DNA of 64,000 bases from Verrucomicrobiota bacterium (lineage in GTDB: Bacteria; Verrucomicrobiota; Verrucomicrobiia; Verrucomicrobiales; DEV007), in NCBI GenBank assembly GCA_003402735.1, contig QQNE01000009.1, positions 1-64,000 on the forward strand. Direction: 5' to 3'. Under the pieces are notes generated by a model. That model did no database searches. It saw only the letters and a list, made by a program, of their open reading frames with translations, and was not told where the DNA came from. A program made the translations under genes and the position numbers. Shown piece after piece: positions 1 to 64,000 of this stretch. The number at the start of each line of letters is the position of its first letter. Positions within the stretch are counted from its first letter, which is position 1.

Positions 1-1530
1 GGATGCAGTGAGCTTGTGCAGATCCGCCCCAGCCCGATACGCCTCGATCATCTTGGTCTCGCCCGCGATGGCAGCCGCGGCCCGCAGCTCCACCTGGGAG
101 TAGTCGGCCACGACGAACTTGTGGCCGGGCTCGGGCACGAACGCCTCGCGCAACTCGCCCCTTCCGATGTTCTGGAGGTTCGGCTCCTTCGAGGAGAATC
201 GGCCAGTCGCCGTGCCGGTTGGTTCGAACCTCGCGTGAATGCGACCATCGGCTTGCACGTGGGCCAGGAGGGATTCGGCTTGCTGGGCCCGTTTGATCGC
301 TTCCCGGTGAGCCAGCACCAGAGGCACGATTCGCCCGTCGTCCGCTTCCTTGAGCGCTGCCTCGGCCGTGGAATCCAGTTCGAGCCCGGCGGCCCGGAGC
401 GCGGCCAGGAGCTGGGGCTGGCTGGCCGGGTTGAGGCTGGGTTTGCCCAGGGCTTCGCGTAGAGCGGCACTCGCCTGGATCGCATCGGCGTTTGCTTTGG
501 CGGCGATCGTTCGAAGCTTATCGGCGTCCACCCGGATGCCGGCGGCCTCCATCTCCACCACGCGCGGCAGGAGATCGCTCTCCAGCGCCCACACGTTCTC
601 CAGGCCCGCTTTCCCGATCTCCGCCTCCAGCACTCCGGCCAAGTCGTGGAGGTGGGCCACGTCCCGGGCCGCGTAGGTGAGCTGGTCTTCGGTGAGGAAC
701 ATGGCCCCCCAATCGGACCGGCTCTGGTCCGGGCCCGGCGCGATGCCGAAGTGCCGCTGGAGGCATTGGTCGAGGTTGTTGCCGGGCTTGGTTCCGGCAG
801 CCAAAAGCCGGGCGGCGGTGAGCGTGCAGATCACCTTCGGGAGCCGCAGCCCGCATTTCACCCGAAGCCACAAGGCATCGAACTTTGCATTATGAGCCAC
901 GATCGTGGCCTCCCTCAGTATCTCGCCCAGCGCGCCCAGGTCGTAGCCGAGCGCCATGAGGTCGAGCATCCACACCGGTCCGGCGTCCCGCCGCAGGGTG
1001 AGGAGGCGGATGTCGCCGCGCCAGGGATCAAGGCCGTCGCCCTTCCGCGGGCCGTGGGTTTCGATGTCCAGGGCGATCCGACCGGTAGAAGAGAGGATGA
1101 GATCGTCAATGACGCGGTCGAAGTCCGCCCGCGATGAGCAGAAGCTGGTCTCCCGTGCAGGCCGATTCCCCGGACAAACCCGGACATTTCGGACGGCATT
1201 CGCGCTACTCCCTCGGGTTCCAGGCAAGAGCGCTTCTTCAAATCCCGATTTCCTGTTTTCGTTTTCTTCCTGCGTACGCGCGTAAGTAACTTCAAAGCCG
1301 TCCGAAACGTCCGGGAGGGAGAGCGCTATGGAGGCCCGGACGCTTCGGACGGGCTTTTCGGACTCAATCACGTGATCGGGATCTTCGCGTTCAGCGACGG
1401 CCAGAAGTGAGTCTCTGAGCGCTTCCAGACGCCCTTCGATGGCGACCACATCGATGCGTTGCAGAAGCTGTCCGAACGGCTTTGCGGAATCGCCAAGAGA
1501 AGCGGTGGTTGGGATGACTGGGCGGTTCAT
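1..1530 (-). CDS. Family A DNA polymerase with 3'-5' exonuclease domain, C-terminus cut by window edge
   Basis: I read this frame directly; it is open from an ATG at 1530 to the window edge (510 codons). After about 135 unconserved residues comes a DnaQ-like exonuclease: ExoI motif ALDIETH (D155, E157), ExoII with AHNAKFD, ExoIII with YAARDVAHLHDL. The polymerase domain follows, with motif A VADYSQVELR near the left edge; motifs B and C lie outside the window. There is no 5' nuclease domain, so it resembles phage-type Pol A rather than housekeeping Pol I. The start codon overlaps the stop of the primase-helicase gene as ATGA (1527-1530), implying translational coupling. Likely replicates the element. 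Confidence 0.85.
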   Translation of the reverse strand, partial: MNRPVIPTTASLGDSAKPFGQLLQRIDVVAIEGRLEALRDSLLAVAEREDPDHVIESEKPVRSVRASIALSLPDVSDGFEVTYARTQEENENRKSGFEEALLPGTRGSSANAVRNVRVCPGNRPARETSFCSSRADFDRVIDDLILSSTGRIALDIETHGPRKGDGLDPWRGDIRLLTLRRDAGPVWMLDLMALGYDLGALGEILREATIVAHNAKFDALWLRVKCGLRLPKVICTLTAARLLAAGTKPGNNLDQCLQRHFGIAPGPDQSRSDWGAMFLTEDQLTYAARDVAHLHDLAGVLEAEIGKAGLENVWALESDLLPRVVEMEAAGIRVDADKLRTIAAKANADAIQASAALREALGKPSLNPASQPQLLAALRAAGLELDSTAEAALKEADDGRIVPLVLAHREAIKRAQQAESLLAHVQADGRIHARFEPTGTATGRFSSKEPNLQNIGRGELREAFVPEPGHKFVVADYSQVELRAAAAIAGETKMIEAYRAGADLHKLTAS

Positions 1531-4088
1531 CTCGGTGCGAACAAGGGTTCAACTTCGGAATCTGCCAAGCCGCCCTCATCCAGAAGGCTAACGTGCTTGA
1601 AACCCCGCTTGATTGAGGAACCTCGGGAGATGTCGTTGCGCTTGCCCGCGCGGTGGAACTCCATCATGAGCGGGCCGAGTTGCTGTTCGAACCGGTGCTT
1701 CTGAAGGGCTGTCCAGTTCTGGTTGGAACAGAAGTTTTCGTAGGCGACGAGTATCTCCTCCGTGGTTAGCGAAGCATCTTCCTGGCGCCTCACTTTCCGC
1801 TTGACGAAGAGGCGCAGGGAATCGCTCTCGGCCAGCAGCGCGTCGATGCGATCCTCCTGGGCGGCGCTCACGGGGAAGCGACCGCCCGTCTCCGAGAGCC
1901 GGCGAAGCTTGAGCGCGCCGACGAGAAACCAGTTGAGGATGCCGCTGCCTTCTTCTTCGAGCAGTAGCCGGTCGAAGTCATCGATCTGCCTGCCGGCGGA
2001 CCGGTCGAACTCGATGAGAAGCAGGCGTCGCTTCCAGGCGCTCTCGTCGCCATCGAGCTTCACGCGGAGGCGGTCGTTGCAGGTGATGAGGACGTTGTGC
2101 TCGCCGAGGATGTCGCGCTTGCGGCCACCCTTGGTCTCCATGGTTAGCGGGTCGCCGCCGGTAAGGGCCTTGATCACCTTGGCCCCACGGCAGGACAGGA
2201 AGTCGCCGTCCACATCCGAGCCCACGAGCAGACTGGCCTGTTCCAGGTTATCCAACTCGAAGCGGTCGTCGAGCAGCCGGGTGCGCAACTGCTTGACGTT
2301 TTGCATCCCCACCAAACCCTGGATCACTCGGGCGATGGTGCCTTTTCCCGCGCCTCCGGTTCCGGCGAGGATGAGCATCTTCTGCCAGCTGTTGCGGCCG
2401 GTGAGGTAGAGGCCGCCCATCAATTGAAGCAAATCAGCATCCTCGGGCGACATCGAGGAGAGGACCAGATCGCCGAGAAACCAGGGACAAACCGCCTCCG
2501 CCGCGAAGGGCACGGGACACTGGTGAAGGCTGAAATAGTGGGGCGAGAACGAACGCAGCTCGGGCGGATCGACATCGAGATGCAACATGCCGTTGGCCAG
2601 ATGGATGACCCGCCCGTCGCGCCGGAAGGCGTTGCGCCGTTCCGTCTCGGCCTCGATCACGGTGACCATGCTAGCAAGCCGGTCCTGCTTGCGGCGAAGC
2701 TCCAAGATCGCGTTATTGAAGTCTCGCGACTGCTTTAAGAGGTAGATTGCGATCCTCTGGCGCAGGCTCGCTTCGGTGATCCAGCGCCACAAGCCCAGTT
2801 CCTCTTCGTAGGCGTAGAATTGGTGAGAGGACGGCTCATAGATGACGAGATTCTCGAAGGCGAATCGCCCGGCCCAGTAGTGGAAGTTGAAGTCGACGAC
2901 CACGGTCTCGCCGGTGTTGCGGTCCTCCATCGTTTCGAAGGGACGGCCGTGCCTCCGGAGGAGCCATTGGTTCGGGTTCTCCGGTCCGGTGCCCCAGGCC
3001 GAAACCGGCTGGGAACTCTCGACCGACTTTTCCACCAGGTTGCTGCGGAGCCTGGTGCAATGGCGATCGATCACGCCCTTGGTTCGCGCCTCGAACCACT
3101 GGCAAACGTCCGCCAGGGATCGGCCGTCGCAATGGGCGTGCAGGCATTTGAATCCGGGCGGTTTACCGGCGAAAATAACCGTGTCCGAACCGGGCTCGGC
3201 CTGGGGCTCGGTGGAGTGCTCTGCTTCCCAGAGACATCGCACCGCCCACTTTTCGCTGTCGGGATCCAGGCAGTCGCCGAGCCGTCCCGCCTGGCGAAAC
3301 AGGGCGAGAATATCCAAGGTATGAACGTCTCCCTGATATTCGGCCTTCCAATCCGGGCGCTTTTCTTTCCTGCCGGTCTTTCTCTCCGGAAGGCCGAAGC
3401 CGAACCACTCGACGAGAAGCGCCCAGCTGACTTCCGGGATCGGCCCGGTTACTTCCCAGATGTAACGGTGGCCCGACCGGTGAATGGAAGGCGCCAACAC
3501 CAGGTTGTGGCCATTGCTGTAGAGTTCGGCGGTGACCTTCGGGGTCAGCTGGGCGGTGAGGGGGCGCCTGGCTTTGAGAACGGCCTCGGGAAGGTCGGGG
3601 CACAAGAAGTGGAGATGGGCTCCCCCTCCGGTACGCTCGCGGGGCACTGCGGTCAGCTCAGGACGCTCCGCCAGCCAAGCGCGCACGGAGTCTCCCTGGT
3701 CGGGCTTGCTGTCGAGATCGACTGCGACGAAGGGCGGGCGGACCACCACGCCAAGGTTGAAGCTTGTGCCAGTAGCGAAGACTTCTTTGAGATCTTGTAG
3801 CTCGACATCGGCCGCCTGATGCTCCTTCCACCCCTTGGAAACGGGCTTCTTCCCCCTCTCGTGGGGTTGCCCGCGATCTGGGGCGCTGAGATGATGCACC
3901 GCCCAGTTGAGCTGCTGGAGATAGAAGCGGGAGGCAGCCAACCTGTCCCACTCGTTGATGGCGGCGGGGATCTCGAAAATCCCGCCCTCCGAAAGTGGAG
4001 TGCTGCCACTCTGAAGAGCGTCTTGTTCCGGTGTGCTGCCATGGTTTGCCCCGGCACCGCCACATTGAGGGGAACTGCTGCCATCCAC
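1527..4088 (-). CDS. Primase-polymerase / D5-like SF3 helicase fusion (element replication protein)
   Basis: An 853-residue protein of the kind phages and plasmids use to initiate and prime replication. The N-terminal half is an archaeo-eukaryotic-type primase-polymerase: catalytic VAVDLDS (D124, D126) followed by GGGAHLH (about 155-160). A Cys/His-bearing linker with KCLHAHC lies near 314-320. The C-terminal half is an SF3 helicase: Walker A GTGGAGKGT at 576-584, Walker B-like LLVGSDVDG near 620-628, and the motif C/sensor Asn in LITCNDR (N671), with the arginine-rich WKRRLLLIEF after it. The stop overlaps the start of the DNA polymerase gene by four bases. The start at 4088 is the longest reading; the first ~40 residues are low complexity, so a later start is possible. 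Confidence 0.85.
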   Translation of the reverse strand: MDGSSSPQCGGAGANHGSTPEQDALQSGSTPLSEGGIFEIPAAINEWDRLAASRFYLQQLNWAVHHLSAPDRGQPHERGKKPVSKGWKEHQAADVELQDLKEVFATGTSFNLGVVVRPPFVAVDLDSKPDQGDSVRAWLAERPELTAVPRERTGGGAHLHFLCPDLPEAVLKARRPLTAQLTPKVTAELYSNGHNLVLAPSIHRSGHRYIWEVTGPIPEVSWALLVEWFGFGLPERKTGRKEKRPDWKAEYQGDVHTLDILALFRQAGRLGDCLDPDSEKWAVRCLWEAEHSTEPQAEPGSDTVIFAGKPPGFKCLHAHCDGRSLADVCQWFEARTKGVIDRHCTRLRSNLVEKSVESSQPVSAWGTGPENPNQWLLRRHGRPFETMEDRNTGETVVVDFNFHYWAGRFAFENLVIYEPSSHQFYAYEEELGLWRWITEASLRQRIAIYLLKQSRDFNNAILELRRKQDRLASMVTVIEAETERRNAFRRDGRVIHLANGMLHLDVDPPELRSFSPHYFSLHQCPVPFAAEAVCPWFLGDLVLSSMSPEDADLLQLMGGLYLTGRNSWQKMLILAGTGGAGKGTIARVIQGLVGMQNVKQLRTRLLDDRFELDNLEQASLLVGSDVDGDFLSCRGAKVIKALTGGDPLTMETKGGRKRDILGEHNVLITCNDRLRVKLDGDESAWKRRLLLIEFDRSAGRQIDDFDRLLLEEEGSGILNWFLVGALKLRRLSETGGRFPVSAAQEDRIDALLAESDSLRLFVKRKVRRQEDASLTTEEILVAYENFCSNQNWTALQKHRFEQQLGPLMMEFHRAGKRNDISRGSSIKRGFKHVSLLDEGGLADSEVEPLFAPR

Positions 4089-4139
4089 TTCCGCCTCGCT
4101 CCCACTGACGCTGCGATTCTCGTGGGCACCGCTGCCGAC

Positions 4140-4280
4140 CTATTGCCATCCTTCCTTGGCGGATCGGCGGGAAACGGTTCGCTCGGGGATGTCGAACCGG
4201 GCTGCCAACTGCCGCAGAGATTCGCCGGAGGACTCGTAGTGGGCGCGAATCTTCGCCCAGTCTCGATGGGGTCGCTTCAT
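4140..4280 (-). CDS. 46-residue HTH protein, terminase-small-subunit-like N-terminal motif
   Basis: A very short frame from ATG at 4280 to TAG at 4140-4142. It encodes a basic start, then a W-x-x-I-x-x-x-Y pattern (WAKIRAHYESSG), SLRQLAARFDIPERTVSRRS and a terminal KEGWQ. This is the pattern of the small HTH found at the front of phage terminase small subunits and related DNA-binding proteins. It sits between the excisionase-like gene and the primase-helicase gene, 51 bases upstream of the latter, on the same strand. Function is not proven; a regulator of the replication module or a truncated terminase-like HTH are both possible. Confidence 0.6.
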   Translation of the reverse strand: MKRPHRDWAKIRAHYESSGESLRQLAARFDIPERTVSRRSAKEGWQ

Positions 4281-4306
4281 GCTACTGGAAGGGAAAGAGA
4301 AGCGAT

Positions 4307-4546
4307 TCAGCGATCTGCTGACGTGTTGAGGTGACCCGGGGTGGGGACACTCACGCTCATCTTGTCGAGCGCAGCCTCCAGTTCACTGCGGCGGTAGCGC
4401 ACGGAACGGCTGATCCGGACATAGGGGATCAGACCCTGCTTGCGCCAGGCATAGAGCTGCCGGGGACGGATGCGGAGGAACTCGCAGGCCTCGATTTCGG
4501 TGAGGAGCGGTTCGGGACGATGGGTTGGTTCGGAATGCGGACTCAT
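4307..4546 (-). CDS. MerR-like/excisionase-type helix-turn-helix protein
   Basis: A 79-residue protein with the HTH_17 pattern: LLTEIEACEFLRIRPRQLYAWRKQGLIPYVRISRSVRYRRSELEAAL, that is, two helices, a recognition segment ending in a basic turn, and a final helix beginning with SELEAAL. Such proteins are excisionases or early regulators in integrative elements. It is the first gene of the leftward element operon, followed at short distance by the 46-residue HTH gene and the primase-helicase. No integrase lies next to it, which is unusual for a true Xis, so a regulatory role is equally possible. The ATG at 4546 is the only reasonable start before the domain. Confidence 0.75.
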   Translation of the reverse strand: MSPHSEPTHRPEPLLTEIEACEFLRIRPRQLYAWRKQGLIPYVRISRSVRYRRSELEAALDKMSVSVPTPGHLNTSADR

Positions 4547-5204
4547 GCCGCAGTCCGCGTGTCAACGAACCGGATCGGCCGTTTCTACGCCCTGGAAACC
4601 GCACAACGCCGATGAGCATCGGAATGCATTTTACTGAGAGAGTGACCAGACCACCTCCGAGCGGTGAGAGATCGGGCGGGGCAATTACTTTGAGGCGCAA
4701 CAAACATCCCATCGGTAAGCCCTTCAGTAGTCCATCGCTCAGTGCTTCCTCTGATCATGCGCCCCAACAGTCCATGGGGAACTTCCACCATCCACTGGGC
4801 CGGCCTTCAAGCGATTCCGATCGTAGCCCGCCAGAGGAAGAAGACCGCATGGACGCCGACCCTCATCTCACTCGGTTCCGACGACTCGACGGTCAGCTTT
4901 GTCGCGTGCGCGGATCGCATGCCACTCTTAGCGACGATTCCTCGGCCGCCTCGCCGCACTCAAGAAGCTGGGCGACATCTACGAACATCGAAACGAATTG
5001 CTTCCAGACGAGGAGATCGACCTGATTTACGATCAGTGAAAAGGCTGCGGCTACGCCCCCTTTCACCCCAAGCCCCGCGCATGACAGACCATGACAACTT
5101 GGGCGCACGATTCTCCACGACACCGCATTCACACCCCCGATCCCGTTTGCAGGAAAGCCCGTAGGAATGCAGGGTTTCGCATGAACCAACCTTCACATCA
5201 AGAA
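4547..5204. other. Element end region without an intact gene
   Basis: About 650 bases between the excisionase-like gene and the host gene fragment. No frame gives a convincing complete protein. The plus strand between 4926 and 5038 has a short stretch with strong coding character (see the separate entry). Promoter(s) for the leftward operon should lie just right of 4546, but I could not identify a convincing -35/-10 pair. Attachment-site sequences, if present, should be near the right edge of this interval. Confidence 0.4.
4927..5038 (+). pseudogene. Possible C-terminal remnant of an unidentified gene
   Basis: After an in-frame TAG at about 4927-4929, one plus-strand frame reads RFLGRLAALKKLGDIYEHRN then ELLPDEEIDLIYDQ and a TGA at 5036-5038. 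The codons have C or G in most third positions and the peptide looks like a helical protein tail, unlike the neighbouring frames. There is no ATG or GTG start inside it, and the upstream sequence continues in other frames, so I read it as the end of a decayed gene at the element boundary. The family is not recognised. Confidence 0.3.
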
Positions 5205-5472
5205 TGCCCGTCCAATCCACCGCGCAAACCACCACCGGATCACCCGCCCCCAACAACACAAACCCGATGGCCTCCAAAGAATCTTCCACGTCCACCACCG
5301 GCGTGATCCATCCCCCACAAAGCGGATGCCCCGGAGGCGGCGTCACCTCGAATCGGAACGGAGCGATCCGCAATCCGTCCGGCGCGGCCGTGCCCGTCCC
5401 GGGCCACAAGGATGCGCCCCCCGCGGCGCAAGCGCTTTGCAAGAGACGTCGGCGTGAAAGAGAGCGTTTCAT
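5205..5472 (-). pseudogene. 5' fragment of a Tat-exported ceramidase-like protein, interrupted by the element
   Basis: Translation from ATG at 5472 gives a twin-arginine signal (MKRSLSRRRLLQSACAAGG), then a start typical of bacterial neutral/alkaline ceramidase-like enzymes: RIAPFRFEVTPPPGHPLCGG with a later FVLLGAGDPVVVCAVDWTGI. Family members continue for several hundred residues. Here host-like sequence ends after roughly 90 codons, near 5205, and the frame then runs into low-quality sequence with no family character. An upstream in-frame ATG at 5484 exists, but 5472 places the Tat motif properly. The rest of the gene should lie left of the window if the element inserted cleanly. Family assignment is from memory of N-terminal motifs, so it is moderate. 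Confidence 0.6.
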
Positions 5473-5547
5473 GGGCGGGAGCATACCGGACCACCGTCCG
5501 CTTGACCAGCCTCTCGCGCAATGAATCTGGAAGGCGGGCGGCGCGCC

Positions 5548-7212
5548 TCAATACACGTCGCGCTGGTAACGCTTGTCCTTCTTCATCTGCTTCACATAGT
5601 TCGCCGCGTCGTCCGTGCTCATGCCACCGTGCGTGGCGATCAATTCGTGCAGGGCGTCATCCACGTCCTTCGCCATTTTCGAGGCGTCGCCACACACGTA
5701 AAAATGCGCGCCTTCCTCCAGCCAGGCCCAGATGTCCCGGCCCTGTCTGGCCAGGAGATGCTGGACATAGACCTTCTCCCCCTGATCACGTGACCAGGCC
5801 AAATCCAGTCGGGTGAGGAAGCCACTGGCATGATAGGCCTCGAACTCGTCCTCGTAAAAATAGTCGAGGGCGCGGTGGGGGTTGCCGAAAAAGAGCCAGT
5901 TCCGACCCGTGGCCCCGACGGCTTCCCGTTCCTCAAGAAAGGCCCGAAACGGAGCAATCCCGGTTCCCGGACCCACCATGATCATGGGCACCGCGGGATC
6001 GGTGGGTGGCTTGAATCCTTTGGCCGCCTGCACGAAAACGCCGGCGGTGTCGCCATCCGGCAAACGATCCGCCAGGAAGGTGGAAGCTACGCCGAGGCGG
6101 CGGCGGCCGCGCGATTCATACTCCACACGCGCCACGGTGAGATGGACCTGATCGGGGTGTTTCTTGAGGCTGGAGGAGATCGAGTAAAGCCTCGGGTTCA
6201 GTTTGCCCAGGACCGCAACCAATTCCTCCGCGGCGTATTTCACCTGGGGAAACGCCAGGAAAAGATCGACGATCTCGCGTCCCTCGCACCAGGCTTGGAA
6301 ATCCTTGTTCATCTCCGGGAGCAGCAAGTGTTTCAGGTAGAAATCCTTGGCCCGGTCCGCGAAATCCTTGAGAAATTTTCGGGAGATGCCGGTGATCGAG
6401 TAGCTGCCGATGAGGGCCGCGCGCAAGGAAGTCTCCCTGTTCTCCGGGGTCAGGACGCTCTCCTCCCCGGAACAGCCGACACACTGCAACAACTCCTCCA
6501 CCAGCGCCGGATCGTTCCTCGGAACCAGCCCGAGGGAATCGCCCACCTCATAGCTCAGTCCGGAACCGGCCAGACTGAACTCCAAGTGCCGGGTGTCCTT
6601 GGGTGAACCCGGACCGCAAAGTCGCTTCTGAACCAGAAGCGAGGCGGGAAACGGATTCTTCTTGGAATAACCAGCCGGAACTTCTTCCTCCTCCTTTTCC
6701 CCGGCGGCGGCCACGGTGCCTGGCACCTGAACCGGAGCCAGTTGATGCAACGCGCCGGTGACGGAACTCCACCAAGCCTGGGCCGGTTCTTCAAACTCCA
6801 ACGGGCAATCGGTGCGCGGCGCAAACCGACGCGCCCCCAACTCCTCGAACCGACGATCCAGATTCTTGCCCATCCCGCAGAAAATCTTGTAATCCGTGTC
6901 GCCCAGCCCCAGGACGGAAAAACTGAGATTCTCCAGCCTCGGCGCTTCCGCGGATTCGAGGTGATTCCAGAAATCGACCGCGTTGTCCGGCGGCTCGCCC
7001 TCCCCCCAGGTGCTCGAGACGGCCAAGAGGTATTTCTCCCGGGTCAGATCGACCTCGCGAAATTTTGCCATGTCAACGACCGGGGCTTCATAGCCAAGGG
7101 CGGCGAGTTTGCGGCCAAAATTCTTGGCCAACTCTTCCGCGGTTCCGGATTGCGAGCCAAACATCACGACGACGCGGGCGTGTCCATTTTCCGGCAGGGA
7201 TTCTGTGTTCAC
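5548..7212 (-). CDS. cysJ: Sulfite reductase flavoprotein subunit-like diflavin reductase
   Basis: A 554-residue diflavin reductase that passes electrons from NADPH through FAD and FMN to a haem partner, classically the sulfite reductase haemoprotein CysI. Flavodoxin domain: FGSQSGTAEELAKNFG at 18-33, SSTWGEGEPPDN at 66-77, LGLGDTDY at 101-108. FAD domain: RLYSISSS at 341-348 and GVASTFL at 374-380. NADPH domain: GPGTGIAPFRAFL at 414-426 and YVCGDA near the end, closing with RDVY, whose last Tyr would stack on FAD. Length and domain order fit CysJ (about 600 residues). No cysI neighbour is present, so the electron acceptor is not shown by context. Confidence 0.85.
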   Translation of the reverse strand: MNTESLPENGHARVVVMFGSQSGTAEELAKNFGRKLAALGYEAPVVDMAKFREVDLTREKYLLAVSSTWGEGEPPDNAVDFWNHLESAEAPRLENLSFSVLGLGDTDYKIFCGMGKNLDRRFEELGARRFAPRTDCPLEFEEPAQAWWSSVTGALHQLAPVQVPGTVAAAGEKEEEEVPAGYSKKNPFPASLLVQKRLCGPGSPKDTRHLEFSLAGSGLSYEVGDSLGLVPRNDPALVEELLQCVGCSGEESVLTPENRETSLRAALIGSYSITGISRKFLKDFADRAKDFYLKHLLLPEMNKDFQAWCEGREIVDLFLAFPQVKYAAEELVAVLGKLNPRLYSISSSLKKHPDQVHLTVARVEYESRGRRRLGVASTFLADRLPDGDTAGVFVQAAKGFKPPTDPAVPMIMVGPGTGIAPFRAFLEEREAVGATGRNWLFFGNPHRALDYFYEDEFEAYHASGFLTRLDLAWSRDQGEKVYVQHLLARQGRDIWAWLEEGAHFYVCGDASKMAKDVDDALHELIATHGGMSTDDAANYVKQMKKDKRYQRDVY

Positions 7213-7396
7213 TTGTATTCTCTCTGAGTTGCTGGAGGCTCCGCTGCAAGATACGTTCCAAGGCGCGTGAAGATACCCACGACGAGCGCCGTTGCACCGA
7301 AGAAATGCCTTTCCCTTGCCAGGGCAGGGGTTTGGTGGAACCGGAAGTCTGCGGAATTGAATAGCCCCGGAAAGGGAGACGGTCCAAAAGAGTGCT

Positions 7397-9871
7397 ATGA
7401 ATCTCGAAGCTCTCGCAAGTCACTTGGAGCTTCCCGACCTGTGGCAACAGGAAGCGGTCCGGTCGCTCAAGGCTGGCCAGGATGTCGTTCTCGGCGCTCC
7501 CACCGGCGCGGGCAAAACCTTCGTCTTCGAACTGCTCGTGAAATCCGGCGCCCTGCGCGGCCAAGCGGTCTACACCGTGCCGACCCGGGCGCTGGCCAAT
7601 GACAAATGGAGGACCTGGAAGGCGGCGGGTTGGCGCGTCGGGATCGCCACGGGCGACCTCGCCGTGGACACCGACGCCCCGGTGGTGGTCGCCACTCTGG
7701 AAACCCAACGGGAACGCTTTCTCTCCGGGGACGGACCGCGACTGCTGGTCATCGATGAATACCAGATGATCGGAGATGCCCGACGTGGCTTGAACTATGA
7801 ACTGGCCATCGTCCTTTCCCCGCCCTCAACGCAGCTTCTCCTGATGAGCGGCTCCGTGGCCAATGGACACGACATCGCCGCCTGGATGCGTGGCTTGGGC
7901 CGGGACGTGGTCCACGTGGAACACAGGGAAAGGCCGGTGCCCCTGGAAGACATCCCCGTGCAAAGTTTGACCCGGGCCGCCCCGAATTCGATCAAGGGCT
8001 TCTGGCCGCGCGTGGCCGTTTCCGTTCTCATGAGCGATTGCGCGCCCCTGCTCATCTTCGCCCCGCAACGCAAGGCGGCGGAAAAAATCGCCCGGCAAAT
8101 CAGTGCCGCCCTGCCCCAGGGCAAACCGGTCCCGCTTTCCGCCGCCCAGGAAGCAGCGCTCGGCCCGCAGTTGTCCAAGATGATCCGCAACCGCGTGGCC
8201 TATCACCACAGCGGCCTCACCTTCGCCCAGCGCGCCGGCATCATCGAGCCCCTGGCCAAATCTGGACAGCTGCGTGTCATCGTCGCCACCACCGGTCTCG
8301 CTGCCGGCATCAATTTTTCTGTCCGCTCCGTGCTGGTGTCCGACACCCAATACCAGGACGGCCTCTTCCAGCGCGAGCTCACCCCGGACGAACTCCTCCA
8401 GATGTATGGCCGGGCGGGCCGCCGCGGCTTGGATGAAGTGGGCTACGCGCTCTGCATCGAAAACGGCCCGCGCCTCAGCGATGCCCGGCCCAAGACGCTG
8501 CGACGCGCCAACCGGGTGGATTGGCCCACGCTCTTGCGCGTCATGGAAGCTGCCGGTCGCCGGGGAGACTCTCCCTTCCAAGCCGCCGCGGAACTCACGG
8601 AACGCCTTTTCTCTCCCCGCGCCATCGGCCTGGGCTTCACCGCCGGGGAAGATCCTGCCCCGGACAATGGCCTGCCGCTCTCCGGACAAACGCTTTTCGG
8701 GATCGATCCCGGTTACCGGGAGATTCGGAACGCGGCGGAGGAATGGGAACGGGAATCTCCGGACGCCGTCGGCACGGTGCAACTCCGGGAAGCACTGGCC
8801 TGGACCGGCAAACGGGGCTGGCAACCCGCCCTGCGCACCGGCGCCTACATGCAGGAACTCGCCCGTCCGATCGGAAGGCTCTGCAAGATTCCCGAGAGCG
8901 ATGGCTCGATCTACGGCGCGGAAATCCAATTGGCCAAAGTCGACGAAGCCGGCAAGGCCTGGCTCACCAAACGATGGCGCTCCGTGGCCCCGCCGCGCCG
9001 TCGGCTTGAAGCCTTTGATCCCGCGGACCTGATCCCCTGGGTCACCGACGCCGTGCAGGGCCTGGCCCCCGGAGCCGCCTTGCGCGATCTCACCGTCCGC
9101 GACGGATTTCTCCATGCCATCGTCGATCTCGGCGCTCTCAAGGTCCAAGCCTGTCGCGACCGCTCCGGGGCTTGGTTGATCGATCCCGAACGGCGCTCCG
9201 TCCGCGTCCGGTTCGCCACCGGATACCTCAACGAGGCGTCGGGGGAGTCGATGCAACCCCAACCCGGTTCCGCGGCGCATGCCTGGCGCCAACTGGGCTT
9301 GATCGAAGCCAATGGCCGCCCCACCCTTCGAGGCCTCATCTTCAGTTACTTCCATCAGGGAGAAGGCCTGGCCATCGCGGCGGCTCTGGAAGACGAAACC
9401 TATCCGGTGAAAGACATCGTCACCCACCTCGCCAATCTCCGAGCCGGTTACCGCTTCGAATCAGACGCAAGACAGGACACCCCGAGCGAACGCCTCGGCC
9501 TCGCCTGCCGTCAGGCTTACGGCACCGCCGAATTTCCCGGTTACCTCCGGCTCGGGGTGCCACCCACTTACGGAGAGGGCGCCGCGGAGGTGGTCGCGGC
9601 GTTCTTGGCCGGCCGTCACCGGGACCGGGACGAAGAACAGGCTGAGTTCGGCCGCGGCGACATCGAGCGCGCTTTGACCGAATGGCTCAGCCTTCTGCGT
9701 CATATCGCCCACGCCCCGGACGCCCCCTGGCCCCGTTGGAACGAACTGCGCCAGGCGGCTTCCACCGTCGCCCATGGTCATCAGCCCCGTCAGAAATCCA
9801 TGCTGCAACTTCCGGAGTTCGAATCCCATTTCCTCCGGCAGCCGGTGCTGCATCGCCTGGGACGCATCTGA
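7397..9871 (+). CDS. Ski2-like SF2 DNA/RNA helicase with DEYQ box
   Basis: An 824-residue superfamily 2 helicase. Motif I is GAPTGAGKT at 33-41, motif Ia YTVPTRALANDKW at about 59-71, motif II VIDEYQMI with D120-E121-Y122-Q123 (a DExH/D variant), motif III LLLMSGSVAN, motif IV/V VIVATTGLAAGINF, and motif VI QMYGRAGRRGLDE near 335-347. The region from ~380 on is a long, poorly conserved C-terminal part. It stands alone between divergent cysJ and convergent trpF with no nuclease partner nearby. Related proteins are annotated only as DEAD/DEAH helicases, so repair or RNA turnover roles cannot be separated from sequence. Confidence 0.85.
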   Translation: MNLEALASHLELPDLWQQEAVRSLKAGQDVVLGAPTGAGKTFVFELLVKSGALRGQAVYTVPTRALANDKWRTWKAAGWRVGIATGDLAVDTDAPVVVATLETQRERFLSGDGPRLLVIDEYQMIGDARRGLNYELAIVLSPPSTQLLLMSGSVANGHDIAAWMRGLGRDVVHVEHRERPVPLEDIPVQSLTRAAPNSIKGFWPRVAVSVLMSDCAPLLIFAPQRKAAEKIARQISAALPQGKPVPLSAAQEAALGPQLSKMIRNRVAYHHSGLTFAQRAGIIEPLAKSGQLRVIVATTGLAAGINFSVRSVLVSDTQYQDGLFQRELTPDELLQMYGRAGRRGLDEVGYALCIENGPRLSDARPKTLRRANRVDWPTLLRVMEAAGRRGDSPFQAAAELTERLFSPRAIGLGFTAGEDPAPDNGLPLSGQTLFGIDPGYREIRNAAEEWERESPDAVGTVQLREALAWTGKRGWQPALRTGAYMQELARPIGRLCKIPESDGSIYGAEIQLAKVDEAGKAWLTKRWRSVAPPRRRLEAFDPADLIPWVTDAVQGLAPGAALRDLTVRDGFLHAIVDLGALKVQACRDRSGAWLIDPERRSVRVRFATGYLNEASGESMQPQPGSAAHAWRQLGLIEANGRPTLRGLIFSYFHQGEGLAIAAALEDETYPVKDIVTHLANLRAGYRFESDARQDTPSERLGLACRQAYGTAEFPGYLRLGVPPTYGEGAAEVVAAFLAGRHRDRDEEQAEFGRGDIERALTEWLSLLRHIAHAPDAPWPRWNELRQAASTVAHGHQPRQKSMLQLPEFESHFLRQPVLHRLGRI

Positions 9872-9881
9872 GCCCGGCGCT

Positions 9882-10559
9882 TCAACCGCGAGCGCGAGCC
9901 CCTTGCACCGCCTCCACGAAATCCCGCATCCGAACGGGATCTTTGATTCCGGGAGCGGATTCCACGCCACTGGCGGCATCGACGGCGTAGGGCTGGGCGA
10001 TGCGAATGGCCTCGGCCACGTTCTCGGAGGTCAACCCGCCGGCAAGAAAGAAATGTTGCGAGGGATGAGCCCGCGCGACTTCGTGGAATTGGTGCCAGGA
10101 AAAGGTCTTGCCGGTCCCGCCAAAGGCACCCGGGACGTGGGCATCCAGAAGAATCCAGGGCGTGCCAAACTCCGCCGGATCCGCCAGCGGACCCTGCTCC
10201 CCCACCCCGATCGCTTGGATCACCGGCAATCCAAACATGACGGCTTCCGCAATGAACCCTGGATCGGTGATGCCGTGCAGTTGCAGGGCATCGAGCACCC
10301 CACGATCCACCGCAGCCTCAATCTCTTCGAGGACCGGATTCACGAAAAGACCCACCCGGCAGACCTGCCCAGCCAACGTCCCGAGCCAGGAAGCCGCCTC
10401 GTCCAGCGCGATGAACCGTTTCGATCCGCGCCAAAAATTGATGCCGATGGCGTCGGCCCCGGCAGCAACGGCTTCGCGGGCTGACGGCCCGGTGGCAAAG
10501 CCGCAGAGTTTCACCAGCGGAACTCCCGAGTTTTTGGTCGTGGAAGGAAGGAAAGGCAT
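9882..10559 (-). CDS. trpF: Phosphoribosylanthranilate isomerase
   Basis: A 225-residue TIM-barrel enzyme converting N-(5-phosphoribosyl)anthranilate to CdRP in tryptophan synthesis. Hallmarks are VKLCGFATGPSAREAVAAGA (family KICG), DAIGINFWRGSKR (family G-x-x-F-x-x-x-S-x-R), VGLFVNP, LDALQLHG, LLDAHVPGAFGGTGKTF (phosphate/substrate loop), FFLAGGLTSENV and VDAASGVESAPGIKD (usual DVSSGVE). The ATG at 10559 gives a normal length; upstream in-frame codons to 10697 lack family character. It lies 29 bases downstream of a secreted-protein gene on the same strand and ends 10 bases from the convergent helicase. No other trp gene is in the window. Confidence 0.92.
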   Translation of the reverse strand: MPFLPSTTKNSGVPLVKLCGFATGPSAREAVAAGADAIGINFWRGSKRFIALDEAASWLGTLAGQVCRVGLFVNPVLEEIEAAVDRGVLDALQLHGITDPGFIAEAVMFGLPVIQAIGVGEQGPLADPAEFGTPWILLDAHVPGAFGGTGKTFSWHQFHEVARAHPSQHFFLAGGLTSENVAEAIRIAQPYAVDAASGVESAPGIKDPVRMRDFVEAVQGARARG

Positions 10560-10588
10560 CGAAAGCTCTCGGTCCCGAAAAAAATCGG

Positions 10589-11104
10589 TTAGGACTTGGG
10601 GACGATCACTTCCGGAGAGATATCCCCGGACAAGAGAATCTTCCAGCGCGCGGGCATTTCCGGACCATCCGGTCCCGCCCAGGCTTCGTCGACCCAATAG
10701 ATCACGGCTTGTTCACTTCCCGGCTTGAGCGAGAGCTGAAAGGGACCCGAAACTTCAATCGACACCGTCAGGAGCCGATGATCGATGCCCTCGCCAGGCT
10801 GCGGGACCGGCACCGGCGCGGACTGGGGAAAGGTTCTGGCCTCGCTCCACACAGCGCGCGGGGCCAGAGCGGCCAAGTCCGCCTCCCGGCCGTCGAATCG
10901 CAACAAGAGCTCCTTCTCCAGAATGAGACGGGCCTGCTCCTGGGAATCGACGACCGGATTGTCGTTGTATTCCAGACTGACTTCCAGGCGCGGCTTCCCC
11001 ACCAGGACCAACCGCGCGTAGACGTATTCAGACCCATGGGCCCAAGCCCCGCACGGCAAGCTGAGAAGGAACCCGAAAACGAACGCCGGAAGTCGAATCT
11101 GCAT
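10589..11104 (-). CDS. Secreted protein of unknown function
   Basis: A 171-residue protein beginning with a clear Sec signal peptide (MQIRLPAFVFGFLLSLPCGAWA, probable cleavage after AWA). The mature part, starting HGSEYVYARLVLVGKPRLEV, is rich in beta-strand-like segments and ends in SPEVIVPKS. I recognise no catalytic motif. The ATG at 11104 was chosen because the signal peptide begins there; the upstream extension of the frame is basic and not signal-like. It lies 56 bases downstream of the NHL-repeat gene and just upstream of trpF, so the three may be co-transcribed. Both upstream proteins are exported, which suggests an envelope task unrelated to tryptophan. Confidence 0.6.
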   Translation of the reverse strand: MQIRLPAFVFGFLLSLPCGAWAHGSEYVYARLVLVGKPRLEVSLEYNDNPVVDSQEQARLILEKELLLRFDGREADLAALAPRAVWSEARTFPQSAPVPVPQPGEGIDHRLLTVSIEVSGPFQLSLKPGSEQAVIYWVDEAWAGPDGPEMPARWKILLSGDISPEVIVPKS

Positions 11105-11160
11105 GATGGGATGGTTCCTGATTCCCGCTCCGCTGGACCGGGAACCGGGAACGGGCAAGC

Positions 11161-12123
11161 TCACTTCTTGAGGTTCCAGCGGAGGACGCGGCCCCACTTG
11201 TTCCACTCCGCCATCAGGAGGTTGCCCTGGGCATCGAACGTGATGCCGTGAGGACCGGTGCAGATGCCCTGACGCCACTTCGCGGGCTCGACGTTGTTGG
11301 TGTTCTTCTCCCCGTTGGTGTCATTCTGGCCGAGGGTGGCGACGCTCTTGCCCTCCTTGTCGATCACCGAAACCCGGCCATCGATCTCGGCGATGGCGAC
11401 CAGATCTCCGTGGAAAGAGGCGGAACTGGGGCGGCGCAAACCGGTGGCGTGTTCCCCGATGATCGAACCGTCGAGACCGAGATGGAGCAGCCGGAGATTG
11501 ACCCGGTCACAACAGAGAATCCGCGGCTCGGCGTAGCGGGGATCGATGAAGATCTTGTGGCAGTTCTTGAGGTTCCAAGGGGCGCCCCGTCCGCCGAAAA
11601 CGCTCTTGAACTTCCCGTCCTTGTCGAACTGGAAAATCCAATCCTCGCCGTATCCATCGACCACATAGATGTCGCCGTTGGGAGCCACGTCCACACTGGT
11701 GAGGGCGAGGCCGCGCGGGCTGCCATCCGCCTTCTTGCGCTTCTCCTCCGGGAAAGATTCCTTGGGGATTTCGAGGAGGACCTTGCCATCGAGCTGGGTC
11801 TTGATGACCTTTTGCTGACCGAGCACGGAGGCGTAAATGAGATCATTCTTGATGACGAACCCGTGCAGCGTGCCGGGGAGGCCGGGAACATTGTGCGAAT
11901 ATTTGCCGTCCGGGTGGTAAACCTGGATGCCGGATTTCTCCCCCTCCACGCTCACGTAGATGTTCCCTTTGGAATCGACCGCGATCTCGCCGTGGGAATT
12001 CCCGATGGTTTCCATGCCGGGCGGGGGCGTCAGCCAGTTGGGGACCAATTCGTAGGCGACTTGGCCATTTGCTTCCATCGCGAGAAGCCCGAGGGCGAGA
12101 CAGAGGGTTGAACGAAACATCAT
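11161..12123 (-). CDS. Secreted NHL-repeat (six-bladed beta-propeller) protein
   Basis: A 320-residue protein with signal peptide MMFRSTLCLALGLLAMEANG. The mature chain has repeated blades of the NHL type: IAVDSKGNIYVSVEGEKSGIQVY, VDVAPNGDIYVVDGYGEDWIF and ITFDAQGNLLMAEWN, each with a hydrophobic-D-x-x-G-x-I/L-h core. Such propellers occur in peptidylglycine alpha-amidating lyase-like proteins and in many periplasmic proteins of Planctomycetes and Verrucomicrobia; enzymatic activity cannot be assumed. It is the first gene of a minus-strand group with the 171-residue secreted protein, and is transcribed divergently from fdhA across about 126 bases. Confidence 0.75.
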   Translation of the reverse strand: MMFRSTLCLALGLLAMEANGQVAYELVPNWLTPPPGMETIGNSHGEIAVDSKGNIYVSVEGEKSGIQVYHPDGKYSHNVPGLPGTLHGFVIKNDLIYASVLGQQKVIKTQLDGKVLLEIPKESFPEEKRKKADGSPRGLALTSVDVAPNGDIYVVDGYGEDWIFQFDKDGKFKSVFGGRGAPWNLKNCHKIFIDPRYAEPRILCCDRVNLRLLHLGLDGSIIGEHATGLRRPSSASFHGDLVAIAEIDGRVSVIDKEGKSVATLGQNDTNGEKNTNNVEPAKWRQGICTGPHGITFDAQGNLLMAEWNKWGRVLRWNLKK

Positions 12124-12249
12124 GACGAATCATTGGAAGAGACAGGGGTGAGGTCAATGCGTATTTTTCTGTTGCCCCGGTCCGGGAGACCCGAGTAGGG
12201 TGGGCCACCTCCCAGAACACACCCCAACCCCCAACCCTGTTGCCCAAAC

Positions 12250-13458
12250 ATGTCTGATAAAAATCGCGGCGTGGTCTACGTCGAACCCGGCAAAGTCGAA
12301 GTCAGAGAACTCGAAGATGCAAAGCTGGAGCTCAAGCACCCTGGAAACAACCGGATCTGCCAGCACGGCGTGATCCTCAAAGTCGTGGCCACGAACATCT
12401 GTGGTTCGGACCAACACATGGTGCGCGGCCGAACCACCGCACCGGCCGGCTTGGTGCTGGGTCACGAAATCACCGGCCAAGTCGTGGAAAAGGGACGGGA
12501 CGTGGAGTTCCTCGAGATCGGTGATATCGTCTCCGTGCCGTTCAATATCGCCTGTGGTCGTTGCCGCAGCTGCAAGTCCGGGCACACCGGTGTTTGTCTC
12601 AACGTCAACCCGGCCCGCCCGGGTGCTGCCTACGGTTACGTGGACATGGGCGGCTGGATCGGCGGCCAAGCCCGTTACGTCATGGTGCCGTATGCGGATT
12701 TCAATCTCCTCAAGTTCCCCGACCGGGATCAGGCCATGGAGAAAATCCGGGACCTGGCCCTTCTGTCCGATATCTTCCCCACCGGCTATCACGGAGCGGT
12801 CACTGCGGGTGTCGGTCCCGGCAGCACGGTCTACATCGCCGGGGCCGGCCCGGTCGGCTTGGCCTGTGCCGCTTCGGCCCATCTGCTCGGCGCCGCCTGC
12901 GTCATCGTTGGCGACCTGATCGAAGAACGTCTCGCCCAGGCCCGCAAGTTCGGTTGCGAAACGATCGACCTCAAACAGGGCGGCAGCTTGCCGGAGCGGA
13001 TCGCGGCCATCGTGGGTGAACCCCAAGTCGATTGCGCGGTCGATTGCGTCGGCTTCGAAGCGCGCGGTCATGGCGCTCAAGCCGCCGTGGAACGTCCCGC
13101 CACGGTGCTCAACCAGATGATGGAGGTCACCAGGGTCGGCGGCGGCGTCGGCATCCCCGGACTCTACGTCACGGATGATCCGGGCGGCGTCGACGAAGCG
13201 GCCAAGACCGGCAACCTCTCCCTCCGGATCGGTTTGGGCTGGGCCAAGAGCCTGCACTTCACTACCGGTCAGTGCCCGGTCATGCGTTACCATCGCCAAC
13301 TCATGCAGGCGATTTTGTGGGGCAAAACCTCCCCGTCGATCGCCACCAACGTCACGGTCATCGGGTTAGACGACGCTCCGCGCGGTTACCAAGACTTTGA
13401 TAAGGGGGCGGCCAAGAAGTTCATTCTCGATCCGCACGGCATGCTGGGCGCCGCTTGA
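12250..13458 (+). CDS. fdhA: Glutathione-independent formaldehyde dehydrogenase (zinc alcohol dehydrogenase family)
   Basis: A 402-residue medium-chain dehydrogenase. Catalytic zinc ligands C51 (NICGSDQH) and H72 (GHEITG), structural zinc cysteines C102, C105, C108 and C116, and the NAD-binding GAGPVG at 198-203. The long RPGAAYGYVDMGGWIGGQ insertion, the PDRDQAMEKIRDLALLSDIFPTGYHGA stretch and the end of the protein are those of the Pseudomonas-type formaldehyde dehydrogenase/dismutase, which keeps NAD tightly bound and needs no glutathione. Expected role is formaldehyde detoxification or C1 oxidation. It is followed by a strong hairpin (13480-13517) and then a TIM-barrel gene in the same direction. 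Confidence 0.88.
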   Translation: MSDKNRGVVYVEPGKVEVRELEDAKLELKHPGNNRICQHGVILKVVATNICGSDQHMVRGRTTAPAGLVLGHEITGQVVEKGRDVEFLEIGDIVSVPFNIACGRCRSCKSGHTGVCLNVNPARPGAAYGYVDMGGWIGGQARYVMVPYADFNLLKFPDRDQAMEKIRDLALLSDIFPTGYHGAVTAGVGPGSTVYIAGAGPVGLACAASAHLLGAACVIVGDLIEERLAQARKFGCETIDLKQGGSLPERIAAIVGEPQVDCAVDCVGFEARGHGAQAAVERPATVLNQMMEVTRVGGGVGIPGLYVTDDPGGVDEAAKTGNLSLRIGLGWAKSLHFTTGQCPVMRYHRQLMQAILWGKTSPSIATNVTVIGLDDAPRGYQDFDKGAAKKFILDPHGMLGAA

Positions 13459-13479
13459 GGCTGGCCCGCTGCAAAGGAC

Positions 13480-13517
13480 CGCGGACCGGGACAGGCATCG
13501 CCCTGATCCGGTCCGCG
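13480..13517 (+). other. Long perfect hairpin between fdhA and the TIM-barrel gene
   Basis: The arms CGCGGACCGG (13480-13489) and CCGGTCCGCG (13508-13517) are perfectly complementary, and inside the loop CAGG and CCTG can add a second stem. There is no T-run after it, so it is not a classical intrinsic terminator. An mRNA-processing or stabilising structure, or a repeated extragenic palindrome, are the likely explanations. Confidence 0.6.
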
Positions 13518-13571
13518 AAATCCGGCCTTGAAACCCGGACCCGGTCACGTTAGGGAGACTCCCTGCAAACC

Positions 13572-14588
13572 ATGTCCACCATCACCCTCAAACCGGACCT
13601 CGAATTGGGCGTTGTGCCCACCCACATCAAATTCGTCGGAGGGCTTGTGCCTGACGCCAACGGAAGACTGCCGCGCGGTGAAGATGGCCGCCTCCTCTCC
13701 GTGGCCGAGCTGGCTCACCTCCGCCAAGTCTCCCCGGTCCGGATCACTTCAGCCCAGGTCCCGGTCTTCCCCGGGATGGACCCGAACGATGTCGAAGATC
13801 TCTTCGGCGGCATCAAGGCCATCGGCATGAAGCCCCACATGATCATGATGGTGGCCGGCGGCAATCCGATGGATCCGGCGGACGAAAACACCGTCGTGGC
13901 GATGCTCGTGAACGGGCTCCAGATCGCCAAACAATTCGGAATCGAACACGTCTCCTCCACCTCCATCGAGGAATGGATGAAACCAGGCGCCACCCCGCTC
14001 ACCGGGGCCGCATTCGACGCCGCCGTGGCCCAGAACGTCCGGGTCCACGCCCGTGCGTATCGCGAGGCCGGTGTCGAAGGAAGCGGCATCAAGGCTTGGC
14101 ACATCGAATTTTTGCGCGGAGTCGAATTCCAGACATTCACCGATGTCGGCAAAGCTTGGACCTTTGTGAAAGCGGCGAACGCGGAGATCGGGCGACCGTT
14201 CTTCAAGGTGCTGGTGGACGCAGCTCACTGCGGCGATTCCACCCTGTCCATGGAAGAAAACGCCGCCATCGTCAGAGAAATGGCCCAACAGGGCGGTTTC
14301 AGCATGTTCCACGCCTCCGCCAAGACCACGCGCGGGTGTCTCTCCACCGATGACGGCTGGATCGGAAACCTGCTCACCGCTTGCGCGGCCACCGGAAAAC
14401 TCGAGGTCGTGCTCGTCGAACTCTTTCACCATGAAGACCCGGCCCTCGCCGGCCTGCGCGCTTTGGATCCCCGGCACGGAATCGATACCACCGACGGACG
14501 AACCTACACGGAAGCCGTTTGCGACGGCTTGGCCGATGTGGCCCACCGATTGAACAATCTCGTGAACCGCGGCATCCTGAAGCCGTGA
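13572..14588 (+). CDS. Xylose isomerase-like TIM-barrel protein
   Basis: A 338-residue protein with the alternating strand-helix pattern of xylose isomerase-like TIM barrels (sugar phosphate isomerase/epimerase group). Visible strand-end motifs include HIKFVGGLVPDA, PHMIMMVAGGNP, IEHVSSTSIEEW, IKAWHIEFLRGVEF, FFKVLVDAAHCGDS, FSMFHASAKTTRGC and LEVVLVELFHHEDP, containing several His, Glu and Asp residues placed to bind a metal. The substrate is unknown. It follows fdhA on the same strand after a hairpin-bearing 113-base gap, so a link to C1 or sugar metabolism is only suggested. The ATG at 13572 is preceded by GGGAG about ten bases upstream. Confidence 0.7.
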   Translation: MSTITLKPDLELGVVPTHIKFVGGLVPDANGRLPRGEDGRLLSVAELAHLRQVSPVRITSAQVPVFPGMDPNDVEDLFGGIKAIGMKPHMIMMVAGGNPMDPADENTVVAMLVNGLQIAKQFGIEHVSSTSIEEWMKPGATPLTGAAFDAAVAQNVRVHARAYREAGVEGSGIKAWHIEFLRGVEFQTFTDVGKAWTFVKAANAEIGRPFFKVLVDAAHCGDSTLSMEENAAIVREMAQQGGFSMFHASAKTTRGCLSTDDGWIGNLLTACAATGKLEVVLVELFHHEDPALAGLRALDPRHGIDTTDGRTYTEAVCDGLADVAHRLNNLVNRGILKP

Positions 14589-14654
14589 AACCCTTGGGGA
14601 TCTCGCGCTCCAGGGACAGGATCCCATGAACGGTTCCAGACAAGAGAGTCGTCC

Positions 14655-14683
14655 TTGACGTCACGTCCAACCCGTTTCATACT
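14655..14683 (+). promoter_or_regulatory. Sigma-70-type promoter for tRNA-Gly
   Basis: TTGACG at 14655-14660 and CATACT at 14678-14683 are separated by 17 bases. The start site would be near 14690, giving a leader of about 105 bases ahead of the mature tRNA. The leader contains the AT-rich inverted repeat listed separately. Confidence 0.4.
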
Positions 14684-14739
14684 GGTCCTTCAGCGTTGAA
14701 GCAACGGCTTCGGGATTGATAAAAATAAGAAATATAAAT

Positions 14740-14765
14740 ATTTAAGTAGTTTTAATTACTTAAAT
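14740..14765. repeat. AT-rich perfect inverted repeat upstream of tRNA-Gly
   Basis: ATTTAAGTA (14740-14748) and TACTTAAAT (14757-14765) are exact inverted copies with an eight-base spacer. They lie in a conspicuous AT-rich island (about 14715-14770) within GC-rich surroundings, 30 bases before the tRNA. It could be an operator, a precursor-RNA processing hairpin or a bent DNA element. Confidence 0.6.
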
Positions 14766-14794
14766 AGTTTATAGATCTCCCGGGCCGCGTTTCC

Positions 14795-14868
14795 GCGGGT
14801 ATAGCTTAATGGTAAAGCTCCAGCCTTCCAAGCTGGCCATGTCGGTTCGATTCCGTCTACCCGCTCCA
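14795..14868 (+). tRNA. tRNA-Gly (anticodon TCC)
   Basis: A complete cloverleaf with encoded CCA. Acceptor stem GCGGGTA pairs with TACCCGC, discriminator T and CCA at 14866-14868. The D arm is GCTTAATGGTAAAGC. The anticodon stem CCAGC/GCTGG encloses the loop CTTCCAA with anticodon TCC. The T arm GTCGG-TTCGATT-CCGTC has a T/T mismatch at pair 50:64. The short four-base variable loop fits tRNA-Gly. It decodes GGA/GGG. Confidence 0.93.
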
Positions 14869-14903
14869 ACTCCGGCTCGCTCAACCGGACTTGCTTCCTC
14901 GTT

Positions 14904-16520
14904 TTGGATTCCGCTCTCCAGCCCCGTGCTTCCCTTGCGCTCCTCGGCTTGGCCCTGGCGGTTTCGTCTGCCCCGGTCCCGGCCAAGGCGGAAGATTGCA
15001 CCTCCGCCGTTCTCGAACTCCTGGACACCTACCGGGCACTGGCGGAAGGTGATCAGACCCAGGGCGATCTCATCTCCTCCCTGGAAGATGCGGTCATCAT
15101 GAGACCGGCGTGCGCCCCGGTCTTGATCGGGGCCGCCGTGGGATCGATCGATGGAGACGATGCCATGATCGAGCGGATCGTCAGGTCCGGCATCGAGATC
15201 CTCCCGGAACAGGCAGAGGAAATCGTCGCGGCGGCCCGGGAAGCGTCCAACCTCTCGGACCAAGCCATCGAGACCGCGGCGAACACCGCCGCATCGGCTG
15301 CGCCTCCGTCCCAACTCATCCCCACCTCCGGAGCGGATCTGGTGACGACCGATGAGCGGACGCCCGAAATCGCGTGGGTCAGTTTTCCTGCCAGCACGCT
15401 TCGCGAAACCGGCTCTCCGGGCGTGATCCTGGAACCGACACCGCAACCGATTCCTGTGATCCTGGCGCTGGGAGCCGGGTTCGATGACAACGTGGCGACT
15501 TCGCCCCAGGCGGTGGATTCGGGCTACGTCCGGGCCACGCTGGGAGCCAAGATCCAAAAGACCCTGACGAACTCACGGTTGGAAATCTCTGCCGACTCCA
15601 CCTATCTCGACTACGGAAAGAACGCGCCGGGGCTCCGCGAAGGAAATCACCTGGCTGGTTTGGGACTGCGTTATCAGTTGGGGATCGGCCAGCGCTGGAC
15701 CCTGTTTGAGGAGTTCCAGATGCGGCGCGACACCAACCCGGACATCCACGGCACCCAGAGCACCGCGTTGCGCCAGCCGGCTTACCACACTCTTTTCAAC
15801 CGGATCGCCGCCGCCTTCGATGTCTCCCCGCTTTGGCAATTGCGCGGCGGCTACACGTTTTCAGCGATTGATTATGTGGGAAACACCCTCGCCGCAATCG
15901 AGGAACGATCCGCCCAAGCCGTAGGGATTGAGACCCTCCACCGGGTCATCGGATCCGTGCAAGTGGGCGGCAGCTACGAGGCGGAGTTTGTCGACTTCCG
16001 CAGTTCCAACCTGGACTACACCCGACACCAAACACTGGCCGCTTTGCACACTTCGTTGGGAGCGCAAATCCAGGCCTACATCGCGGCGGGTGCGCAATTC
16101 CGCGAGGGCGGGTCCGGCGGATCCAGGACCACGCCGGCGGCCGAGGCTTCCCTGACCTGGATGGCCGAGCCGCAGACGACCCAGCTTCGGTGGCTCAATC
16201 GCTACGGCCAGTTCGATCACGAACTCGCCCTCCTCGGCTTTGACCAGCGTGAGGGTGCCCAATCCCTCATCGAAGCCTCACACGCCCTGACCGATCTCAT
16301 TTCCTTGCATGCTTCCGCGGGCCTCCTGGCCACCGGGTTCCAAGGGGAATCCAACAGCCTCGATGAAACCGCTTGGACCGCCAGTCTCGAAGCCACCTGG
16401 CACTTCATCAGCAACTTTGACCTCAACGCGGGTTACCACCTGGTCCGGTTGGACTCGCCAATCGCCACGCGCGACTACACCCGTCATCAGGTCGATGTCG
16501 GGTTGATTCGGATGTTCTGA
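14904..16520 (+). CDS. Outer-membrane beta-barrel protein (capillin/BBP2-like)
   Basis: A 538-residue exported protein. A signal peptide with core LALLGLALAVSSAPVPAKA precedes an alpha-helical periplasmic part (about 30-140) and a C-terminal barrel from about 175 on, with alternating hydrophobic residues, strand ends such as SRLEISADSTYLDY and FDLNAGYHLVRL, and a terminal aromatic residue (GLIRMF), as expected for BAM insertion. The only sensible start is a TTG at 14904, only 35 bases after the tRNA, so it may ride on the tRNA transcript. It is followed at 16 bases by a Wzz/GumC-like gene, which suggests a polysaccharide-export context. Confidence 0.7.
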   Translation: MDSALQPRASLALLGLALAVSSAPVPAKAEDCTSAVLELLDTYRALAEGDQTQGDLISSLEDAVIMRPACAPVLIGAAVGSIDGDDAMIERIVRSGIEILPEQAEEIVAAAREASNLSDQAIETAANTAASAAPPSQLIPTSGADLVTTDERTPEIAWVSFPASTLRETGSPGVILEPTPQPIPVILALGAGFDDNVATSPQAVDSGYVRATLGAKIQKTLTNSRLEISADSTYLDYGKNAPGLREGNHLAGLGLRYQLGIGQRWTLFEEFQMRRDTNPDIHGTQSTALRQPAYHTLFNRIAAAFDVSPLWQLRGGYTFSAIDYVGNTLAAIEERSAQAVGIETLHRVIGSVQVGGSYEAEFVDFRSSNLDYTRHQTLAALHTSLGAQIQAYIAAGAQFREGGSGGSRTTPAAEASLTWMAEPQTTQLRWLNRYGQFDHELALLGFDQREGAQSLIEASHALTDLISLHASAGLLATGFQGESNSLDETAWTASLEATWHFISNFDLNAGYHLVRLDSPIATRDYTRHQVDVGLIRMF

Positions 16521-16536
16521 GAAAACCCCTGACACC

Positions 16537-17718
16537 ATGCATCGCCTCGTCATGAATCCAATCCATCCGAAACTCACCCTCCGGCGGCTTCCCATCCAAG
16601 GAGAAAACCTGTTGCTCTGCGGACTGGCGGCGACCGCCGTGGCGATCGTGATCTCTTGCGTCTCTGCGCCACTCTACCGGAGTTCCGCAAAGTTTGTCTT
16701 CCTCACCGAAACCGCCGAGGAGGGCGCCAAATGGCTCCGGTCCCCACAGACACTGGCAAAGGCCGGGCTCACCAGCTCCCGCCTGCTCATTCGCCCCGTG
16801 GCAGGAACTGCGGAAGTGGAAGTCTCCGTGCTCGACGAAAATCCGCAACGCGCCGCGCAACTGGCGAACGCGCTGGCCGCGGCTTACCAGAACACCCGAT
16901 GGCGGGCCGATGCCGGAGACCAACCGGAAAGGCTGGCCGGCTTGGAGGAAACGATGACTTCACTCTCCGCCGCCTCTGAAACCGCGAAACACGAACACGA
17001 AGCCGTCTCCCACAGCTTGGACGAAGCGCGCGAACGGTTTGGAGAACATCCGGAGGATCGCTGGCGGCGCCAGGGCGAAGTGGATGCCGCCGTGGAATAT
17101 CACAAACGCCTCCACACCCAGCTGCAAGAACTGCGGAACAGTCCGTTCCCGGATTTTCTCCAAGTCGCGAACCGACACAAGTTGATCAACTCCGACCGCA
17201 TGGTCTGGGTGGCCGAGTATCTGGGAACCATCACCACGCTCCAGGCGCAAGAGAAAGCCGCGATTCCGGACAATCACCCGGAAGCGATCCGCGCGAGGAC
17301 GCAAGCCGCCGCCCTTCGGGTCCAACTGGAAAAAGACGCCGCCGACCTCACCGCCTCTCTCGCCTTGAAAGTCGATGCGCTGAGGGAACGCATCGCTTCG
17401 TTGGAAGCCGAAAAGACCAAACACAAGACCTCCCTCGTGGAGGCTCTGGCCGCTTACCAGGTGACCGACGGGATGCGCCGCGCCACCCTTGCAAACCTCC
17501 AGGAAGCACGGCTTCGACTGGAGGCGGAACGGACTGCCGCCGCGGCCAGGCCGGACTACGTTCGCGTGCTGCGCCCGGCCCATCCCCAACTCCGCGCCGC
17601 CCTCCCCGGATTCTGGATCCCGCTGCTCCTGAGCCCGATGATCGGTCTGGCCGGAGGCTTACTCCTCCAGTGGCACCGGATGCTGGCTGACCTCCGTCGC
17701 CGGCCGGTGACCGTCTGA
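16537..17718 (+). CDS. Wzz/GumC-like chain-length or polysaccharide co-polymerase protein
   Basis: A 393-residue inner-membrane protein with an N-terminal transmembrane helix (LLLCGLAATAVAIVISCVSA, about 26-45), a long periplasmic part dominated by coiled coil (about 130-340, many heptads with Glu, Arg, Ala, Leu) and a second transmembrane helix near the C-terminus (FWIPLLLSPMIGLAGGLLL), the topology of Wzz/GumC proteins. No cytoplasmic tyrosine-kinase domain follows. The segment EVSVLDENPQRAAQLANALAAAYQ matches the family pattern after the first helix, and RPAHPQ resembles the proline-rich stretch before the second. It pairs with the beta-barrel gene upstream; no glycosyltransferases are nearby. 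Confidence 0.7.
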   Translation: MHRLVMNPIHPKLTLRRLPIQGENLLLCGLAATAVAIVISCVSAPLYRSSAKFVFLTETAEEGAKWLRSPQTLAKAGLTSSRLLIRPVAGTAEVEVSVLDENPQRAAQLANALAAAYQNTRWRADAGDQPERLAGLEETMTSLSAASETAKHEHEAVSHSLDEARERFGEHPEDRWRRQGEVDAAVEYHKRLHTQLQELRNSPFPDFLQVANRHKLINSDRMVWVAEYLGTITTLQAQEKAAIPDNHPEAIRARTQAAALRVQLEKDAADLTASLALKVDALRERIASLEAEKTKHKTSLVEALAAYQVTDGMRRATLANLQEARLRLEAERTAAAARPDYVRVLRPAHPQLRAALPGFWIPLLLSPMIGLAGGLLLQWHRMLADLRRRPVTV

Positions 17719-17729
17719 ACCAAACGGAT

Positions 17730-18500
17730 ATGCAATTGAAACTTGAAGGCCAAACCGTGGCCATCCTCGGAGCCGCCCAAGGAATCGGCCGCGCCATCGC
17801 AGAATCCTTTTCCGCGGAAGGTTGCCGCCTGGGACTGTTCGACCGCAAGGCTGATCCCGAACCGCCGACGGGCACTGTGCTCTTCCGGGAGGGGGATGCC
17901 ACCAGCCTGGAGGCGGTGCAAGCGTTCGCCGCGGACCTTGGCCCCATCGATCACTTGGTCTATGCCGTCGGGGGCGGTTCCGGAAAATTCGGGTTTCCCT
18001 TTTGGAACGTTCCCCCATCCGCTTGGGCCCGGGTCCTCGACTTGAACCTCATCGGCGCGGTCAACGCCGCCCACGCCTTCGCCCCGGTCCTCACCGCGCG
18101 CGGCGAGGGGTCCGTGCTCTTCGTTGTCTCCGTGGCCGGGCAGATGGGCTCGCAAACCGATCCCCCCTACAGCGCCGCCAAGGCCGGGTTGATCAACTTC
18201 ACCCAATGCGCCGCCAAGGACTTCGCGCCCTACCAAGTCAGGGTGAACGCCCTCTCGCCCGGCATGGTCAAGACCGCCCTCAACGAAGCGGTCTGGGCCG
18301 CCGGACAAGCCCGCCTTCCGGAAGCACAACGTCAGGACTACGAAACCTGGGCCCAACACAAAATCCGCGCCACCTCACCCTTGGGCCGCTGGCAAACCGT
18401 CGAGGAAATGGCCGCCGTCGCCGTCTTCCTCGCCTCCCCCCTCGCCCGCAACATCACCGGACAAACCATCAACGTCGATGGCGGACAGGTGATGCATTGA
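17730..18500 (+). CDS. Short-chain dehydrogenase/reductase
   Basis: A 256-residue classical SDR. Cofactor motif GAAQGIGRAIA (T-G-x3-G-x-G type, with GA at the front), acidic residue after strand 2 (LFDRKAD, favouring NAD or mixed use), N-x-x-G replaced by AVGGGSG, catalytic Ser in FVVSVAGQMG, Tyr/Lys in PPYSAAKAGLINF, and the C-terminal NITGQTINVDGGQVMH of the 3-oxoacyl-ACP reductase/sugar dehydrogenase type. The substrate cannot be deduced. The ATG is only 12 bases after the Wzz-like gene, so it may be the third gene of that operon. Confidence 0.85.
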   Translation: MQLKLEGQTVAILGAAQGIGRAIAESFSAEGCRLGLFDRKADPEPPTGTVLFREGDATSLEAVQAFAADLGPIDHLVYAVGGGSGKFGFPFWNVPPSAWARVLDLNLIGAVNAAHAFAPVLTARGEGSVLFVVSVAGQMGSQTDPPYSAAKAGLINFTQCAAKDFAPYQVRVNALSPGMVKTALNEAVWAAGQARLPEAQRQDYETWAQHKIRATSPLGRWQTVEEMAAVAVFLASPLARNITGQTINVDGGQVMH

Positions 18501-18707
18501 AAAAACCTCACACACCAAGAGCGGGCCCGGCACAGTCAACCTGCTTGAACGGCGGCCGCCGCGTGAACCTTCGGTTGGGCTTCGATTCCGAACTTGCCCC
18601 TGACGTGGCGTTTCGTAGGGTTGCGGTCTGATTCCTTTTGCGTAGTTGTCAGGAACGCGCTCCCTCGCCGCCGGACACCTCATCACATCCAGCCGACACT
18701 GCGCTCT

Positions 18708-19502
18708 GTGAACGGTCCGCTCCTCTTCAATCCCCGTTTCACCGTAGTCGGCGAGTCGGCCGACTGGATCGTGGTGGACAAACCAGCCCATCTCCTCTGC
18801 CACCCCACCAACCCGGACAATCCCCCCACCCTGCTCGACGGTCTCCGGGGATTGCTCGCCTTTGAACTGGCCAACGGTGCCGCCCTATCGATCATCACTC
18901 GGCTCGACCGCGATACCAGCGGCCTCGTCCTCGTGGCCAAAAACGCCCACACGGCCCGCCATTTTGGCAAGGCAATGGAGCGAGGCGAGTTTCGCAAAAC
19001 CTATCTCGCCATCGTATCGGGATGGCCCGAAAACGATTCGTGGACCGTCGATGCCCCAATCCTGCGCAAAGGGGAAGTCGCAGAATCCCCGATCTGGGTC
19101 AAACAACTGGTGCACCCCGCCGGCAAACCATGCCGGACGCACTTTGACGTGGTGGAACGCCGGACCCGCACCCGCCCGGAATCCGAAGGGCCGCCCCTCG
19201 CGTTTGCCCTGGTTCGGTGCCGCCCGGAAACAGGCCGGATGCACCAAATCAGGGTGCACCTGGCGCACAGCGGACATCCCGTGATCGGCGACAAGATTTA
19301 TGGCCCGGACGAAACCTGTTATCTCGACTTCATCGAGAGCGGATGGACCGAGGATCTCGAGAAGCGGCTCCTGCTCGACCGTCACGCCCTGCACGCGCAC
19401 CAACTCGAAGTGGATGATCATGCCTGGACCAGTCCGCTGCCGACGGATCTTGGGCAGTTTCTTTGGCCGGAAACCCGAGGCTCCGCTGTCCAACCGACGT
19501 GA
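18708..19502 (+). CDS. RluA-family RNA pseudouridine synthase
   Basis: The enzyme isomerises uridine to pseudouridine in rRNA or tRNA. From a GTG at 18708 it has 264 residues: WIVVDKPAHLLCHP near the start, catalytic Asp in the RluA motif RLDRDTSGLVLVAK, RKTYLAIVSG, RTHFDVVERR, the TGRMHQIRVHLAHSGHPVIGDKIYG motif and LLLDRHALHAHQLEV. There is no N-terminal S4 domain. The frame is open further upstream to 18594, but that part lacks family character and begins without a ribosome-binding site. Substrate RNA is unknown. The 200 bases upstream hold no other gene I can support. Confidence 0.88.
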   Translation: MNGPLLFNPRFTVVGESADWIVVDKPAHLLCHPTNPDNPPTLLDGLRGLLAFELANGAALSIITRLDRDTSGLVLVAKNAHTARHFGKAMERGEFRKTYLAIVSGWPENDSWTVDAPILRKGEVAESPIWVKQLVHPAGKPCRTHFDVVERRTRTRPESEGPPLAFALVRCRPETGRMHQIRVHLAHSGHPVIGDKIYGPDETCYLDFIESGWTEDLEKRLLLDRHALHAHQLEVDDHAWTSPLPTDLGQFLWPETRGSAVQPT

Positions 19503-19557
19503 AAATGTGTGAAAGCCAGGTTTACAAATAGTCAGGATTCATGAAATATTAACCCAT

Positions 19558-20022
19558 ATGACTCTCCGAGAATCCGCCAAGCTCCACATGTATCTGGCCG
19601 TGGCCGCACTTTGTGAGCAACCGGAACACGCCGCCGCCATCGCCAAAATCCCCGATTTCGACGCGGTCTTGCGAGCCTTTCTCGCGCTCCCCATCCCAGT
19701 GGACGAGTCCGGCCGTCCGGTGGATTGCGAGATCCTGGAGGATCTGTTGGTGGAAGGGGACCTCTGTCTGGAACGGATGGACGATCTCAGCACGGACCTG
19801 ATGGTGGAATTCCCTGCATTTGTGCGCGCCTACGACGTGGCCCGCCTCATCGGCTTGGCCGCAGCCCGGATGGATGCCCCCGCTCCCAAGGCCCGGGCAA
19901 CGGCGCGTCCCGCCAAGCGGAGTTCCTCCCAGGGCAAGGCGCTGGGGCGGCATCGCTTGCCTACGACGGCTTTTCCCGAGCCGGCTGCCTCCGCGGCGGC
20001 GGGAGAGGGATTGAACGCATGA
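19558..20022 (+). CDS. Hypothetical 154-residue protein
   Basis: The family is not recognised. The first ~105 residues are predicted helical with many acidic positions (FDAVLRAFLALPIPVDESGR then VDCEILEDLLVEGDLCLERM), and the tail (about 106-154) is Ala/Pro/Lys rich and probably disordered. Codon usage matches the neighbours. The ATG at 19558 follows an AT-rich 55-base gap after the pseudouridine synthase gene. It lies 50 bases before the DUF808 gene on the same strand. Confidence 0.6.
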   Translation: MTLRESAKLHMYLAVAALCEQPEHAAAIAKIPDFDAVLRAFLALPIPVDESGRPVDCEILEDLLVEGDLCLERMDDLSTDLMVEFPAFVRAYDVARLIGLAAARMDAPAPKARATARPAKRSSSQGKALGRHRLPTTAFPEPAASAAAGEGLNA

Positions 20023-20071
20023 GCCGACTTGTGGGTGCCTGCCAAGGAGTGATCGATCCCGCCATTTTCGC

Positions 20072-21019
20072 ATGACCACCGGTCTCATTGCCCTGCTCGA
20101 CGACATCGCGGCCCTGACCAAAGCCGCGGCCGCTTCCCTGGACGATGCCGCGACCCAGGCCGCCAAGGCGGGAAGCAAGGCGGCGGGGATCGTGATCGAC
20201 GATGCGGCCGTCACCCCGCGTTACGTGGTCGGTTTTACCGCCGACCGCGAGCTTCCGGTGATCGGCAAAATCGCGATGGGATCCTTGCGGAACAAATTTT
20301 TCTGGCTCTTGCCAGCCGCCCTGCTGCTGAGTTCCTTCGCGCCCTGGCTGTTGACTCCGTTGCTGATGCTCGGCGGGGCCTATCTCTGCCTCGAAGGTTA
20401 CCACAAGGTCCATGATCTTCTCCAGCCTCATGGGCACGGGCACGGGGAGGATGCGGAGACCCCGGCCCCATCGGGAGAAACGGAAGCTGCCAAAGTCGCC
20501 AGCGCCATCCGCACGGATTTCATCCTCTCGGCGGAGATCATGACCATCGCCCTCGCCAGCGTCTCCCACTCCAGCATCTGGCTGCAAGCCGCGGTTCTGG
20601 CCGTGGTCGGGCTTTGCGTGACCCTGCTCGTCTACGGGGCGGTCGCCCTCATCGTCAAGGCAGACGACTTCGGCGCGCACCTGGCGCTTTCCTCCGCGGA
20701 ACCGCTTCGCACCATCGGCCGGGCCATGGTGCACGGCATGCCCCCCTTCCTCAGGACACTCAGCTTAGTCGGTATGCTTGCGATGCTCTGGGTGGGAGGG
20801 GGCATCCTGGTTCACGGTCTGCACGAACTCGGCATCCACGGACCCGAGGAGACCATCAAGCACCTCGCGGCTTCGCTCGGGCCGATGCTCGAATGGCCGA
20901 TGGGCGCCGCGATTTCCGCTGTCATCGGCCTCGCCGCGGGAGTCGTCTGCAACCCCATCGCCATGGGCATCACGGCGCTCCTTTCCGCACGCTCCCGCGC
21001 CGGGGCCGACGCCGCCTGA
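20072..21019 (+). CDS. DUF808/YedI-family inner-membrane protein
   Basis: A 315-residue polytopic membrane protein. The N-terminus TGLIALLDDIAALTKAAAASLDDAATQAAKAGSKAAGIVIDDAAVTPRYVVGF is the family hallmark, and KFFWLLPAALLLSSFAPWLLTPLLMLGGAYLCLEGYHKV follows. About six hydrophobic segments can be seen, separated by the His-rich loop HGHGHGEDAET and an acidic stretch; FILSAEIMTIAL is also conserved. The family is widespread in Proteobacteria and has no assigned biochemical role. It ends 5 bases before the convergent transporter gene. Confidence 0.88.
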   Translation: MTTGLIALLDDIAALTKAAAASLDDAATQAAKAGSKAAGIVIDDAAVTPRYVVGFTADRELPVIGKIAMGSLRNKFFWLLPAALLLSSFAPWLLTPLLMLGGAYLCLEGYHKVHDLLQPHGHGHGEDAETPAPSGETEAAKVASAIRTDFILSAEIMTIALASVSHSSIWLQAAVLAVVGLCVTLLVYGAVALIVKADDFGAHLALSSAEPLRTIGRAMVHGMPPFLRTLSLVGMLAMLWVGGGILVHGLHELGIHGPEETIKHLAASLGPMLEWPMGAAISAVIGLAAGVVCNPIAMGITALLSARSRAGADAA

Positions 21020-21024
21020 GGACC

Positions 21025-22224
21025 TCATCCCCCGATCAGGAGGCCCGCCACGCAAACCACCGTGATGGCCACCCCGATCCAGCCCATCCTGAGCATCCAT
21101 TTCCCGGGCGCCGCCTCGCCGAGCGTCGCGCGATCCGACGCCAGGAACTGCAGCGCCACCACGTGCAGCGGCAGGAGAACCGCATTGACCACCTGACTGA
21201 AGTAAATCAGCGGGATCAGTGGAATCCCCGGCCAGGAGACCACCACCACCGCCGCCAGGGTCAACCCCACAAAGGCCGCGTAAAAATACCGGAAATGTTT
21301 CGAGTCCAGGTCCAGCGAGGCCGGTTCTCCGAAACCTTCCGCCAGGGAATACGCGGTCGCCAGGGGGACGATGGCCGCGGCCAGCAGGGACGCTCCCAAT
21401 AAACCCGCCCCGAACAACAGGGTGGCCATGGAACCGGCCAACGGTTTCAGCGCCAGCGCCACATCCCCCGCCGTCTCGATGTGGATCCCGGCCGGGTGCA
21501 ACGTCGCCGCACACGCGATGGCGATCGACAGCCCGATCACACCGGTCAGAACGGATCCCGTCACCACGTCCACGGTCTCCCAACGGAGGCTGGCGACGCT
21601 GATCTTTTTGTCGACCGCATACGACTGGAGAAAGGCCAAACCCCACGGAGCCAGGGTGGTCCCGAGAGCGGCCGCGATGGCCACCCAGCCGGATCGGTCG
21701 GGCGGAATGCTGGGCACCATGGAATGCCGGGCCACCGCCGCCCAGTCTGGACCGGCCAGAACGCCATCGATGACATAGACCGCGAGCGTGGCGGAAATCA
21801 CCAGGAGGATCCGTTCAATCCGGTGAAACGAGCCGAGCACGACCATGCCACAGAGCAACCCACCGACCACCGGCGCGCTGGCCCAAGCCGGAATCCCGAT
21901 CAAGGAACCGGCGGCCGCCACCCCCGCATACTCGGCGCAGATCGTCCCGAAATTGGCCAGAAGCAGGCCACCGGCCGCGGCATATCCCCAACCATGGCCC
22001 CACCGGTGACGCACCAAGCCGACAAATCCTTTCCCGCTCCCCGCCCCGAGGCGCACCGCGAGCACGTGGAAACAGATGAGCAGAATCGTCGAAAGCGGAA
22101 TGACCCAAAGCAAGCGATACCCATACTCCGCGCCGAGGATCGAATACGTGGTGATCCCGGCCGGATCATCATCCGACAGCCCTGCCAGCAACCCCGGCCC
22201 CAGCACCGCCAAAAACGCGGTCAT
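21025..22224 (-). CDS. NRAMP-family divalent metal transporter-like protein
   Basis: A 399-residue membrane protein with about eleven hydrophobic helices. Helix 1 has DDDPAGITTYS (residues 18-28) in the place of the NRAMP metal motif DPGN, and helix 6 carries TTLAPWGLAFLQSY where classical members have a Met-Pro-His motif. These substitutions are typical of a divergent NRAMP-related branch, so Mn, Mg or another substrate is possible. The family core starts at ATG 22224. A GTG at 22416 with GGGGA before it would add a 64-residue His/Arg-rich N-terminal extension with good third-position GC, so the true start is open. It is divergent from the ParA-like gene. Confidence 0.78.
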   Translation of the reverse strand: MTAFLAVLGPGLLAGLSDDDPAGITTYSILGAEYGYRLLWVIPLSTILLICFHVLAVRLGAGSGKGFVGLVRHRWGHGWGYAAAGGLLLANFGTICAEYAGVAAAGSLIGIPAWASAPVVGGLLCGMVVLGSFHRIERILLVISATLAVYVIDGVLAGPDWAAVARHSMVPSIPPDRSGWVAIAAALGTTLAPWGLAFLQSYAVDKKISVASLRWETVDVVTGSVLTGVIGLSIAIACAATLHPAGIHIETAGDVALALKPLAGSMATLLFGAGLLGASLLAAAIVPLATAYSLAEGFGEPASLDLDSKHFRYFYAAFVGLTLAAVVVVSWPGIPLIPLIYFSQVVNAVLLPLHVVALQFLASDRATLGEAAPGKWMLRMGWIGVAITVVCVAGLLIGG

Positions 22225-22612
22225 CCACCGGGCACCGGAGCTCCGGATCTGCTCAAATCTCCGGCCAATTCCCTGCCGGTGATGCGCCAAACCGTGGGGC
22301 GGGGCGTTCGCCCGCAGCCGGACCCGATGCGCCGCCCGTTGCCAATCCTCATGAAGGCGCCGGACGCGGTGCCGGAAGCCGGAAGAAGAGTGCCGATGCC
22401 GGGGGTGATGGTTCACAAGCACCGATTCCCCAGACTTGCACCAATGCCAAGGGCAGCCTCTGCACTTTCCCGCGATGCCGACTCCGCTTCCGCTTCCGCT
22501 TCGCCACACGAATGCATCCCGCCCAACAGAAGGCGCAGAATGTGGGTGGGCCACGCTAACATGCATCTCGCGGTTGCATCTCTGCCAGGGCTCGACATAG
22601 ATTGGCCATCCC

Positions 22613-23437
22613 GTGACCAAGGTCAGTATCGCCAGCCAAAAGGGTGGAGTCGGCAAAACCACCGTCGCCATCAACTTAGCCTACTCGCTGGCTCGGCGAG
22701 GGTGGAATGTGTTGTTGGTGGACTCGGATCCCCAGGGAGCCATCGGGCTCTCCCTGGTGGAACGCAGTTTCGATCATCGCGGATTTTTCGATGCCCTGTG
22801 CGGCGATTTGCTCGCCGGGCTGATCCTGCAAACCCGGGTCCCCGGTTTGTCCCTGCTCCCGGCTGGAAACTACCGCCGATATGAACAATCACCGATCGCG
22901 CTGGATCCCGTGGCGCGCCGCCGCCGCACGGGGGCCATTCTCGCCGAATTGTCCTCGGCCGCAGGGGACCTGGATCTTGTGATGATCGACACCGCTGGCG
23001 GAACCCACAGCGTCACCGGGGATGTTCTCTGGCACAGCGACTACGCGATCCTTCCGGAACTGGCGGAACCGCTCGGTCTGCGCACCCTGCCGCAAATCCT
23101 GCATCTCATGGCAGACCTGCGGGCCAAAAACCCGCCCACCCAGGTCCTCGGGATCGTCCCCACCATGGTCCAGAGCGATCAAGCCCAGAGTGCCGAAGTG
23201 GTCCGCAAACTCCGTGAAATCCTCCCGGCTGAACTGCTCTTCGATGCCGTCGTTCCCCGAGACCCGGTTTTCCTCCGGGCCAGCGAACATGGCGTGCCTC
23301 TCGCACTCCTCACCCATCATCCACTGCCCGCCGCCCTGATTTTCGACCAACTCGCCGCCGAAGTCGAACAACGTCTCCCGGGGTTCGCCCCGGCCATCTC
23401 CAACCGCACCGATGGCCTCGTCAGACTCATGGATTGA
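22613..23437 (+). CDS. ParA/MinD-like partitioning ATPase
   Basis: A 274-residue deviant Walker ATPase. The P-loop is QKGGVGKTTVAINLA (the signature Lys precedes GGVGKT), Walker A' is LLVDSDPQGAIGLSL and Walker B MIDTAGGTHSVTGDVLWHSD. The start is GTG at 22613. ParA-type ATPases use dimerisation on DNA or membrane to position cargo, and they need a partner. There is no ParB or parS here; instead the stop overlaps the start of the next gene by 26 bases, making that protein the probable partner. It lies away from any origin gene, so cargo positioning of a protein complex is more likely than chromosome segregation. Confidence 0.85.
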   Translation: MTKVSIASQKGGVGKTTVAINLAYSLARRGWNVLLVDSDPQGAIGLSLVERSFDHRGFFDALCGDLLAGLILQTRVPGLSLLPAGNYRRYEQSPIALDPVARRRRTGAILAELSSAAGDLDLVMIDTAGGTHSVTGDVLWHSDYAILPELAEPLGLRTLPQILHLMADLRAKNPPTQVLGIVPTMVQSDQAQSAEVVRKLREILPAELLFDAVVPRDPVFLRASEHGVPLALLTHHPLPAALIFDQLAAEVEQRLPGFAPAISNRTDGLVRLMD

Positions 23438-24185
23438 TCTCCGGGAGGTGGCGCGTCTCGTCCGCCAAATCCTTCCCTCCTCCGGCCAAGCATCGGGTTC
23501 CGCCCCGCCCGCCTCTCCCCCGGCGGTCCCGCTCGTTCCCTCGGGCCCGCAATTCCCCTGGGAAGCCGGTCCCGACGCGGACTTCCCGGACCTGGACGAT
23601 CTCGATCCAGGCCCGGAAAGCGACCTCCAACTGCCGGCCGACCCGGAGCTGGAACGGCTCGCCCAACTCCCCTCGGAGGAGATCAGGCACCGGGCCACCC
23701 GGGCCATGAAGGCCCTGCGCGCCGTCGCCAGCCAACGGCCGCCCGCCACTCCCGGTCCGCAACCTCCGCGTCCCTCCAGCCCGCCCGGGAACGCCACCGG
23801 ATTCCACATCCCCGAGACCCGATTGCGGGAGCGGCTGCTGGCTTATGCCAACTGGGTCACCGCGGTCACCGGCTGCGTCTCCCTGCGCATCGTCGATCCA
23901 CAGGGCTATTCCCTCCTGGAACGCGAAGGGGAAAATGATCCCGGCATGGTCGACTGCGCCCTCAAACTCATCGCCACCTTGGAACAGGCTCGCTCCCGCA
24001 TGCAACCAGACGCGGTCGGCGCCGGACTGTATGTGCCGCTCGGAGACGACGAATGGCTCGGCGTCTTGGAATGCGAGAGCGCTGCGGGCCGCCTCTGTCT
24101 TTCCCTGATCACCCGCGCCCCCCTCTCCAAAGCGGCCGCCGCCGAACTCACCGAAACCCTGCGCCGCACCGTTGATCCCGGCTGA
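23412..24185 (+). CDS. Putative Roadblock/LC7-like partner of the ParA-like ATPase
   Basis: A 257-residue protein in two parts. Residues 1-135 are Pro/Ser/Asp rich and probably disordered, with a short helical segment (LERLAQLPSEEIRHRATRAMKALRAV). Residues ~140-250 look like a compact alpha/beta fold: TRLRERLLAYANWVTAVTGC, VSLRIVDPQGYSLLE, a long helix, VGAGLYVPLGDDEWLGVLECES, LCLSLITRAPLS and a final helix. That order resembles Roadblock/LC7 proteins, which partner with small GTPases and other switch proteins, but the match is by eye. The 26-base overlap with the ParA-like gene points to coordinated production. Confidence 0.55.
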   Translation: MASSDSWIDLREVARLVRQILPSSGQASGSAPPASPPAVPLVPSGPQFPWEAGPDADFPDLDDLDPGPESDLQLPADPELERLAQLPSEEIRHRATRAMKALRAVASQRPPATPGPQPPRPSSPPGNATGFHIPETRLRERLLAYANWVTAVTGCVSLRIVDPQGYSLLEREGENDPGMVDCALKLIATLEQARSRMQPDAVGAGLYVPLGDDEWLGVLECESAAGRLCLSLITRAPLSKAAAAELTETLRRTVDPG

Positions 24186-24448
24186 AGCCGAAGCGGTCTC
24201 GCAGGTCCGCGGGCCAATTTGGCTCGACCAAAGCTTCAGGTGCGACGAAATCGCCCGCTGCGCGCGTCATTTTGGCTCGACTCCACGGCCAAGCCCATCG
24301 TTCGGACGCTTGCTTATTTCGCATAACATGCTGCGAATCAGTGAGTTGCACCTAAAGAAACCCGAATGGCACGCTTTCGGCTTGTCGCGATGCGCCCCCC
24401 AAACTTTCAGAAACCAAACCACCAGACCTACAACCCGAAACAAACGAC
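24186..24448 (+). promoter_or_regulatory. groES upstream region with an 11-base direct repeat
   Basis: TTTGGCTCGAC occurs exactly twice, at 24218-24228 and 24271-24281, on the same strand 53 bases apart, about 170-230 bases before groES. No CIRCE-type TTAGCACTC inverted repeat and no clear sigma-32 promoter are visible. The repeats are candidates for a heat-shock control site, but nothing links them to a known regulator. No gene is present in the interval. Confidence 0.35.
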
Positions 24449-24742
24449 ATGAGTGCCAAGATCAAACCATTGGGTGCCCGAGTTCTTGTTCGTCGGCTCG
24501 ACGCCGAAGAGAAGAGCGCCGGGGGAATCATCATTCCGGATGCCGCCAAGGAGAAGCCCCAGGAGGCGGAAGTGCTCGAACTGGGAACGGGCGGCAAGGA
24601 CGAAGAGGGAAACGAGATCGTCTTCCACGTCAAGAAAGGTGACCGTGTGCTCATCTCCAAATACGGCGGCACCGAGGTGAAACTCAACGGGGATCCGGTT
24701 GTGATCCTCAAGCAGGACGAAATCCTCGCCATTTTCAACTGA
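24449..24742 (+). CDS. groES: Co-chaperonin GroES
   Basis: A 97-residue co-chaperonin that caps the GroEL folding chamber. The N-terminal IKPLGARVLVRRLDAEEKSAGGIIIPDAAKEKPQEAEVLELG includes the mobile loop (about 17-32) with its GGIIIPD hydrophobic tripeptide, followed by GDRVLISKYGGTEVKLNGDPVVILKQDEILAIF. Length and motifs are canonical. It is the first gene of the groES-groEL operon, 39 bases ahead of groEL. Confidence 0.97.
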   Translation: MSAKIKPLGARVLVRRLDAEEKSAGGIIIPDAAKEKPQEAEVLELGTGGKDEEGNEIVFHVKKGDRVLISKYGGTEVKLNGDPVVILKQDEILAIFN

Positions 24743-24781
24743 ACGAACTGACAACCCAACGAACCGAAACCGACCGAAACC

Positions 24782-26407
24782 ATGTCTGCGAAGAAACTGA
24801 TTTTTGATGAGAGCGCCCGGCAGAAGCTCCTGACCGGCGCCGAGATCCTCGCCAAGGCGGTCAAGTCCACCCTCGGACCTGCCGGCCGCAACGTCGTGCT
24901 CTCCAAGAAGTGGGGCGCTCCCACCGTGACCAAGGATGGTGTCACCGTGGCCAAGGAAATCGAACTGCCCGATGCCGTCGAGGACATGGGCGCCAAGCTC
25001 ATCCGCGAAGTCGCCTCTAAGACCAACGACGTGGCCGGTGACGGCACCACCACGGCCACCGTGCTCGCGGAATCGATTTTCCGCCAGGGCTTGAAGAGCG
25101 TCACCTCCGGCAGCAACCCGATCAGCTTGCAGCGCGGCATCCTCAAAGGGGCCAACGCCGTGGCCGCGGAACTTTCCAACCTCTCCAAAAAGGTGAAGGG
25201 CTCCAAGGAAATCGCCCAAGTGGCCACCGTCTCCGCCAACTGGGATGCCTCCATCGGCAACATCATCGCCGAGGCCATGGACAAGGTCGGCAAGGATGGC
25301 ACCATCACCGTGGAAGAGGCCAAGTCGATCGACACCACCCTCGAAGTGGTCGACGGCATGCAGTTCGACAAGGGTTACCTCTCGCCCTACTTCGTGACCG
25401 ATTCCGAGGGCATGGAGGCGGTTCTGGACAACCCTTACATCCTCATCTACGAGAAAAAGCTGAGCAACCTGCGCGACCTCATCCCGCTGCTGGAAAAAGT
25501 CAGCCAAGCCGGGCGCCCGCTGCTCATCATCTCTGAAGATGTCGAGGGAGAAGCCCTTGCCACCCTCGTGGTGAACAAGATTCGCGGCACCCTCCACGTC
25601 TGCGCCGTCAAGGCCCCGGGCTTTGGTGACCGCCGCAAGGCCATGCTGGAAGACATCGCCATCCTCACCGGCGGCCAATTCCTCACCGAAGATCTCGGCA
25701 TGAAACTCGAGAATGTCCAGGTGGGCGATCTCGGTCAGGCCAAGCGGATCACGGTCGACAAGGAATCGACCACCATCCTCGAGGGCAAGGGCAAGAGCGA
25801 TGCCATCAAGGGCCGCGTCAGCCAGATCCGCCGCCAAATCGAGGAAACCACCTCCGACTACGATCGCGAGAAACTCCAGGAACGCCTCGCCAAACTGGCG
25901 GGCGGCGTGGCCGTCATCCACGTCGGTGCGGCCACCGAGCCGGAAATGAAGGAGAAAAAGGCCCGCGTCGAGGACGCCCTCCATGCCACCCGCGCTGCGG
26001 TGGAAGAAGGCATCGTTCCCGGCGGCGGCACCGCCTTGCTCCGGGCCCAAAAGGCGCTCGATGCCCTCAAGTTGGAAGGAGACGAAGCCATCGGCGTCCA
26101 GATCGTGCGCCGCGCCATCGAGGAACCTCTCCGCGCCCTGGCCGAAAACGCCGGGCTGGAAGGCTCTCTCATCGTCGGCCGGGTCCGTGAGAAATCCGGC
26201 AACGTCGGCTTCAATGTGGCCACCCAACAATACGAGGACCTCGTCAAGGCGGGCGTCGTCGATCCCTGCAAAGTGACCCGGACCGCCCTTCTCAATGCGG
26301 CCTCCGTCGCCGGTCTCCTCCTCACCACCGAGGCGGTCATCTTCGACAAGCCCGAAGAGAAGAAACCCGCCGCCGGCGGTGGTCACCACGATCACGACGA
26401 CTATTGA
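24782..26407 (+). CDS. groEL: Chaperonin GroEL
   Basis: A 541-residue chaperonin that refolds proteins in the cytoplasm together with GroES. Clear signatures: [32 protein letters not shown], the ATP-site [36 protein letters not shown] in the apical domain, and [16 protein letters not shown]. Instead of the usual C-terminal Gly-Gly-Met repeats the tail is [17 protein letters not shown], short and His/Asp-rich, which could bind metal. The initial motif [20 protein letters not shown] is intact. The transcript ends at the strong terminator at 26481. Confidence 0.97.
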
Positions 26408-26480
26408 TCGGACCAGAACCCGTTTGACCCCTGATCTTCCCGGTGCACCACCACCGGAGGAGTGAGCGGGTCGGCTCAGG

Positions 26481-26511
26481 CCGGGAGGGGGCGACCCTCC
26501 CGGTTTTTTTG
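26481..26511 (+). terminator. Intrinsic terminator of groES-groEL
   Basis: CCGGGAGGG (26481-26489), a five-base loop, CCCTCCCGG (26495-26503), then seven T (26504-26510). The nine-pair GC stem with T-run is a textbook rho-independent terminator, 74 bases after the groEL stop. Confidence 0.92.
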
Positions 26512-26581
26512 TTTGTCGTTTGGCAAATCCCGGGGATCCAGGCTTGCGCCTTCGCCCACATCACTCTACTTCTGCGATTTG

Positions 26582-27328
26582 ATGGCGGACACGGAGAAAG
26601 CGGACGGGGCGCAATGGAGCGGTCTCGGGGATGCGGCGGCCGCTGCCTTGGAAACCCGCAGCTACAGGAAAGCGGCCCTCGCGGAGCGGTTGGCCGGAAG
26701 CGGTGCCGAGGCCGGAGAATTATTGGCCCGGCAAGGGCTGGAATCGGTCTGGATCCCCGGAGTGGAAATTTTTCGACGAACCGTTTATCAACAGCGTCAC
26801 CGCGGTTATTTCGCCGAGTTGGCACGGGGCACCGAAGGAATTTTGCACGAGATCGGATTCTGGCCGCGGCAATGGGCCACCGCCCTGATGTTTGCCGGCA
26901 CCGCGAAAGGCTTCCACATTCATCCGCCGCACATTCCCGGAGGAGAGGATCCCGCGCAGTGGATGCGGCGCCTGTTTGTCCAGGAACCGGAGCGCTACGA
27001 CTTGCGGCCCTACGACAAGGAGCAGTGGGATGTCATGTTCATCCTGCACGGCATCAGCGAGATGTTTCTGATCGATGAACGGGTCGGCATGCCGCGCCGC
27101 AAGATGCGGTTCTTCATCGAGGGTGATCAGATGCCGGGCCCCAACAATGTGGCGGTGGTCATCCCACCCGGCGTGGCCCATGCCTTGCGCCCGGCCTCGT
27201 CCGGGGATCTCATCATGGTTTACGGCACCAGCACCGTCTTTCGCCCGAACTTCGAAGGCAGGATCCGCAGCGGCATCGAGCAGGCATTTCCCCCGGAAGA
27301 TTGGCAGGCTTGGTGGGACGCATCATGA
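26582..27328 (+). CDS. RmlC-like cupin (dTDP-sugar epimerase-like)
   Basis: A 248-residue protein. Its central part has the RmlC/cupin pattern: GTAKGFHIHPPHIPGG (two His), WDVMFILHGISEMFLIDERVGMPRRK, FFIEGDQMPGPNNVAVVIPPGVAHALRPASSGDLIMVYGTSTVF and FEGRIRSGIEQAFPPEDWQAWW. dTDP-4-dehydrorhamnose 3,5-epimerases share the FHxH and PPGVAHA motifs, but here the N-terminal ~80 residues are extra, so a related nucleotide-sugar enzyme is a cautious call. I chose ATG 26582 because it follows the groEL terminator; the longer frame runs through that terminator. Its stop overlaps the ABC exporter start as ATGA. Confidence 0.7.
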   Translation: MADTEKADGAQWSGLGDAAAAALETRSYRKAALAERLAGSGAEAGELLARQGLESVWIPGVEIFRRTVYQQRHRGYFAELARGTEGILHEIGFWPRQWATALMFAGTAKGFHIHPPHIPGGEDPAQWMRRLFVQEPERYDLRPYDKEQWDVMFILHGISEMFLIDERVGMPRRKMRFFIEGDQMPGPNNVAVVIPPGVAHALRPASSGDLIMVYGTSTVFRPNFEGRIRSGIEQAFPPEDWQAWWDAS

Positions 27329-29169
27329 CCGATTCCTTTCCCCGCACCCCCCCGCCCGGCGGGAACCGGCCGCCCTTTGATCCGGCCCGGATCACCCGCG
27401 CCCGGCTCTTGGCCTATCTGTCCCCCCAACGCTTCTCGTTTGCGGTCACCGTTCTTTCGGGCATCGGCGCGGGTTTGGCTCCGCTGGCGCTGCTGAGCGG
27501 TTGGAGTTTTCTCCTCACGGCCGTTTGGGGAACTTCCCCGATGATGGAATCCCTCCTCCCGGACTGGCCCCGCCCACTGGCTTATGCCGCCCTTGGCGCC
27601 CTGCTCCCCGCCCTCATGTTGGTCAGGGGTGGCCTCGTCGCGCTCCACCGGCAAGGCCTGTTCCAGGCAGGTCACCAAATCCTGCACGGCCTGCGCAGCG
27701 ATCTGTTCGCCAATCTGATGCGGCAGAGCACCGGTTTTTATCAACCCGCCAAAACCGGCGAACTAATCCAGTTGCTCTTCCACCAGACCCGGCTCGTCCA
27801 GTCCGGAGCCACCCGCCTCCTCGACGCGGCGACCCTCCAGGCCACGTCCGTCCTCGGCATCGTCGGCTTTCTGCTGCTCCGTGACTGGGGTTACGCGGTG
27901 GGCAGCCTGCTCCTCCTCTGCGCCGCCCTGCCACTGGTGCGGAGCTTTCGGGAACGGACCCGCCAAACCGCCGCCACCGAGGAAGCGGACACGGCGGCCC
28001 ACGTCCGGGCCACCCAGGAAGTCCTCGGCGGCATCCGCCTGGTCAAGACCCTCGCCCGGGAAAGGTCCGAACAGGAACGGTTTCTCCGGGCCGATCTCCG
28101 CACCTTGGCCCATGCCGCCCAAGGGCACCGCGCCACCGCCCTCACCGCCCCACTGCTCGCCTCCCTCGCGGTGGTCGGACTCGCCGCCGGTCTTGTCTAC
28201 GCCAAGCTCACCGCCATGAGCCCCGCCCAGTTTCTGGTGCTCAACACCGCCCTGGCCGCCCTCTGCCCACCCCTCAGGGCCCTGAGCCAGACCCGCAGCC
28301 AACTCGAACCCATGCTCACGGCCTGCGCCAAGGTTTTTGAATTCATCGACCGCAAACCCGAAGTATGCGATGCCGAGGACGCGACTCCCTTGCAGCAGCC
28401 CCGGGGCGAAATCATCCTTTCCGGGGTTCGGTTCGCCTACCCGGAAGCGCCGCAGGATGCCCTGAGGGACTGCAGCGCCATCTTCCGACCCGGCCGCGTC
28501 CACGCCCTGGCAGGATGGCCGGGAAGCGGAAAATCAACGCTGCTCTCCCTGATCCTCCGCTTTCACGACCCGCGCGACGGATCGATCTCCCTGGACGGCA
28601 CCGACCTCCGGCAAATCACCCAGGACTCCCTCAGGAATCACATCACCGTGGTCAACCAGGATCTCTTCCTTTTCCGGGACACCATCCGCAACAACATCCT
28701 CTACGGCAGACCCAACGCTTCTGAGGACGAAGTCATCGCCGCTGCCCAACGCGCCTCGGCCCACGAATTCATCCTGGACTTGCCCGGCGGCTACGACGCC
28801 GTGGTCGGTGAACCCGGGTGCATCCTCTCCGGTGGTCGACAACAACGCATCGCTCTGGCCCGGGCCTTCCTTCGCCAAGCACCCATCCTGTTGCTGGACG
28901 ACACCTATTTCTCGCTCGACCCGGAATCGGAGCAGAAAATCGAGGCGGCCATCGATGAACTCTGCCGCGGAAAAACCGTGATCGCCATCCCTCACCGCCT
29001 CTCCAGCCTGCTCAAGGCCGACGAAATCTTTGTTCTCGATGCGGGACAAATCGTCGACAGCGGCCGTCACGAGGAATTGCTGGCCCGATGCGAAGTCTAC
29101 CGTCAGCTCTGCGAACGTCACTTTCGCGCCCCCGACCTTGCCACGCCCGCCACGATGGCTACTTTGTGA
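27325..29169 (+). CDS. ABC exporter (fused membrane and ATPase domains) with altered catalytic position
   Basis: A 614-residue half-transporter of the MsbA type. About six membrane segments occupy residues ~25-320 (AVTVLSGIGAGLAPLALLSG, LAYAALGALLPALMLVRGG and others). The ATPase has Walker A GWPGSGKST at 397-405, Q-loop VVNQDLFLF, signature LSGGRQQRIALARAF, Walker B ILLLD with D525, and H-loop IPHRLSSL. Position 526, normally the catalytic Glu, is Asp, and the D-loop is FSLD instead of SALD, so ATP hydrolysis may be slow. Translational coupling to the cupin gene suggests export of a sugar-modified lipid or polymer, but the substrate is unknown. Confidence 0.82.
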   Translation: MTDSFPRTPPPGGNRPPFDPARITRARLLAYLSPQRFSFAVTVLSGIGAGLAPLALLSGWSFLLTAVWGTSPMMESLLPDWPRPLAYAALGALLPALMLVRGGLVALHRQGLFQAGHQILHGLRSDLFANLMRQSTGFYQPAKTGELIQLLFHQTRLVQSGATRLLDAATLQATSVLGIVGFLLLRDWGYAVGSLLLLCAALPLVRSFRERTRQTAATEEADTAAHVRATQEVLGGIRLVKTLARERSEQERFLRADLRTLAHAAQGHRATALTAPLLASLAVVGLAAGLVYAKLTAMSPAQFLVLNTALAALCPPLRALSQTRSQLEPMLTACAKVFEFIDRKPEVCDAEDATPLQQPRGEIILSGVRFAYPEAPQDALRDCSAIFRPGRVHALAGWPGSGKSTLLSLILRFHDPRDGSISLDGTDLRQITQDSLRNHITVVNQDLFLFRDTIRNNILYGRPNASEDEVIAAAQRASAHEFILDLPGGYDAVVGEPGCILSGGRQQRIALARAFLRQAPILLLDDTYFSLDPESEQKIEAAIDELCRGKTVIAIPHRLSSLLKADEIFVLDAGQIVDSGRHEELLARCEVYRQLCERHFRAPDLATPATMATL

Positions 29170-29187
29170 GGTTTGTTGACCTGAACC

Positions 29188-29496
29188 ATGGACTTGTTTG
29201 CATCTGGCACCCCACCCGACGGTGATTCTGCGGAAGCCAATTACTCTCGCGAACTGATCGACGCCATTTGGCGCGAGGCGGACGGAATCGAAGGCAATGA
29301 CCCGGAACTCTGGCGCAAGGATGAATATGGAGCCTGGATCTACCGATTGGATTACGGGCGGCCCGGATCCAACTTCGGCTGGCAGATCGCACCGCGGGGC
29401 CGGGACCTGCGCCCGCTGCACTGGCAAAACGCCGGGGCAATGGAAAGCCCTCCAGCTCGGGAGGACGACCAGGATACGTTCGACCTCTTCAGCTGA
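29188..29496 (+). CDS. Small degenerate HNH-like protein
   Basis: A 102-residue protein. Its core, LWRKDEYGAWIYRLDYGRPG then SNFGWQIAPRGRDLRPLHWQN, follows a small HNH-like family I recall in which GWEIDHI and the LRPLHWQNN motif frame the nuclease site. Here the Asp-His pair is replaced (GWQIAPR), so nuclease activity is doubtful. The ends are acidic (DDQDTFDLFS). It lies 18 bases after the ABC exporter gene, the last of that operon, and ends 21 bases before the convergent M48 protease gene. The family assignment is by motif memory. Confidence 0.55.
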   Translation: MDLFASGTPPDGDSAEANYSRELIDAIWREADGIEGNDPELWRKDEYGAWIYRLDYGRPGSNFGWQIAPRGRDLRPLHWQNAGAMESPPAREDDQDTFDLFS

Positions 29497-29517
29497 AACG
29501 CGCGTTCCCGGGCCCGC

Positions 29518-30426
29518 TCAACGCGGCTGCACTCTCAGAGCTTTGGGCACCGACGGAAGCACCTCGCCGGGCACCTTGGCCGGGGACGGCGGAACCACCT
29601 GTGCCGGTTTGACTCCGGGAGCCGGGGCGGGTTTTTTGAGTTCCGCCCTGGCGGATGGCAAGTAAGCCCGCAGTTCCTCGATCCGCTTTTCGTCCACCGG
29701 GTGCGTGCTCAAAAACGCGGGCAGACTGGGTCCGCCGGACTGGCTCTTGTAAGCCGCGAAACGCACCCAGAGGTTGACGGATTCCTGGGGATCATAACCG
29801 GCCCTCGCCATGTAGGAGGCTCCCAACTTGTCCGCCTGCAACTCCTGCCCCCGGGAAAACTTGAGCAGGCGCAAGGTCGCCGCCCCTTGCGTGATTCCCT
29901 GGGCCATCTCCGGACGCATCCCGGTCTTCTTCTCCAGAATCTTGCCGGCCACGGCTCCCACTGCGGCCCCCGCCACTCCCTGGGTGATCCGCTGCCCGGA
30001 ATGCCGCGCCGTCACGTGGCCAAGCTCATGACCCAGCACCGCCGCCAGCTGCGCATCGTTCTGCACCACCTTGAACAGACCCGTGTGCACCCCCACCTTC
30101 CCGCCCGGCAACGCAAACGCATTGGGTGTGCCGTCTTCAAAGAGGACAAACTCCCACTTCGCATTCGGCACCTGCACCACCGGAACCAGACGCCTGGCCA
30201 CGCGCTGCACGGCCTCGTAATTCGCACCGCTCTTCACCGTTTTCTTGTCGCGCTTGTAGATCTCAAACTGCTCGACCCCCATCGCCGCCTCCTTCTCGGG
30301 CGAAAGCGCGTTGAAACTCAAGACTCCCCCACCCTCCTGCGCCGGAAGAACCGGGCCCAAAGCCCATGCTGGCCCCATGATCAACGCCAGAACCAATGCC
30401 GCCGTTTTCATCCCTCTCATTTTCAC
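29518..30426 (-). CDS. Periplasmic M48-family metalloprotease
   Basis: A 302-residue protein with signal peptide (TAALVLALIMGPAWALGPVLPA). The peptidase M48 zinc site is LGHELGHVTARH (HELGH at 133-137) with the third ligand expected in SRGQELQADKLG (E195), followed by THPVDEKRIEELRAYLP, typical of LoiP/BepA-like quality-control proteases of the outer-membrane assembly pathway. There is no TPR tail, unlike BepA. The C-terminus is Pro/Lys-rich and probably disordered. The first Met codon at 30426 or the one at 30411 could start translation. It converges on the HNH-like gene and diverges from the alpha/beta hydrolase. Confidence 0.88.
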   Translation of the reverse strand: MKMRGMKTAALVLALIMGPAWALGPVLPAQEGGGVLSFNALSPEKEAAMGVEQFEIYKRDKKTVKSGANYEAVQRVARRLVPVVQVPNAKWEFVLFEDGTPNAFALPGGKVGVHTGLFKVVQNDAQLAAVLGHELGHVTARHSGQRITQGVAGAAVGAVAGKILEKKTGMRPEMAQGITQGAATLRLLKFSRGQELQADKLGASYMARAGYDPQESVNLWVRFAAYKSQSGGPSLPAFLSTHPVDEKRIEELRAYLPSARAELKKPAPAPGVKPAQVVPPSPAKVPGEVLPSVPKALRVQPR

Positions 30427-30493
30427 CCGCCTCTCCCCGGAGGCAACACGTTTTGCGTGACAGACCCACCCTTTGCGGCTTCAAAAGACCATC

Positions 30494-31282
30494 ATGCACC
30501 GCCTGATTCCCCTGTTCCTCGCCTCGATCGCCCTCCTGCCCGCCGCCGCCCAAAACGGCGCTCGCCCTTCCACCTGGCAGGGCCATGAGCGACTGGACTT
30601 CACTGTCCGCGGTCGGGACGGCCTCCTCATCCTACCGGCTCATCCGGCTCCAGGCCTCCCCTGGATCTGGCGGACCGAGTTCTTCGGCCACGAACCCCAG
30701 GCCGACCTCGCCCTGCTCGCCCTCGGATTTCATGTCGCCTATCTCAACGTCCAAAACCTCTACGGCGCTCCAACCGCTCTCGATGCCATGGACGCCTTTT
30801 ATGATCACCTGACCAAAAATCATCACCTCGGTCCCAAGACCGTCCTGGAGGGCTTCAGCCGCGGCGGTCTCTTCGCCCTCAACTGGGCGACACGCCATCC
30901 CGAGCGCGTCGCTTCCCTCTATCTCGACGCCCCCGTCTGCGACTTCAAAAGCTGGCCCGGTGGCCGCGGCAAGGGCAAGGGCTCACCCGCAGATTGGGAA
31001 CGATGCAAGGCCGCTTATGGCCTCACCGAAGCCCAGGCCCTGGCTTACCCACTCAACCCGGTGGACAACCTCGCCCGCCTGGCCGAAGCCAAAATCCCGA
31101 TTGTGACCGTGTGCGGCGAAGCCGATTCGGTCGTTCCCTATCCGGAAAACAGCGGCCTTCTCGCGGAGCGCTATCAAAAACTCGGCGGGCCCATCAAAGT
31201 GATCCTCAAACCGGGAGTCGATCACCACCCACACAGTCTCAAAGATCCGACGCCGATCGTCTCCTTCATCCTGGCGCACTGA
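30494..31282 (+). CDS. Secreted alpha/beta hydrolase
   Basis: A 262-residue exported hydrolase from ATG 30494 (an in-frame codon at 30473 is also possible). The signal peptide is MHRLIPLFLASIALLPAAAQ. The fold is visible from the nucleophile elbow LEGFSRGGLFA (S122), the acid loop VTVCGEADSVVPYPE (D211) and a His near KPGVDHHPHS (about 244-247). The stretch YLDAPVCDFKSWPGGRGKGKG is a lid-like insert. Substrate is unknown; sialate acetylesterase- or carbohydrate esterase-like activity is possible. The stop is followed by a 13-base sequence also found after the MlaD gene at 52007. Confidence 0.8.
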   Translation: MHRLIPLFLASIALLPAAAQNGARPSTWQGHERLDFTVRGRDGLLILPAHPAPGLPWIWRTEFFGHEPQADLALLALGFHVAYLNVQNLYGAPTALDAMDAFYDHLTKNHHLGPKTVLEGFSRGGLFALNWATRHPERVASLYLDAPVCDFKSWPGGRGKGKGSPADWERCKAAYGLTEAQALAYPLNPVDNLARLAEAKIPIVTVCGEADSVVPYPENSGLLAERYQKLGGPIKVILKPGVDHHPHSLKDPTPIVSFILAH

Positions 31283-31319
31283 GAATCTGGGGAAATCCGG
31301 CAGGACTCTTGCGCCACGA

Positions 31320-31985
31320 TCAGCGCTTCTTCACCCGCGCCTCCCTCTTCCCGATCCATTTCCGCAAAAACTTCAGCACCCAGTCGCAATCGTCTGGAAA
31401 CTCGCCCTCGATGACTTCTGCGGCTTCTTCAAAACGTCCCAGTTCCCGGAGAATCTCCGCCTTGGTCAACCGCGAGCCGGGGTCGCCTCCCTGGTTTAAC
31501 TCGAGAAGGGCCTCGAGATTTTCGCGGTGCCGGGCCGTCAGTTCCTTCCTTTTCTTTTTCCGGATGGGATCGTTTCCCTTCCACCAGATCCGGGTCCTGA
31601 GATACTCGAGACGTTTCGGGGAATCCGCCAAACCAGCCTCCAAGGCCTGAAAGTAGTTCTTTTCGGAAGGTGCCTTGGCGAATTCGAGGGCTTCCCAAGC
31701 CTCGTCCTTGCCCTTGAGTTTGCGGCCGGGATAGGTTTCGCCGACTTTCTCCACCTCATCCATCCAGAACAACACCTTCTCCGAGGGACTCTTGCGCAGC
31801 CAGGGTTGATCCGGAAGCATCGGGGCTTCCATCTTTCCGTCGGACCAGAAGATGGCTTCGAACGTGTTGCCTGAGAGAAGGGTTTCCACCTTCAACAGAT
31901 TCTGGCATCCGGGAGCTTTGATGATGCGGATGGGACCGGGCAGCATGACAGCGAGGAGATTTCGGGGTTGGATGGCCGAGGACAA
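31320..31985 (-). CDS. Hypothetical 221-residue protein
   Basis: I do not recognise the family. The N-terminal ~70 residues look like beta-strands (LLAVMLPGPIRIIKAPGCQN then LLKVETLLSGNTFEAIFWSD), and the rest is helical with a basic middle (RKKKRKELTARHRENLEALL) and a TPR-like end (TKAEILRELGRFEEAAEVIE). It has no signal peptide and is probably cytoplasmic. It is convergent with the alpha/beta hydrolase and lies downstream of the HNH nuclease gene on the same strand, separated by about 105 bases. A paralogous family in related genomes is likely but not verified. Confidence 0.6.
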   Translation of the reverse strand: MSSAIQPRNLLAVMLPGPIRIIKAPGCQNLLKVETLLSGNTFEAIFWSDGKMEAPMLPDQPWLRKSPSEKVLFWMDEVEKVGETYPGRKLKGKDEAWEALEFAKAPSEKNYFQALEAGLADSPKRLEYLRTRIWWKGNDPIRKKKRKELTARHRENLEALLELNQGGDPGSRLTKAEILRELGRFEEAAEVIEGEFPDDCDWVLKFLRKWIGKREARVKKR

Positions 31986-32090
31986 GTCCCAGGGATCACC
32001 AGTCTCGTCACCCTAAGCCGACGCCGCAAAAAAAGCAAAGGATCCCCTCTCTTTCTGACCCATCTCGTTCGCGGATGGAGCAGACTCCCT

Positions 32091-32987
32091 TCAGGCGATC
32101 AACTTCTCCCTCCTCCACCTCAACCCCTTCTCCTCCGGATGAAACGCCGGGTCCTTGGGCAGGAGAACGGATTTCCCGGCGAGCTCGGCCAGTTCCTTTT
32201 CGCCATTGGACCGCCGGGGATCCAGGAGTTTGGAGACGTGCCAGTGCAGGTCGGGGCCCGGCGCGATGATGTCGCGATCCATCGCCCAGTGATGGTTCTT
32301 GCAAAGGGCGAGTCCGTTGGTGGGGTGATCGTTGCGGGACTCGGCAAAAGGGATGAGATGGGCGGCATCGATGAACGAGACGTCTCGCGCGGAGGGGAGG
32401 CGAATGCGGAGGCCACAGGCAGCGCACTGGTGATCGTAGAGATCGAGGATGAGCCGTCGAAACGCCGGGCTGCGGCCGTAATCGACCTCGTCCTCCGCGA
32501 CCACCGGGGATTCGACGGGAAACGGCAGGGGCTGCACGGAGGACAGGTGCGGGAAATAACGGGCGATGAGAGCCTCCCGCATTCGCTGACGCTGAGCCGG
32601 CATGGCCACCAGGACCTCAAAGCCTTCGGTGAAGCGCGCGAAGACCGTTCCCATCTGATTCACGAGCGGCGGTGCCTGGAGGGGAAGGCTGGAAGTCCCG
32701 CTCTCGATCCAGGCCTGCCAGAAACCCTGGGTTTGCAGGTAATGAAAGGGATTTTCCGGCGTGTTCTGGTCGTTGTGCTTGCGCACCTGAAGAAAGTGCG
32801 CGGTGAAGCGATCCCTCAGGTCCTGGCACCACGGGATGCGTTGGGCCGAAGCCTTCCCGTCATCGATCAAGTCCAATGCGGCGAGAAGAAGCAGAGGCTT
32901 GTGAGGGCGCTCATGCGGCTTCCCTTCCCCCACCGGCGTGGTGCCGACCTGGAGATCATAGAGACGTTCGATGGCCGACGCGAGAAA
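32091..32987 (-). CDS. HNH endonuclease (restriction-like)
   Basis: A protein of ~298 residues if it starts at the GTG at 32987; longer frames to 33056 have atypical third positions and were not used. The N-terminal region (SAIERLYDLQVGTTPVGEG, HKPLLLLAALDLIDDG) is the helical domain that precedes HNH in a common family of putative restriction endonucleases. The HNH motif is CAACGLRI (zinc Cys) ... FIDAAHLIPFAESRNDHPTNGLALCKNHHWAMDRD, with AAH and the NG-ALCKNHH-x3-D hallmark. It has no methylase neighbour, so it is an orphan nuclease, possibly a type IV or modification-dependent enzyme. It is convergent to no gene and lies just downstream of the giant exoprotein gene. Confidence 0.78.
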   Translation of the reverse strand, partial: FLASAIERLYDLQVGTTPVGEGKPHERPHKPLLLLAALDLIDDGKASAQRIPWCQDLRDRFTAHFLQVRKHNDQNTPENPFHYLQTQGFWQAWIESGTSSLPLQAPPLVNQMGTVFARFTEGFEVLVAMPAQRQRMREALIARYFPHLSSVQPLPFPVESPVVAEDEVDYGRSPAFRRLILDLYDHQCAACGLRIRLPSARDVSFIDAAHLIPFAESRNDHPTNGLALCKNHHWAMDRDIIAPGPDLHWHVSKLLDPRRSNGEKELAELAGKSVLLPKDPAFHPEEKGLRWRREKLIA

Positions 32988-33075
32988 CACGGGAGCGAAG
33001 AGACAAGACAGCGAGAAGCCCGCAGCAAACCCTACAAAAATCCGGACCCCGATCAAGCGCGGAAATGGCAGGTCC

Positions 33076-36000
33076 TCACCGGCTCACCCGGACGCGGATG
33101 AAGCGCCTTGGGCCGCTGCTCATGGGGAGATGATCGCGGACGACCAGTTGGGTGGCCGTGTTCACCTCAATGACCAGGCCCGTGCTGCTCCAATTCACCA
33201 GATCACTGCTGGTTTCCACGGTGAACGAGACATCGGTGGCGGCGGGGTTTTTGGGAATCGACAACCGAAGAAACCGGTCCGGACCCACGGTGACGAACGA
33301 GATGACCTGCGGACTGGCATCGGCGGCGAGGGCGTCGGTGCCGGAAGCGTATTCGAGCAGATTGAGAAGCCCATCTTGATCGGGATCCGCGAAGGTCTCA
33401 GCGGCATCGTTTCCGGGATCACCGATGCCGGCGGTGGCGAGCCAATGGCTGAAGGGGCTGGTATACCCGGTGAAACTGAGATCCTGAAAGGTGGTGGTGT
33501 CGCCATCATCGGCGGTGAGGCGCAACCCATAGGTTCCGTTGGCGGAGATGGCGGCGAGGGTGTCCTCGAGCAGAGGGTTGGCAAAGGTGACCGTTCCGGG
33601 GCCGTTGAGTTTGGACCACTGCGAGGTGATGGCGGCGGGCGGAGAAGGCTGGCCGTCATCGGAGATGGTGGCATTGAGCAGGAAAGGGGCGACAGCGGCG
33701 AGCGTGCCGACGTCGACAACGGGGGCCGTGTTCAACGGTTTCACGCTGAAATTGGCAAACGTGCCCGTGGCGGCGGTGGTGTTGCTGGAAGAATCGACAA
33801 CCAGTCCGACCAACAAGGGGCCCGTGAGGACGACGGGGAGATTGCCTGAGTTCAGGGACCAGGGACCGGCGAGACTGGAGGCCTTGTAAGCATTGACGGT
33901 GTTCCCCTTGCGAATGAGGCGGATGAAGCCGGTGCCGCTGCTCTGCAAGGTGCCGCCCGAACCGCCGGGGGTGCTGCGCCACTGCACTTGATAGCCATCG
34001 ACCGAAGTGTTGCCGTAAAAGGCATAGGCCACGTTGTCCGTGGAATCTCGCAAGCTGATGCCGCTTTGGGCGCCGCGGAAGGAACCATTGTGATTGGTCA
34101 GTTGAGCGGTGAGGATGCAATCGCCCCAGATTTGCTGGTAGCGGAAGTGGCCGCCTGACGCATCATGTGTTCCATACGCCGTCACGGTGACCGTCCCGCC
34201 GGTTTCAGTGGAAGAACCGGCCAGGGGAGAATTCCCGAGGTCTTCCGAATGCAGCGCGGGCCCGCTGACCTGGGGGGTGACGGTGAGGTTGTCAAAGATT
34301 GCGGTGGCGGTGGCCGTGGTGTTTGCGCCCGCGCTGACCACCATGCCGACGATGAGGTTGTTGTTCAGGGTCACGGAGGAGGTGCCGTCGGTGACCCAGT
34401 CCCCCGGCGCGCCGGAAACGTCCGGAGCGTGTGAGGCGGTGAGGATGCCGCCCACCCGCTCGAGCTTCAACCAGAGCGGCAGGGACGAGCCGCTGGTGGT
34501 GGAAGCGGAGTCCACTGCGTTCGGGGTGGTGCGCTGACGGAACTGGACCGTGCCGTTGGCATCGAACAGCAGGTTGACCCGCTTGCCGCCTTTCCAGGAG
34601 GTGTCGCGCAGGGTGAGTCCAGCGAGCCGAGTGCCGGGTCCGTTGAGGCTGGTGAGGCGGGCGACGACGGTCGCGTTCCCGGCGGCGGTGAAGAGTTGGC
34701 GGAAGAGCATGTGCCCGCTGTCATTGGTGCCGGTGTAACCCGAGCCGCTGCCGATGAGGACGAAGGTCCCGGCGGATTCACCGGCGATGCCGCGCGTGGT
34801 CGGCGGCCCCTGATCCTGAGTGACCCAGTTGGCGTAGTTGAAGCCACCGTTCTGGACAAAAATCTCGTCGCTGGCCGTGAACTGGCCGTCATTGACGGTG
34901 ACGCGCAGGCCATAAACGCCGGGCGCGGAGAACGTGGCGGTGGTCGAGGCGGCGTCCGGGGAGCCGAAGGAGGCGACACCAGGCCCGAAAAGTTGGGTCC
35001 AGGCATGCGTGAGCGGTGAGGGCAAACCGTCGTCACTGGCAGTGGCGCTGAGCAGGAGTCCGTTGGCGGAGTTGACGATGGTGGATTTGCTGGCGGGACT
35101 GCTGATGAAAACGGTGGGCGGCAAGTCGTCATCCGTGATGGTGATGCTGGCCACGGAAGAGTCGCCGAGGAGGTAACTGGAAGAGCTGTTGAGGGAGGCG
35201 ACCACGACTTCGCTGCCTTCGGTCAGGGAATCTTGCACAACGTTCAGGGGAATCGTGAGCACAGTGACGCCGATGGCAAAGGTTTGTGAAGTGGAGATGG
35301 CCGAGTAATCGGAGCCGGAGGTGGCGGTGCCGCTCAGGCTCAGGTTCACGGAGAGGGCGGCGGTGGCAGGGCCTGAACGGGTGAGTTGGAACTGACCGCC
35401 ATTGCCCGGGGTTTCCGAAGCACTGGCATCCACGGCCACCAAAGAGACCGTGTTCACGTCGTCATCGTTGAGCGTGACGGTGGCACTACCGGGTGCGCCG
35501 ATGGCGTAACCGCTGCCATTGGTTAGGGTGATGATCACCGTCTCCGGACCCTCGGCCGTGGTGTCCTGCAAGGGGGACACCACGATCTCCGCGGATGCCT
35601 GCCCGACGGGAATGGTGACCGAACCCGCAGCGGCGATGGCGGTGTAATCCGTGCCGCTCACCGCCGAACCGGAGCGATTGAAATTCACCGTAAGCGCATC
35701 GGCCACCGGACCGGTCCGCGTGACCGTGAACGCCCCGCCATCGCCCCCTTCCGTCGCGGTGGAATCGCTCGCGAGAATGCTCACCAAAGGAGTGTCGTCA
35801 TCGAGAATGGTGAACGTGTGCACCGAAGTGGTGCCGAGGACGGCGGCGGAGGGATTGCTCAGGGCAATGGTGAATGTTTCCCCCGGCTCCACAACCGAAT
35901 CGTCCAGCAGCGTGACCGGGACATAAGCCAGGGTCTCTCCTGCCGGAAAAGAGAGAGTGCCTGCGGTCGCGGTGAAATCGACCCCATCCGCAGCAGTGGC

Positions 36001-39000
36001 CGAATTCATCGAGTAATCCACGGTGACAAGGCCAGCCGCCGGCTCACTCAGCACGATCGGCACCTGGACCGCCGCGGCGGTTTCCAGACCGCTCGAAGCT
36101 GCGGCGGCAAACCCGACAACGGGCTGCGCGGTGATGGCGTCGTTGTCCACGATGGCGTAAGTGAAGGAGGACGAACCCCCTCCGAGGATGGCCGCCGTGG
36201 GGTTCCGCAAGAGCACGTTCACGAACTCCATCGGCTCGGAGACCGAGTCATCCGCGATGCCGAGCAGAATATTTTTGGTCTGCTCCCCGACCGCAAAATT
36301 GAGCACGCCCGGCGGCAGGGTGCAATCGACGCCGTTTCCCTCACCGGACTGGGTGGCCGACAACCGGGCGCGCCACTCGACCGGTCCTGCCCCGGTGCCG
36401 GTGAGGCAAAACGAGACGGAGTGCGCCCGATAATTCAGGTTCTCGCGCACCATGAGACCGGCCTGAGCCGTCGACGTCGAGATGGCCGTGACCCGGGCGG
36501 TGACCGTGAAATCGCCGACCACGGGGACACTCAGAAAATGGCCCTCGTCCTCGGTGGACGTGGCGGAAGGCAGAAAACCGGTGCCCGCGCCGGAGACAAC
36601 GAAGACCCCCGCGTTGGAAGTGGAGAAACCCTGGGGATCCAGAAAACCGACGGAGCGGTCCTGGAACGTGCTGGACGGGGACGGAGAGAGGTTGACCTGG
36701 TCAAAAGTCCCCTGGGCCAGGGTTCCATCCGAACGGGAAGAGACCGCCATGCCGACGAGCACTTGCGCGCTCAGGGCCAGCCTCTGCGCGCCGCCGACAG
36801 GGGTGAACGCGACCCCATCGGCTGAAGTTGAGGCGGTGAAGTCATTTCCAACGCGGGCGAGGCGCAACCAAGTCGGTTTGGCCAGGTTCGGAATCGTTCC
36901 GGTGGCGTTGCTCGCGGCCGCATTGGTGGCCGTGCGGTAAGACTGGGAGATTGAGGCGGTGCTGGTGTGGAAAGCCATGCGCAACGCGCCGGCGGCGGTG
37001 GACTCACGGATCATGACCCCGACTTTGCTCGTTGAAGATCCCGTGAGATCCAAAACGCGCGCGGTGATCGTGCAGTTCACCGAGTTGGTGATGGGGAAAT
37101 AAACGAAGCGGCACCCGTCTGCAGAGGCGGTGCTCACATCGGGACCTCCGGCGCTCAGTTGATGGATCCCGCCCCGAACCTGACTGGCTCCCTTGGGAAG
37201 TGAGGCGCCGATCTCATCCGCCACCATGGCCCCAACGCTACCTCCCGCACTCAGCCCATCGACACTCACGGCGTCGATCGTGGCAGAAGCGGAAGCCGTG
37301 GTCGAGCCGCTGGTCAGGAAGATGCCGGCCAAATAGGAGGCGGAGGACATGACCAGGGTCCGCGTGGAGCTTTGTGAGGTCCACGCAACTCCATCCGGTG
37401 ACGTGCTGGTGGCAAAACTGTTGCCGGTGCGTTGGATGCGCACCCATGTCCCCTGAAGAAACGTCGTATTGCGTGGGCCGGATTCGAGGCTGTATTCCAC
37501 CGAAACAGGCACGGAAGCCGGCGCGCTCAACGAAACCGGAATGGCGACACTGGTCAGGCTTTCGACACCCGAACCGCCCGGCGCCTCAAACGCCACGCTT
37601 TGGGTTCCGGCATCGTCATCCGTGATCCAGATCGTGCCGTTGCCGCCGCGCGCGTAACCACCGGGCGCCAGCTGAAGAGTCACGCTCTCGGTGCCCTCGA
37701 AGCCGGTGTCAGAGATCGTGTTGAAATTGACATCCACACCGGACACACCGGCCGGAATGACGACACTGCCAGTCAGGTTGGTGCTGGTGTAGTCCGAGCC
37801 CGCAGTGGCTGCTCCTCCCAGCGTGTAGTTCACCGTGAGGGGGGCGGCGGTGCTGCCGGTGCGCGACACAAAAAACTTCAATGTGGTGCTGGTGCTGCTC
37901 TCGGAAATGAAGTCCGAACCCCCGTTCCCCACCTGACCATCCACGAACACCGTGGGCTGATCGTCATCGCGCAAGGACATCGTCGCCGAAGCGAGCGGAT
38001 CCCACAACGCGTAGTTCGGATCCGGTGTGAGGGTGAGCGTGACGTTCTCCATCTCCTCAAGCAGCGCGTCATTGATGACAGTGAACGTGAGGTTTGATGT
38101 CACCGTGCCTCCGGTCAGGGTAAGGGTGGTGGTTCCGGTCAGGGTGACCGAATTCAAGCCCGTCAGACTGAAATCGCTGCCCGCAGTGGCGGTGCCAGTG
38201 ATCGAATACTTTGCGGTGAGAGATCCGGCCGGACCTCCCCTGGCGGTGATCCGGAAGGTTCCATGGGTGGACGGTTCCGCCGCGATGGCCGAGTAGGCCG
38301 TCACTTGGAGCAAGGGCTTGTCGGTGGAGGCATCGTTCAACGTCACCGTGGCGCTGCCGGACGTTCCGGGTTGATAGGAACCAAAGCCGCCGCCGAGAGC
38401 CAGAATCACCGTCTCCGCACCCTCGCCAAAGTTGTCGAGCCGCGGCATGATGGTGATGACGCTCTGGGATCGGCCGGCCGGAATCACCACGGAACCGGGC
38501 AAGGCGTCGTAGTCCACGCCGTGCAAAGCCGTTCCGGCCACGCTGTAATACACCGTCAATGGAGCGGCGGTGCTCCCTGTGCGCGAGACCAGAAAGGTGC
38601 CCGGGTCCGGCGCCGCCACCCCCGCTCGGTCCACTTCCGTAGCGGTCGCATCGACCGCAGTGACGTTGACCGTTTGGGTGTCGTCATCCAGGAGTCGCAC
38701 CGAAACCGCGTTGGCACCGGCATCGGCAAAAAAAGCGGCACCGCTGGAAATCGACAGGGAAACGCCCTCGGTCGGTTCCGGGGCGGGATCATCGATCGGG
38801 GCGATGACGAACGAAGCGGAGGTCGCGCCGACCGGGATCGTGATGCTCCCCGGGAGCGTGGTGTAATCGGCACCGGCTCTGGCGGTGCTGGTGGTGGCCA
38901 CGGCATAAGGCACGGTGAGCGCAGCCGCCACCGACCCGGTCCGAGTGACCGTCACCGAGACCGGAGAGCCGCTCTCCGTCGTCTGGGCTTCGACCGCGGA

Positions 39001-41754
39001 GAGGGAGACCCTGGGAAGAGCGGAATTCGCGTCCTCGATGGCGACGGTGGCCGTGTTTTTTGAGCCGAGGACATACGAGGTGTCGTTGGCGAGCAAAAGC
39101 GTCACGGTCTCGTAACCCTCGGACACGCCATCGTTGCGAGCGGCCACGGCCACATCGAGGGAGCTGCTGCCGGCGGGAATGGTGAAGGTCTGGAAGCTGG
39201 ACGCCAAAACCAAATCGGGTGTCAGGGAATAATCCCCGGTCGTGGTCGTGCCTTTCGTCGCCGTGCCTAGGGGAGCAAAGAGCAGCACCGTTTGCGGCAC
39301 CGCGTCCGATCCGGTGCGCGTCAGGCGGAAAGACCCGGCGGATCCGCCCTCGACGGCCACCGGGCCAGTGGCCTCGATGGAAATCGTGGGCAGGTTGTCC
39401 GCCGTGAAATCCGCGCCACTGAACGACGGGCCGACCGTGATGCTGTTGTTGAAGAGCTCATTGAAAACCCACCCGTGAAGGGCGGGAGCCACGGAGTAGT
39501 TGCCGGCGGCAAGGTTTGAGATGGTGTATCCTCCATCGCTGTCCGTGAGGGTTCCGTTGGCGCCGCCGGTCCCGACCGAGATGTTTGGCAGCCCCTGACC
39601 GTTCCTCGTGATGCGGCCAGAAATGGTGAACCGACTGTTGCCATTGCCGACGGTGATGACCGCGTTGCGCACCGCCAGCCCGCCCTTGAGATCCGAAACC
39701 ACGCAGCTCAGCGTGTAAACCCCCGCAGTGGAGAAGACCCGGGTGGCCGTGGGACCATTTCCAGAAATGACGCTGTCGTGCCACTGCCAGGAATAAGCAA
39801 GGTCATCGCCATCCGGATCCGAGGCCGTTGCGGTGAAGGTGACACTGGCATTCACCGGCACCACGGTCGTGGCAGGGGACAACTGCAAGACCGGAGAACG
39901 GTTCGCGGGGAACGTTCCAAAATTCACCGCCACGTCGACACTCGCCGGCGTGGTGTTGTTGACGGAGAGCGTGGTGAGGTGGATGCCGTTTTCAAGATCC
40001 GAAAACGTGCGGCCGAGCGTGATCCCCGCATCAAGCTTTCCATTGAGCGAGCCGGCCGTGGTATCGAGCAATTGAATGTTGCTGCCCCCGCCGATGGGCC
40101 ACTTCCAACCGAGCAAGAGACCGTTGTTGGCCCAATTGTTCCCGCCCAACAATCGGTATTCGCCCCAATACGTGCGGTCGTTGTCCTTGCGGATGCGCAA
40201 TGCATACCGCTTGCCCGGCTCCAAAGCGGTTTGATCCAACCGATAGAAACGATAGGTGCCACTGCTGGTGATGGGAGGCGCGAACTCATCCGGCATCCAC
40301 CGAACCTGATTTTTCGCCTGGGCGTTGTAGTGGCCGTTGGGCGGGCTCGCTCCGCCCATGTTGTCGTAATTGTTCCCATACTCGACGTTGCCGCCGGGCC
40401 CGATGACCGAGGCGCCGTTGGTCTCCCAAAAGTTGGCGTGGGCCAGTCCGAACGCATGTCCGATCTCGTGCGTGGCTGTGCTGACACTGTCCACCCGCAT
40501 CCAAACATTCCCACCTCCCCCGTAACTGGTGGGCGAGCGGGCCCCGCCGTTGGCCCGGACCACGGTCGCGTGAAAATCCTGCCAGTCATAGCCAGCTCTC
40601 CGCGCCGCCTCCTTGGCGTGGGTCATCTCCAGACCAAGACCGTCGATCTCCTTGATGAAACCGCCGACGCTGTCCTTGCCGACATACCACGCCCGATTGT
40701 GCGGCAAACGAACGGGCGGAGTCACCGTGGCCACCAGCGTCAATCGGCCATAGGAGTTCGCCTGATAAAAGTCCGCCGACTGCCTCATCATGTCATAGGC
40801 ACCCGCTTCCGTGATCGGCGTCTCATTTTGATCCGTGAAAATGGCTGGAATGAAGAGCACCTTGACCACGCCCACCGACGGCGTCGGCACCGACGGAAGA
40901 ATCCCGGTGAAACTGAGCGCACCGCCACTGCTCGACTCCCCTTGCACCAGCATCCTCTCATACACCTCCGTGTGACTGCCATCGCACAGGTAAACCACCT
41001 CACCGTTGGCAATCACGGCTGGAGTCTCCGTGGTGATGGGAACACCCTTCGGCTCGGTAGCGGTCGTTTTCTTCGAGACGGGACACACGGAGACCTGCGA
41101 CAGGTCTTCCGGCGGAATCTCACCCGGTTCCATCACCCGAAGCGGCCGCTCGTCGAGCGCCAGCTGCTCGTCCATGCTGACCCCGATCGCCGACAAGTTC
41201 GGCACCCACTCCACCGAAGCGGCCCGGCGCCCGAAGACATGCGCCTCAAAAGTCTCCCCCGTCACGGTCTCCACATACCGCAATTGGGAACGCTCCCCCT
41301 GCCCCACCGATTCCGGTCCGGACTGGTAAACCCGCATCACTCCGCGCGCCGCGATGCGCCGCTCGAGCAAAGCCACGACTTCCGGCGGCAATTTCTGCCT
41401 CACCAACATCGGGATGGCCTGACGGATCGCCTCCCTCGGATCGTCCCGGATCAACGCCTTGAACGGTCCTCGGCGCTCCCGAGCCAGTCGCATCCCCTCC
41501 TCGATCAGATCCGGATTGCCCGTATCCGCAAACGCCTCCGCCCAGCGCGAAAAGTCCGCCACCGCGTCCCCCGAACGCTCTGCCAAGGCTTCTCTGACAC
41601 TCCCCACATCCGCCCTACCCGCAGAAGCATGAGCGGCGGGCTTGATCCGAGCGGTGATCCTGACACCCTCGCCCACTGGAGACCCCGGTCCCGGCCAAAC
41701 GAGCAGGAGGGCCACCAAGCCAGCGAGAAATAGCGGAAAGCGAAAACGCATCAA
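33076..41754 (-). CDS. Giant secreted metalloprotease-like protein with PKD, Calx-beta and lectin-like repeats
   Basis: A 2,892-residue exoprotein. Signal peptide MMRFRFPLFLAGLVALLLVWPG at the N-terminus. Residues ~290-490 hold a zinc metallopeptidase domain with HEIGHAFGLAH (429-439) and a Met-turn in NYDNMGG. PKD/Ig-like region at ~620-703, a carboxypeptidase-regulatory-like domain at ~708-785, then a long array of Calx-beta domains from ~788 (repeated SVxLxVxTAxAGxDYT-like segments), with several DUF1349-like lectin/concanavalin-type domains (SWVRIQRTGNSFATSTSPDG) among them, and a second Ig-like region. The C-terminus has DPDQDGLLNLLEYASGTDAL and a beta-rich tail. It probably acts outside the cell in adhesion or degradation. 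Confidence 0.8.
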   Translation of the reverse strand: MMRFRFPLFLAGLVALLLVWPGPGSPVGEGVRITARIKPAAHASAGRADVGSVREALAERSGDAVADFSRWAEAFADTGNPDLIEEGMRLARERRGPFKALIRDDPREAIRQAIPMLVRQKLPPEVVALLERRIAARGVMRVYQSGPESVGQGERSQLRYVETVTGETFEAHVFGRRAASVEWVPNLSAIGVSMDEQLALDERPLRVMEPGEIPPEDLSQVSVCPVSKKTTATEPKGVPITTETPAVIANGEVVYLCDGSHTEVYERMLVQGESSSGGALSFTGILPSVPTPSVGVVKVLFIPAIFTDQNETPITEAGAYDMMRQSADFYQANSYGRLTLVATVTPPVRLPHNRAWYVGKDSVGGFIKEIDGLGLEMTHAKEAARRAGYDWQDFHATVVRANGGARSPTSYGGGGNVWMRVDSVSTATHEIGHAFGLAHANFWETNGASVIGPGGNVEYGNNYDNMGGASPPNGHYNAQAKNQVRWMPDEFAPPITSSGTYRFYRLDQTALEPGKRYALRIRKDNDRTYWGEYRLLGGNNWANNGLLLGWKWPIGGGSNIQLLDTTAGSLNGKLDAGITLGRTFSDLENGIHLTTLSVNNTTPASVDVAVNFGTFPANRSPVLQLSPATTVVPVNASVTFTATASDPDGDDLAYSWQWHDSVISGNGPTATRVFSTAGVYTLSCVVSDLKGGLAVRNAVITVGNGNSRFTISGRITRNGQGLPNISVGTGGANGTLTDSDGGYTISNLAAGNYSVAPALHGWVFNELFNNSITVGPSFSGADFTADNLPTISIEATGPVAVEGGSAGSFRLTRTGSDAVPQTVLLFAPLGTATKGTTTTGDYSLTPDLVLASSFQTFTIPAGSSSLDVAVAARNDGVSEGYETVTLLLANDTSYVLGSKNTATVAIEDANSALPRVSLSAVEAQTTESGSPVSVTVTRTGSVAAALTVPYAVATTSTARAGADYTTLPGSITIPVGATSASFVIAPIDDPAPEPTEGVSLSISSGAAFFADAGANAVSVRLLDDDTQTVNVTAVDATATEVDRAGVAAPDPGTFLVSRTGSTAAPLTVYYSVAGTALHGVDYDALPGSVVIPAGRSQSVITIMPRLDNFGEGAETVILALGGGFGSYQPGTSGSATVTLNDASTDKPLLQVTAYSAIAAEPSTHGTFRITARGGPAGSLTAKYSITGTATAGSDFSLTGLNSVTLTGTTTLTLTGGTVTSNLTFTVINDALLEEMENVTLTLTPDPNYALWDPLASATMSLRDDDQPTVFVDGQVGNGGSDFISESSTSTTLKFFVSRTGSTAAPLTVNYTLGGAATAGSDYTSTNLTGSVVIPAGVSGVDVNFNTISDTGFEGTESVTLQLAPGGYARGGNGTIWITDDDAGTQSVAFEAPGGSGVESLTSVAIPVSLSAPASVPVSVEYSLESGPRNTTFLQGTWVRIQRTGNSFATSTSPDGVAWTSQSSTRTLVMSSASYLAGIFLTSGSTTASASATIDAVSVDGLSAGGSVGAMVADEIGASLPKGASQVRGGIHQLSAGGPDVSTASADGCRFVYFPITNSVNCTITARVLDLTGSSTSKVGVMIRESTAAGALRMAFHTSTASISQSYRTATNAAASNATGTIPNLAKPTWLRLARVGNDFTASTSADGVAFTPVGGAQRLALSAQVLVGMAVSSRSDGTLAQGTFDQVNLSPSPSSTFQDRSVGFLDPQGFSTSNAGVFVVSGAGTGFLPSATSTEDEGHFLSVPVVGDFTVTARVTAISTSTAQAGLMVRENLNYRAHSVSFCLTGTGAGPVEWRARLSATQSGEGNGVDCTLPPGVLNFAVGEQTKNILLGIADDSVSEPMEFVNVLLRNPTAAILGGGSSSFTYAIVDNDAITAQPVVGFAAAASSGLETAAAVQVPIVLSEPAAGLVTVDYSMNSATAADGVDFTATAGTLSFPAGETLAYVPVTLLDDSVVEPGETFTIALSNPSAAVLGTTSVHTFTILDDDTPLVSILASDSTATEGGDGGAFTVTRTGPVADALTVNFNRSGSAVSGTDYTAIAAAGSVTIPVGQASAEIVVSPLQDTTAEGPETVIITLTNGSGYAIGAPGSATVTLNDDDVNTVSLVAVDASASETPGNGGQFQLTRSGPATAALSVNLSLSGTATSGSDYSAISTSQTFAIGVTVLTIPLNVVQDSLTEGSEVVVASLNSSSSYLLGDSSVASITITDDDLPPTVFISSPASKSTIVNSANGLLLSATASDDGLPSPLTHAWTQLFGPGVASFGSPDAASTTATFSAPGVYGLRVTVNDGQFTASDEIFVQNGGFNYANWVTQDQGPPTTRGIAGESAGTFVLIGSGSGYTGTNDSGHMLFRQLFTAAGNATVVARLTSLNGPGTRLAGLTLRDTSWKGGKRVNLLFDANGTVQFRQRTTPNAVDSASTTSGSSLPLWLKLERVGGILTASHAPDVSGAPGDWVTDGTSSVTLNNNLIVGMVVSAGANTTATATAIFDNLTVTPQVSGPALHSEDLGNSPLAGSSTETGGTVTVTAYGTHDASGGHFRYQQIWGDCILTAQLTNHNGSFRGAQSGISLRDSTDNVAYAFYGNTSVDGYQVQWRSTPGGSGGTLQSSGTGFIRLIRKGNTVNAYKASSLAGPWSLNSGNLPVVLTGPLLVGLVVDSSSNTTAATGTFANFSVKPLNTAPVVDVGTLAAVAPFLLNATISDDGQPSPPAAITSQWSKLNGPGTVTFANPLLEDTLAAISANGTYGLRLTADDGDTTTFQDLSFTGYTSPFSHWLATAGIGDPGNDAAETFADPDQDGLLNLLEYASGTDALAADASPQVISFVTVGPDRFLRLSIPKNPAATDVSFTVETSSDLVNWSSTGLVIEVNTATQLVVRDHLPMSSGPRRFIRVRVSR

Positions 41755-41835
41755 AGTTCGCTTCGAACCCGAAACTGGAGCAGACTTACCAAAACCGATT
41801 GGGGACTGTCAATCCTTCTCGAACCCGCAAGCCGC

Positions 41836-42360
41836 TCACCGGATCGGGTCGGGACACTCCGCGCGGCGGCCGCACTTCACGCAGAATTCCCCGAGATAGA
41901 GATCATCGAAAAAGCGCATCAACTCCCGGATGACCTCCTTTTCATCGGTGACAAACCCGGCCTCGAAGTTGCGCCGCGTCGGTCCCTTGGCTCCCATGCC
42001 CGCCCCGGTGAGATTGGCGGAGCCGACGAAGGCAAAGAGGCCGTCGATCACGATCAGCTTGGTGTGGTTGCGCGGGCAGAGGACCCGTTCAAACCGATCC
42101 GAATGGATCAATTCGGGGAACCGGTCGAAATCTTCCCGGAACGGTTTGCCCGGTTCCTTGGCATGGATCAACCGGATTTCCACGCCGTCCCGAACGAGAT
42201 CGGCGAAGACGGCGAGGATCGAATCGAACTTGCCCCGGCGCACCTCCATGTGCAGGTCCTTGATGTCCGCGGTGGCGATCCAAAGAAACTTCTCCGTGGC
42301 CGGGACGCGTTCCAGAATGACGCGCCGGTAGATTTCTTCGTTGAGGACAAGCTCAGTCAC
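41836..42360 (-). CDS. Single-HKD phospholipase D-like protein
   Basis: About 174 residues from a GTG at 42360 (or 190 from ATG 42408). One PLD motif: NHTKLIVIDGLFAFVGSANLTGAG, with His, Lys and Asp at H115, K117 and D122 in the longer numbering. Proteins with one HKD act as dimers; many are nucleases (Nuc, BfiI-like) rather than lipases. The strand KFLWIATADIKDLHM precedes it as in the family. The tail carries a Cys cluster (EFCVKCGRRAECPDP). It sits between the giant exoprotein and the toxin-antitoxin genes, which fits a defence or mobile context. There is no partner helicase or methylase here. Confidence 0.75.
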   Translation of the reverse strand: MTELVLNEEIYRRVILERVPATEKFLWIATADIKDLHMEVRRGKFDSILAVFADLVRDGVEIRLIHAKEPGKPFREDFDRFPELIHSDRFERVLCPRNHTKLIVIDGLFAFVGSANLTGAGMGAKGPTRRNFEAGFVTDEKEVIRELMRFFDDLYLGEFCVKCGRRAECPDPIR

Positions 42361-42784
42361 CCGGATGCGTAATCCTGACCGGAGCCCCCGGCAACATTCA
42401 AGAGACAAGGCACCCGCCCGTCATGCGAATGCTGCGCTCCCCAAACCCATTCTCGGAGCCCCAAAGCCCATCGGGCAAGCCCCCGTTCATTCGACCCGCC
42501 CCGATCGGACTCGCTCCTGGATCCCCCGGCTGTCAGTCGAAAAATTCTTGCCGGACCACCAAAGGCACCGATGGCTGGGGGAAACGCAACGTCCTCAACC
42601 TCGCCACCTGCAAGGACGGTCTCACCCGGGGGGCGGTCGCGTTCATCGAGAAGGAAGAGAAAGGCACGTTCTCCTACCCGGCGAAGATTCAGGCCGGCCC
42701 CATCACCTCCTTCGATCCCATCGAGCGGGTGCCATGAACTGAAATGGTTCGCAAAATGCCATTTTTGATGCCATTTTGGATGCC
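42361..42784 (+). other. Interval with a coding-like fragment of unknown origin
   Basis: About 420 bases between the PLD-like gene and the antitoxin. A plus-strand frame ends at a TGA at 42735-42737. Its first part is Pro/Ser rich and unconvincing, but from about 42556 it reads TTKGTDGWGKRNVLNLATC then KDGLTRGAVAFIEKEEKGTF and ends SFDPIERVP with excellent codon usage. I read this as either a short real gene or the C-terminal remnant of a broken one; the family is not recognised. The last 30 bases hold the antitoxin operator repeats. Confidence 0.4.
42556..42737 (+). pseudogene. Probable gene fragment, family unknown
   Basis: A plus-strand reading frame with strong coding character: codons nearly all end in C or G, and the peptide ends KIQAGPITSFDPIERVP then TGA. 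No ATG lies close upstream with a ribosome-binding site, so the 5' part has probably been lost. Co-orientation with the AbrB/PIN pair 50 bases downstream is the only context. Confidence 0.35.
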
Positions 42785-42786
42785 AT
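42756..42786 (+). promoter_or_regulatory. Three ATGCCAT repeats exactly 12 bases apart (antitoxin operator candidate)
   Basis: ATGCCAT occurs at 42756-42762, 42768-42774 and 42780-42786. The 12-base period is exact; the last copy overlaps the antitoxin ATG at 42785. The intervening bases are mostly T and G. Iterated half-sites in front of an AbrB-type antitoxin are what autoregulation by the toxin-antitoxin complex would need. Confidence 0.6.
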
Positions 42787-43054
42787 GAGGACGATTCTCT
42801 CCCTCGACAGCGCCGGCCGGATCATCATCCCCAAAGCCATCCGTGAAAAACTCCATCTCGGCCCCGGGACCTCGCTTCAGGTCGAGGTCATCGGCGATCG
42901 GATCGAACTCACCCAGGTGCTTCCGGAAATCCGGCTCGAGAAAAAGGGCAAACGCAGGGTGGTGGTCGGAACGGGTTCCTTCGATGCCGTCGATGCCGTC
43001 GCCGAATCGAGGGAGGAGTATGTTTCCCGTCTTGATAAGCCACGCTCCAAATGA
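42785..43054 (+). CDS. AbrB/MazE-type antitoxin
   Basis: An 89-residue swapped-hairpin AbrB protein. The N-terminal 45 residues (MRTILSLDSAGRIIIPKAIREKL then GPGTSLQVEVIGDRIELT) are the DNA-binding fold with its SAGRI and IPKAIREKLHL hallmark; the C-terminal part (RVVVGTGSFDAVDAVAESREEYV) should bind the toxin. Its stop overlaps the toxin start as ATGA (43051-43054). A TTG at 42776 could add three residues. The antitoxin would bind the three ATGCCAT repeats at 42756-42786 and repress its own operon. Confidence 0.88.
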   Translation: MRTILSLDSAGRIIIPKAIREKLHLGPGTSLQVEVIGDRIELTQVLPEIRLEKKGKRRVVVGTGSFDAVDAVAESREEYVSRLDKPRSK

Positions 43055-43482
43055 CGGCATTGATCGACACCTCGGTGCTCGTGGCGGCCATCTATGCCGA
43101 CGAGATCCATCATGAGGCTTGCTCGGATCTCCTCGATCAACCGGGATTGGCGTTCTACTCCCATGGGGTCAACGAGGCCTTCTCCACCCTGACCGGTGGC
43201 CGACAATCGATCCGGATGTCCCCCGATACCGCCATGAGCCTCCTCGAAGGCGACTATCTGCCGGGCCTCAGGCTGGTCACTCTCCCCCTCAATCGTCAGA
43301 TCGCCGCTTTGCGCGAAGCGGAGAAGCGGGGTGTCCGCGGAGGGGCCGTTTTTGACTACATGCACCTCGTCGCCGCCCGCCACATCAAAGCTCCGAAGCT
43401 TTACACTCTGAACCTGTCCCACTTCAGGGCCTTTCACCGTAATGGCGACCCCGAAATCGTTTCTCCCGAACCCATCCGCTGA
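43051..43482 (+). CDS. VapC-type PIN-domain toxin
   Basis: A 143-residue ribonuclease-type toxin. The PIN fold is shown by TALIDTSVLVAAI (D6), GVNEAFSTL (E42), GGAVFDYMHLVAAR (D102) and LYTLNLSHFRAFHRNGDPEI at the end. Three of the four usual acidic residues are present; the fourth position is Ser/His (SHF), as in many family members ending NxxHF. It would cleave RNA unless bound by the AbrB-type antitoxin encoded immediately upstream with a 4-base overlap. Downstream 310 bases have no gene. Confidence 0.88.
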   Translation: MTALIDTSVLVAAIYADEIHHEACSDLLDQPGLAFYSHGVNEAFSTLTGGRQSIRMSPDTAMSLLEGDYLPGLRLVTLPLNRQIAALREAEKRGVRGGAVFDYMHLVAARHIKAPKLYTLNLSHFRAFHRNGDPEIVSPEPIR

Positions 43483-43793
43483 ACTGGCGGCTCCTGCTTC
43501 TGCCAACCTTTTACTCGGGGATGTCCCTACGACCGTTAAACCCAATATGAACTTTTGAACAAGTATTTGGAGATGTAAGGTAGGTTTCTCGAGAATTCAA
43601 CGTGCGTCTGCGCTCAGTCCGCCGCCAGTTCCCCGAGCCGGTGGCCAACCTCAGGTTCCGGATCACGTTCTCGATCCTGTTGGTAGTTGGCGGAATGCGG
43701 GGGCGATTCCGAGCTTGATCAGGGCGTGGGATTCGGTAGGGTCGGGACCGAATTGGATTGGCCTCGTGATCAGGATCAATCGAGCCGCACCGC
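43483..43793. other. Interval without a supported gene
   Basis: About 310 bases between the toxin gene and the channel gene. No frame shows a convincing protein. The only features noted are a 10-base palindrome TTCTCGAGAA at 43586-43595 and a GC-rich stretch before the channel start. A promoter for the channel gene is expected here but not identified. Confidence 0.4.
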
Positions 43794-44804
43794 ATGCCCT
43801 CCCCTTCCGACCGTCCCCGGGCCAATTTCATCTACGCCGCGACCGCCACGGCGGGAATTGTGGCGGTCTTCACTTTGGGCTACCGGATGGCGGGCTGGTC
43901 CTGGGGCGACGCCTTTTACATGGTGATCATCACCGTGTTCAGTGTCGGCTTTGGCGAGGTCATGCCGATCCATGATCCCTGGCTGCGGGCTTGGACGATC
44001 GCGATGATCATCTTCGGATGCACCGGCACCATCTTCATCACCGGCACCCTGGTGCAATGGCTCACCCAAGCACAAATTGAGAGGGCGCTCGGAGGCAAAC
44101 GCATGGAAAACGAAATCGAAAAACTGACCAACCACGTCATCATTTGCGGCTCCGGCCGGATCGGACGGATGATCGCCCGCCAGCTCGAGGAGGGCAACAT
44201 TCCCTTCGTCATCGTGGACCGATCCCCGGAACGCGTGGCCGAAGCCAAGGAATCCGGGTGGCTCACTCTCCAGGGCGAGGCCACCGAGGAGGCCTTCCTG
44301 CGCACCGCCGGGATCGCCCGGGCCAGGGTTCTGGCCACCGTGCTGCCGGACGATGCCGCCAACGTCTTCATCACGCTGAGCGCGCGGAACATCAACCCCG
44401 GCATCCAGATCATCGCCCGTGGCGAAGTTCCCTCCACCGAGCGCAAATTGCTCCAGGCCGGAGCCAACCGCGTGGTGTTGCCGGCCCACATCGGCGCCGA
44501 CCGCATCGCCTACCTCATCCTTCACCCCAACGCCCGGGAGATTCTGGGAGAGAAAACGAAGGACCGGCTCGCCTTCGAACATCACCTCGACGAACTCGGC
44601 CTCGACGTGGAGGAAATCGAAATCGGCACCGACAGCCCCTGGCTGCAACGGACCGTCGGCGATGTGGAAAGCGAAGCCGCCGGCCGTTTCCTGGTGGTGG
44701 CCATCGTCCGCAAGGAGGGCGGGACCGACGTCAATCCCGGCCCCAAGGCCACCTTGCTGGCGGGAGACGCCCTGGTGGTCATGAAGCGGGCGACCCGCGC
44801 CTGA
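43794..44804 (+). CDS. Potassium-channel-like protein with RCK (TrkA-N/TrkA-C) domains
   Basis: A 336-residue protein. It begins with two membrane segments (about 13-31 and 67-86) flanking a pore loop whose selectivity-filter region is VFSVGFGEV at 48-56 in place of the usual TVGYG. A Rossmann RCK domain follows: NHVIICGSGRIGRMIARQLEEGNIPFVIVDRSPE, then ATVLPDDAANVFITLSARN, and ERKLLQAGANRVVLPAHIGADRIAYLIL. A TrkA-C-like domain closes the chain (EIGTDSPWLQRTVGDVE to ALVVMKRATRA). It therefore resembles a single-chain, ligand-gated ion channel of the MthK/Kch kind. The altered filter makes ion selectivity uncertain. Confidence 0.83.
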   Translation: MPSPSDRPRANFIYAATATAGIVAVFTLGYRMAGWSWGDAFYMVIITVFSVGFGEVMPIHDPWLRAWTIAMIIFGCTGTIFITGTLVQWLTQAQIERALGGKRMENEIEKLTNHVIICGSGRIGRMIARQLEEGNIPFVIVDRSPERVAEAKESGWLTLQGEATEEAFLRTAGIARARVLATVLPDDAANVFITLSARNINPGIQIIARGEVPSTERKLLQAGANRVVLPAHIGADRIAYLILHPNAREILGEKTKDRLAFEHHLDELGLDVEEIEIGTDSPWLQRTVGDVESEAAGRFLVVAIVRKEGGTDVNPGPKATLLAGDALVVMKRATRA

Positions 44805-44868
44805 CGCGGTGCCTGTGGCGAAACAGGCATCGACAACCCATGGACAGACTGTAATCTGTCAGGAAATC

Positions 44869-45921
44869 ATGTCCTCGCACCGTCCCTCCCCGGCCCCGAT
44901 CATCGCCGTCAAATCGAGTGTATCGGCGCAGTCGCTCGAGGAGAAAGCCCTAGCTTCACACGAGCGCCACCGGCAACTCGAAGCGCTGCACAGCCAATTT
45001 CAAAGCGGCGATCTTCCCGCCTTCGAAACGTGGCTGGACACGGAGTTCAGCAAGGAACGGGCTGAAGCGTTCGCGGTGGAAAAGAGGATCGACGAACTGG
45101 AACGCATTCTCCTCGATTCCGAAGACGCCTGGCGATCCGGCAAAGCGCGGAGCCTCAAGGAGGCGGTGGCGGCGCAATGGGAGGCGGCCCAGGCACGGGC
45201 CGACACCGAGGATGCAGACAAAGCCGCCTACAAAGCCACCGCCGGGCTGCCCCCGGAGGAATTCGAAGAACTCTTCAGATCCTTTCTGCGCCAGATGCGG
45301 GGAATCGACATCGACGCGATGGACGAAGCCAGTTGCCAGAAGGCCCGGGCGGATTTTGCCGAAGGCATGAACCGGGCCGCGGCCGGGGACAAGTTGGGCT
45401 ACGAAAAACTGATGATGCGCACGGCGGCGGACGAAAGCGCCAACAACGTGCGCCAAGTGAAAGCGATCTACCGACGCCTCGCGAAGCGCCTGCACCCGGA
45501 CCAAAACGGCGGCTGGGACGAACATGAAAAACGTCTGTGGGAGGAGGCCTCCTTCGCCTACGAAGCGCTCAACCTCGAAGATCTGCAACGCATCGAACTG
45601 CTTCTATGCCTGCACCGACGCGAGGAGATCCCCGCAACCCGCCGGGGCGAATTGCAAAAGTGGATGAAACGGATCACCGAAGCCATCGCCGCCCTGGAAC
45701 GGGAATTGCGCGAACTGCGCCAACACCCCGCCTGGGGCTTTGCCAAGCGGCGCCGCACCAAGGCCTTCCGGGAAAAAATCCGGATGGAAATCGCGCAGGG
45801 GCTCAGCCAGGGTCGGCTGCAGATTGCGATGCTGGAACGAGAAATCGAACTCCTCTTGCAGCGCCGCGTTCGCAAGAAAGCTGCTCCGAGCCGCCGCAAG
45901 AAGCCTCGCCCGCCTCAATGA
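44869..45921 (+). CDS. J-domain protein with long coiled-coil regions
   Basis: A 350-residue protein with an internal J domain: [20 protein letters not shown] with HPD at 209-211, then [21 protein letters not shown], so it should stimulate a DnaK ATPase. Unlike DnaJ the J domain is central, flanked by helical segments (about 25-190 and 250-330) rich in Glu, Arg and Ala that are likely coiled coils. The C-terminus is very basic ([18 protein letters not shown]). There is no zinc-finger domain. ATG 44869 was chosen over 44809 because it follows the preceding intergenic bases better. It is convergent with carB, overlapping by 7 bases. Confidence 0.78.
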
Positions 45922-48900
45922 TATTCCTGCAGGGCGCAGACCTGCACATCGTTGGCCTGCAAGGACCGGATGGCTTTGAGCGCCGCCTCGGCACCACGCA
46001 GCGTCGTCATCGTGGGAATCCGGTTCTGCATGGCGGCGGTGCGAATCTTGACCTCGTCCTCCCGCGGGTTTTTCCCTGACGGCGTATTGATCACCAACGC
46101 CATGTCCTTGTTCTTCATCAGGTCGATGACATTGGGCCGCTGACCACTGGCCAGTTTCGGAAGGACCTGGACCTCAACCCCAGCCTCCTTGATCACGGTG
46201 CCGGTGCCGCTGGTCGCGTAAATCTTGAAGCCGAGATCGGCATATCCTTTGGCCAGGCGGCCGACATTGGCCCGGTCCGCCTCCTTGAGGCTGATGAAGA
46301 CGTTTCCACCCGTGGGCAGGGTTCCACCGGCGGCCATCTGACTCTTGGCGAACGCCAGTCCGAGGTCGGGGTCGATCCCCATGACCTCCCCGGTGCTTTT
46401 CATTTCCGGCCCAAGAATGATGTCCACACCAGTGAACTTGGTGAACGGAAAAACCGCTTCCTTGACGCTGAAATGCGAGGGCTGAACTTCCGTGGTGAAC
46501 CCGAGTTCTTTGAGCGTCTTGCCGGCCATGATCTTGGCGGCGAGCTTGGGCAGGGGCACGCCGATGGCCTTGCTCACGAACGGCGCGGTGCGGCTCGCGC
46601 GGGGATTGACCTCGATGACGTAAAGCTCATCGCCCTTCACCGCGAGCTGCATGTTCATCAAACCGCGGACGTTCAGCGCCCTGGCGAGCTTTTTGGCGGC
46701 GTCGCGAATGCGGTCCTGCATGGCGGCGCTCAGAGAGAACGGCGGAATGACGCAGGCGCTGTCGCCGGAATGAATGCCGGCCTCCTCGATGTGTTCCATG
46801 ATGGCGCCAATGACCGTGGTCTCGCCGTCGCTGATGCAATCGACGTCCACCTCGGTGGCGTCCTCAAGAAAGCGGTCCACGAGCACGGGACGGTCCGGCG
46901 TGGCCTCCACGGCGTGCTTCATGTAGTGGGTGAGCTCGGCGTCGCTGTAGACGATCTGCATGGCGCGACCGCCGAGCACGAAGCTGGGCCGCACGAGGCT
47001 CGGGTAACCAATTTTGGCGGTGATCGCCAGGGCCTCCTCCAGCGAAGTGGCGGTGCCGCTGGGGGCCTGGTTCAACCCGAGTTCGTCGAGCAACTTGGCG
47101 AAGAGTTTGCGGTCCTCGGCGAGTTCGATGCTCTTGGGCGAGGTGCCGATGATGCGCACCCCGTTTTCCTCGAGGCCTTTGGCGAGGTTGAGCGGCGTCT
47201 GGCCGCCAAATTGAACGATGACGCCGAGCACCTGGTCATGGCGGTTTTCGCGCTCGTAAATGTTGAGCACGTCCTCGAGCGTGAGCGGCTCAAAGTAGAG
47301 CTTGTCGGAGGTGTCGTAGTCGGTGGAGACGGTCTCGGGATTGGAATTGACCATGATCGTCTCGAACCCCAGTTCGCGCAGGGCGAAGCTGGCGTGGACG
47401 CAGCAGTAGTCGAACTCAATGCCCTGGCCGATGCGGTTCGGTCCGCCGCCGAGGATGATGATTTTCTTCTTGTCGCCATCGCGCACTTCGTCCTCGATGC
47501 CGTAGGTGCTATAATAATAAGGCGTATACGCCTCGAACTCCGCGGCGCAGGTGTCCACGAGGCGGTAGGTGGGGGTGATGCCGGACTGCTTGCGGGCGGC
47601 TCGGATGGCGGCTGGGGTGGTCCGACCTTTCTGCGCCAGCTGAACGTCCGAGAAGCCCAGCTTCTTGGCGCGGCGCAGGCTGTCGTCCGCCCCATCCGAC
47701 GCCGCCGCCACAATCTCCTCAATCTGCCTCAAGAACCATCGGTCGATCTTCGTCAGCGAAAACACCTTCTCCACATCCCAGCCCTTCGCGAAGGCTTGAC
47801 CGAGGAAGAAGATGCGCTCGGCGTTTGGCACGCTGAGCTTGGTGGTCAGCGTCTCGTCATCGACTTCCTTGTCGGCCCCGTCGCCGATGAGGCCGAACCG
47901 TTTGATCTCCAGGCTGCGCAGGGCCTTTTGCAGGCTCTCTTTGAACGTCCGGCCGATGGCCATGGCCTCGCCGACGGACTTCATCTGGGTGGTGAGCGAT
48001 TCGTCGGCCCCGGGAAACTTCTCGAACGTGAAGCGCGGGACCTTGGTCACCACGTAATCGATGGTTGGCTCGAACGACGCCGGCGTCTCGCGGGTGATGT
48101 CGTTCTTCAACTCGTCGAGCGTGTAGCCAACGGCAAGTTTCGCAGCGATTTTCGCGATCGGGAAGCCGGTGGCCTTCGAGGCGAGCGCTGAAGAGCGGCT
48201 GACCCGCGGGTTCATCTCGATGACGATCATGCGGCCGGTCTCGGGATGCACGGCGAACTGGATGTTCGACCCGCCCGTCTCCACGCCGATCTCACGGATG
48301 CAGGCAAACGAGGCGTCCCGCATGATCTGGTATTCGCGATCCGTCAGCGTTTGGATCGGGGCGACGGTGATGGAGTCGCCGGTGTGCACGCCCATGGGGT
48401 CCAGGTTCTCAATGGAACAGATGATGACGCAGTTGTCCGCACGATCGCGCATGACCTCCATCTCGAACTCCTTCCAGCCGAGCAACGATTCCTCGATGAG
48501 CACTTCGCTCACGGGCGAGAGATCGAGGCCGCGGGCCACGATGGTTTCGAACTCCTCTTTATTATAGGCAATGCCTCCGCCGGTGCCACCCAGGGTAAAC
48601 GCGGGGCGGATAATCAGCGGCATCGTCCCGATTTCTTCGGCGATCTTGCGGCCTTCCTCCAGGGTGTGCGCCACGCCGGATAGCGGGAGATCGAGCCCGA
48701 TTTTGAGCATCGCGTTTTTGAAGAGGAGCCGATCCTCTCCCTTCTCGATCGCTTCCGGTTTGGCGCCGATCATGCGGACGCCGTGCTTTTCCAAAGTCCC
48801 GGCCCGGTGCAACGCCATCGCGGTGTTGAGCGCGGTTTGACCGCCCAGGGTCGGGAGCAGAACATCCGGCTTCTCCTGGATGATGATCTTTTCGACGATC

Positions 48901-49115
48901 TCGGGCGTGATCGGCTCAATGTAGGTCCGGTGCGCAAACTCCGGGTCCGTCATGATTGTGGCCGGATTTGAGTTGATCAGGACGACCCGATACCCCTCCT
49001 CCTTGAGCGCCTTGCAAGCCTGCACGCCGGAGTAATCAAACTCGCAACCTTGGCCAATGACGATCGGGCCGGAGCCAATCAGGAGGATGGTGCGGATCGA
49101 TTCGTCTTTGGGCAT
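45915..49115 (-). CDS. carB: Carbamoyl phosphate synthase large subunit
   Basis: A 1,066-residue enzyme forming carbamoyl phosphate from bicarbonate, ammonia and two ATP, for pyrimidines and arginine. Start at ATG 49115 gives [30 protein letters not shown], the typical N-terminus. Both ATP-grasp halves are visible, with [13 protein letters not shown] and [14 protein letters not shown] in the first, [25 protein letters not shown] and [14 protein letters not shown] in the second. The C-terminal MGS-like domain ([35 protein letters not shown] ... [18 protein letters not shown]) binds allosteric effectors. Length is normal (about 1,070). No carA is adjacent, so the small subunit must be elsewhere. 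Confidence 0.96.
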
Positions 49116-49295
49116 CGGAACAAGGCGGGCGAAAAAATTTGAGACCATTGCCGTGGCCCGGGGACATTGTAAAGTGTCCATCTGGGGAATCCGCTTCCGC
49201 GCGTTTGTTTGGAAGACCGAAGAATCGAGTCCTGCAAATTGCCAAGCTGCCCAAACGCGGCTAGGATCCACCGGCATCCGCGAAAACAGCTGTTC

Positions 49296-50081
49296 ATGAT
49301 ATCCGTTTTCATAGCGATCGGACGCGTTGTGACCGACCTCGTCCGCTTCAGCGGCCAGACCGCCGTGCTGGGGACGGAGGTTTTGATCTCGCCGTTCGTC
49401 GGCCGGCTGCGTTTCGGCCTGATGGGCCAGCAACTCGTGCGCGTCGGGTTCGGCTCCCAATTCGTGGTGGTCGTGACCGGCGCGGTGATCGGCAGCGTCT
49501 TCGCGGCCCAATCCTATTACGTCTTTTCGAGCGTCGGCCTGGAAACGGCGGTCGGCTCGGTGGTCTCGATCGCCATGTGCCGCGAGTTGGGCCCGGTGTT
49601 GACCGCCCTGATGGTGACGGGTCGGGTCGGCGCGGCCATGGCTGCGGAAATCGGGACCATGAAGGTCACCGAACAGATCGATGCCCTGCGCTCCATGGGG
49701 GTTCACCCGATCGATTACCTCGTCTTCCCCCGGTTCGTCGGCATGATGATCTCCATGCCGCTCCTCATCGCGGAAGCCATCGGCTTCGGGATCCTCGGCT
49801 CCTACTTGGTCACGGTCAAGGGGTTCGGGGTGGACGAAGCGGCTTACACCAAGAACCTGAAACTGTTCACGGATTTGGACGATGTGGGCATCGGAATGAT
49901 CAAGGGCGTGGTCTTTGCCATTCTCATCGTGCTGATCTCGTGCATGAACGGCCTCCTCGTCCGCCACGGAGCCGTCGATGTGGGCCGTCGCACCACCCAG
50001 GCGGTGGTGACCTCTTCCCTTTCCGTGCTCATCTCCAACTTCTTTCTGAGCATCCTGCTCAACTACTTCTTCCCAATCTGA
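49296..50081 (+). CDS. mlaE: Mla-type ABC transporter permease (MlaE family)
   Basis: A 261-residue inner-membrane permease moving phospholipids between the membranes. The family hallmarks are [91 protein letters not shown] and [40 protein letters not shown]. Start ATG 49296 is followed by [12 protein letters not shown]; the longer frame to 49209 has no ribosome-binding site. It is divergent from carB and is the first gene of the permease-ATPase-MCE operon. Confidence 0.92.
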
Positions 50082-50094
50082 CCGATCCCGGCCC

Positions 50095-50895
50095 ATGATG
50101 GACCTTCGCAACGGCCAATCCTCACCACCGTCCGGACGGGACCAATGGGTTTTGGAAGTCAAGGACCTCCACAAATCCTTCGGAACCCAGCCCGTCCTCC
50201 GCGGTCTCACCCTCAACGTGCGGCGGGGCGAAACCCTGGTCATCATCGGCCGGAGCGGCGGCGGCAAGAGCGTTCTGCTCAAGCACGTGCTCGGTCTGGT
50301 GGCGGCCGACTCCGGCAGCATCCGGATCGATGGCGAAGAACTCTGCGGCCTTCCCGAACGCAAACTCAGCCGAATCCGCCGCAAAATCGGCATGCTCTTC
50401 CAGGAAGGCGCGCTCTTCGATTCCTTCAACGTCGCCGAAAACGTCGCTTTCCCCCTGTTCGAACAGGGCATGAAGAACCGCCAGGAAATCTTCGAACGGG
50501 TGCGCGCGGCCCTTCACGACGTCGATCTGGAGGCCCACATGGCCAAATTCCCGTCAAACCTCAGCGGGGGAATGCGCAAACGGGTCGCCCTGGCCAGGGC
50601 GATTGTCAGCCGTCCCGACATCATCCTCTACGACGAACCCCAGTCCGGGCTGGATCCGGTCATCACGGACAGCATCAACCTCTTGATCCGCCGTCTCCAG
50701 GAAAAATACCACGTCACCTCCATCGTGGTCACGCACGACATGAAGAGCGCTTACCAAATCGGCGACCGCATCGCCTACTACCGGGACGGCAATGTTTACT
50801 TTTTGGGAACCCCCGACGCCCTGAAAGCGAATCCGGATCCGATCATCCAAGACTTCATCCAAGGTCGTTCTCGACCTGAGCACGCTTCTGAGTAA
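50095..50895 (+). CDS. mlaF: Mla-type ABC transporter ATPase (MlaF family)
   Basis: A 266-residue ATP-binding subunit. Walker [18 protein letters not shown]-loop [23 protein letters not shown], signature [19 protein letters not shown], Walker [16 protein letters not shown]-loop [12 protein letters not shown]. The EPQSGLDP and QEGALFDS patterns are those of MlaF/Ttg2A-type ATPases of lipid transport systems. It starts 13 bases after mlaE and ends 19 bases before the MCE gene, so the operon order is E-F-D as in Mla systems. Confidence 0.94.
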
Positions 50896-50914
50896 GTTGC
50901 CGCACCCCACATCC

Positions 50915-52003
50915 ATGTCCGACGCCACCGTCATTCGCAAAGAGCGCACCGAACTGCTGGTCGGGCTTTTCGTCGTCGTCGGCTCCATCATCATGGGAGC
51001 CCTCATCTGGCAATTCGGCAAATTCAGCGACCGCCTGGAAAAAGATTACCCCGTGTTCCTGGTGCTCCGGGACGCCTCCGGCATCATCCCCGGAGGCAAC
51101 GTCATGTTCTCCGGAGCCCGCATCGGCTACGTGAAAAGCACCGAACTCGACCAACAAACCTTCCAAGGCAGCCGCGTCGAACTCCGCATCTTTGACCGTT
51201 ACAAACTCCCCGCCGGGTCCAAGTTCCGGGTGGCGACCAGCGGGCTGATGGGGGACAACTACATCAGCGTGACGCCGCCGGAAAAAATCTCGGGCGAAGT
51301 CATCGGGCGCGAAGGCGAGGTTCTGCGCGGCACAGAGAACGTCCTCGACCAACTCCCGGAACAGGGCAAACGAATCGCCGACAACGTGGAAGTCCTTCTG
51401 GCCGAACTGGATGTGGCAATCGAAGACGTCCGCAAAGTCATCATCAACTTCATCAGCATCTCCGAAAAACTCGATCAGCGGGTTATGAGCGAGGAAAACC
51501 TCGCCAGCTTTGACAAGGCGGTGACCAGCATCGGCGAGACCGCCACGAATCTCCAAACCGCTTCGGACAAGCTTACCGGCCTCATCGAAGACAGCCGAAA
51601 GACCGTGGCCACGGCCTCGCAACCGTTTGAAAGGGCGGACAAAGCCATCGCCGAGCTCGAACCCACTTTGCAGGATCTGCGTTCCACCATCAAGGAGATC
51701 CACCACGCGGCGGACCAGGTCACCAACGGGAACGGACCCGTCCCGGCCCTTCTCACCAGCAGCGAGATGCGCACCAACCTGGAGAGCCTCGTCTCCAACC
51801 TGGAACAACACGGGATCCTCGGCTACAAGCGCGGCCGCGACAAACAAGAGTCCAAACCGAACGAAGAGCGCGCAACCGAAGGCCGAGACGGACTCCGTGG
51901 CCTGTTCCGCAAAAAAGAACCTGAGCCCGCTCCGGAGCCGGCGCCCAAACCGGGCTCGTCCGGTGGCGACCGCAAACCGGGTCGGCTTTTCAACAGGAAT
52001 TGA
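50915..52003 (+). CDS. mlaD: MCE-domain periplasmic lipid-binding protein (MlaD family)
   Basis: A 362-residue protein with one N-terminal membrane anchor (ELLVGLFVVVGSIIMGALIWQF, about 10-32) and an MCE domain just after it: YPVFLVLRDASGIIPGGNVMFSGARIGYVKS, with GSKFRVATSGLMGDNYISVTPP at its end. The rest is helical (coiled coil ~145-280) and a charged Lys/Glu/Pro-rich tail. E. coli MlaD is only about 183 residues, so the extra helical part is longer than usual and may reach towards the outer membrane. The ATG at 50915 is preferred to a TTG at 50897. The stop is followed by a 13-base sequence shared with position 31286. Confidence 0.88.
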   Translation: MSDATVIRKERTELLVGLFVVVGSIIMGALIWQFGKFSDRLEKDYPVFLVLRDASGIIPGGNVMFSGARIGYVKSTELDQQTFQGSRVELRIFDRYKLPAGSKFRVATSGLMGDNYISVTPPEKISGEVIGREGEVLRGTENVLDQLPEQGKRIADNVEVLLAELDVAIEDVRKVIINFISISEKLDQRVMSEENLASFDKAVTSIGETATNLQTASDKLTGLIEDSRKTVATASQPFERADKAIAELEPTLQDLRSTIKEIHHAADQVTNGNGPVPALLTSSEMRTNLESLVSNLEQHGILGYKRGRDKQESKPNEERATEGRDGLRGLFRKKEPEPAPEPAPKPGSSGGDRKPGRLFNRN

Positions 52004-52050
52004 GAGTCTGGGGAAATCCTCAGGGACTTATTTCCTGAGAGGCACGTTTC

Positions 52051-52072
52051 AAAATGGCCAATCCGCCATTTT
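52051..52072 (+). other. Hairpin upstream of rplU
   Basis: AAAATGGC (52051-52058) and GCCATTTT (52065-52072) form an eight-pair stem with a six-base loop. It lies after mlaD and 62 bases before the rplU ATG. There is no T-run beyond the arm itself, so it is a weak terminator or leader structure of either transcript. Confidence 0.4.
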
Positions 52073-52075
52073 CAC

Positions 52076-52104
52076 TTGCTGAATCCCGGAAGCTGTGAAA
52101 TACT
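52076..52104 (+). promoter_or_regulatory. Possible promoter of rplU-rpmA
   Basis: TTGCTG (52076-52081) and AATACT (52099-52104) are 17 bases apart, 30 bases upstream of the rplU start. Matches to the sigma-70 consensus are moderate (3/6 and 4/6). Confidence 0.3.
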
Positions 52105-52134
52105 CACCGCCCCAGTCTTCCAGGGGAGGTCATC

Positions 52135-52443
52135 ATGGCATACGCAATTATCAAAGTCGGCGGCAAGCAGTTTCGAGTCAGCGAGGGTGACTTGGTCGAT
52201 GTCGAAAAGCTCGACGCCCAGAAAGGCGATACCGTGAAGTTCGAACACGTTCTCCTGGTGTCCCGTGACGGTTCCACCACCATCGGGTCCCCCAACGTCG
52301 CCGGTGCCGCCGTCACCGCTGAAGTCATCGAGCAACGCCGCTCACCCAAGGTGACCGCCTTCAAGTTCAAGCGCCGCAAAGGCTTCCACAAAACCAAGGG
52401 ACATCGGCAACCCGTCACCCGCGTCTCCATCAAAGGAATCTGA
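52135..52443 (+). CDS. rplU: Ribosomal protein bL21
   Basis: A 102-residue large-subunit protein of normal length. It begins MAYAIIKVGGKQFRVSEGDLVDVEKLDAQKGD and contains FEHVLLVSRDG, VTAEVIEQRRSPKVTAFKFKRRKGFHKTKGHRQPVTRVSIKGI. A strong ribosome-binding site (GGGGAGG) precedes ATG 52135. It forms the conserved pair with rpmA, 42 bases downstream. Confidence 0.97.
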   Translation: MAYAIIKVGGKQFRVSEGDLVDVEKLDAQKGDTVKFEHVLLVSRDGSTTIGSPNVAGAAVTAEVIEQRRSPKVTAFKFKRRKGFHKTKGHRQPVTRVSIKGI

Positions 52444-52485
52444 GACGTCTCTCTCCCAGTCCTCACCTCATCCAACCTCTAGGTC

Positions 52486-52746
52486 ATGGCTCACAAGAAA
52501 GGTCAAGGTAGTGTCAAGAACGGTCGCGACTCCCGCAGCAAGCGTCTCGGAGTCAAACGGTTCGGCGGCGAAAGCGTCCTCGCGGGCTCCATCATCATCC
52601 GCCAGTGCGGCACCAAGTGGCAGCCCGGCAAAAATGTCGGATGCGGACGCGATTACACCCTCTTTGCCCTCGTCGATGGCAATGTCCGCTTCGATCGCAA
52701 CGGCCGACGCGTGAACATCGATCCGCTCGCCGCTGGCGCGAACTGA
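52486..52746 (+). CDS. rpmA: Ribosomal protein bL27
   Basis: An 86-residue large-subunit protein placed at the peptidyl-transferase centre. [40 protein letters not shown] then [28 protein letters not shown] is canonical. There is no N-terminal propeptide of the Firmicutes type, as MAHKKG is at the start. It is followed by the terminator at 52798. Confidence 0.97.
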
Positions 52747-52797
52747 ATCCAGTTCTCCGGTTCGGATCTCCTCCGTTCCTTTTCCAACCCTTCAAAG

Positions 52798-52828
52798 AAC
52801 CGGCAGGAGTCCCCTCGCCGGTTTTTTT
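52798..52828 (+). terminator. Intrinsic terminator after rpmA
   Basis: AACCGGC (52798-52804), a 12-base loop, GCCGGTT (52817-52823) and continuing T residues to 52828. It lies between rpmA and trmL and would end the ribosomal transcript just before the trmL start. Confidence 0.85.
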
Positions 52829-52836
52829 GTCTTGAG

Positions 52837-53298
52837 ATGTTCCACGTCGTCCTGGTCGAACCCGAGATCCCGCCCAACACAGGCAACATCGCCCGCCTCT
52901 GTCTGGCCACCGGCTCCGTCTTGCACCTGGTAGAACCTCTCGGATTTTCCATAGATGATCGCTCCTTGAAACGGGCCGGCCTCGATTACTGGACCGATGT
53001 GGATGTGCGGGTGTGGCCCTGCCTCAACACCCTCTTTGCAGCGATCGGCCAGCCCCGCCAATTTTTCCTGACAACCAAAGCGACCCGCCCTTACTGGGAC
53101 CAAACTTATCAACCCGGGGATTATCTGTTCTTTGGCAGGGAAACCCGCGGACTTCCCGAGAGCCTGTTGCAGGCACATCCGGACCAATGCCTGACAATCC
53201 CCATGTTGGCGCAAACGACCCGCAGCCTGAACTTGGCGACAGCCGTTGGGATCGTGCTCTATGAAGCAATCCGGCAAGCCAATGTGAATGCTGGTTGA
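52837..53298 (+). CDS. trmL: tRNA (cytidine/uridine-2'-O-)-methyltransferase of the SPOUT family
   Basis: A 153-residue enzyme that methylates the 2'-OH of nucleotide 34 in the wobble position of tRNA-Leu. The trefoil-knot SPOUT motifs are present: FHVVLVEPEIPPNTGNIARLCLATG at the start, LHLVEPLGFSIDDRSLKRAGLDYW, YLFFGRETRGLPESLL and the terminal IPMLAQTTRSLNLATAVGIVLYEAIRQ. Length matches TrmL (about 157). The ATG is right after the rpmA terminator. Confidence 0.93.
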   Translation: MFHVVLVEPEIPPNTGNIARLCLATGSVLHLVEPLGFSIDDRSLKRAGLDYWTDVDVRVWPCLNTLFAAIGQPRQFFLTTKATRPYWDQTYQPGDYLFFGRETRGLPESLLQAHPDQCLTIPMLAQTTRSLNLATAVGIVLYEAIRQANVNAG

Positions 53299-53422
53299 GA
53301 GAGGGGCGTCCTACTCGATCGACACCTTGGCGTGGCAGGACGTTTCCAGACATTGGGCTAGGTTTTGGGAAGCTGGGAGAATCTGAAAAATCTAAATAAT
53401 TAACATAAATTAAATATTTTAG

Positions 53423-53450
53423 TTGCAGTAGTCTGGGCGCATTCTATAAT
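53423..53450 (+). promoter_or_regulatory. Strong promoter of the twin AP2-like gene
   Basis: TTGCAG (53423-53428) and a perfect TATAAT (53445-53450) are 16 bases apart. An AT-rich stretch (about 53385-53420) immediately upstream could act as an UP element. The start site would be near 53457, giving a leader of roughly 43 bases before ATG 53500. Confidence 0.7.
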
Positions 53451-53499
53451 TGCCATGCGTATAGCGCCCCACTAAACAAACCAACAAAAGCATAAAACG

Positions 53500-53970
53500 A
53501 TGAGCATGGTAGCACCACGAGCCAACTACGGGATCACCCGTATTGACCAACCTGAGAAGAAAAACCACGGGTATTATGTCCGGATCACCCACCGCGGCAC
53601 GACCCACCAGAAGTACTTCCCGGACAAGTCCAGCGGAGGCAAGGCCAAGGCCCTCAAGCTGGCCAAGGCCTATCGCGATGAACTTCTCGCCCAGATGCCG
53701 AAGGCGAAGCAAGAGATGGCCGCCCGCAAAAAGCGCAAGGCTCTTCAGTCCGGTGTGACTGGTGTCACGCACGTGGTGAGCAAAGTGGGCGAAAACAAGG
53801 AATATCAATACTGGCAGGCCGCCTGGGCGGACGAGAATGGCAAGCGCCGCACCGCCAAGTTCTCGATCGGCCGTTACGGCAAGGAGAAGGCCCTCGAGAT
53901 GGCCATCAAGGCCCGCAAGAAGGCCACTCGCGGCTCCGCCAAGAGCAAGAAGGTTGCGGTCGCCAGCTGA
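53500..53970 (+). CDS. Twin AP2/ERF-like DNA-binding protein
   Basis: A basic 156-residue protein with two similar domains of about 55 residues: one at ~9-64 (YGITRIDQPEKKNHGYYVRI then THQKYFPD and a Lys-rich helix) and one at ~85-140 (GVTGVTHVVSKVGENKEYQYWQAAW then RTAKFSIGRYGKEKALEMAIKAR). Each has the three-strand-plus-helix pattern of bacterial AP2 domains. There is no integrase part, so it is a stand-alone DNA-binding or chromatin-like protein. The tail KKATRGSAKSKKVAVAS is basic. A near-consensus promoter, AT-rich UP-like sequence and a good terminator (54039) suggest high expression as a single-gene transcript. Confidence 0.7.
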   Translation: MSMVAPRANYGITRIDQPEKKNHGYYVRITHRGTTHQKYFPDKSSGGKAKALKLAKAYRDELLAQMPKAKQEMAARKKRKALQSGVTGVTHVVSKVGENKEYQYWQAAWADENGKRRTAKFSIGRYGKEKALEMAIKARKKATRGSAKSKKVAVAS

Positions 53971-54038
53971 ACCCTGGATCGCATCCTCCGCGCGACCCGG
54001 CTCCGTCCCGGGGAAACGCTCTTGTGAATTGCACGATG

Positions 54039-54079
54039 AAACCGGCATTTGCCTGAGGGCGAATGCCGGTTTCTTTTTT
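54039..54079 (+). terminator. Intrinsic terminator after the AP2-like gene
   Basis: AAACCGGCATT (54039-54049) pairs with AATGCCGGTTT (54062-54072) around a 12-base loop, followed by C and six T. The 11-pair stem with T-run isolates the AP2-like gene from the ATP-grasp operon starting at 54118. Confidence 0.9.
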
Positions 54080-54117
54080 ACTTTTGGCACGACAGATGCT
54101 TCTAAGAGGCAAACCCA

Positions 54118-55554
54118 ATGCTATTCCAAGACTACGAGAAGGGAGATTTCTTCGACGAAATGTTCGCCTCCGACGATGGCGACGTTTTCCCACACTACCA
54201 CCCGCTTTACCAACGATTTCAAAGCCTCGAGAAGGAGCAGTTTCAAGAGCGTCAGCAGCGCATCGATGACACCTTTCTAAAGAACGGCATCACCTTCACG
54301 GTTTACGGTGACAAGGACGGCACCGAGCGAATCTTTCCTTTCGACCTGATTCCCCGGGTGATTCCGGACCGGGAATGGCGGGTGGTGCAGGATGGACTGA
54401 CCCAGCGGATCATCGCCCTCAATCTTTTCCTGCATGATATTTATCACGAGCAACGAATCCTCAAGGACGGTGTGGTCCCCAGAGATATCGTGGAAACGGC
54501 GGCGCATTACCGTCCGGAAATGCAAAACGTCAATGTGCCGCGTGATATTTACATTCATGTCTGCGGAACGGACCTGATCCGGGATCGGGACGGAAACTAT
54601 CTGGTGCTGGAAGACAACGGCCGGTGCCCCTCGGGAGTCTCCTATCTTCTGGAGAACCGGGAGGCGATGAAGCGGGCCTTCCCCCGCCTCTACAGCGGAA
54701 TGAACGTTCGCCCGGTGGATGCCTACCCGGAACTTCTGCTGAAAACCATTCAGCACCTCTCGCCACGCCAATCACAAACCCCTGTCTGCGTGCTGCTGAC
54801 GCCGGGTGTCTACAACAGCGCCTATTTCGAGCACACCTTTCTGGCCCGGCAAATGGGAATCCAGATCGTGGAGGGCCGGGACTTGGTCGCGATCGACGGT
54901 TATGTCTACATGCGCACCATTCGTGGCTTGGTGCAGGTGGATGTGATTTATCGGCGCATCGATGACGACTTCATCGACCCCAAGGTTTTCCGGCCGGACT
55001 CCGTGCTTGGCGTGCCGGGTCTGATCGACGCCTATCTGCGCGGAAACGTAGCCCTGGCAAACGCGGTGGGCACCGGTGTGGCGGACGACAAGGTGACCTA
55101 CTGTTATGTGCCCGAGATCATCCGCTATTATCTGGACCAGGATCCGATCCTCGACAATGTGCGCACCTATCTTGGGTGGAAGCCGGACGACCAGAAATAC
55201 ATGTTGGAAAATCTTGAGAGTCTGGTGATCAAGGCAGCGAATGAATCCGGAGGTTACGGCATGCTGATGGGCCCGTCCTCGACTGCGGAGGAGCGCTCGA
55301 TCTTCGCCGCCAAGATCAAGGCGAATCCGAGAAACTACATTGGTCAACCGGTCATCTCACTCTCCCGCCACCCCACCGTTTGCGGGGACACCATCGAAGG
55401 CCGCCATGTCGATCTGCGCCCGTTCGTTCTCTACGGGGAAGATGTCCGCATCATCCCCGGAGGTTTGACCCGGGTGGCCCTGCGCAAGGGATCCCTTGTG
55501 GTCAATTCCTCTCAGGGAGGCGGCAGCAAGGATACCTGGGTTCTCTATCAATAA
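54118..55554 (+). CDS. Circularly permuted ATP-grasp type 2 protein
   Basis: A 478-residue protein of the DUF404/DUF407 circularly permuted ATP-grasp family, thought to make amide or peptide bonds in a pathway shared with alpha-E and transglutaminase-like proteins. Features: [49 protein letters not shown] (glycine-rich/acidic motif), [33 protein letters not shown]-like [35 protein letters not shown] and [23 protein letters not shown] at the end. Length is typical. It opens a three-gene operon; the next ORF starts 9 bases after its stop. Confidence 0.9.
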
Positions 55555-55563
55555 CACGCTTCC

Positions 55564-56565
55564 ATGCTTTCCCGCGTTGCCGAAAGCCTCTTCTGGCTAA
55601 GTCGCTACATTGAACGGGCCGAAAACTTGGCCCGCCTCGTCGATGTCAATCGTGAACACTTGCTCGATTCCCATCGGCAGGGTCAATCCAACCCGACCGA
55701 AGCGTGGCGCCCCGTGCTTCAGGCCACCTGTGCCGATGCCGCCTACGACGCCATCCTCGAGGATTCCGAGCCACCGCCGGATGCGGGCCGCTTCATCACT
55801 CTGGAGAATCGCTACCCGGATTCCATTCGGCAGTGCATCGCCAACGCCCGGGAAAACGCCCGGATGGTGCGCGACCAGATTTCCGAGGAGATGTGGCTCG
55901 AACTGAACGCCGTGCACCTGCTCCTGCAAAGCTCGGAAGCAGAAGCCCTCTGGGCATCGGACGCGCCGGAGTTCTACAACCGCATCATCGATTTCTCGCT
56001 GCTTTTCCAGGGCCTGACCGATGCCACCGTCGTCCATGATGAGGGTTGGCAATTCATGCAAATCGGCAAGTTCCTGGAACGGGCCGACAAAACCAGCCGG
56101 ATCCTGGACATCCTGACCTTCTGGCACGAACCGGACCGCTATCATTGTTCCACCGTCCTCTCCAGTTGCTCCGCGTTTTCGGCCTTCCGAGCCGAGTTCC
56201 GGGGCGAGGCGACCCTGCAGAACGTGGCGGCGTTCCTGCTCTTCTCCCAGGCGTTCCCCCGCTCCGTGCGCTCCTGCCTGCGCCAGGTCGACAACGCCCT
56301 CCACGCGGTTTCGGGCGTTCCCGCCGGCACCTTCTCCAACGAGGCGGAGCGCCTCACGGGCAGTCTGCTGGCTCGGATCAATTTTTCCGGAGTCGATGAA
56401 GTTTTCGGCCGTGGCCTGCATGTCTACATCGATGAGCTGCAACAACATCTAAATGACATCGGCCAACGGCTCTACGAAACGTATGTGCTCTTGCCATCCG
56501 CCTTGCGCAACGTGACCCGCGCGGACGGCACCCAGCACATGTGGCAATACAACCAACAACAGTAG
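55564..56565 (+). CDS. Alpha-E domain protein (DUF403)
   Basis: A 333-residue, mainly helical protein of the alpha-E family. Hallmarks are LSRVAESLFWLSRYIERAENLARLVDVN at the start, NARENARMVRDQISEEMWLELN in the middle and FLERADKTSRILDILTFW later. Genes of this family are regularly next to the ATP-grasp type 2 gene, as here, and are thought to act as its partner in an amide-forming pathway. It is 9 bases downstream of the ATP-grasp gene and 38 bases upstream of the transglutaminase gene. Confidence 0.92.
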   Translation: MLSRVAESLFWLSRYIERAENLARLVDVNREHLLDSHRQGQSNPTEAWRPVLQATCADAAYDAILEDSEPPPDAGRFITLENRYPDSIRQCIANARENARMVRDQISEEMWLELNAVHLLLQSSEAEALWASDAPEFYNRIIDFSLLFQGLTDATVVHDEGWQFMQIGKFLERADKTSRILDILTFWHEPDRYHCSTVLSSCSAFSAFRAEFRGEATLQNVAAFLLFSQAFPRSVRSCLRQVDNALHAVSGVPAGTFSNEAERLTGSLLARINFSGVDEVFGRGLHVYIDELQQHLNDIGQRLYETYVLLPSALRNVTRADGTQHMWQYNQQQ

Positions 56566-56603
56566 GTCTCATCCGCCACCCGCCCACCGAACCCCGCACG
56601 GGC

Positions 56604-57536
56604 ATGCGCCTCCGCGTACACCACCGCACCGAATATCGTTACTTTTCTCCGGTTTGGGATAGCCTCAACGAGCTGCACCTCAAACCGTTGCAAACCCGTT
56701 GGCAGACCTGCGAGAGTGCAATCATCTCCGTGGTCCCGGCGGTTCGCCTAACCAGCTACGAAGATCTTCATCAGAACACCGTTCATCATTTTGAGATCCC
56801 GGAGAAACACGAGCGCTTGATCATCGACAGCCGGTGCACGGTCACCACCGCTTGCAAGGTCGATTTCCAGGCGCTTCCCTACGGGTTTCCCCACTCCGGC
56901 CTCCGCAGTCTGAAGGGTGACGAGGAGTGTTTCCCCTTTCTCCAGGACAGCCGCTATGTGGAGATCAATCCAGAACATTGGCGCCTCGCCCTCGATATTC
57001 AGGACTTCTCCACCGATGTCTTCCAGACCGCCTACGCCATCATGGAATACATCTTCCGCAACTTTGAATACCGTTACGGCTCCACCACGGTCAGCACCCA
57101 TGCCAACGAAGTCATTTCCCGCCGCTGCGGCGTTTGCCAGGACTTCGCCCATGCCATGGTCGCTCTCTGCCGCTGCCTCGGCATTCCCTGCCGCTACGTC
57201 AGCGGCTATTTCTTCGATGCCACCCGCCATCATTCCCTGCGCGGCTCCGAGGCCTCTCATGCCTGGGTCGAGGTCTTCATCCCGGGCCATGGCTGGATCG
57301 GCCTCGATCCGACCAACAACAAGGTCATCGATGACACCTACGTCGCCATCGCCGTAGGCCGCGACTACCGGGACGTCACCCCGGTGTCGGGCACCTACTT
57401 CGGCAGCGGCTCCAGCATGCTCGAGGTCAAGGTGACCGTCGAACGGCTCGATTCTCCAGCGCCGCCCCCAAAACCCGCGGCGGCATCACCGGCCCCAAAG
57501 CCGGTGCCCGCCCCAGTCAAGGCGGTCAAAGCTTAG
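56604..57536 (+). CDS. Transglutaminase-like cysteine peptidase family protein
   Basis: A 310-residue protein of the bacterial transglutaminase-like group. The N-terminal beta domain is RLRVHHRTEYRYFSPVWDSLNELHLKP; the catalytic triad is Cys178 in RRCGVCQDFAHAMVALCRCLGIPCRYVSGY, His219 in EASHAWVEVFIPGHGWIGLDPTNN and Asp235. The C-terminal 35 residues are Pro/Ala/Lys-rich (PPPKPAAASPAPKPVPAPVKAVKA). It completes the ATP-grasp/alpha-E/transglutaminase operon. The stop region overlaps the convergent bioD gene by 11 bases. ATG 56604 fits the domain start. Confidence 0.92.
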   Translation: MRLRVHHRTEYRYFSPVWDSLNELHLKPLQTRWQTCESAIISVVPAVRLTSYEDLHQNTVHHFEIPEKHERLIIDSRCTVTTACKVDFQALPYGFPHSGLRSLKGDEECFPFLQDSRYVEINPEHWRLALDIQDFSTDVFQTAYAIMEYIFRNFEYRYGSTTVSTHANEVISRRCGVCQDFAHAMVALCRCLGIPCRYVSGYFFDATRHHSLRGSEASHAWVEVFIPGHGWIGLDPTNNKVIDDTYVAIAVGRDYRDVTPVSGTYFGSGSSMLEVKVTVERLDSPAPPPKPAAASPAPKPVPAPVKAVKA

Positions 57537-58182
57537 AGACGAGCCGGACCGCCTCTTCCACCGGGGCGAGGTCGATGCTCTCCTCCTCGAAATGCAACTC
57601 CGCCACGATCGGGCAGCCCAGGAACTGTTCCAACACCACCCGATTGCTGATGGAAGCGGCATCGCGTTCCGGCCGCACGTGGTTCAGCACCAGCCCCGCC
57701 ACCTTCAAATCAAACGCCTCCACCTGACGAACCGTCAGGATCGTGTGATTCAAGGCCCCGAGTTTGTTGTCGACCACCACCAACACCGGATAGCCAAGCA
57801 AGGCGGCAAAATCGGACATCGCCTGGTCCGCGGTGACCGGAACCTCCCAGCCCCCCGCTCCCTCGACGATGAGGTGATCGTTCTGCGTGGCCAGGGCTTT
57901 GGCCCGCTCCGCCAACCGGACGACATCGACGCTTCCGCCCTCGATCATGGAAGCGGCAAACGGTGCCGCCCTGGACTTGAACCAAACCGGATTGACATCG
58001 TCCACGGTGAGGTCTCCGCGCCCGGACGCCTTCAGAAGCTGCATCGCATCTTCTCTCGTTCCGCAGGCGATTGGTTTGAACGGCATCACCCGATCTCCCC
58101 GCTGAGCCAGGGCACGAACAATCAAGGTGGTCACATACGTCTTGCCGACATCGGTGTCGGTCCCGGTGATAAAAAGATTCAT
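57526..58182 (-). CDS. bioD: Dethiobiotin synthetase
   Basis: A 218-residue enzyme forming dethiobiotin from DAPA, CO2 and ATP in biotin synthesis. P-loop MNLFITGTDTDVGKTYVTTLIVRAL, PFKPIACGTR, DDVNPVWFKSRAAPFAAS, EGAGGWEVPVTADQ and LNHTILTVRQVEAF are typical, as is LVLNHVRPERDAASISNR. The start ATG overlaps the glmM stop (58179-58182), so it may be translationally coupled to glmM. No other bio genes are in the window. Confidence 0.93.
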   Translation of the reverse strand: MNLFITGTDTDVGKTYVTTLIVRALAQRGDRVMPFKPIACGTREDAMQLLKASGRGDLTVDDVNPVWFKSRAAPFAASMIEGGSVDVVRLAERAKALATQNDHLIVEGAGGWEVPVTADQAMSDFAALLGYPVLVVVDNKLGALNHTILTVRQVEAFDLKVAGLVLNHVRPERDAASISNRVVLEQFLGCPIVAELHFEEESIDLAPVEEAVRLVSKL

Positions 58183-59552
58183 AAACCAATCTGTTCTTGG
58201 AGGGCCGCCACGATGGTTTGACCCTGTGTTTGGAGGAATGTTTCGTCCGGTCCTTCCAAAAGGAGACGGATTTTCGGCTCAGTTCCAGAATAACGAAGCA
58301 AGACCCGGCCGCGTTCGCCAAGGGCGGCTTCGGTCTCGGCAAGCAGCCGATTGACGTCGGGCAGCTCGGTCAGGGGAGGCTTCGCTCGCACGCCGAGATC
58401 CAGCCGCACCTGGGGATACTTCCGCAGGCAGCGGCGCAGTTCACTGAGCGGTTTGCCTTCCGCCACCATCATCTCCAGAATCTGCACCGCCGCGATGATC
58501 CCATCCCCGGTCGTCGTGTGGTCGTGAAAAATCAGGTGTCCGCTCTGCTCGCCGCCCAGGTTGAGACCACACTGCCGCATCTTGTCGATCACCTGCCGAT
58601 CCCCCACCCCGCACCGCACCACCTCGCCTCCGAGCCCGCGGATCGCATCGTTCAGTCCAAAGTTCGACATCACCGTCGCCACGATGGAGTTCCGGGACAA
58701 CCGCTTGCGCTTCGCCAAAAACGTCGCGGCGATGGCCAAAATCTCGTCCCCGTCCAACGCGGAGCCGGTCTCGTCGCAGAGGATAACGCGATCGGCATCG
58801 CCATCATGAGAAACTCCGGCCACGGCCCCGCTGGCCAAAACCAACCGAGCGATGGCTTCCGGATGCGTGGCACCACACTCCGCATTGATGTTGCGACCCG
58901 TCGGCGAATTGAAGTCCACCACCAAGTCCGCCCCGAGATGCGTCAAGACATGGGGACTGGTCCGCACCGAGGCCCCGTGCGCACAATCCAAGGCAATTTT
59001 CATTCCCTTGAGGAACGGGGCATCGGTTCCCAAAGTGCCCAACACCCGCTCCACGTAAAGGTCCTCGGCCCCCTCCAAGGCATCGATCCGCCCGAGCTTT
59101 CCCGCCTTGACCCGCTCCACTTCGCTGCCGCTCAGGAAGGCCTGCTCCATCGCCAACTCCGTGGCAAAGTCGAGCTTGTAGCCATCGCTCCCGAAAAACT
59201 TGATGCCGTTGTCTTCGTAGGGGTTGTGGGAGGCGGAAATGACAACGCCAAACGCCGCGCCCAGCTTGGTCGTCAGATACGCCACCGCCGGAGTGGGAAT
59301 CACTCCGGCCAGGCGGACATCCACGCCTGCAGAGGCCAACCCGGCGGCCACGGCCGCCTCCAGCATGGTCCCGCTGAGGCGCGTGTCCCGCCCCACGACA
59401 CAGATCGGCCAGTCCGCCTGACTGCCCCGAAGCCGACTCAATTCGACGGCGGCCACCTGACCGAGCCGCACCGCCGCTTCCGGCGTCAACGGTCCGGCAT
59501 TGGCGACTCCCCGGATGCCGTCCGTGCCGAAGAGTGGGTGGGAGGAACTCAT
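58179..59552 (-). CDS. glmM: Phosphoglucosamine mutase
   Basis: A 457-residue enzyme converting glucosamine-6-P to glucosamine-1-P for peptidoglycan and LPS. N-terminal LFGTDGIRGVANAGPLTPE, catalytic Ser in VVISASHNPYEDNGIKFFG (S108), the metal loop SHDGDADRVILCDE, sugar-binding GGEQSGHLIFHDHTTTGDG and C-terminal GRVLLRYSGTEPKIRLLLEG are all intact. Length is standard. It lies upstream of bioD with a 4-base overlap and 59 bases downstream of pgi on the same strand. Confidence 0.96.
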   Translation of the reverse strand: MSSSHPLFGTDGIRGVANAGPLTPEAAVRLGQVAAVELSRLRGSQADWPICVVGRDTRLSGTMLEAAVAAGLASAGVDVRLAGVIPTPAVAYLTTKLGAAFGVVISASHNPYEDNGIKFFGSDGYKLDFATELAMEQAFLSGSEVERVKAGKLGRIDALEGAEDLYVERVLGTLGTDAPFLKGMKIALDCAHGASVRTSPHVLTHLGADLVVDFNSPTGRNINAECGATHPEAIARLVLASGAVAGVSHDGDADRVILCDETGSALDGDEILAIAATFLAKRKRLSRNSIVATVMSNFGLNDAIRGLGGEVVRCGVGDRQVIDKMRQCGLNLGGEQSGHLIFHDHTTTGDGIIAAVQILEMMVAEGKPLSELRRCLRKYPQVRLDLGVRAKPPLTELPDVNRLLAETEAALGERGRVLLRYSGTEPKIRLLLEGPDETFLQTQGQTIVAALQEQIGL

Positions 59553-59611
59553 CCCCTCAACCTACTTGGATTTCCGAACGGCAAAGCAAAAATCCAAAAG
59601 AAATCCAGGGT

Positions 59612-61207
59612 TCAGCCGGCCGCAGTGAATCGGTCGGCTCCGGGATCATCTCCAACCGTCATCCAAATCGCGCCGTTGCAAGCGAGGTGCACCAGGATGT
59701 GGTGCACGTTCTCGGGATCCGCCCCCAACCGGGCGGCCACGGCCTCGGCGGAAACCGGCTCTCCGGGGTGCGCCTTCAGATGACGGCGCACCTGATCCAT
59801 CAGACTCAGAAAGGCCCCGGCGGCCTTCTTTCCGGCTTCGACTCCGGGCTGATGATAGGCGTTGATGTTCACCAGGAAAGCGTAAAAGGTCACCGCCCGC
59901 TCAAACAAGGCGATCAAGGCCCCGAGATGAAACGCGTCCACCACCGGCACGGAGAGGGTGATGGATTGCCGACCATTCTCCGCCAAGGCCGCCCGGGTGC
60001 CGCGGAGGAAACCCTGAAGATAGTCGCCGGACGTGGCGCCATTGGCCTCGTCCACCACCAGGGAGGCCCCGTCCCGATCCTGACGAACCTCGATGAACAC
60101 CGCAAAAAAGTTGTTCACGCCATCGCGCAACTGCTGCACATAGGCGTGCTGATCGGTGGATCCTTTGTTTCCATAAACCGCCAACCCCTGGCAAACCCGC
60201 TTCTCATTGCCGATCTCGAACTCCTTGCCGAGGGACTCCATCACGAGTTGCTGGAGATACTTGCTGAAAAGGACGAGGCGGTCCTTGTAGGGGAGGACCA
60301 CCATGTCCTTTTCCCCTCGTCCCTTGCCGGCATAATGCCACATCAAGGCCAACATCATCGCCGGGTTCAAGCCCGTCTCCGCGCGCCGGGTGCGACGGTC
60401 CATGGCGCACGCTCCGGCCAAAAAGGCATCCACATCCACGCCCTGCAACGCCGCCGGCACCAATCCGACCACGCTCATCACACTGGTCCGGCCGCCCACC
60501 CAATCCGCCATCGGGAACCGCGCGATCCAGCCTTCCGCGGCCGCAGCTTTGTCCAACTGGCTGCCCGGTCCGGTGATGGCGACGGCGTGCCGGGCAAATT
60601 CCAAACCGGCAGCCTCGTAGGCCGCGCGCACCTCGAGCATGCCGTTGCGGGTCTCCGGGGTGCCTCCCGACTTGGAAGTGACCACCACCAGCGTCTCGGC
60701 CAGACCTTGCAGGCCGATCTGACGCAGCACGCGGTCGATCCCGTCCGGGTCCGTGTTGTCCAGAAACCAGGTCTGCAGGGGAGGCTGGGTGGCCAACGCA
60801 TCTCCGACCAGTTGGGGGCCCAGCGCAGATCCGCCGATCCCGACACAGAGCAACCGCCGGAAACGTTCCGCGTGAGGGGGCACCACCTGGCCCCGGTGAA
60901 TCTTCGCGGCAAAGGCCTTGGCGGCCTCCCATCCCTCCACGATCTCTTCCCGCAACTCGGGGGTCGGCGCCAAGTCGGGATTGCGCAGCCAGTAATGCCC
61001 CACCATGCGGTCCTCGTCCGCATTCACTTTCTCCCCCGCCTCGAGCCTGGCCAAATCCCCAAAGGCGCGCTGACAGAGCGGCTCCATGGATTCCAACCAT
61101 CCGGCGGACAAATGCATCCGGCTGACATCGAGCCAAAGATCCAACTGCCCCTCACGGCAACGGATCAATTGCTCCCGGTATCGATTCCAAAGCGAGTCGT
61201 GGTCCAT
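59612..61207 (-). CDS. pgi: Glucose-6-phosphate isomerase with a winged-helix-like C-terminus
   Basis: A ~531-residue enzyme interconverting glucose-6-P and fructose-6-P. The SIS fold shows in [38 protein letters not shown] and [17 protein letters not shown], and the PGI signature is [19 protein letters not shown]. The last ~60 residues ([20 protein letters not shown] then [18 protein letters not shown]) form a compact helix-helix-helix pattern like a winged-helix domain; short bacterial Pgi proteins end before it. The start is taken at the double Met at 61205-61210. It is upstream of glmM in the same direction, so sugar-phosphate supply for cell-wall precursors is grouped. Confidence 0.88.
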
Positions 61208-61320
61208 CATGAGTCGGGCTCGGTCACCCTCGGCCGTGAGTTCCCGCTTCGCACGAAAAACTTTGAGCTCCTCCGATTTTCGATGGACACCCGCTGACTG
61301 CGCAGGGAATCTGCCCATTG

Positions 61321-61704
61321 ATGAAACCTTTCCTCGCTCTCCTCGGCCTCGCGATGCTCACGGCTCTCCCCAATCTTTCGGCGGCTGATTCCATCGGCCG
61401 GTTCCGGCACGTCGTCCTGTTCAAGTTCAAGGACGGCACCACCCCGGACCAGATCGCCAAAGTCGAATCAGAGTTCCGCAAATTGCCGTCGCAGATTGAC
61501 GCCATCATCGATTTCGAATGGGGCACTTCGCAAACCGTCGAAGTGGAGCTGGCCCAGGGCTACACCCACTGTTTTCTGGTGACGTTTCAGGACAAATCCG
61601 GCCTCCAGACCTATCTTCCGCACCCGGCGCACACCGCCTTCGTCGATCTGGTAAAACCGCTGCTCGATCAGGTTCACGTTCTCGATTACGTCTCCTCCCG
61701 CTAG
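61321..61704 (+). CDS. Secreted Dabb-domain (stress-responsive alpha/beta barrel) protein
   Basis: A 127-residue protein from ATG 61321. A signal peptide ([22 protein letters not shown]) precedes a complete ~100-residue Dabb barrel: [44 protein letters not shown] and [38 protein letters not shown]. Dabb proteins form dimers and bind small ligands; no activity is implied. Its start is about 110 bases from the divergent pgi start. Confidence 0.85.
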
Positions 61705-61706
61705 CC

Positions 61707-62273
61707 ATGAACGGAGACACCTACCATGATGACATCGCCCAGATCATGGCCACCTCGCCGAGCGTGGTCGGGATCCTCGCCGTGGCCGCCATCATGCTCG
61801 TCGCCATTCTCTCCGCTGGCGGCGCCCTGGTCTCCTTCCTCTTCACCATGACTTTCTTCCGGATCCCGGAGGAACACCGCAAAATGGGGCTCGGCCAGGT
61901 CTGGCTCATTTGCGTGCCTTTCTTCGGCATCTGGTGGCTCCACGTGACCATCCGCAAGCTGGCGGCCTCGTTCGAATCCTTTTTCCAAAGCGCCCAGGCC
62001 ACCGACGACGCCGGTCACCGGCTGCACAACATCGAGTGCCCGGATTGCGATTACGGCGTCAGGGCCGGGCTGATTCTTTTCGTCACCACCATCGTCGCCC
62101 ATCTCTGCGGGTTTCTCTTCTACACGAAACTGCCCATGGTGATCCTGACCGGTCTCTCCGTGGCCGCGGCGGCTGTCACCCTCGTGGCGGTGGTCTATTT
62201 CTTCATCGTGTTCCGCATCCGCCGCCTCATCCCGGACCCGGAATTGGAAGCCCTCCCAGAAAGTTACATTTGA
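61707..62273 (+). CDS. Predicted membrane protein
   Basis: A 188-residue protein with several hydrophobic helices: SVVGILAVAAIMLVAILSAGGALVSFLF at ~19-46, GLGQVWLICVPFFGIWWLHVTI at ~61-82, AGLILFVTTIVAHLCGFLFY and VILTGLSVAAAAVTLVAVVYFFIVFRI. The middle carries an apparent CPDC pair (ECPDCDYG), like a small zinc or redox motif. The family is not recognised. It begins 2 bases after the Dabb gene, so the two are probably one operon. Confidence 0.6.
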   Translation: MNGDTYHDDIAQIMATSPSVVGILAVAAIMLVAILSAGGALVSFLFTMTFFRIPEEHRKMGLGQVWLICVPFFGIWWLHVTIRKLAASFESFFQSAQATDDAGHRLHNIECPDCDYGVRAGLILFVTTIVAHLCGFLFYTKLPMVILTGLSVAAAAVTLVAVVYFFIVFRIRRLIPDPELEALPESYI

Positions 62274-62396
62274 TCCAAGGCCCGACCCTGACGCGGCGGA
62301 TGACCGGAAAAACACGGTCCCTTCTCTGCTCCCCATTGCCGCGTTGACTTTCCCCATCCCCCTGCTCCCCTTTCCTTTCCCTGCCCCGCGCCGACC

Positions 62397-63155
62397 ATGT
62401 CCCGCACCCCGAAACTTGGCGTCAACATCGATCACGTGGCCACCCTGCGGCAGGCCCGTTACGCCCCGGACCCCCGCGTGCCCAACGCGGAGCCACTCCT
62501 GCTGCGCGCCGCCCGGGAATGCGAAGCCGCCGGTGCGGATTCGATCACGGTGCATCTCCGGGAAGATCGCCGCCATATCCAGGACCGCGATGTTTATGAA
62601 TTGCGGGAACATCTGCGGATCCCTCTGAACCTGGAGATGGGAAACACCCCGGCCATCCTCGAGATCGCCCTCCAGATCCGGCCGGACTACGTTTGTTTGG
62701 TGCCCGAACATCGCCGCGAAGTCACCACCGAGGGCGGGCTCGACGCCGTGGCGCACGCCCGTGACCTCGCCCCCACCATCCGCCGCCTCCGGGACAACGG
62801 CACCCTCGTGAGCCTCTTCATCGATCCGTTGCCGGACCAGGTAACCGCCGCGGCACGTCTCGGAGCCGACATGATCGAACTCCACACCGGCGCCTTTGCC
62901 AACGGCTGTCCGGAAGGCTGCGAGAACGAATTGCAGCGCCTCATCCAAACGGCCGAAAGCGCCCACCAGGCCGGACTGAAGGTGAACGCGGGTCACGGCA
63001 TCAACATGACCAACCTTCCGCGGCTCCTGACCATCCCCCATCTCCACGAACTCAACGTGGGTCACCACCTCGTTTCAGAGGCCATCTTCACCGGCCTGCG
63101 CGCCTCCGTGGCCGCCATGCTCTCCGCTCTGTCTTCCTGCCGGGTCTCCCCATGA
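62397..63155 (+). CDS. pdxJ: Pyridoxine 5'-phosphate synthase
   Basis: A 252-residue TIM-barrel enzyme that closes the pyridoxine ring from amino-acetone phosphate and deoxyxylulose-5-P. Hallmarks: LGVNIDHVATLRQARYAPDPRVPNAEPLL, ADSITVHLREDRRHIQDRDVYELR, PLNLEMGNTPAILEIALQIRPDYVCLVPEHRREVTTEGGLD, VSLFIDP, IELHTGAFA and VNAGHGINMTNLPRLLTIPHLHELNVGHHLVSEAIFTGL. Its stop overlaps the acpS start by 4 bases, the usual pdxJ-acpS pair. Confidence 0.96.
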   Translation: MSRTPKLGVNIDHVATLRQARYAPDPRVPNAEPLLLRAARECEAAGADSITVHLREDRRHIQDRDVYELREHLRIPLNLEMGNTPAILEIALQIRPDYVCLVPEHRREVTTEGGLDAVAHARDLAPTIRRLRDNGTLVSLFIDPLPDQVTAAARLGADMIELHTGAFANGCPEGCENELQRLIQTAESAHQAGLKVNAGHGINMTNLPRLLTIPHLHELNVGHHLVSEAIFTGLRASVAAMLSALSSCRVSP

Positions 63156-63547
63156 ACATCCACGGAATCGGTGTCGATGTCGTCGAGAACGCGCGCATCC
63201 GTCAGTCCATTGAACGACTTGGCGATGCCTTCCTCAACCGCGTTTTCACCCCGCGAGAACGTTCGTATTGCGATGCGATGAAGTTTCCCGCTCCCCATTA
63301 TGCCGCCCGGTTCGCCGCCAAGGAAGCCATCGCCAAAGCCTTCGGAACGGGCATCGGCAAAAATCTCCACTGGACGGACATGGAAATCCTGCGCAAGGAG
63401 AGTGGCGAGCCCTACGTGATTCTCGGCGGCAACGGAAAAGCCTATGCCGACCGCGTCGGCATCGTCCGCATCCTCATCAGCCTGACCCACACCGATCACT
63501 ATGCCGCAGCCAACGCCGTGGCCTGCAGCGACGACCATGCACCCTGA
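63152..63547 (+). CDS. acpS: Holo-acyl carrier protein synthase
   Basis: A 131-residue phosphopantetheinyl transferase that activates ACP. The motifs are HGIGVDVVENARIRQSIER, FTPRERSYCDAMKFPAPHYAARFAAKEAIAKAFGTG (metal and substrate residues Asp and Glu) and ISLTHTDHYAAANAVA. It overlaps pdxJ by 4 bases (63152-63155) and the next gene by 11 bases. Confidence 0.95.
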   Translation: MNIHGIGVDVVENARIRQSIERLGDAFLNRVFTPRERSYCDAMKFPAPHYAARFAAKEAIAKAFGTGIGKNLHWTDMEILRKESGEPYVILGGNGKAYADRVGIVRILISLTHTDHYAAANAVACSDDHAP

Positions 63548-64000
63548 CAAACCGAGCGAAGCGATTGAGTTGCCAGACGCGGTGGACGCGGTCCTGACGC
63601 GGCCCATCAAATCCTCACGGCGCCGCCGTCTGGAAACCGGGTTGCGCTGGGCCATGCGGATTCTCCTCGCCACTGTCTTCCTCGCCGCAGGCCTGCTCAA
63701 AGTGAAGGATCCGATCCGCTTCGCCGAGGATATCCGAAACTACCAACTGATGGCGGACCCGGTTCCCGCCGGATTGGCGCTGAGCCTGCCCTGGCTGGAA
63801 ATTCTGGCCGCGCTGGGCATCCTCACAGGTCTGCTCTATCGGGGCAGCCTGGTCCTGCTGGCCGGAATGACCCTCGTTTTCATGGTCGCCATCACCACCG
63901 CTTGGGCCCGCGGTCTGGACATCAGTTGCGGTTGCTTCGGCGAGCGCAGCGGCAACGCCACAAACTATCCGTTGCACCTCTTTGAGAATGGCGTCCTCCT
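63537..64000 (+). CDS. DoxX/MauE-like membrane protein, cut by window edge
   Basis: The open frame from ATG 63537 reaches the right edge (154 codons seen). After a polar N-terminus (about 1-40) it has a helix with MRILLATVFLAAGLLKVKDPIRFAEDIRNYQLM, a second with ALSLPWLEILAALGILTGLLY, a third with VLLAGMTLVFMVAITTAWARGLDISCGCFG. The GLLKVKDP and SCGCFG motifs are hallmarks of the MauE/DoxX-like family, in some cases linked to disulfide or amine-dehydrogenase maturation. It overlaps acpS by 11 bases. The C-terminus and the partner genes lie outside the window. Confidence 0.75.
   Translation, partial: MHPDKPSEAIELPDAVDAVLTRPIKSSRRRRLETGLRWAMRILLATVFLAAGLLKVKDPIRFAEDIRNYQLMADPVPAGLALSLPWLEILAALGILTGLLYRGSLVLLAGMTLVFMVAITTAWARGLDISCGCFGERSGNATNYPLHLFENGVL

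Follow-up and report, generated by a model that had tools for sequence, protein, structure and literature searches.

A stand-alone twin AP2-like protein in a ribosomal gene locus of Verrucomicrobiota: a tentative candidate for a nucleoid-associated protein

The locus

The window analysed here, a stretch of 64,000 nucleotides from a genome of the Verrucomicrobiota (contig QQNE01000009.1), carries a short gene for a twin AP2-like protein behind the genes for two ribosomal proteins and a tRNA methyltransferase. The relevant genes and elements are the following:

52135 to 52443, + strand: rplU (L21), upstream neighbour by synteny, named from sequence recognition
52486 to 52746, + strand: rpmA (L27), upstream neighbour by synteny, named from sequence recognition
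52837 to 53298, + strand: TrmL-family tRNA 2'-O-methyltransferase gene, immediate upstream neighbour (TIGR00185 and synteny)
53398 to 53428, + strand: AT-rich upstream block AATTAACANAAATTAAATATTNTAGTTGCAG (upstream-region alignment and whole-genome pattern search)
53423 to 53428, + strand: probable -35 box TTGCAG (3 of 6 positions), read from the sequence
53445 to 53450, + strand: -10 box TATAAT, with a 16-bp spacer to TTGCAG, kept in both congeners
53500 to 53970, + strand: gene for the twin AP2-like protein (open reading frame; Pfam AP2 above cut-off)
53527 to 53691, + strand: domain 1 (residues 10-64), beta-beta-beta-alpha, AP2-like by predicted fold
53752 to 53931, + strand: domain 2 (residues 85-144), AP2 domain (Pfam PF00847 and AlphaFold2)
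54038 to 54079, + strand: intrinsic terminator, a 16-pair stem followed by a T run, kept in the congeners
54118 to 55554, + strand: ATP-grasp-like gene, downstream neighbour in the window's genus

With 156 amino acids, a pI of 10.4 (median over the orthologues 10.6) and 24% lysine plus arginine, the protein is small, basic and single-purpose in the manner of nucleoid-associated proteins. The match of the upstream methyltransferase gene to TIGR00185 (3.8e-53) lies slightly under the cut-off, and the downstream gene, for which no NCBIfam match was obtained, is one that we take to be of the ATP-grasp kind. The first-pass annotation had described a protein standing alone, outside any mobile element and among housekeeping neighbours, with a perfect TATAAT box, an AT-rich upstream tract and a dedicated terminator, and all of these features were recovered.

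Fold and relatives

AP2 domains are familiar from transcription factors of plants and parasites; those of bacteria are known as components of enzymes encoded by mobile elements. The window protein scored 35.7 bits against Pfam PF00847 (curated cut-off 33.3), with residues 103-142 of domain 2 as the best stretch, and thus the AP2 similarity originally noticed from the sequence was upheld by a profile search; of its relatives, 47 out of 54 matched AP2 at E<=0.01. Domain 1 of the window protein, taken alone, was unmatched by Pfam AP2 at E<=1, that of one relative reached E 0.068, and the profile comparison of domain 1 with domain 2 was weak (probability 15%), so that the two are not both recognisable by sequence, domain 1 going undetected. 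In the AlphaFold2 model (computed with 54 relatives, mean pLDDT 79) a beta-beta-beta-alpha unit occurs twice and fills the protein, and both units are predicted to form the three-stranded sheet packed on one helix that marks the family. The view that two AP2-like domains make up the whole protein consequently holds for domain 2 by Pfam and for domain 1 by predicted fold alone. No nuclease (HNH), tyrosine-integrase or other domain was detected in the window protein with Pfam, NCBIfam and PHROGs, and no NCBIfam family was found for it. Matches of phmmer to artificial alphaRep proteins were traced to low-complexity helix similarity and were gone when the family profile was used.

A Foldseek search of the PDB placed Toxoplasma mitoribosomal AP2 chains at the top (9i05_Xn, E 1.5e-4; 9g6k_Lk, E 2.1e-4) and also retrieved Plasmodium SIP2, solved as a tandem AP2 repeat in complex with DNA (6sy0, E 1.7e-3). 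The alignments with these solved tandem AP2 proteins span both domains, and the overall TM-scores of the structural matches are low because of the domain arrangement. Since the mitoribosome and SIP2 scores are close, the fold does not discriminate between DNA and rRNA.

Several relatives (L096/L015, L100/L018, L017, L058-L060) possess Lys/Ala/Pro tails of the histone-H1 type, 30-100 residues long, and in L137, L139, L140, L142 and L144 such a tail replaces domain 2, while domain 1 stays 61-62% identical; the tail of the window protein itself is short. This interchange of domain 2 and tail suggests that domain 2 mainly contributes nucleic-acid grip. Similar tails are carried by known bacterial DNA-binding proteins, for example mycobacterial HupB, and AlgP. 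Long KKAAPAKKAA tails like those of histone H1 were also seen in paralogues at L058-L060 and L187.

Conservation in relatives, on which the earlier proposal hinged, is evident from homologues in 50 of 57 related genomes and from a family profile search of the phylum with matches in 61 of 388 genomes, mostly of the same order and class. The rplU-linked group forms a separate branch of the tree (100/99 support), at least one further group co-occurs with it in the same genomes, and diverged AP2 paralogues, several per genome, lie mostly outside ribosomal loci. A related group II protein is found in Haloferula species (L136 and L141). Among 49 loci of close orthologues, namely those of the rplU-linked group whose upstream sequence was long enough, 41 retain the order rplU-rpmA-trmL-AP2, a conserved linkage to ribosomal genes such as ribosomal proteins display, and in other genera a LolD-like ABC ATPase gene lies downstream of the AP2 gene (41 of 49 loci). 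Related families are without the AP2 gene at the rplU-linked locus. The twin-AP2 gene thus has the character of a housekeeping gene passed on vertically, fixed next to the genes for L21 and L27 across a large family of Verrucomicrobiales.

Among the records searched beyond the phylum, the only matches were to Rhizobiaceae plasmids and, weakly, to phage HNH endonucleases, the latter resembling domain 2. Both plasmid frames examined are longer, at about 300 amino acids or more: one is an annotated AP2 protein of 313 amino acids in Rhizobium (NZ_CP104990.1, 487988-488929), the other an unannotated AP2 open frame of ~300 amino acids (NC_011981.1, near 509590). A viral origin was discarded, with no confirmed relatives among viral contigs. 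In L052 (G316) an AP2 protein of ~308 amino acids with a C-terminal HNH nuclease domain is encoded at 1434-2364 on the minus strand (AP2 36.9 bits, HNH 25.6 bits, both over cut-off), likely an evolutionary link to homing endonucleases. Short proteins with a single domain-1-like unit were encountered at L175 (5862-6278, minus strand) and in other genomes of genus g19, which hold up to 7 domain-1-like matches each. The G162 genome holds a single-domain relative, and at L180 (G299; 5671-5931, minus strand) a single-domain relative is encoded divergently from an adjoining rpoA-like frame, presumably rpoA as judged from sequence recognition.

Control and expression of the gene

The AT-rich block is conserved in the window's genus and occurs in a single copy per genome (3 genomes), always before the AP2 gene; together with TATAAT it has been conserved while the dS of neighbouring genes in this genus reached ~1. 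A strict promoter scan missed the TATAAT promoter because its -35 box is weak. The terminator stem is retained with altered sequence in both congeners, L067 and L068. A conserved terminator beyond the genus was rejected, as a hairpin with T run was present in 16 of 54 downstream regions and several of these were weak.

In a large sister clade (~22 orthologues) the AP2 gene is preceded by a 30-bp promoter element, CTTGTC-N4-TTTTNAAAAAACG-TAGACA, spelled CTTGTC-N4-TTTT-N-AAAAAA-CG-N-TAGACA and located 65-98 bp upstream of the start codon. With <=3 mismatches allowed, 11 of the 12 genome searches, in which two genomes each figured twice, gave a single match, and all places checked against gene coordinates were upstream of the AP2 gene; a relaxed form, searched across 1.08 Mb of related loci, gave one extra match, which lies in L106 at a distance of 3 kb from the gene. 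Its left half and centre hardly vary, and variation in its right half sets in after TA, so that the element looks like a promoter (-35 CTTGT, -10 TA....) whose A-tract spacer is conserved to an unusual degree. It often holds the inverted repeat TTGTC...GACAA and could possibly double as an operator.

Upstream of rplU, a conserved T4-5A6 tract followed by CTTGCCG was noted in L069-L107, which resembles the tract of the AP2 promoter. As a regulon marker, T4A6CG was dismissed, with 6-8 sites per genome in 3 genomes and no coherent set beyond rplU and the AP2 gene. Upstream of the AP2 gene, L102, L105, L106, L109, L111, L112, L113 and L128 share a conserved leader of another kind, which carries the hairpin CGGC-CCTTAAT-GCCG; no Rfam match was obtained for the upstream leader, and RNA-level autoregulation was abandoned, since the hairpin in the alignment of 8 species has 4 pairs, one of them changed on both sides, which is too weak.

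Compared with two congeners, the twin-AP2 gene has dN/dS values of 0.05 and 0.03. Its dS values of 0.40 and 0.64 resemble those of rpmA (0.39, 0.54), with rplU at 0.81 and 0.65, and are exceeded by those of trmL, mlaF, the ATP-grasp gene and alphaE (0.73-1.52). By these substitution rates the gene evolves like a ribosomal gene and is under strong purifying selection. Mean codon usage, computed over 35 loci whose relatedness makes the p-value overstate their independence, was -0.011 for the AP2 gene, 0.046 and 0.072 for the ribosomal genes and -0.070 for the background, a leaning towards rplU/rpmA, and in both congeners the AP2 gene scored above all 6-7 background frames. The protein had been called highly expressed; codon usage and low dS point the same way, and on these signs drawn from sequence the gene is apparently well expressed.

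Discussion

The reading favoured here, to which we give a little less than an even chance, is that of an abundant nucleoid-associated-type protein that binds DNA and is regulated at its own promoter. Its observed basis consists of the sequence, the fold prediction, conservation, the locus, purifying selection, codon bias and the unique promoter elements. The protein would be growth-linked and would coat nucleic acid, its two small basic AP2-like domains lying side by side on double-stranded DNA with a sequence preference that is low or moderate and probably directed at A-tracts or AT-rich sites. The gene would be transcribed from its own promoter within the rplU-rpmA-trmL locus, and the level of the protein would be held constant through the unique conserved site over that promoter. 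That the protein binds DNA, that it is abundant and that it regulates its own gene are inferences; DNA is the most likely ligand and RNA a less likely one.

The model is preferred because the interchange of domain 2 and tail suggests nucleic-acid grip, and the H1-like tails of relatives favour nucleic-acid coating. The pairing of trmL with the AP2 gene resembles that of dusB with fis in enterobacteria. Against the nucleoid model stand the position in a ribosomal locus and the top hits of the fold search, which are rRNA-binding mitoribosomal AP2 proteins, and a single site per genome would also fit a dedicated promoter without autoregulation. A replacement of HU was considered and rejected, HU-family proteins being present as well. 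The first-pass suggestion of an abundant nucleoid or RNA-binding protein thus survives as a best guess, backed by the H1-like tails and by tandem AP2 structural relatives that bind DNA and rRNA, and its remark that such a protein was not yet described agrees with our searches, in which no described family was found. The proposed link to an AT-rich island near 14715 was not supported: GC falls locally there (48.7% over 300 bp, about 62% around), but no shared binding motif was found, and the sole AT-rich block with evidence of selection is that in the gene's own promoter.

The leading alternative, which we regard as possible though doubtful, is a ribosome- or rRNA-associated protein, either a lineage-specific accessory ribosomal protein or an assembly factor, whose AP2 domains would bind the rRNA backbone via arginines as in the Toxoplasma mitoribosome. 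It would explain the position behind L21, L27 and a tRNA methyltransferase, maintained in 41 of 49 loci, and is consistent with the top Foldseek hits (9i05_Xn, 9g6k_Lk), the Toxoplasma AP2 proteins being proven rRNA binders in the mitoribosome (PMC11652630), as well as with the ribosomal-like dS and codon usage and with the T4-5A6 tract common to the rplU and AP2 promoters of one clade. However, several diverged paralogues per genome lie mostly outside ribosomal loci, related families lack the gene at the rplU-linked locus, the H1-like tails suit DNA no less well, and the evidence for upstream RNA structure is weak.

A sequence-specific transcription factor acting globally or locally is less probable still; its two AP2 domains would occupy two half-sites, and its own promoter would be one target. 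AP2 domains are classic sequence-specific binders, SIP2 uses its AP2 tandem to bind two half-sites (6sy0), and the promoter element often has the inverted repeat; but each genome has the full element once, so that no regulon with that site is seen, its right half shows the free variation of a -10 box, an effector or activation domain is absent, and ribosomal-like codon usage and dS suggest levels above those of a usual local regulator. The recently stranded DNA-binding half of an AP2-HNH homing endonuclease, without host function, is very improbable: longer relatives exist in the AP2-HNH nuclease of a related family (L052), the phage HNH endonucleases and the 313-amino-acid Rhizobium plasmid protein, and a shared ancestor with AP2-HNH nucleases is plausible, yet strong purifying selection, a locus fixed across many species and no relatives in viral contigs leave a functionless remnant not plausible.

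Returning to the nucleoid-type model and its ribosomal counterpart, we consider it slightly better than an even chance that the gene represents either a class, new for Verrucomicrobiales, of abundant, self-controlled architectural proteins of the chromosome built on tandem AP2 domains, in which an H1-like tail may replace one domain, or a bacterial AP2 ribosome-associated protein.

Comparison with known systems

Among open-licence papers, none was found that links AP2 domains to Verrucomicrobia, Akkermansia or stand-alone bacterial use, or that describes the twin-AP2 protein experimentally. The AP2 domain is already known; what appears new is its housekeeping use in a protein of its own, as well as the locus. 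The protein most likely coats or organises DNA (or, with less likelihood, binds RNA), and such a role appears undescribed so far for bacterial AP2 proteins. A stable housekeeping AP2 protein across a bacterial order would reveal a role of non-mobile bacterial AP2, and a little-studied phylum would gain a directly testable candidate for a nucleoid or ribosome protein. It also bears on whether the first ligand of AP2 was DNA or RNA, which studies of the mitoribosome have brought into question (PMC11652630).

With the plant and apicomplexan AP2/ERF domains (PF00847) and SIP2 (6sy0) the window protein shares the beta3-alpha fold, the two-domain tandem and a domain 2 over the Pfam cut-off, whereas it is bacterial, comprises 156 amino acids and nothing else, has a domain 1 undetectable by sequence and resides in a ribosomal housekeeping locus. 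AP2-HNH homing endonucleases and the AP2-type arm-binding domains of integrases are likewise bacterial AP2 domains, and a twin-AP2-HNH relative is present in the same class (L052), but the window protein is without nuclease or integrase domain, non-mobile and vertically kept. HupB and AlgP are similarly small, very basic and growth-linked, with KKAAPAKKAA tails recurring in some twin-AP2 relatives, although their DNA-binding fold is different and HU is also found in twin-AP2 genomes. Closest in fold are mtAP2-1 to -4 of Toxoplasma gondii (PDB 9i05, 9g6k, 9hqv), which are small, without enzymatic domains and connected to the ribosome; they are, in contrast, eukaryotic, nuclear-encoded and proven rRNA binders, whereas here the ribosome is hinted at by gene neighbourhood alone. 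A ribosome-associated version, if true, would parallel these AP2 proteins of the apicomplexan mitoribosome and be equally novel.
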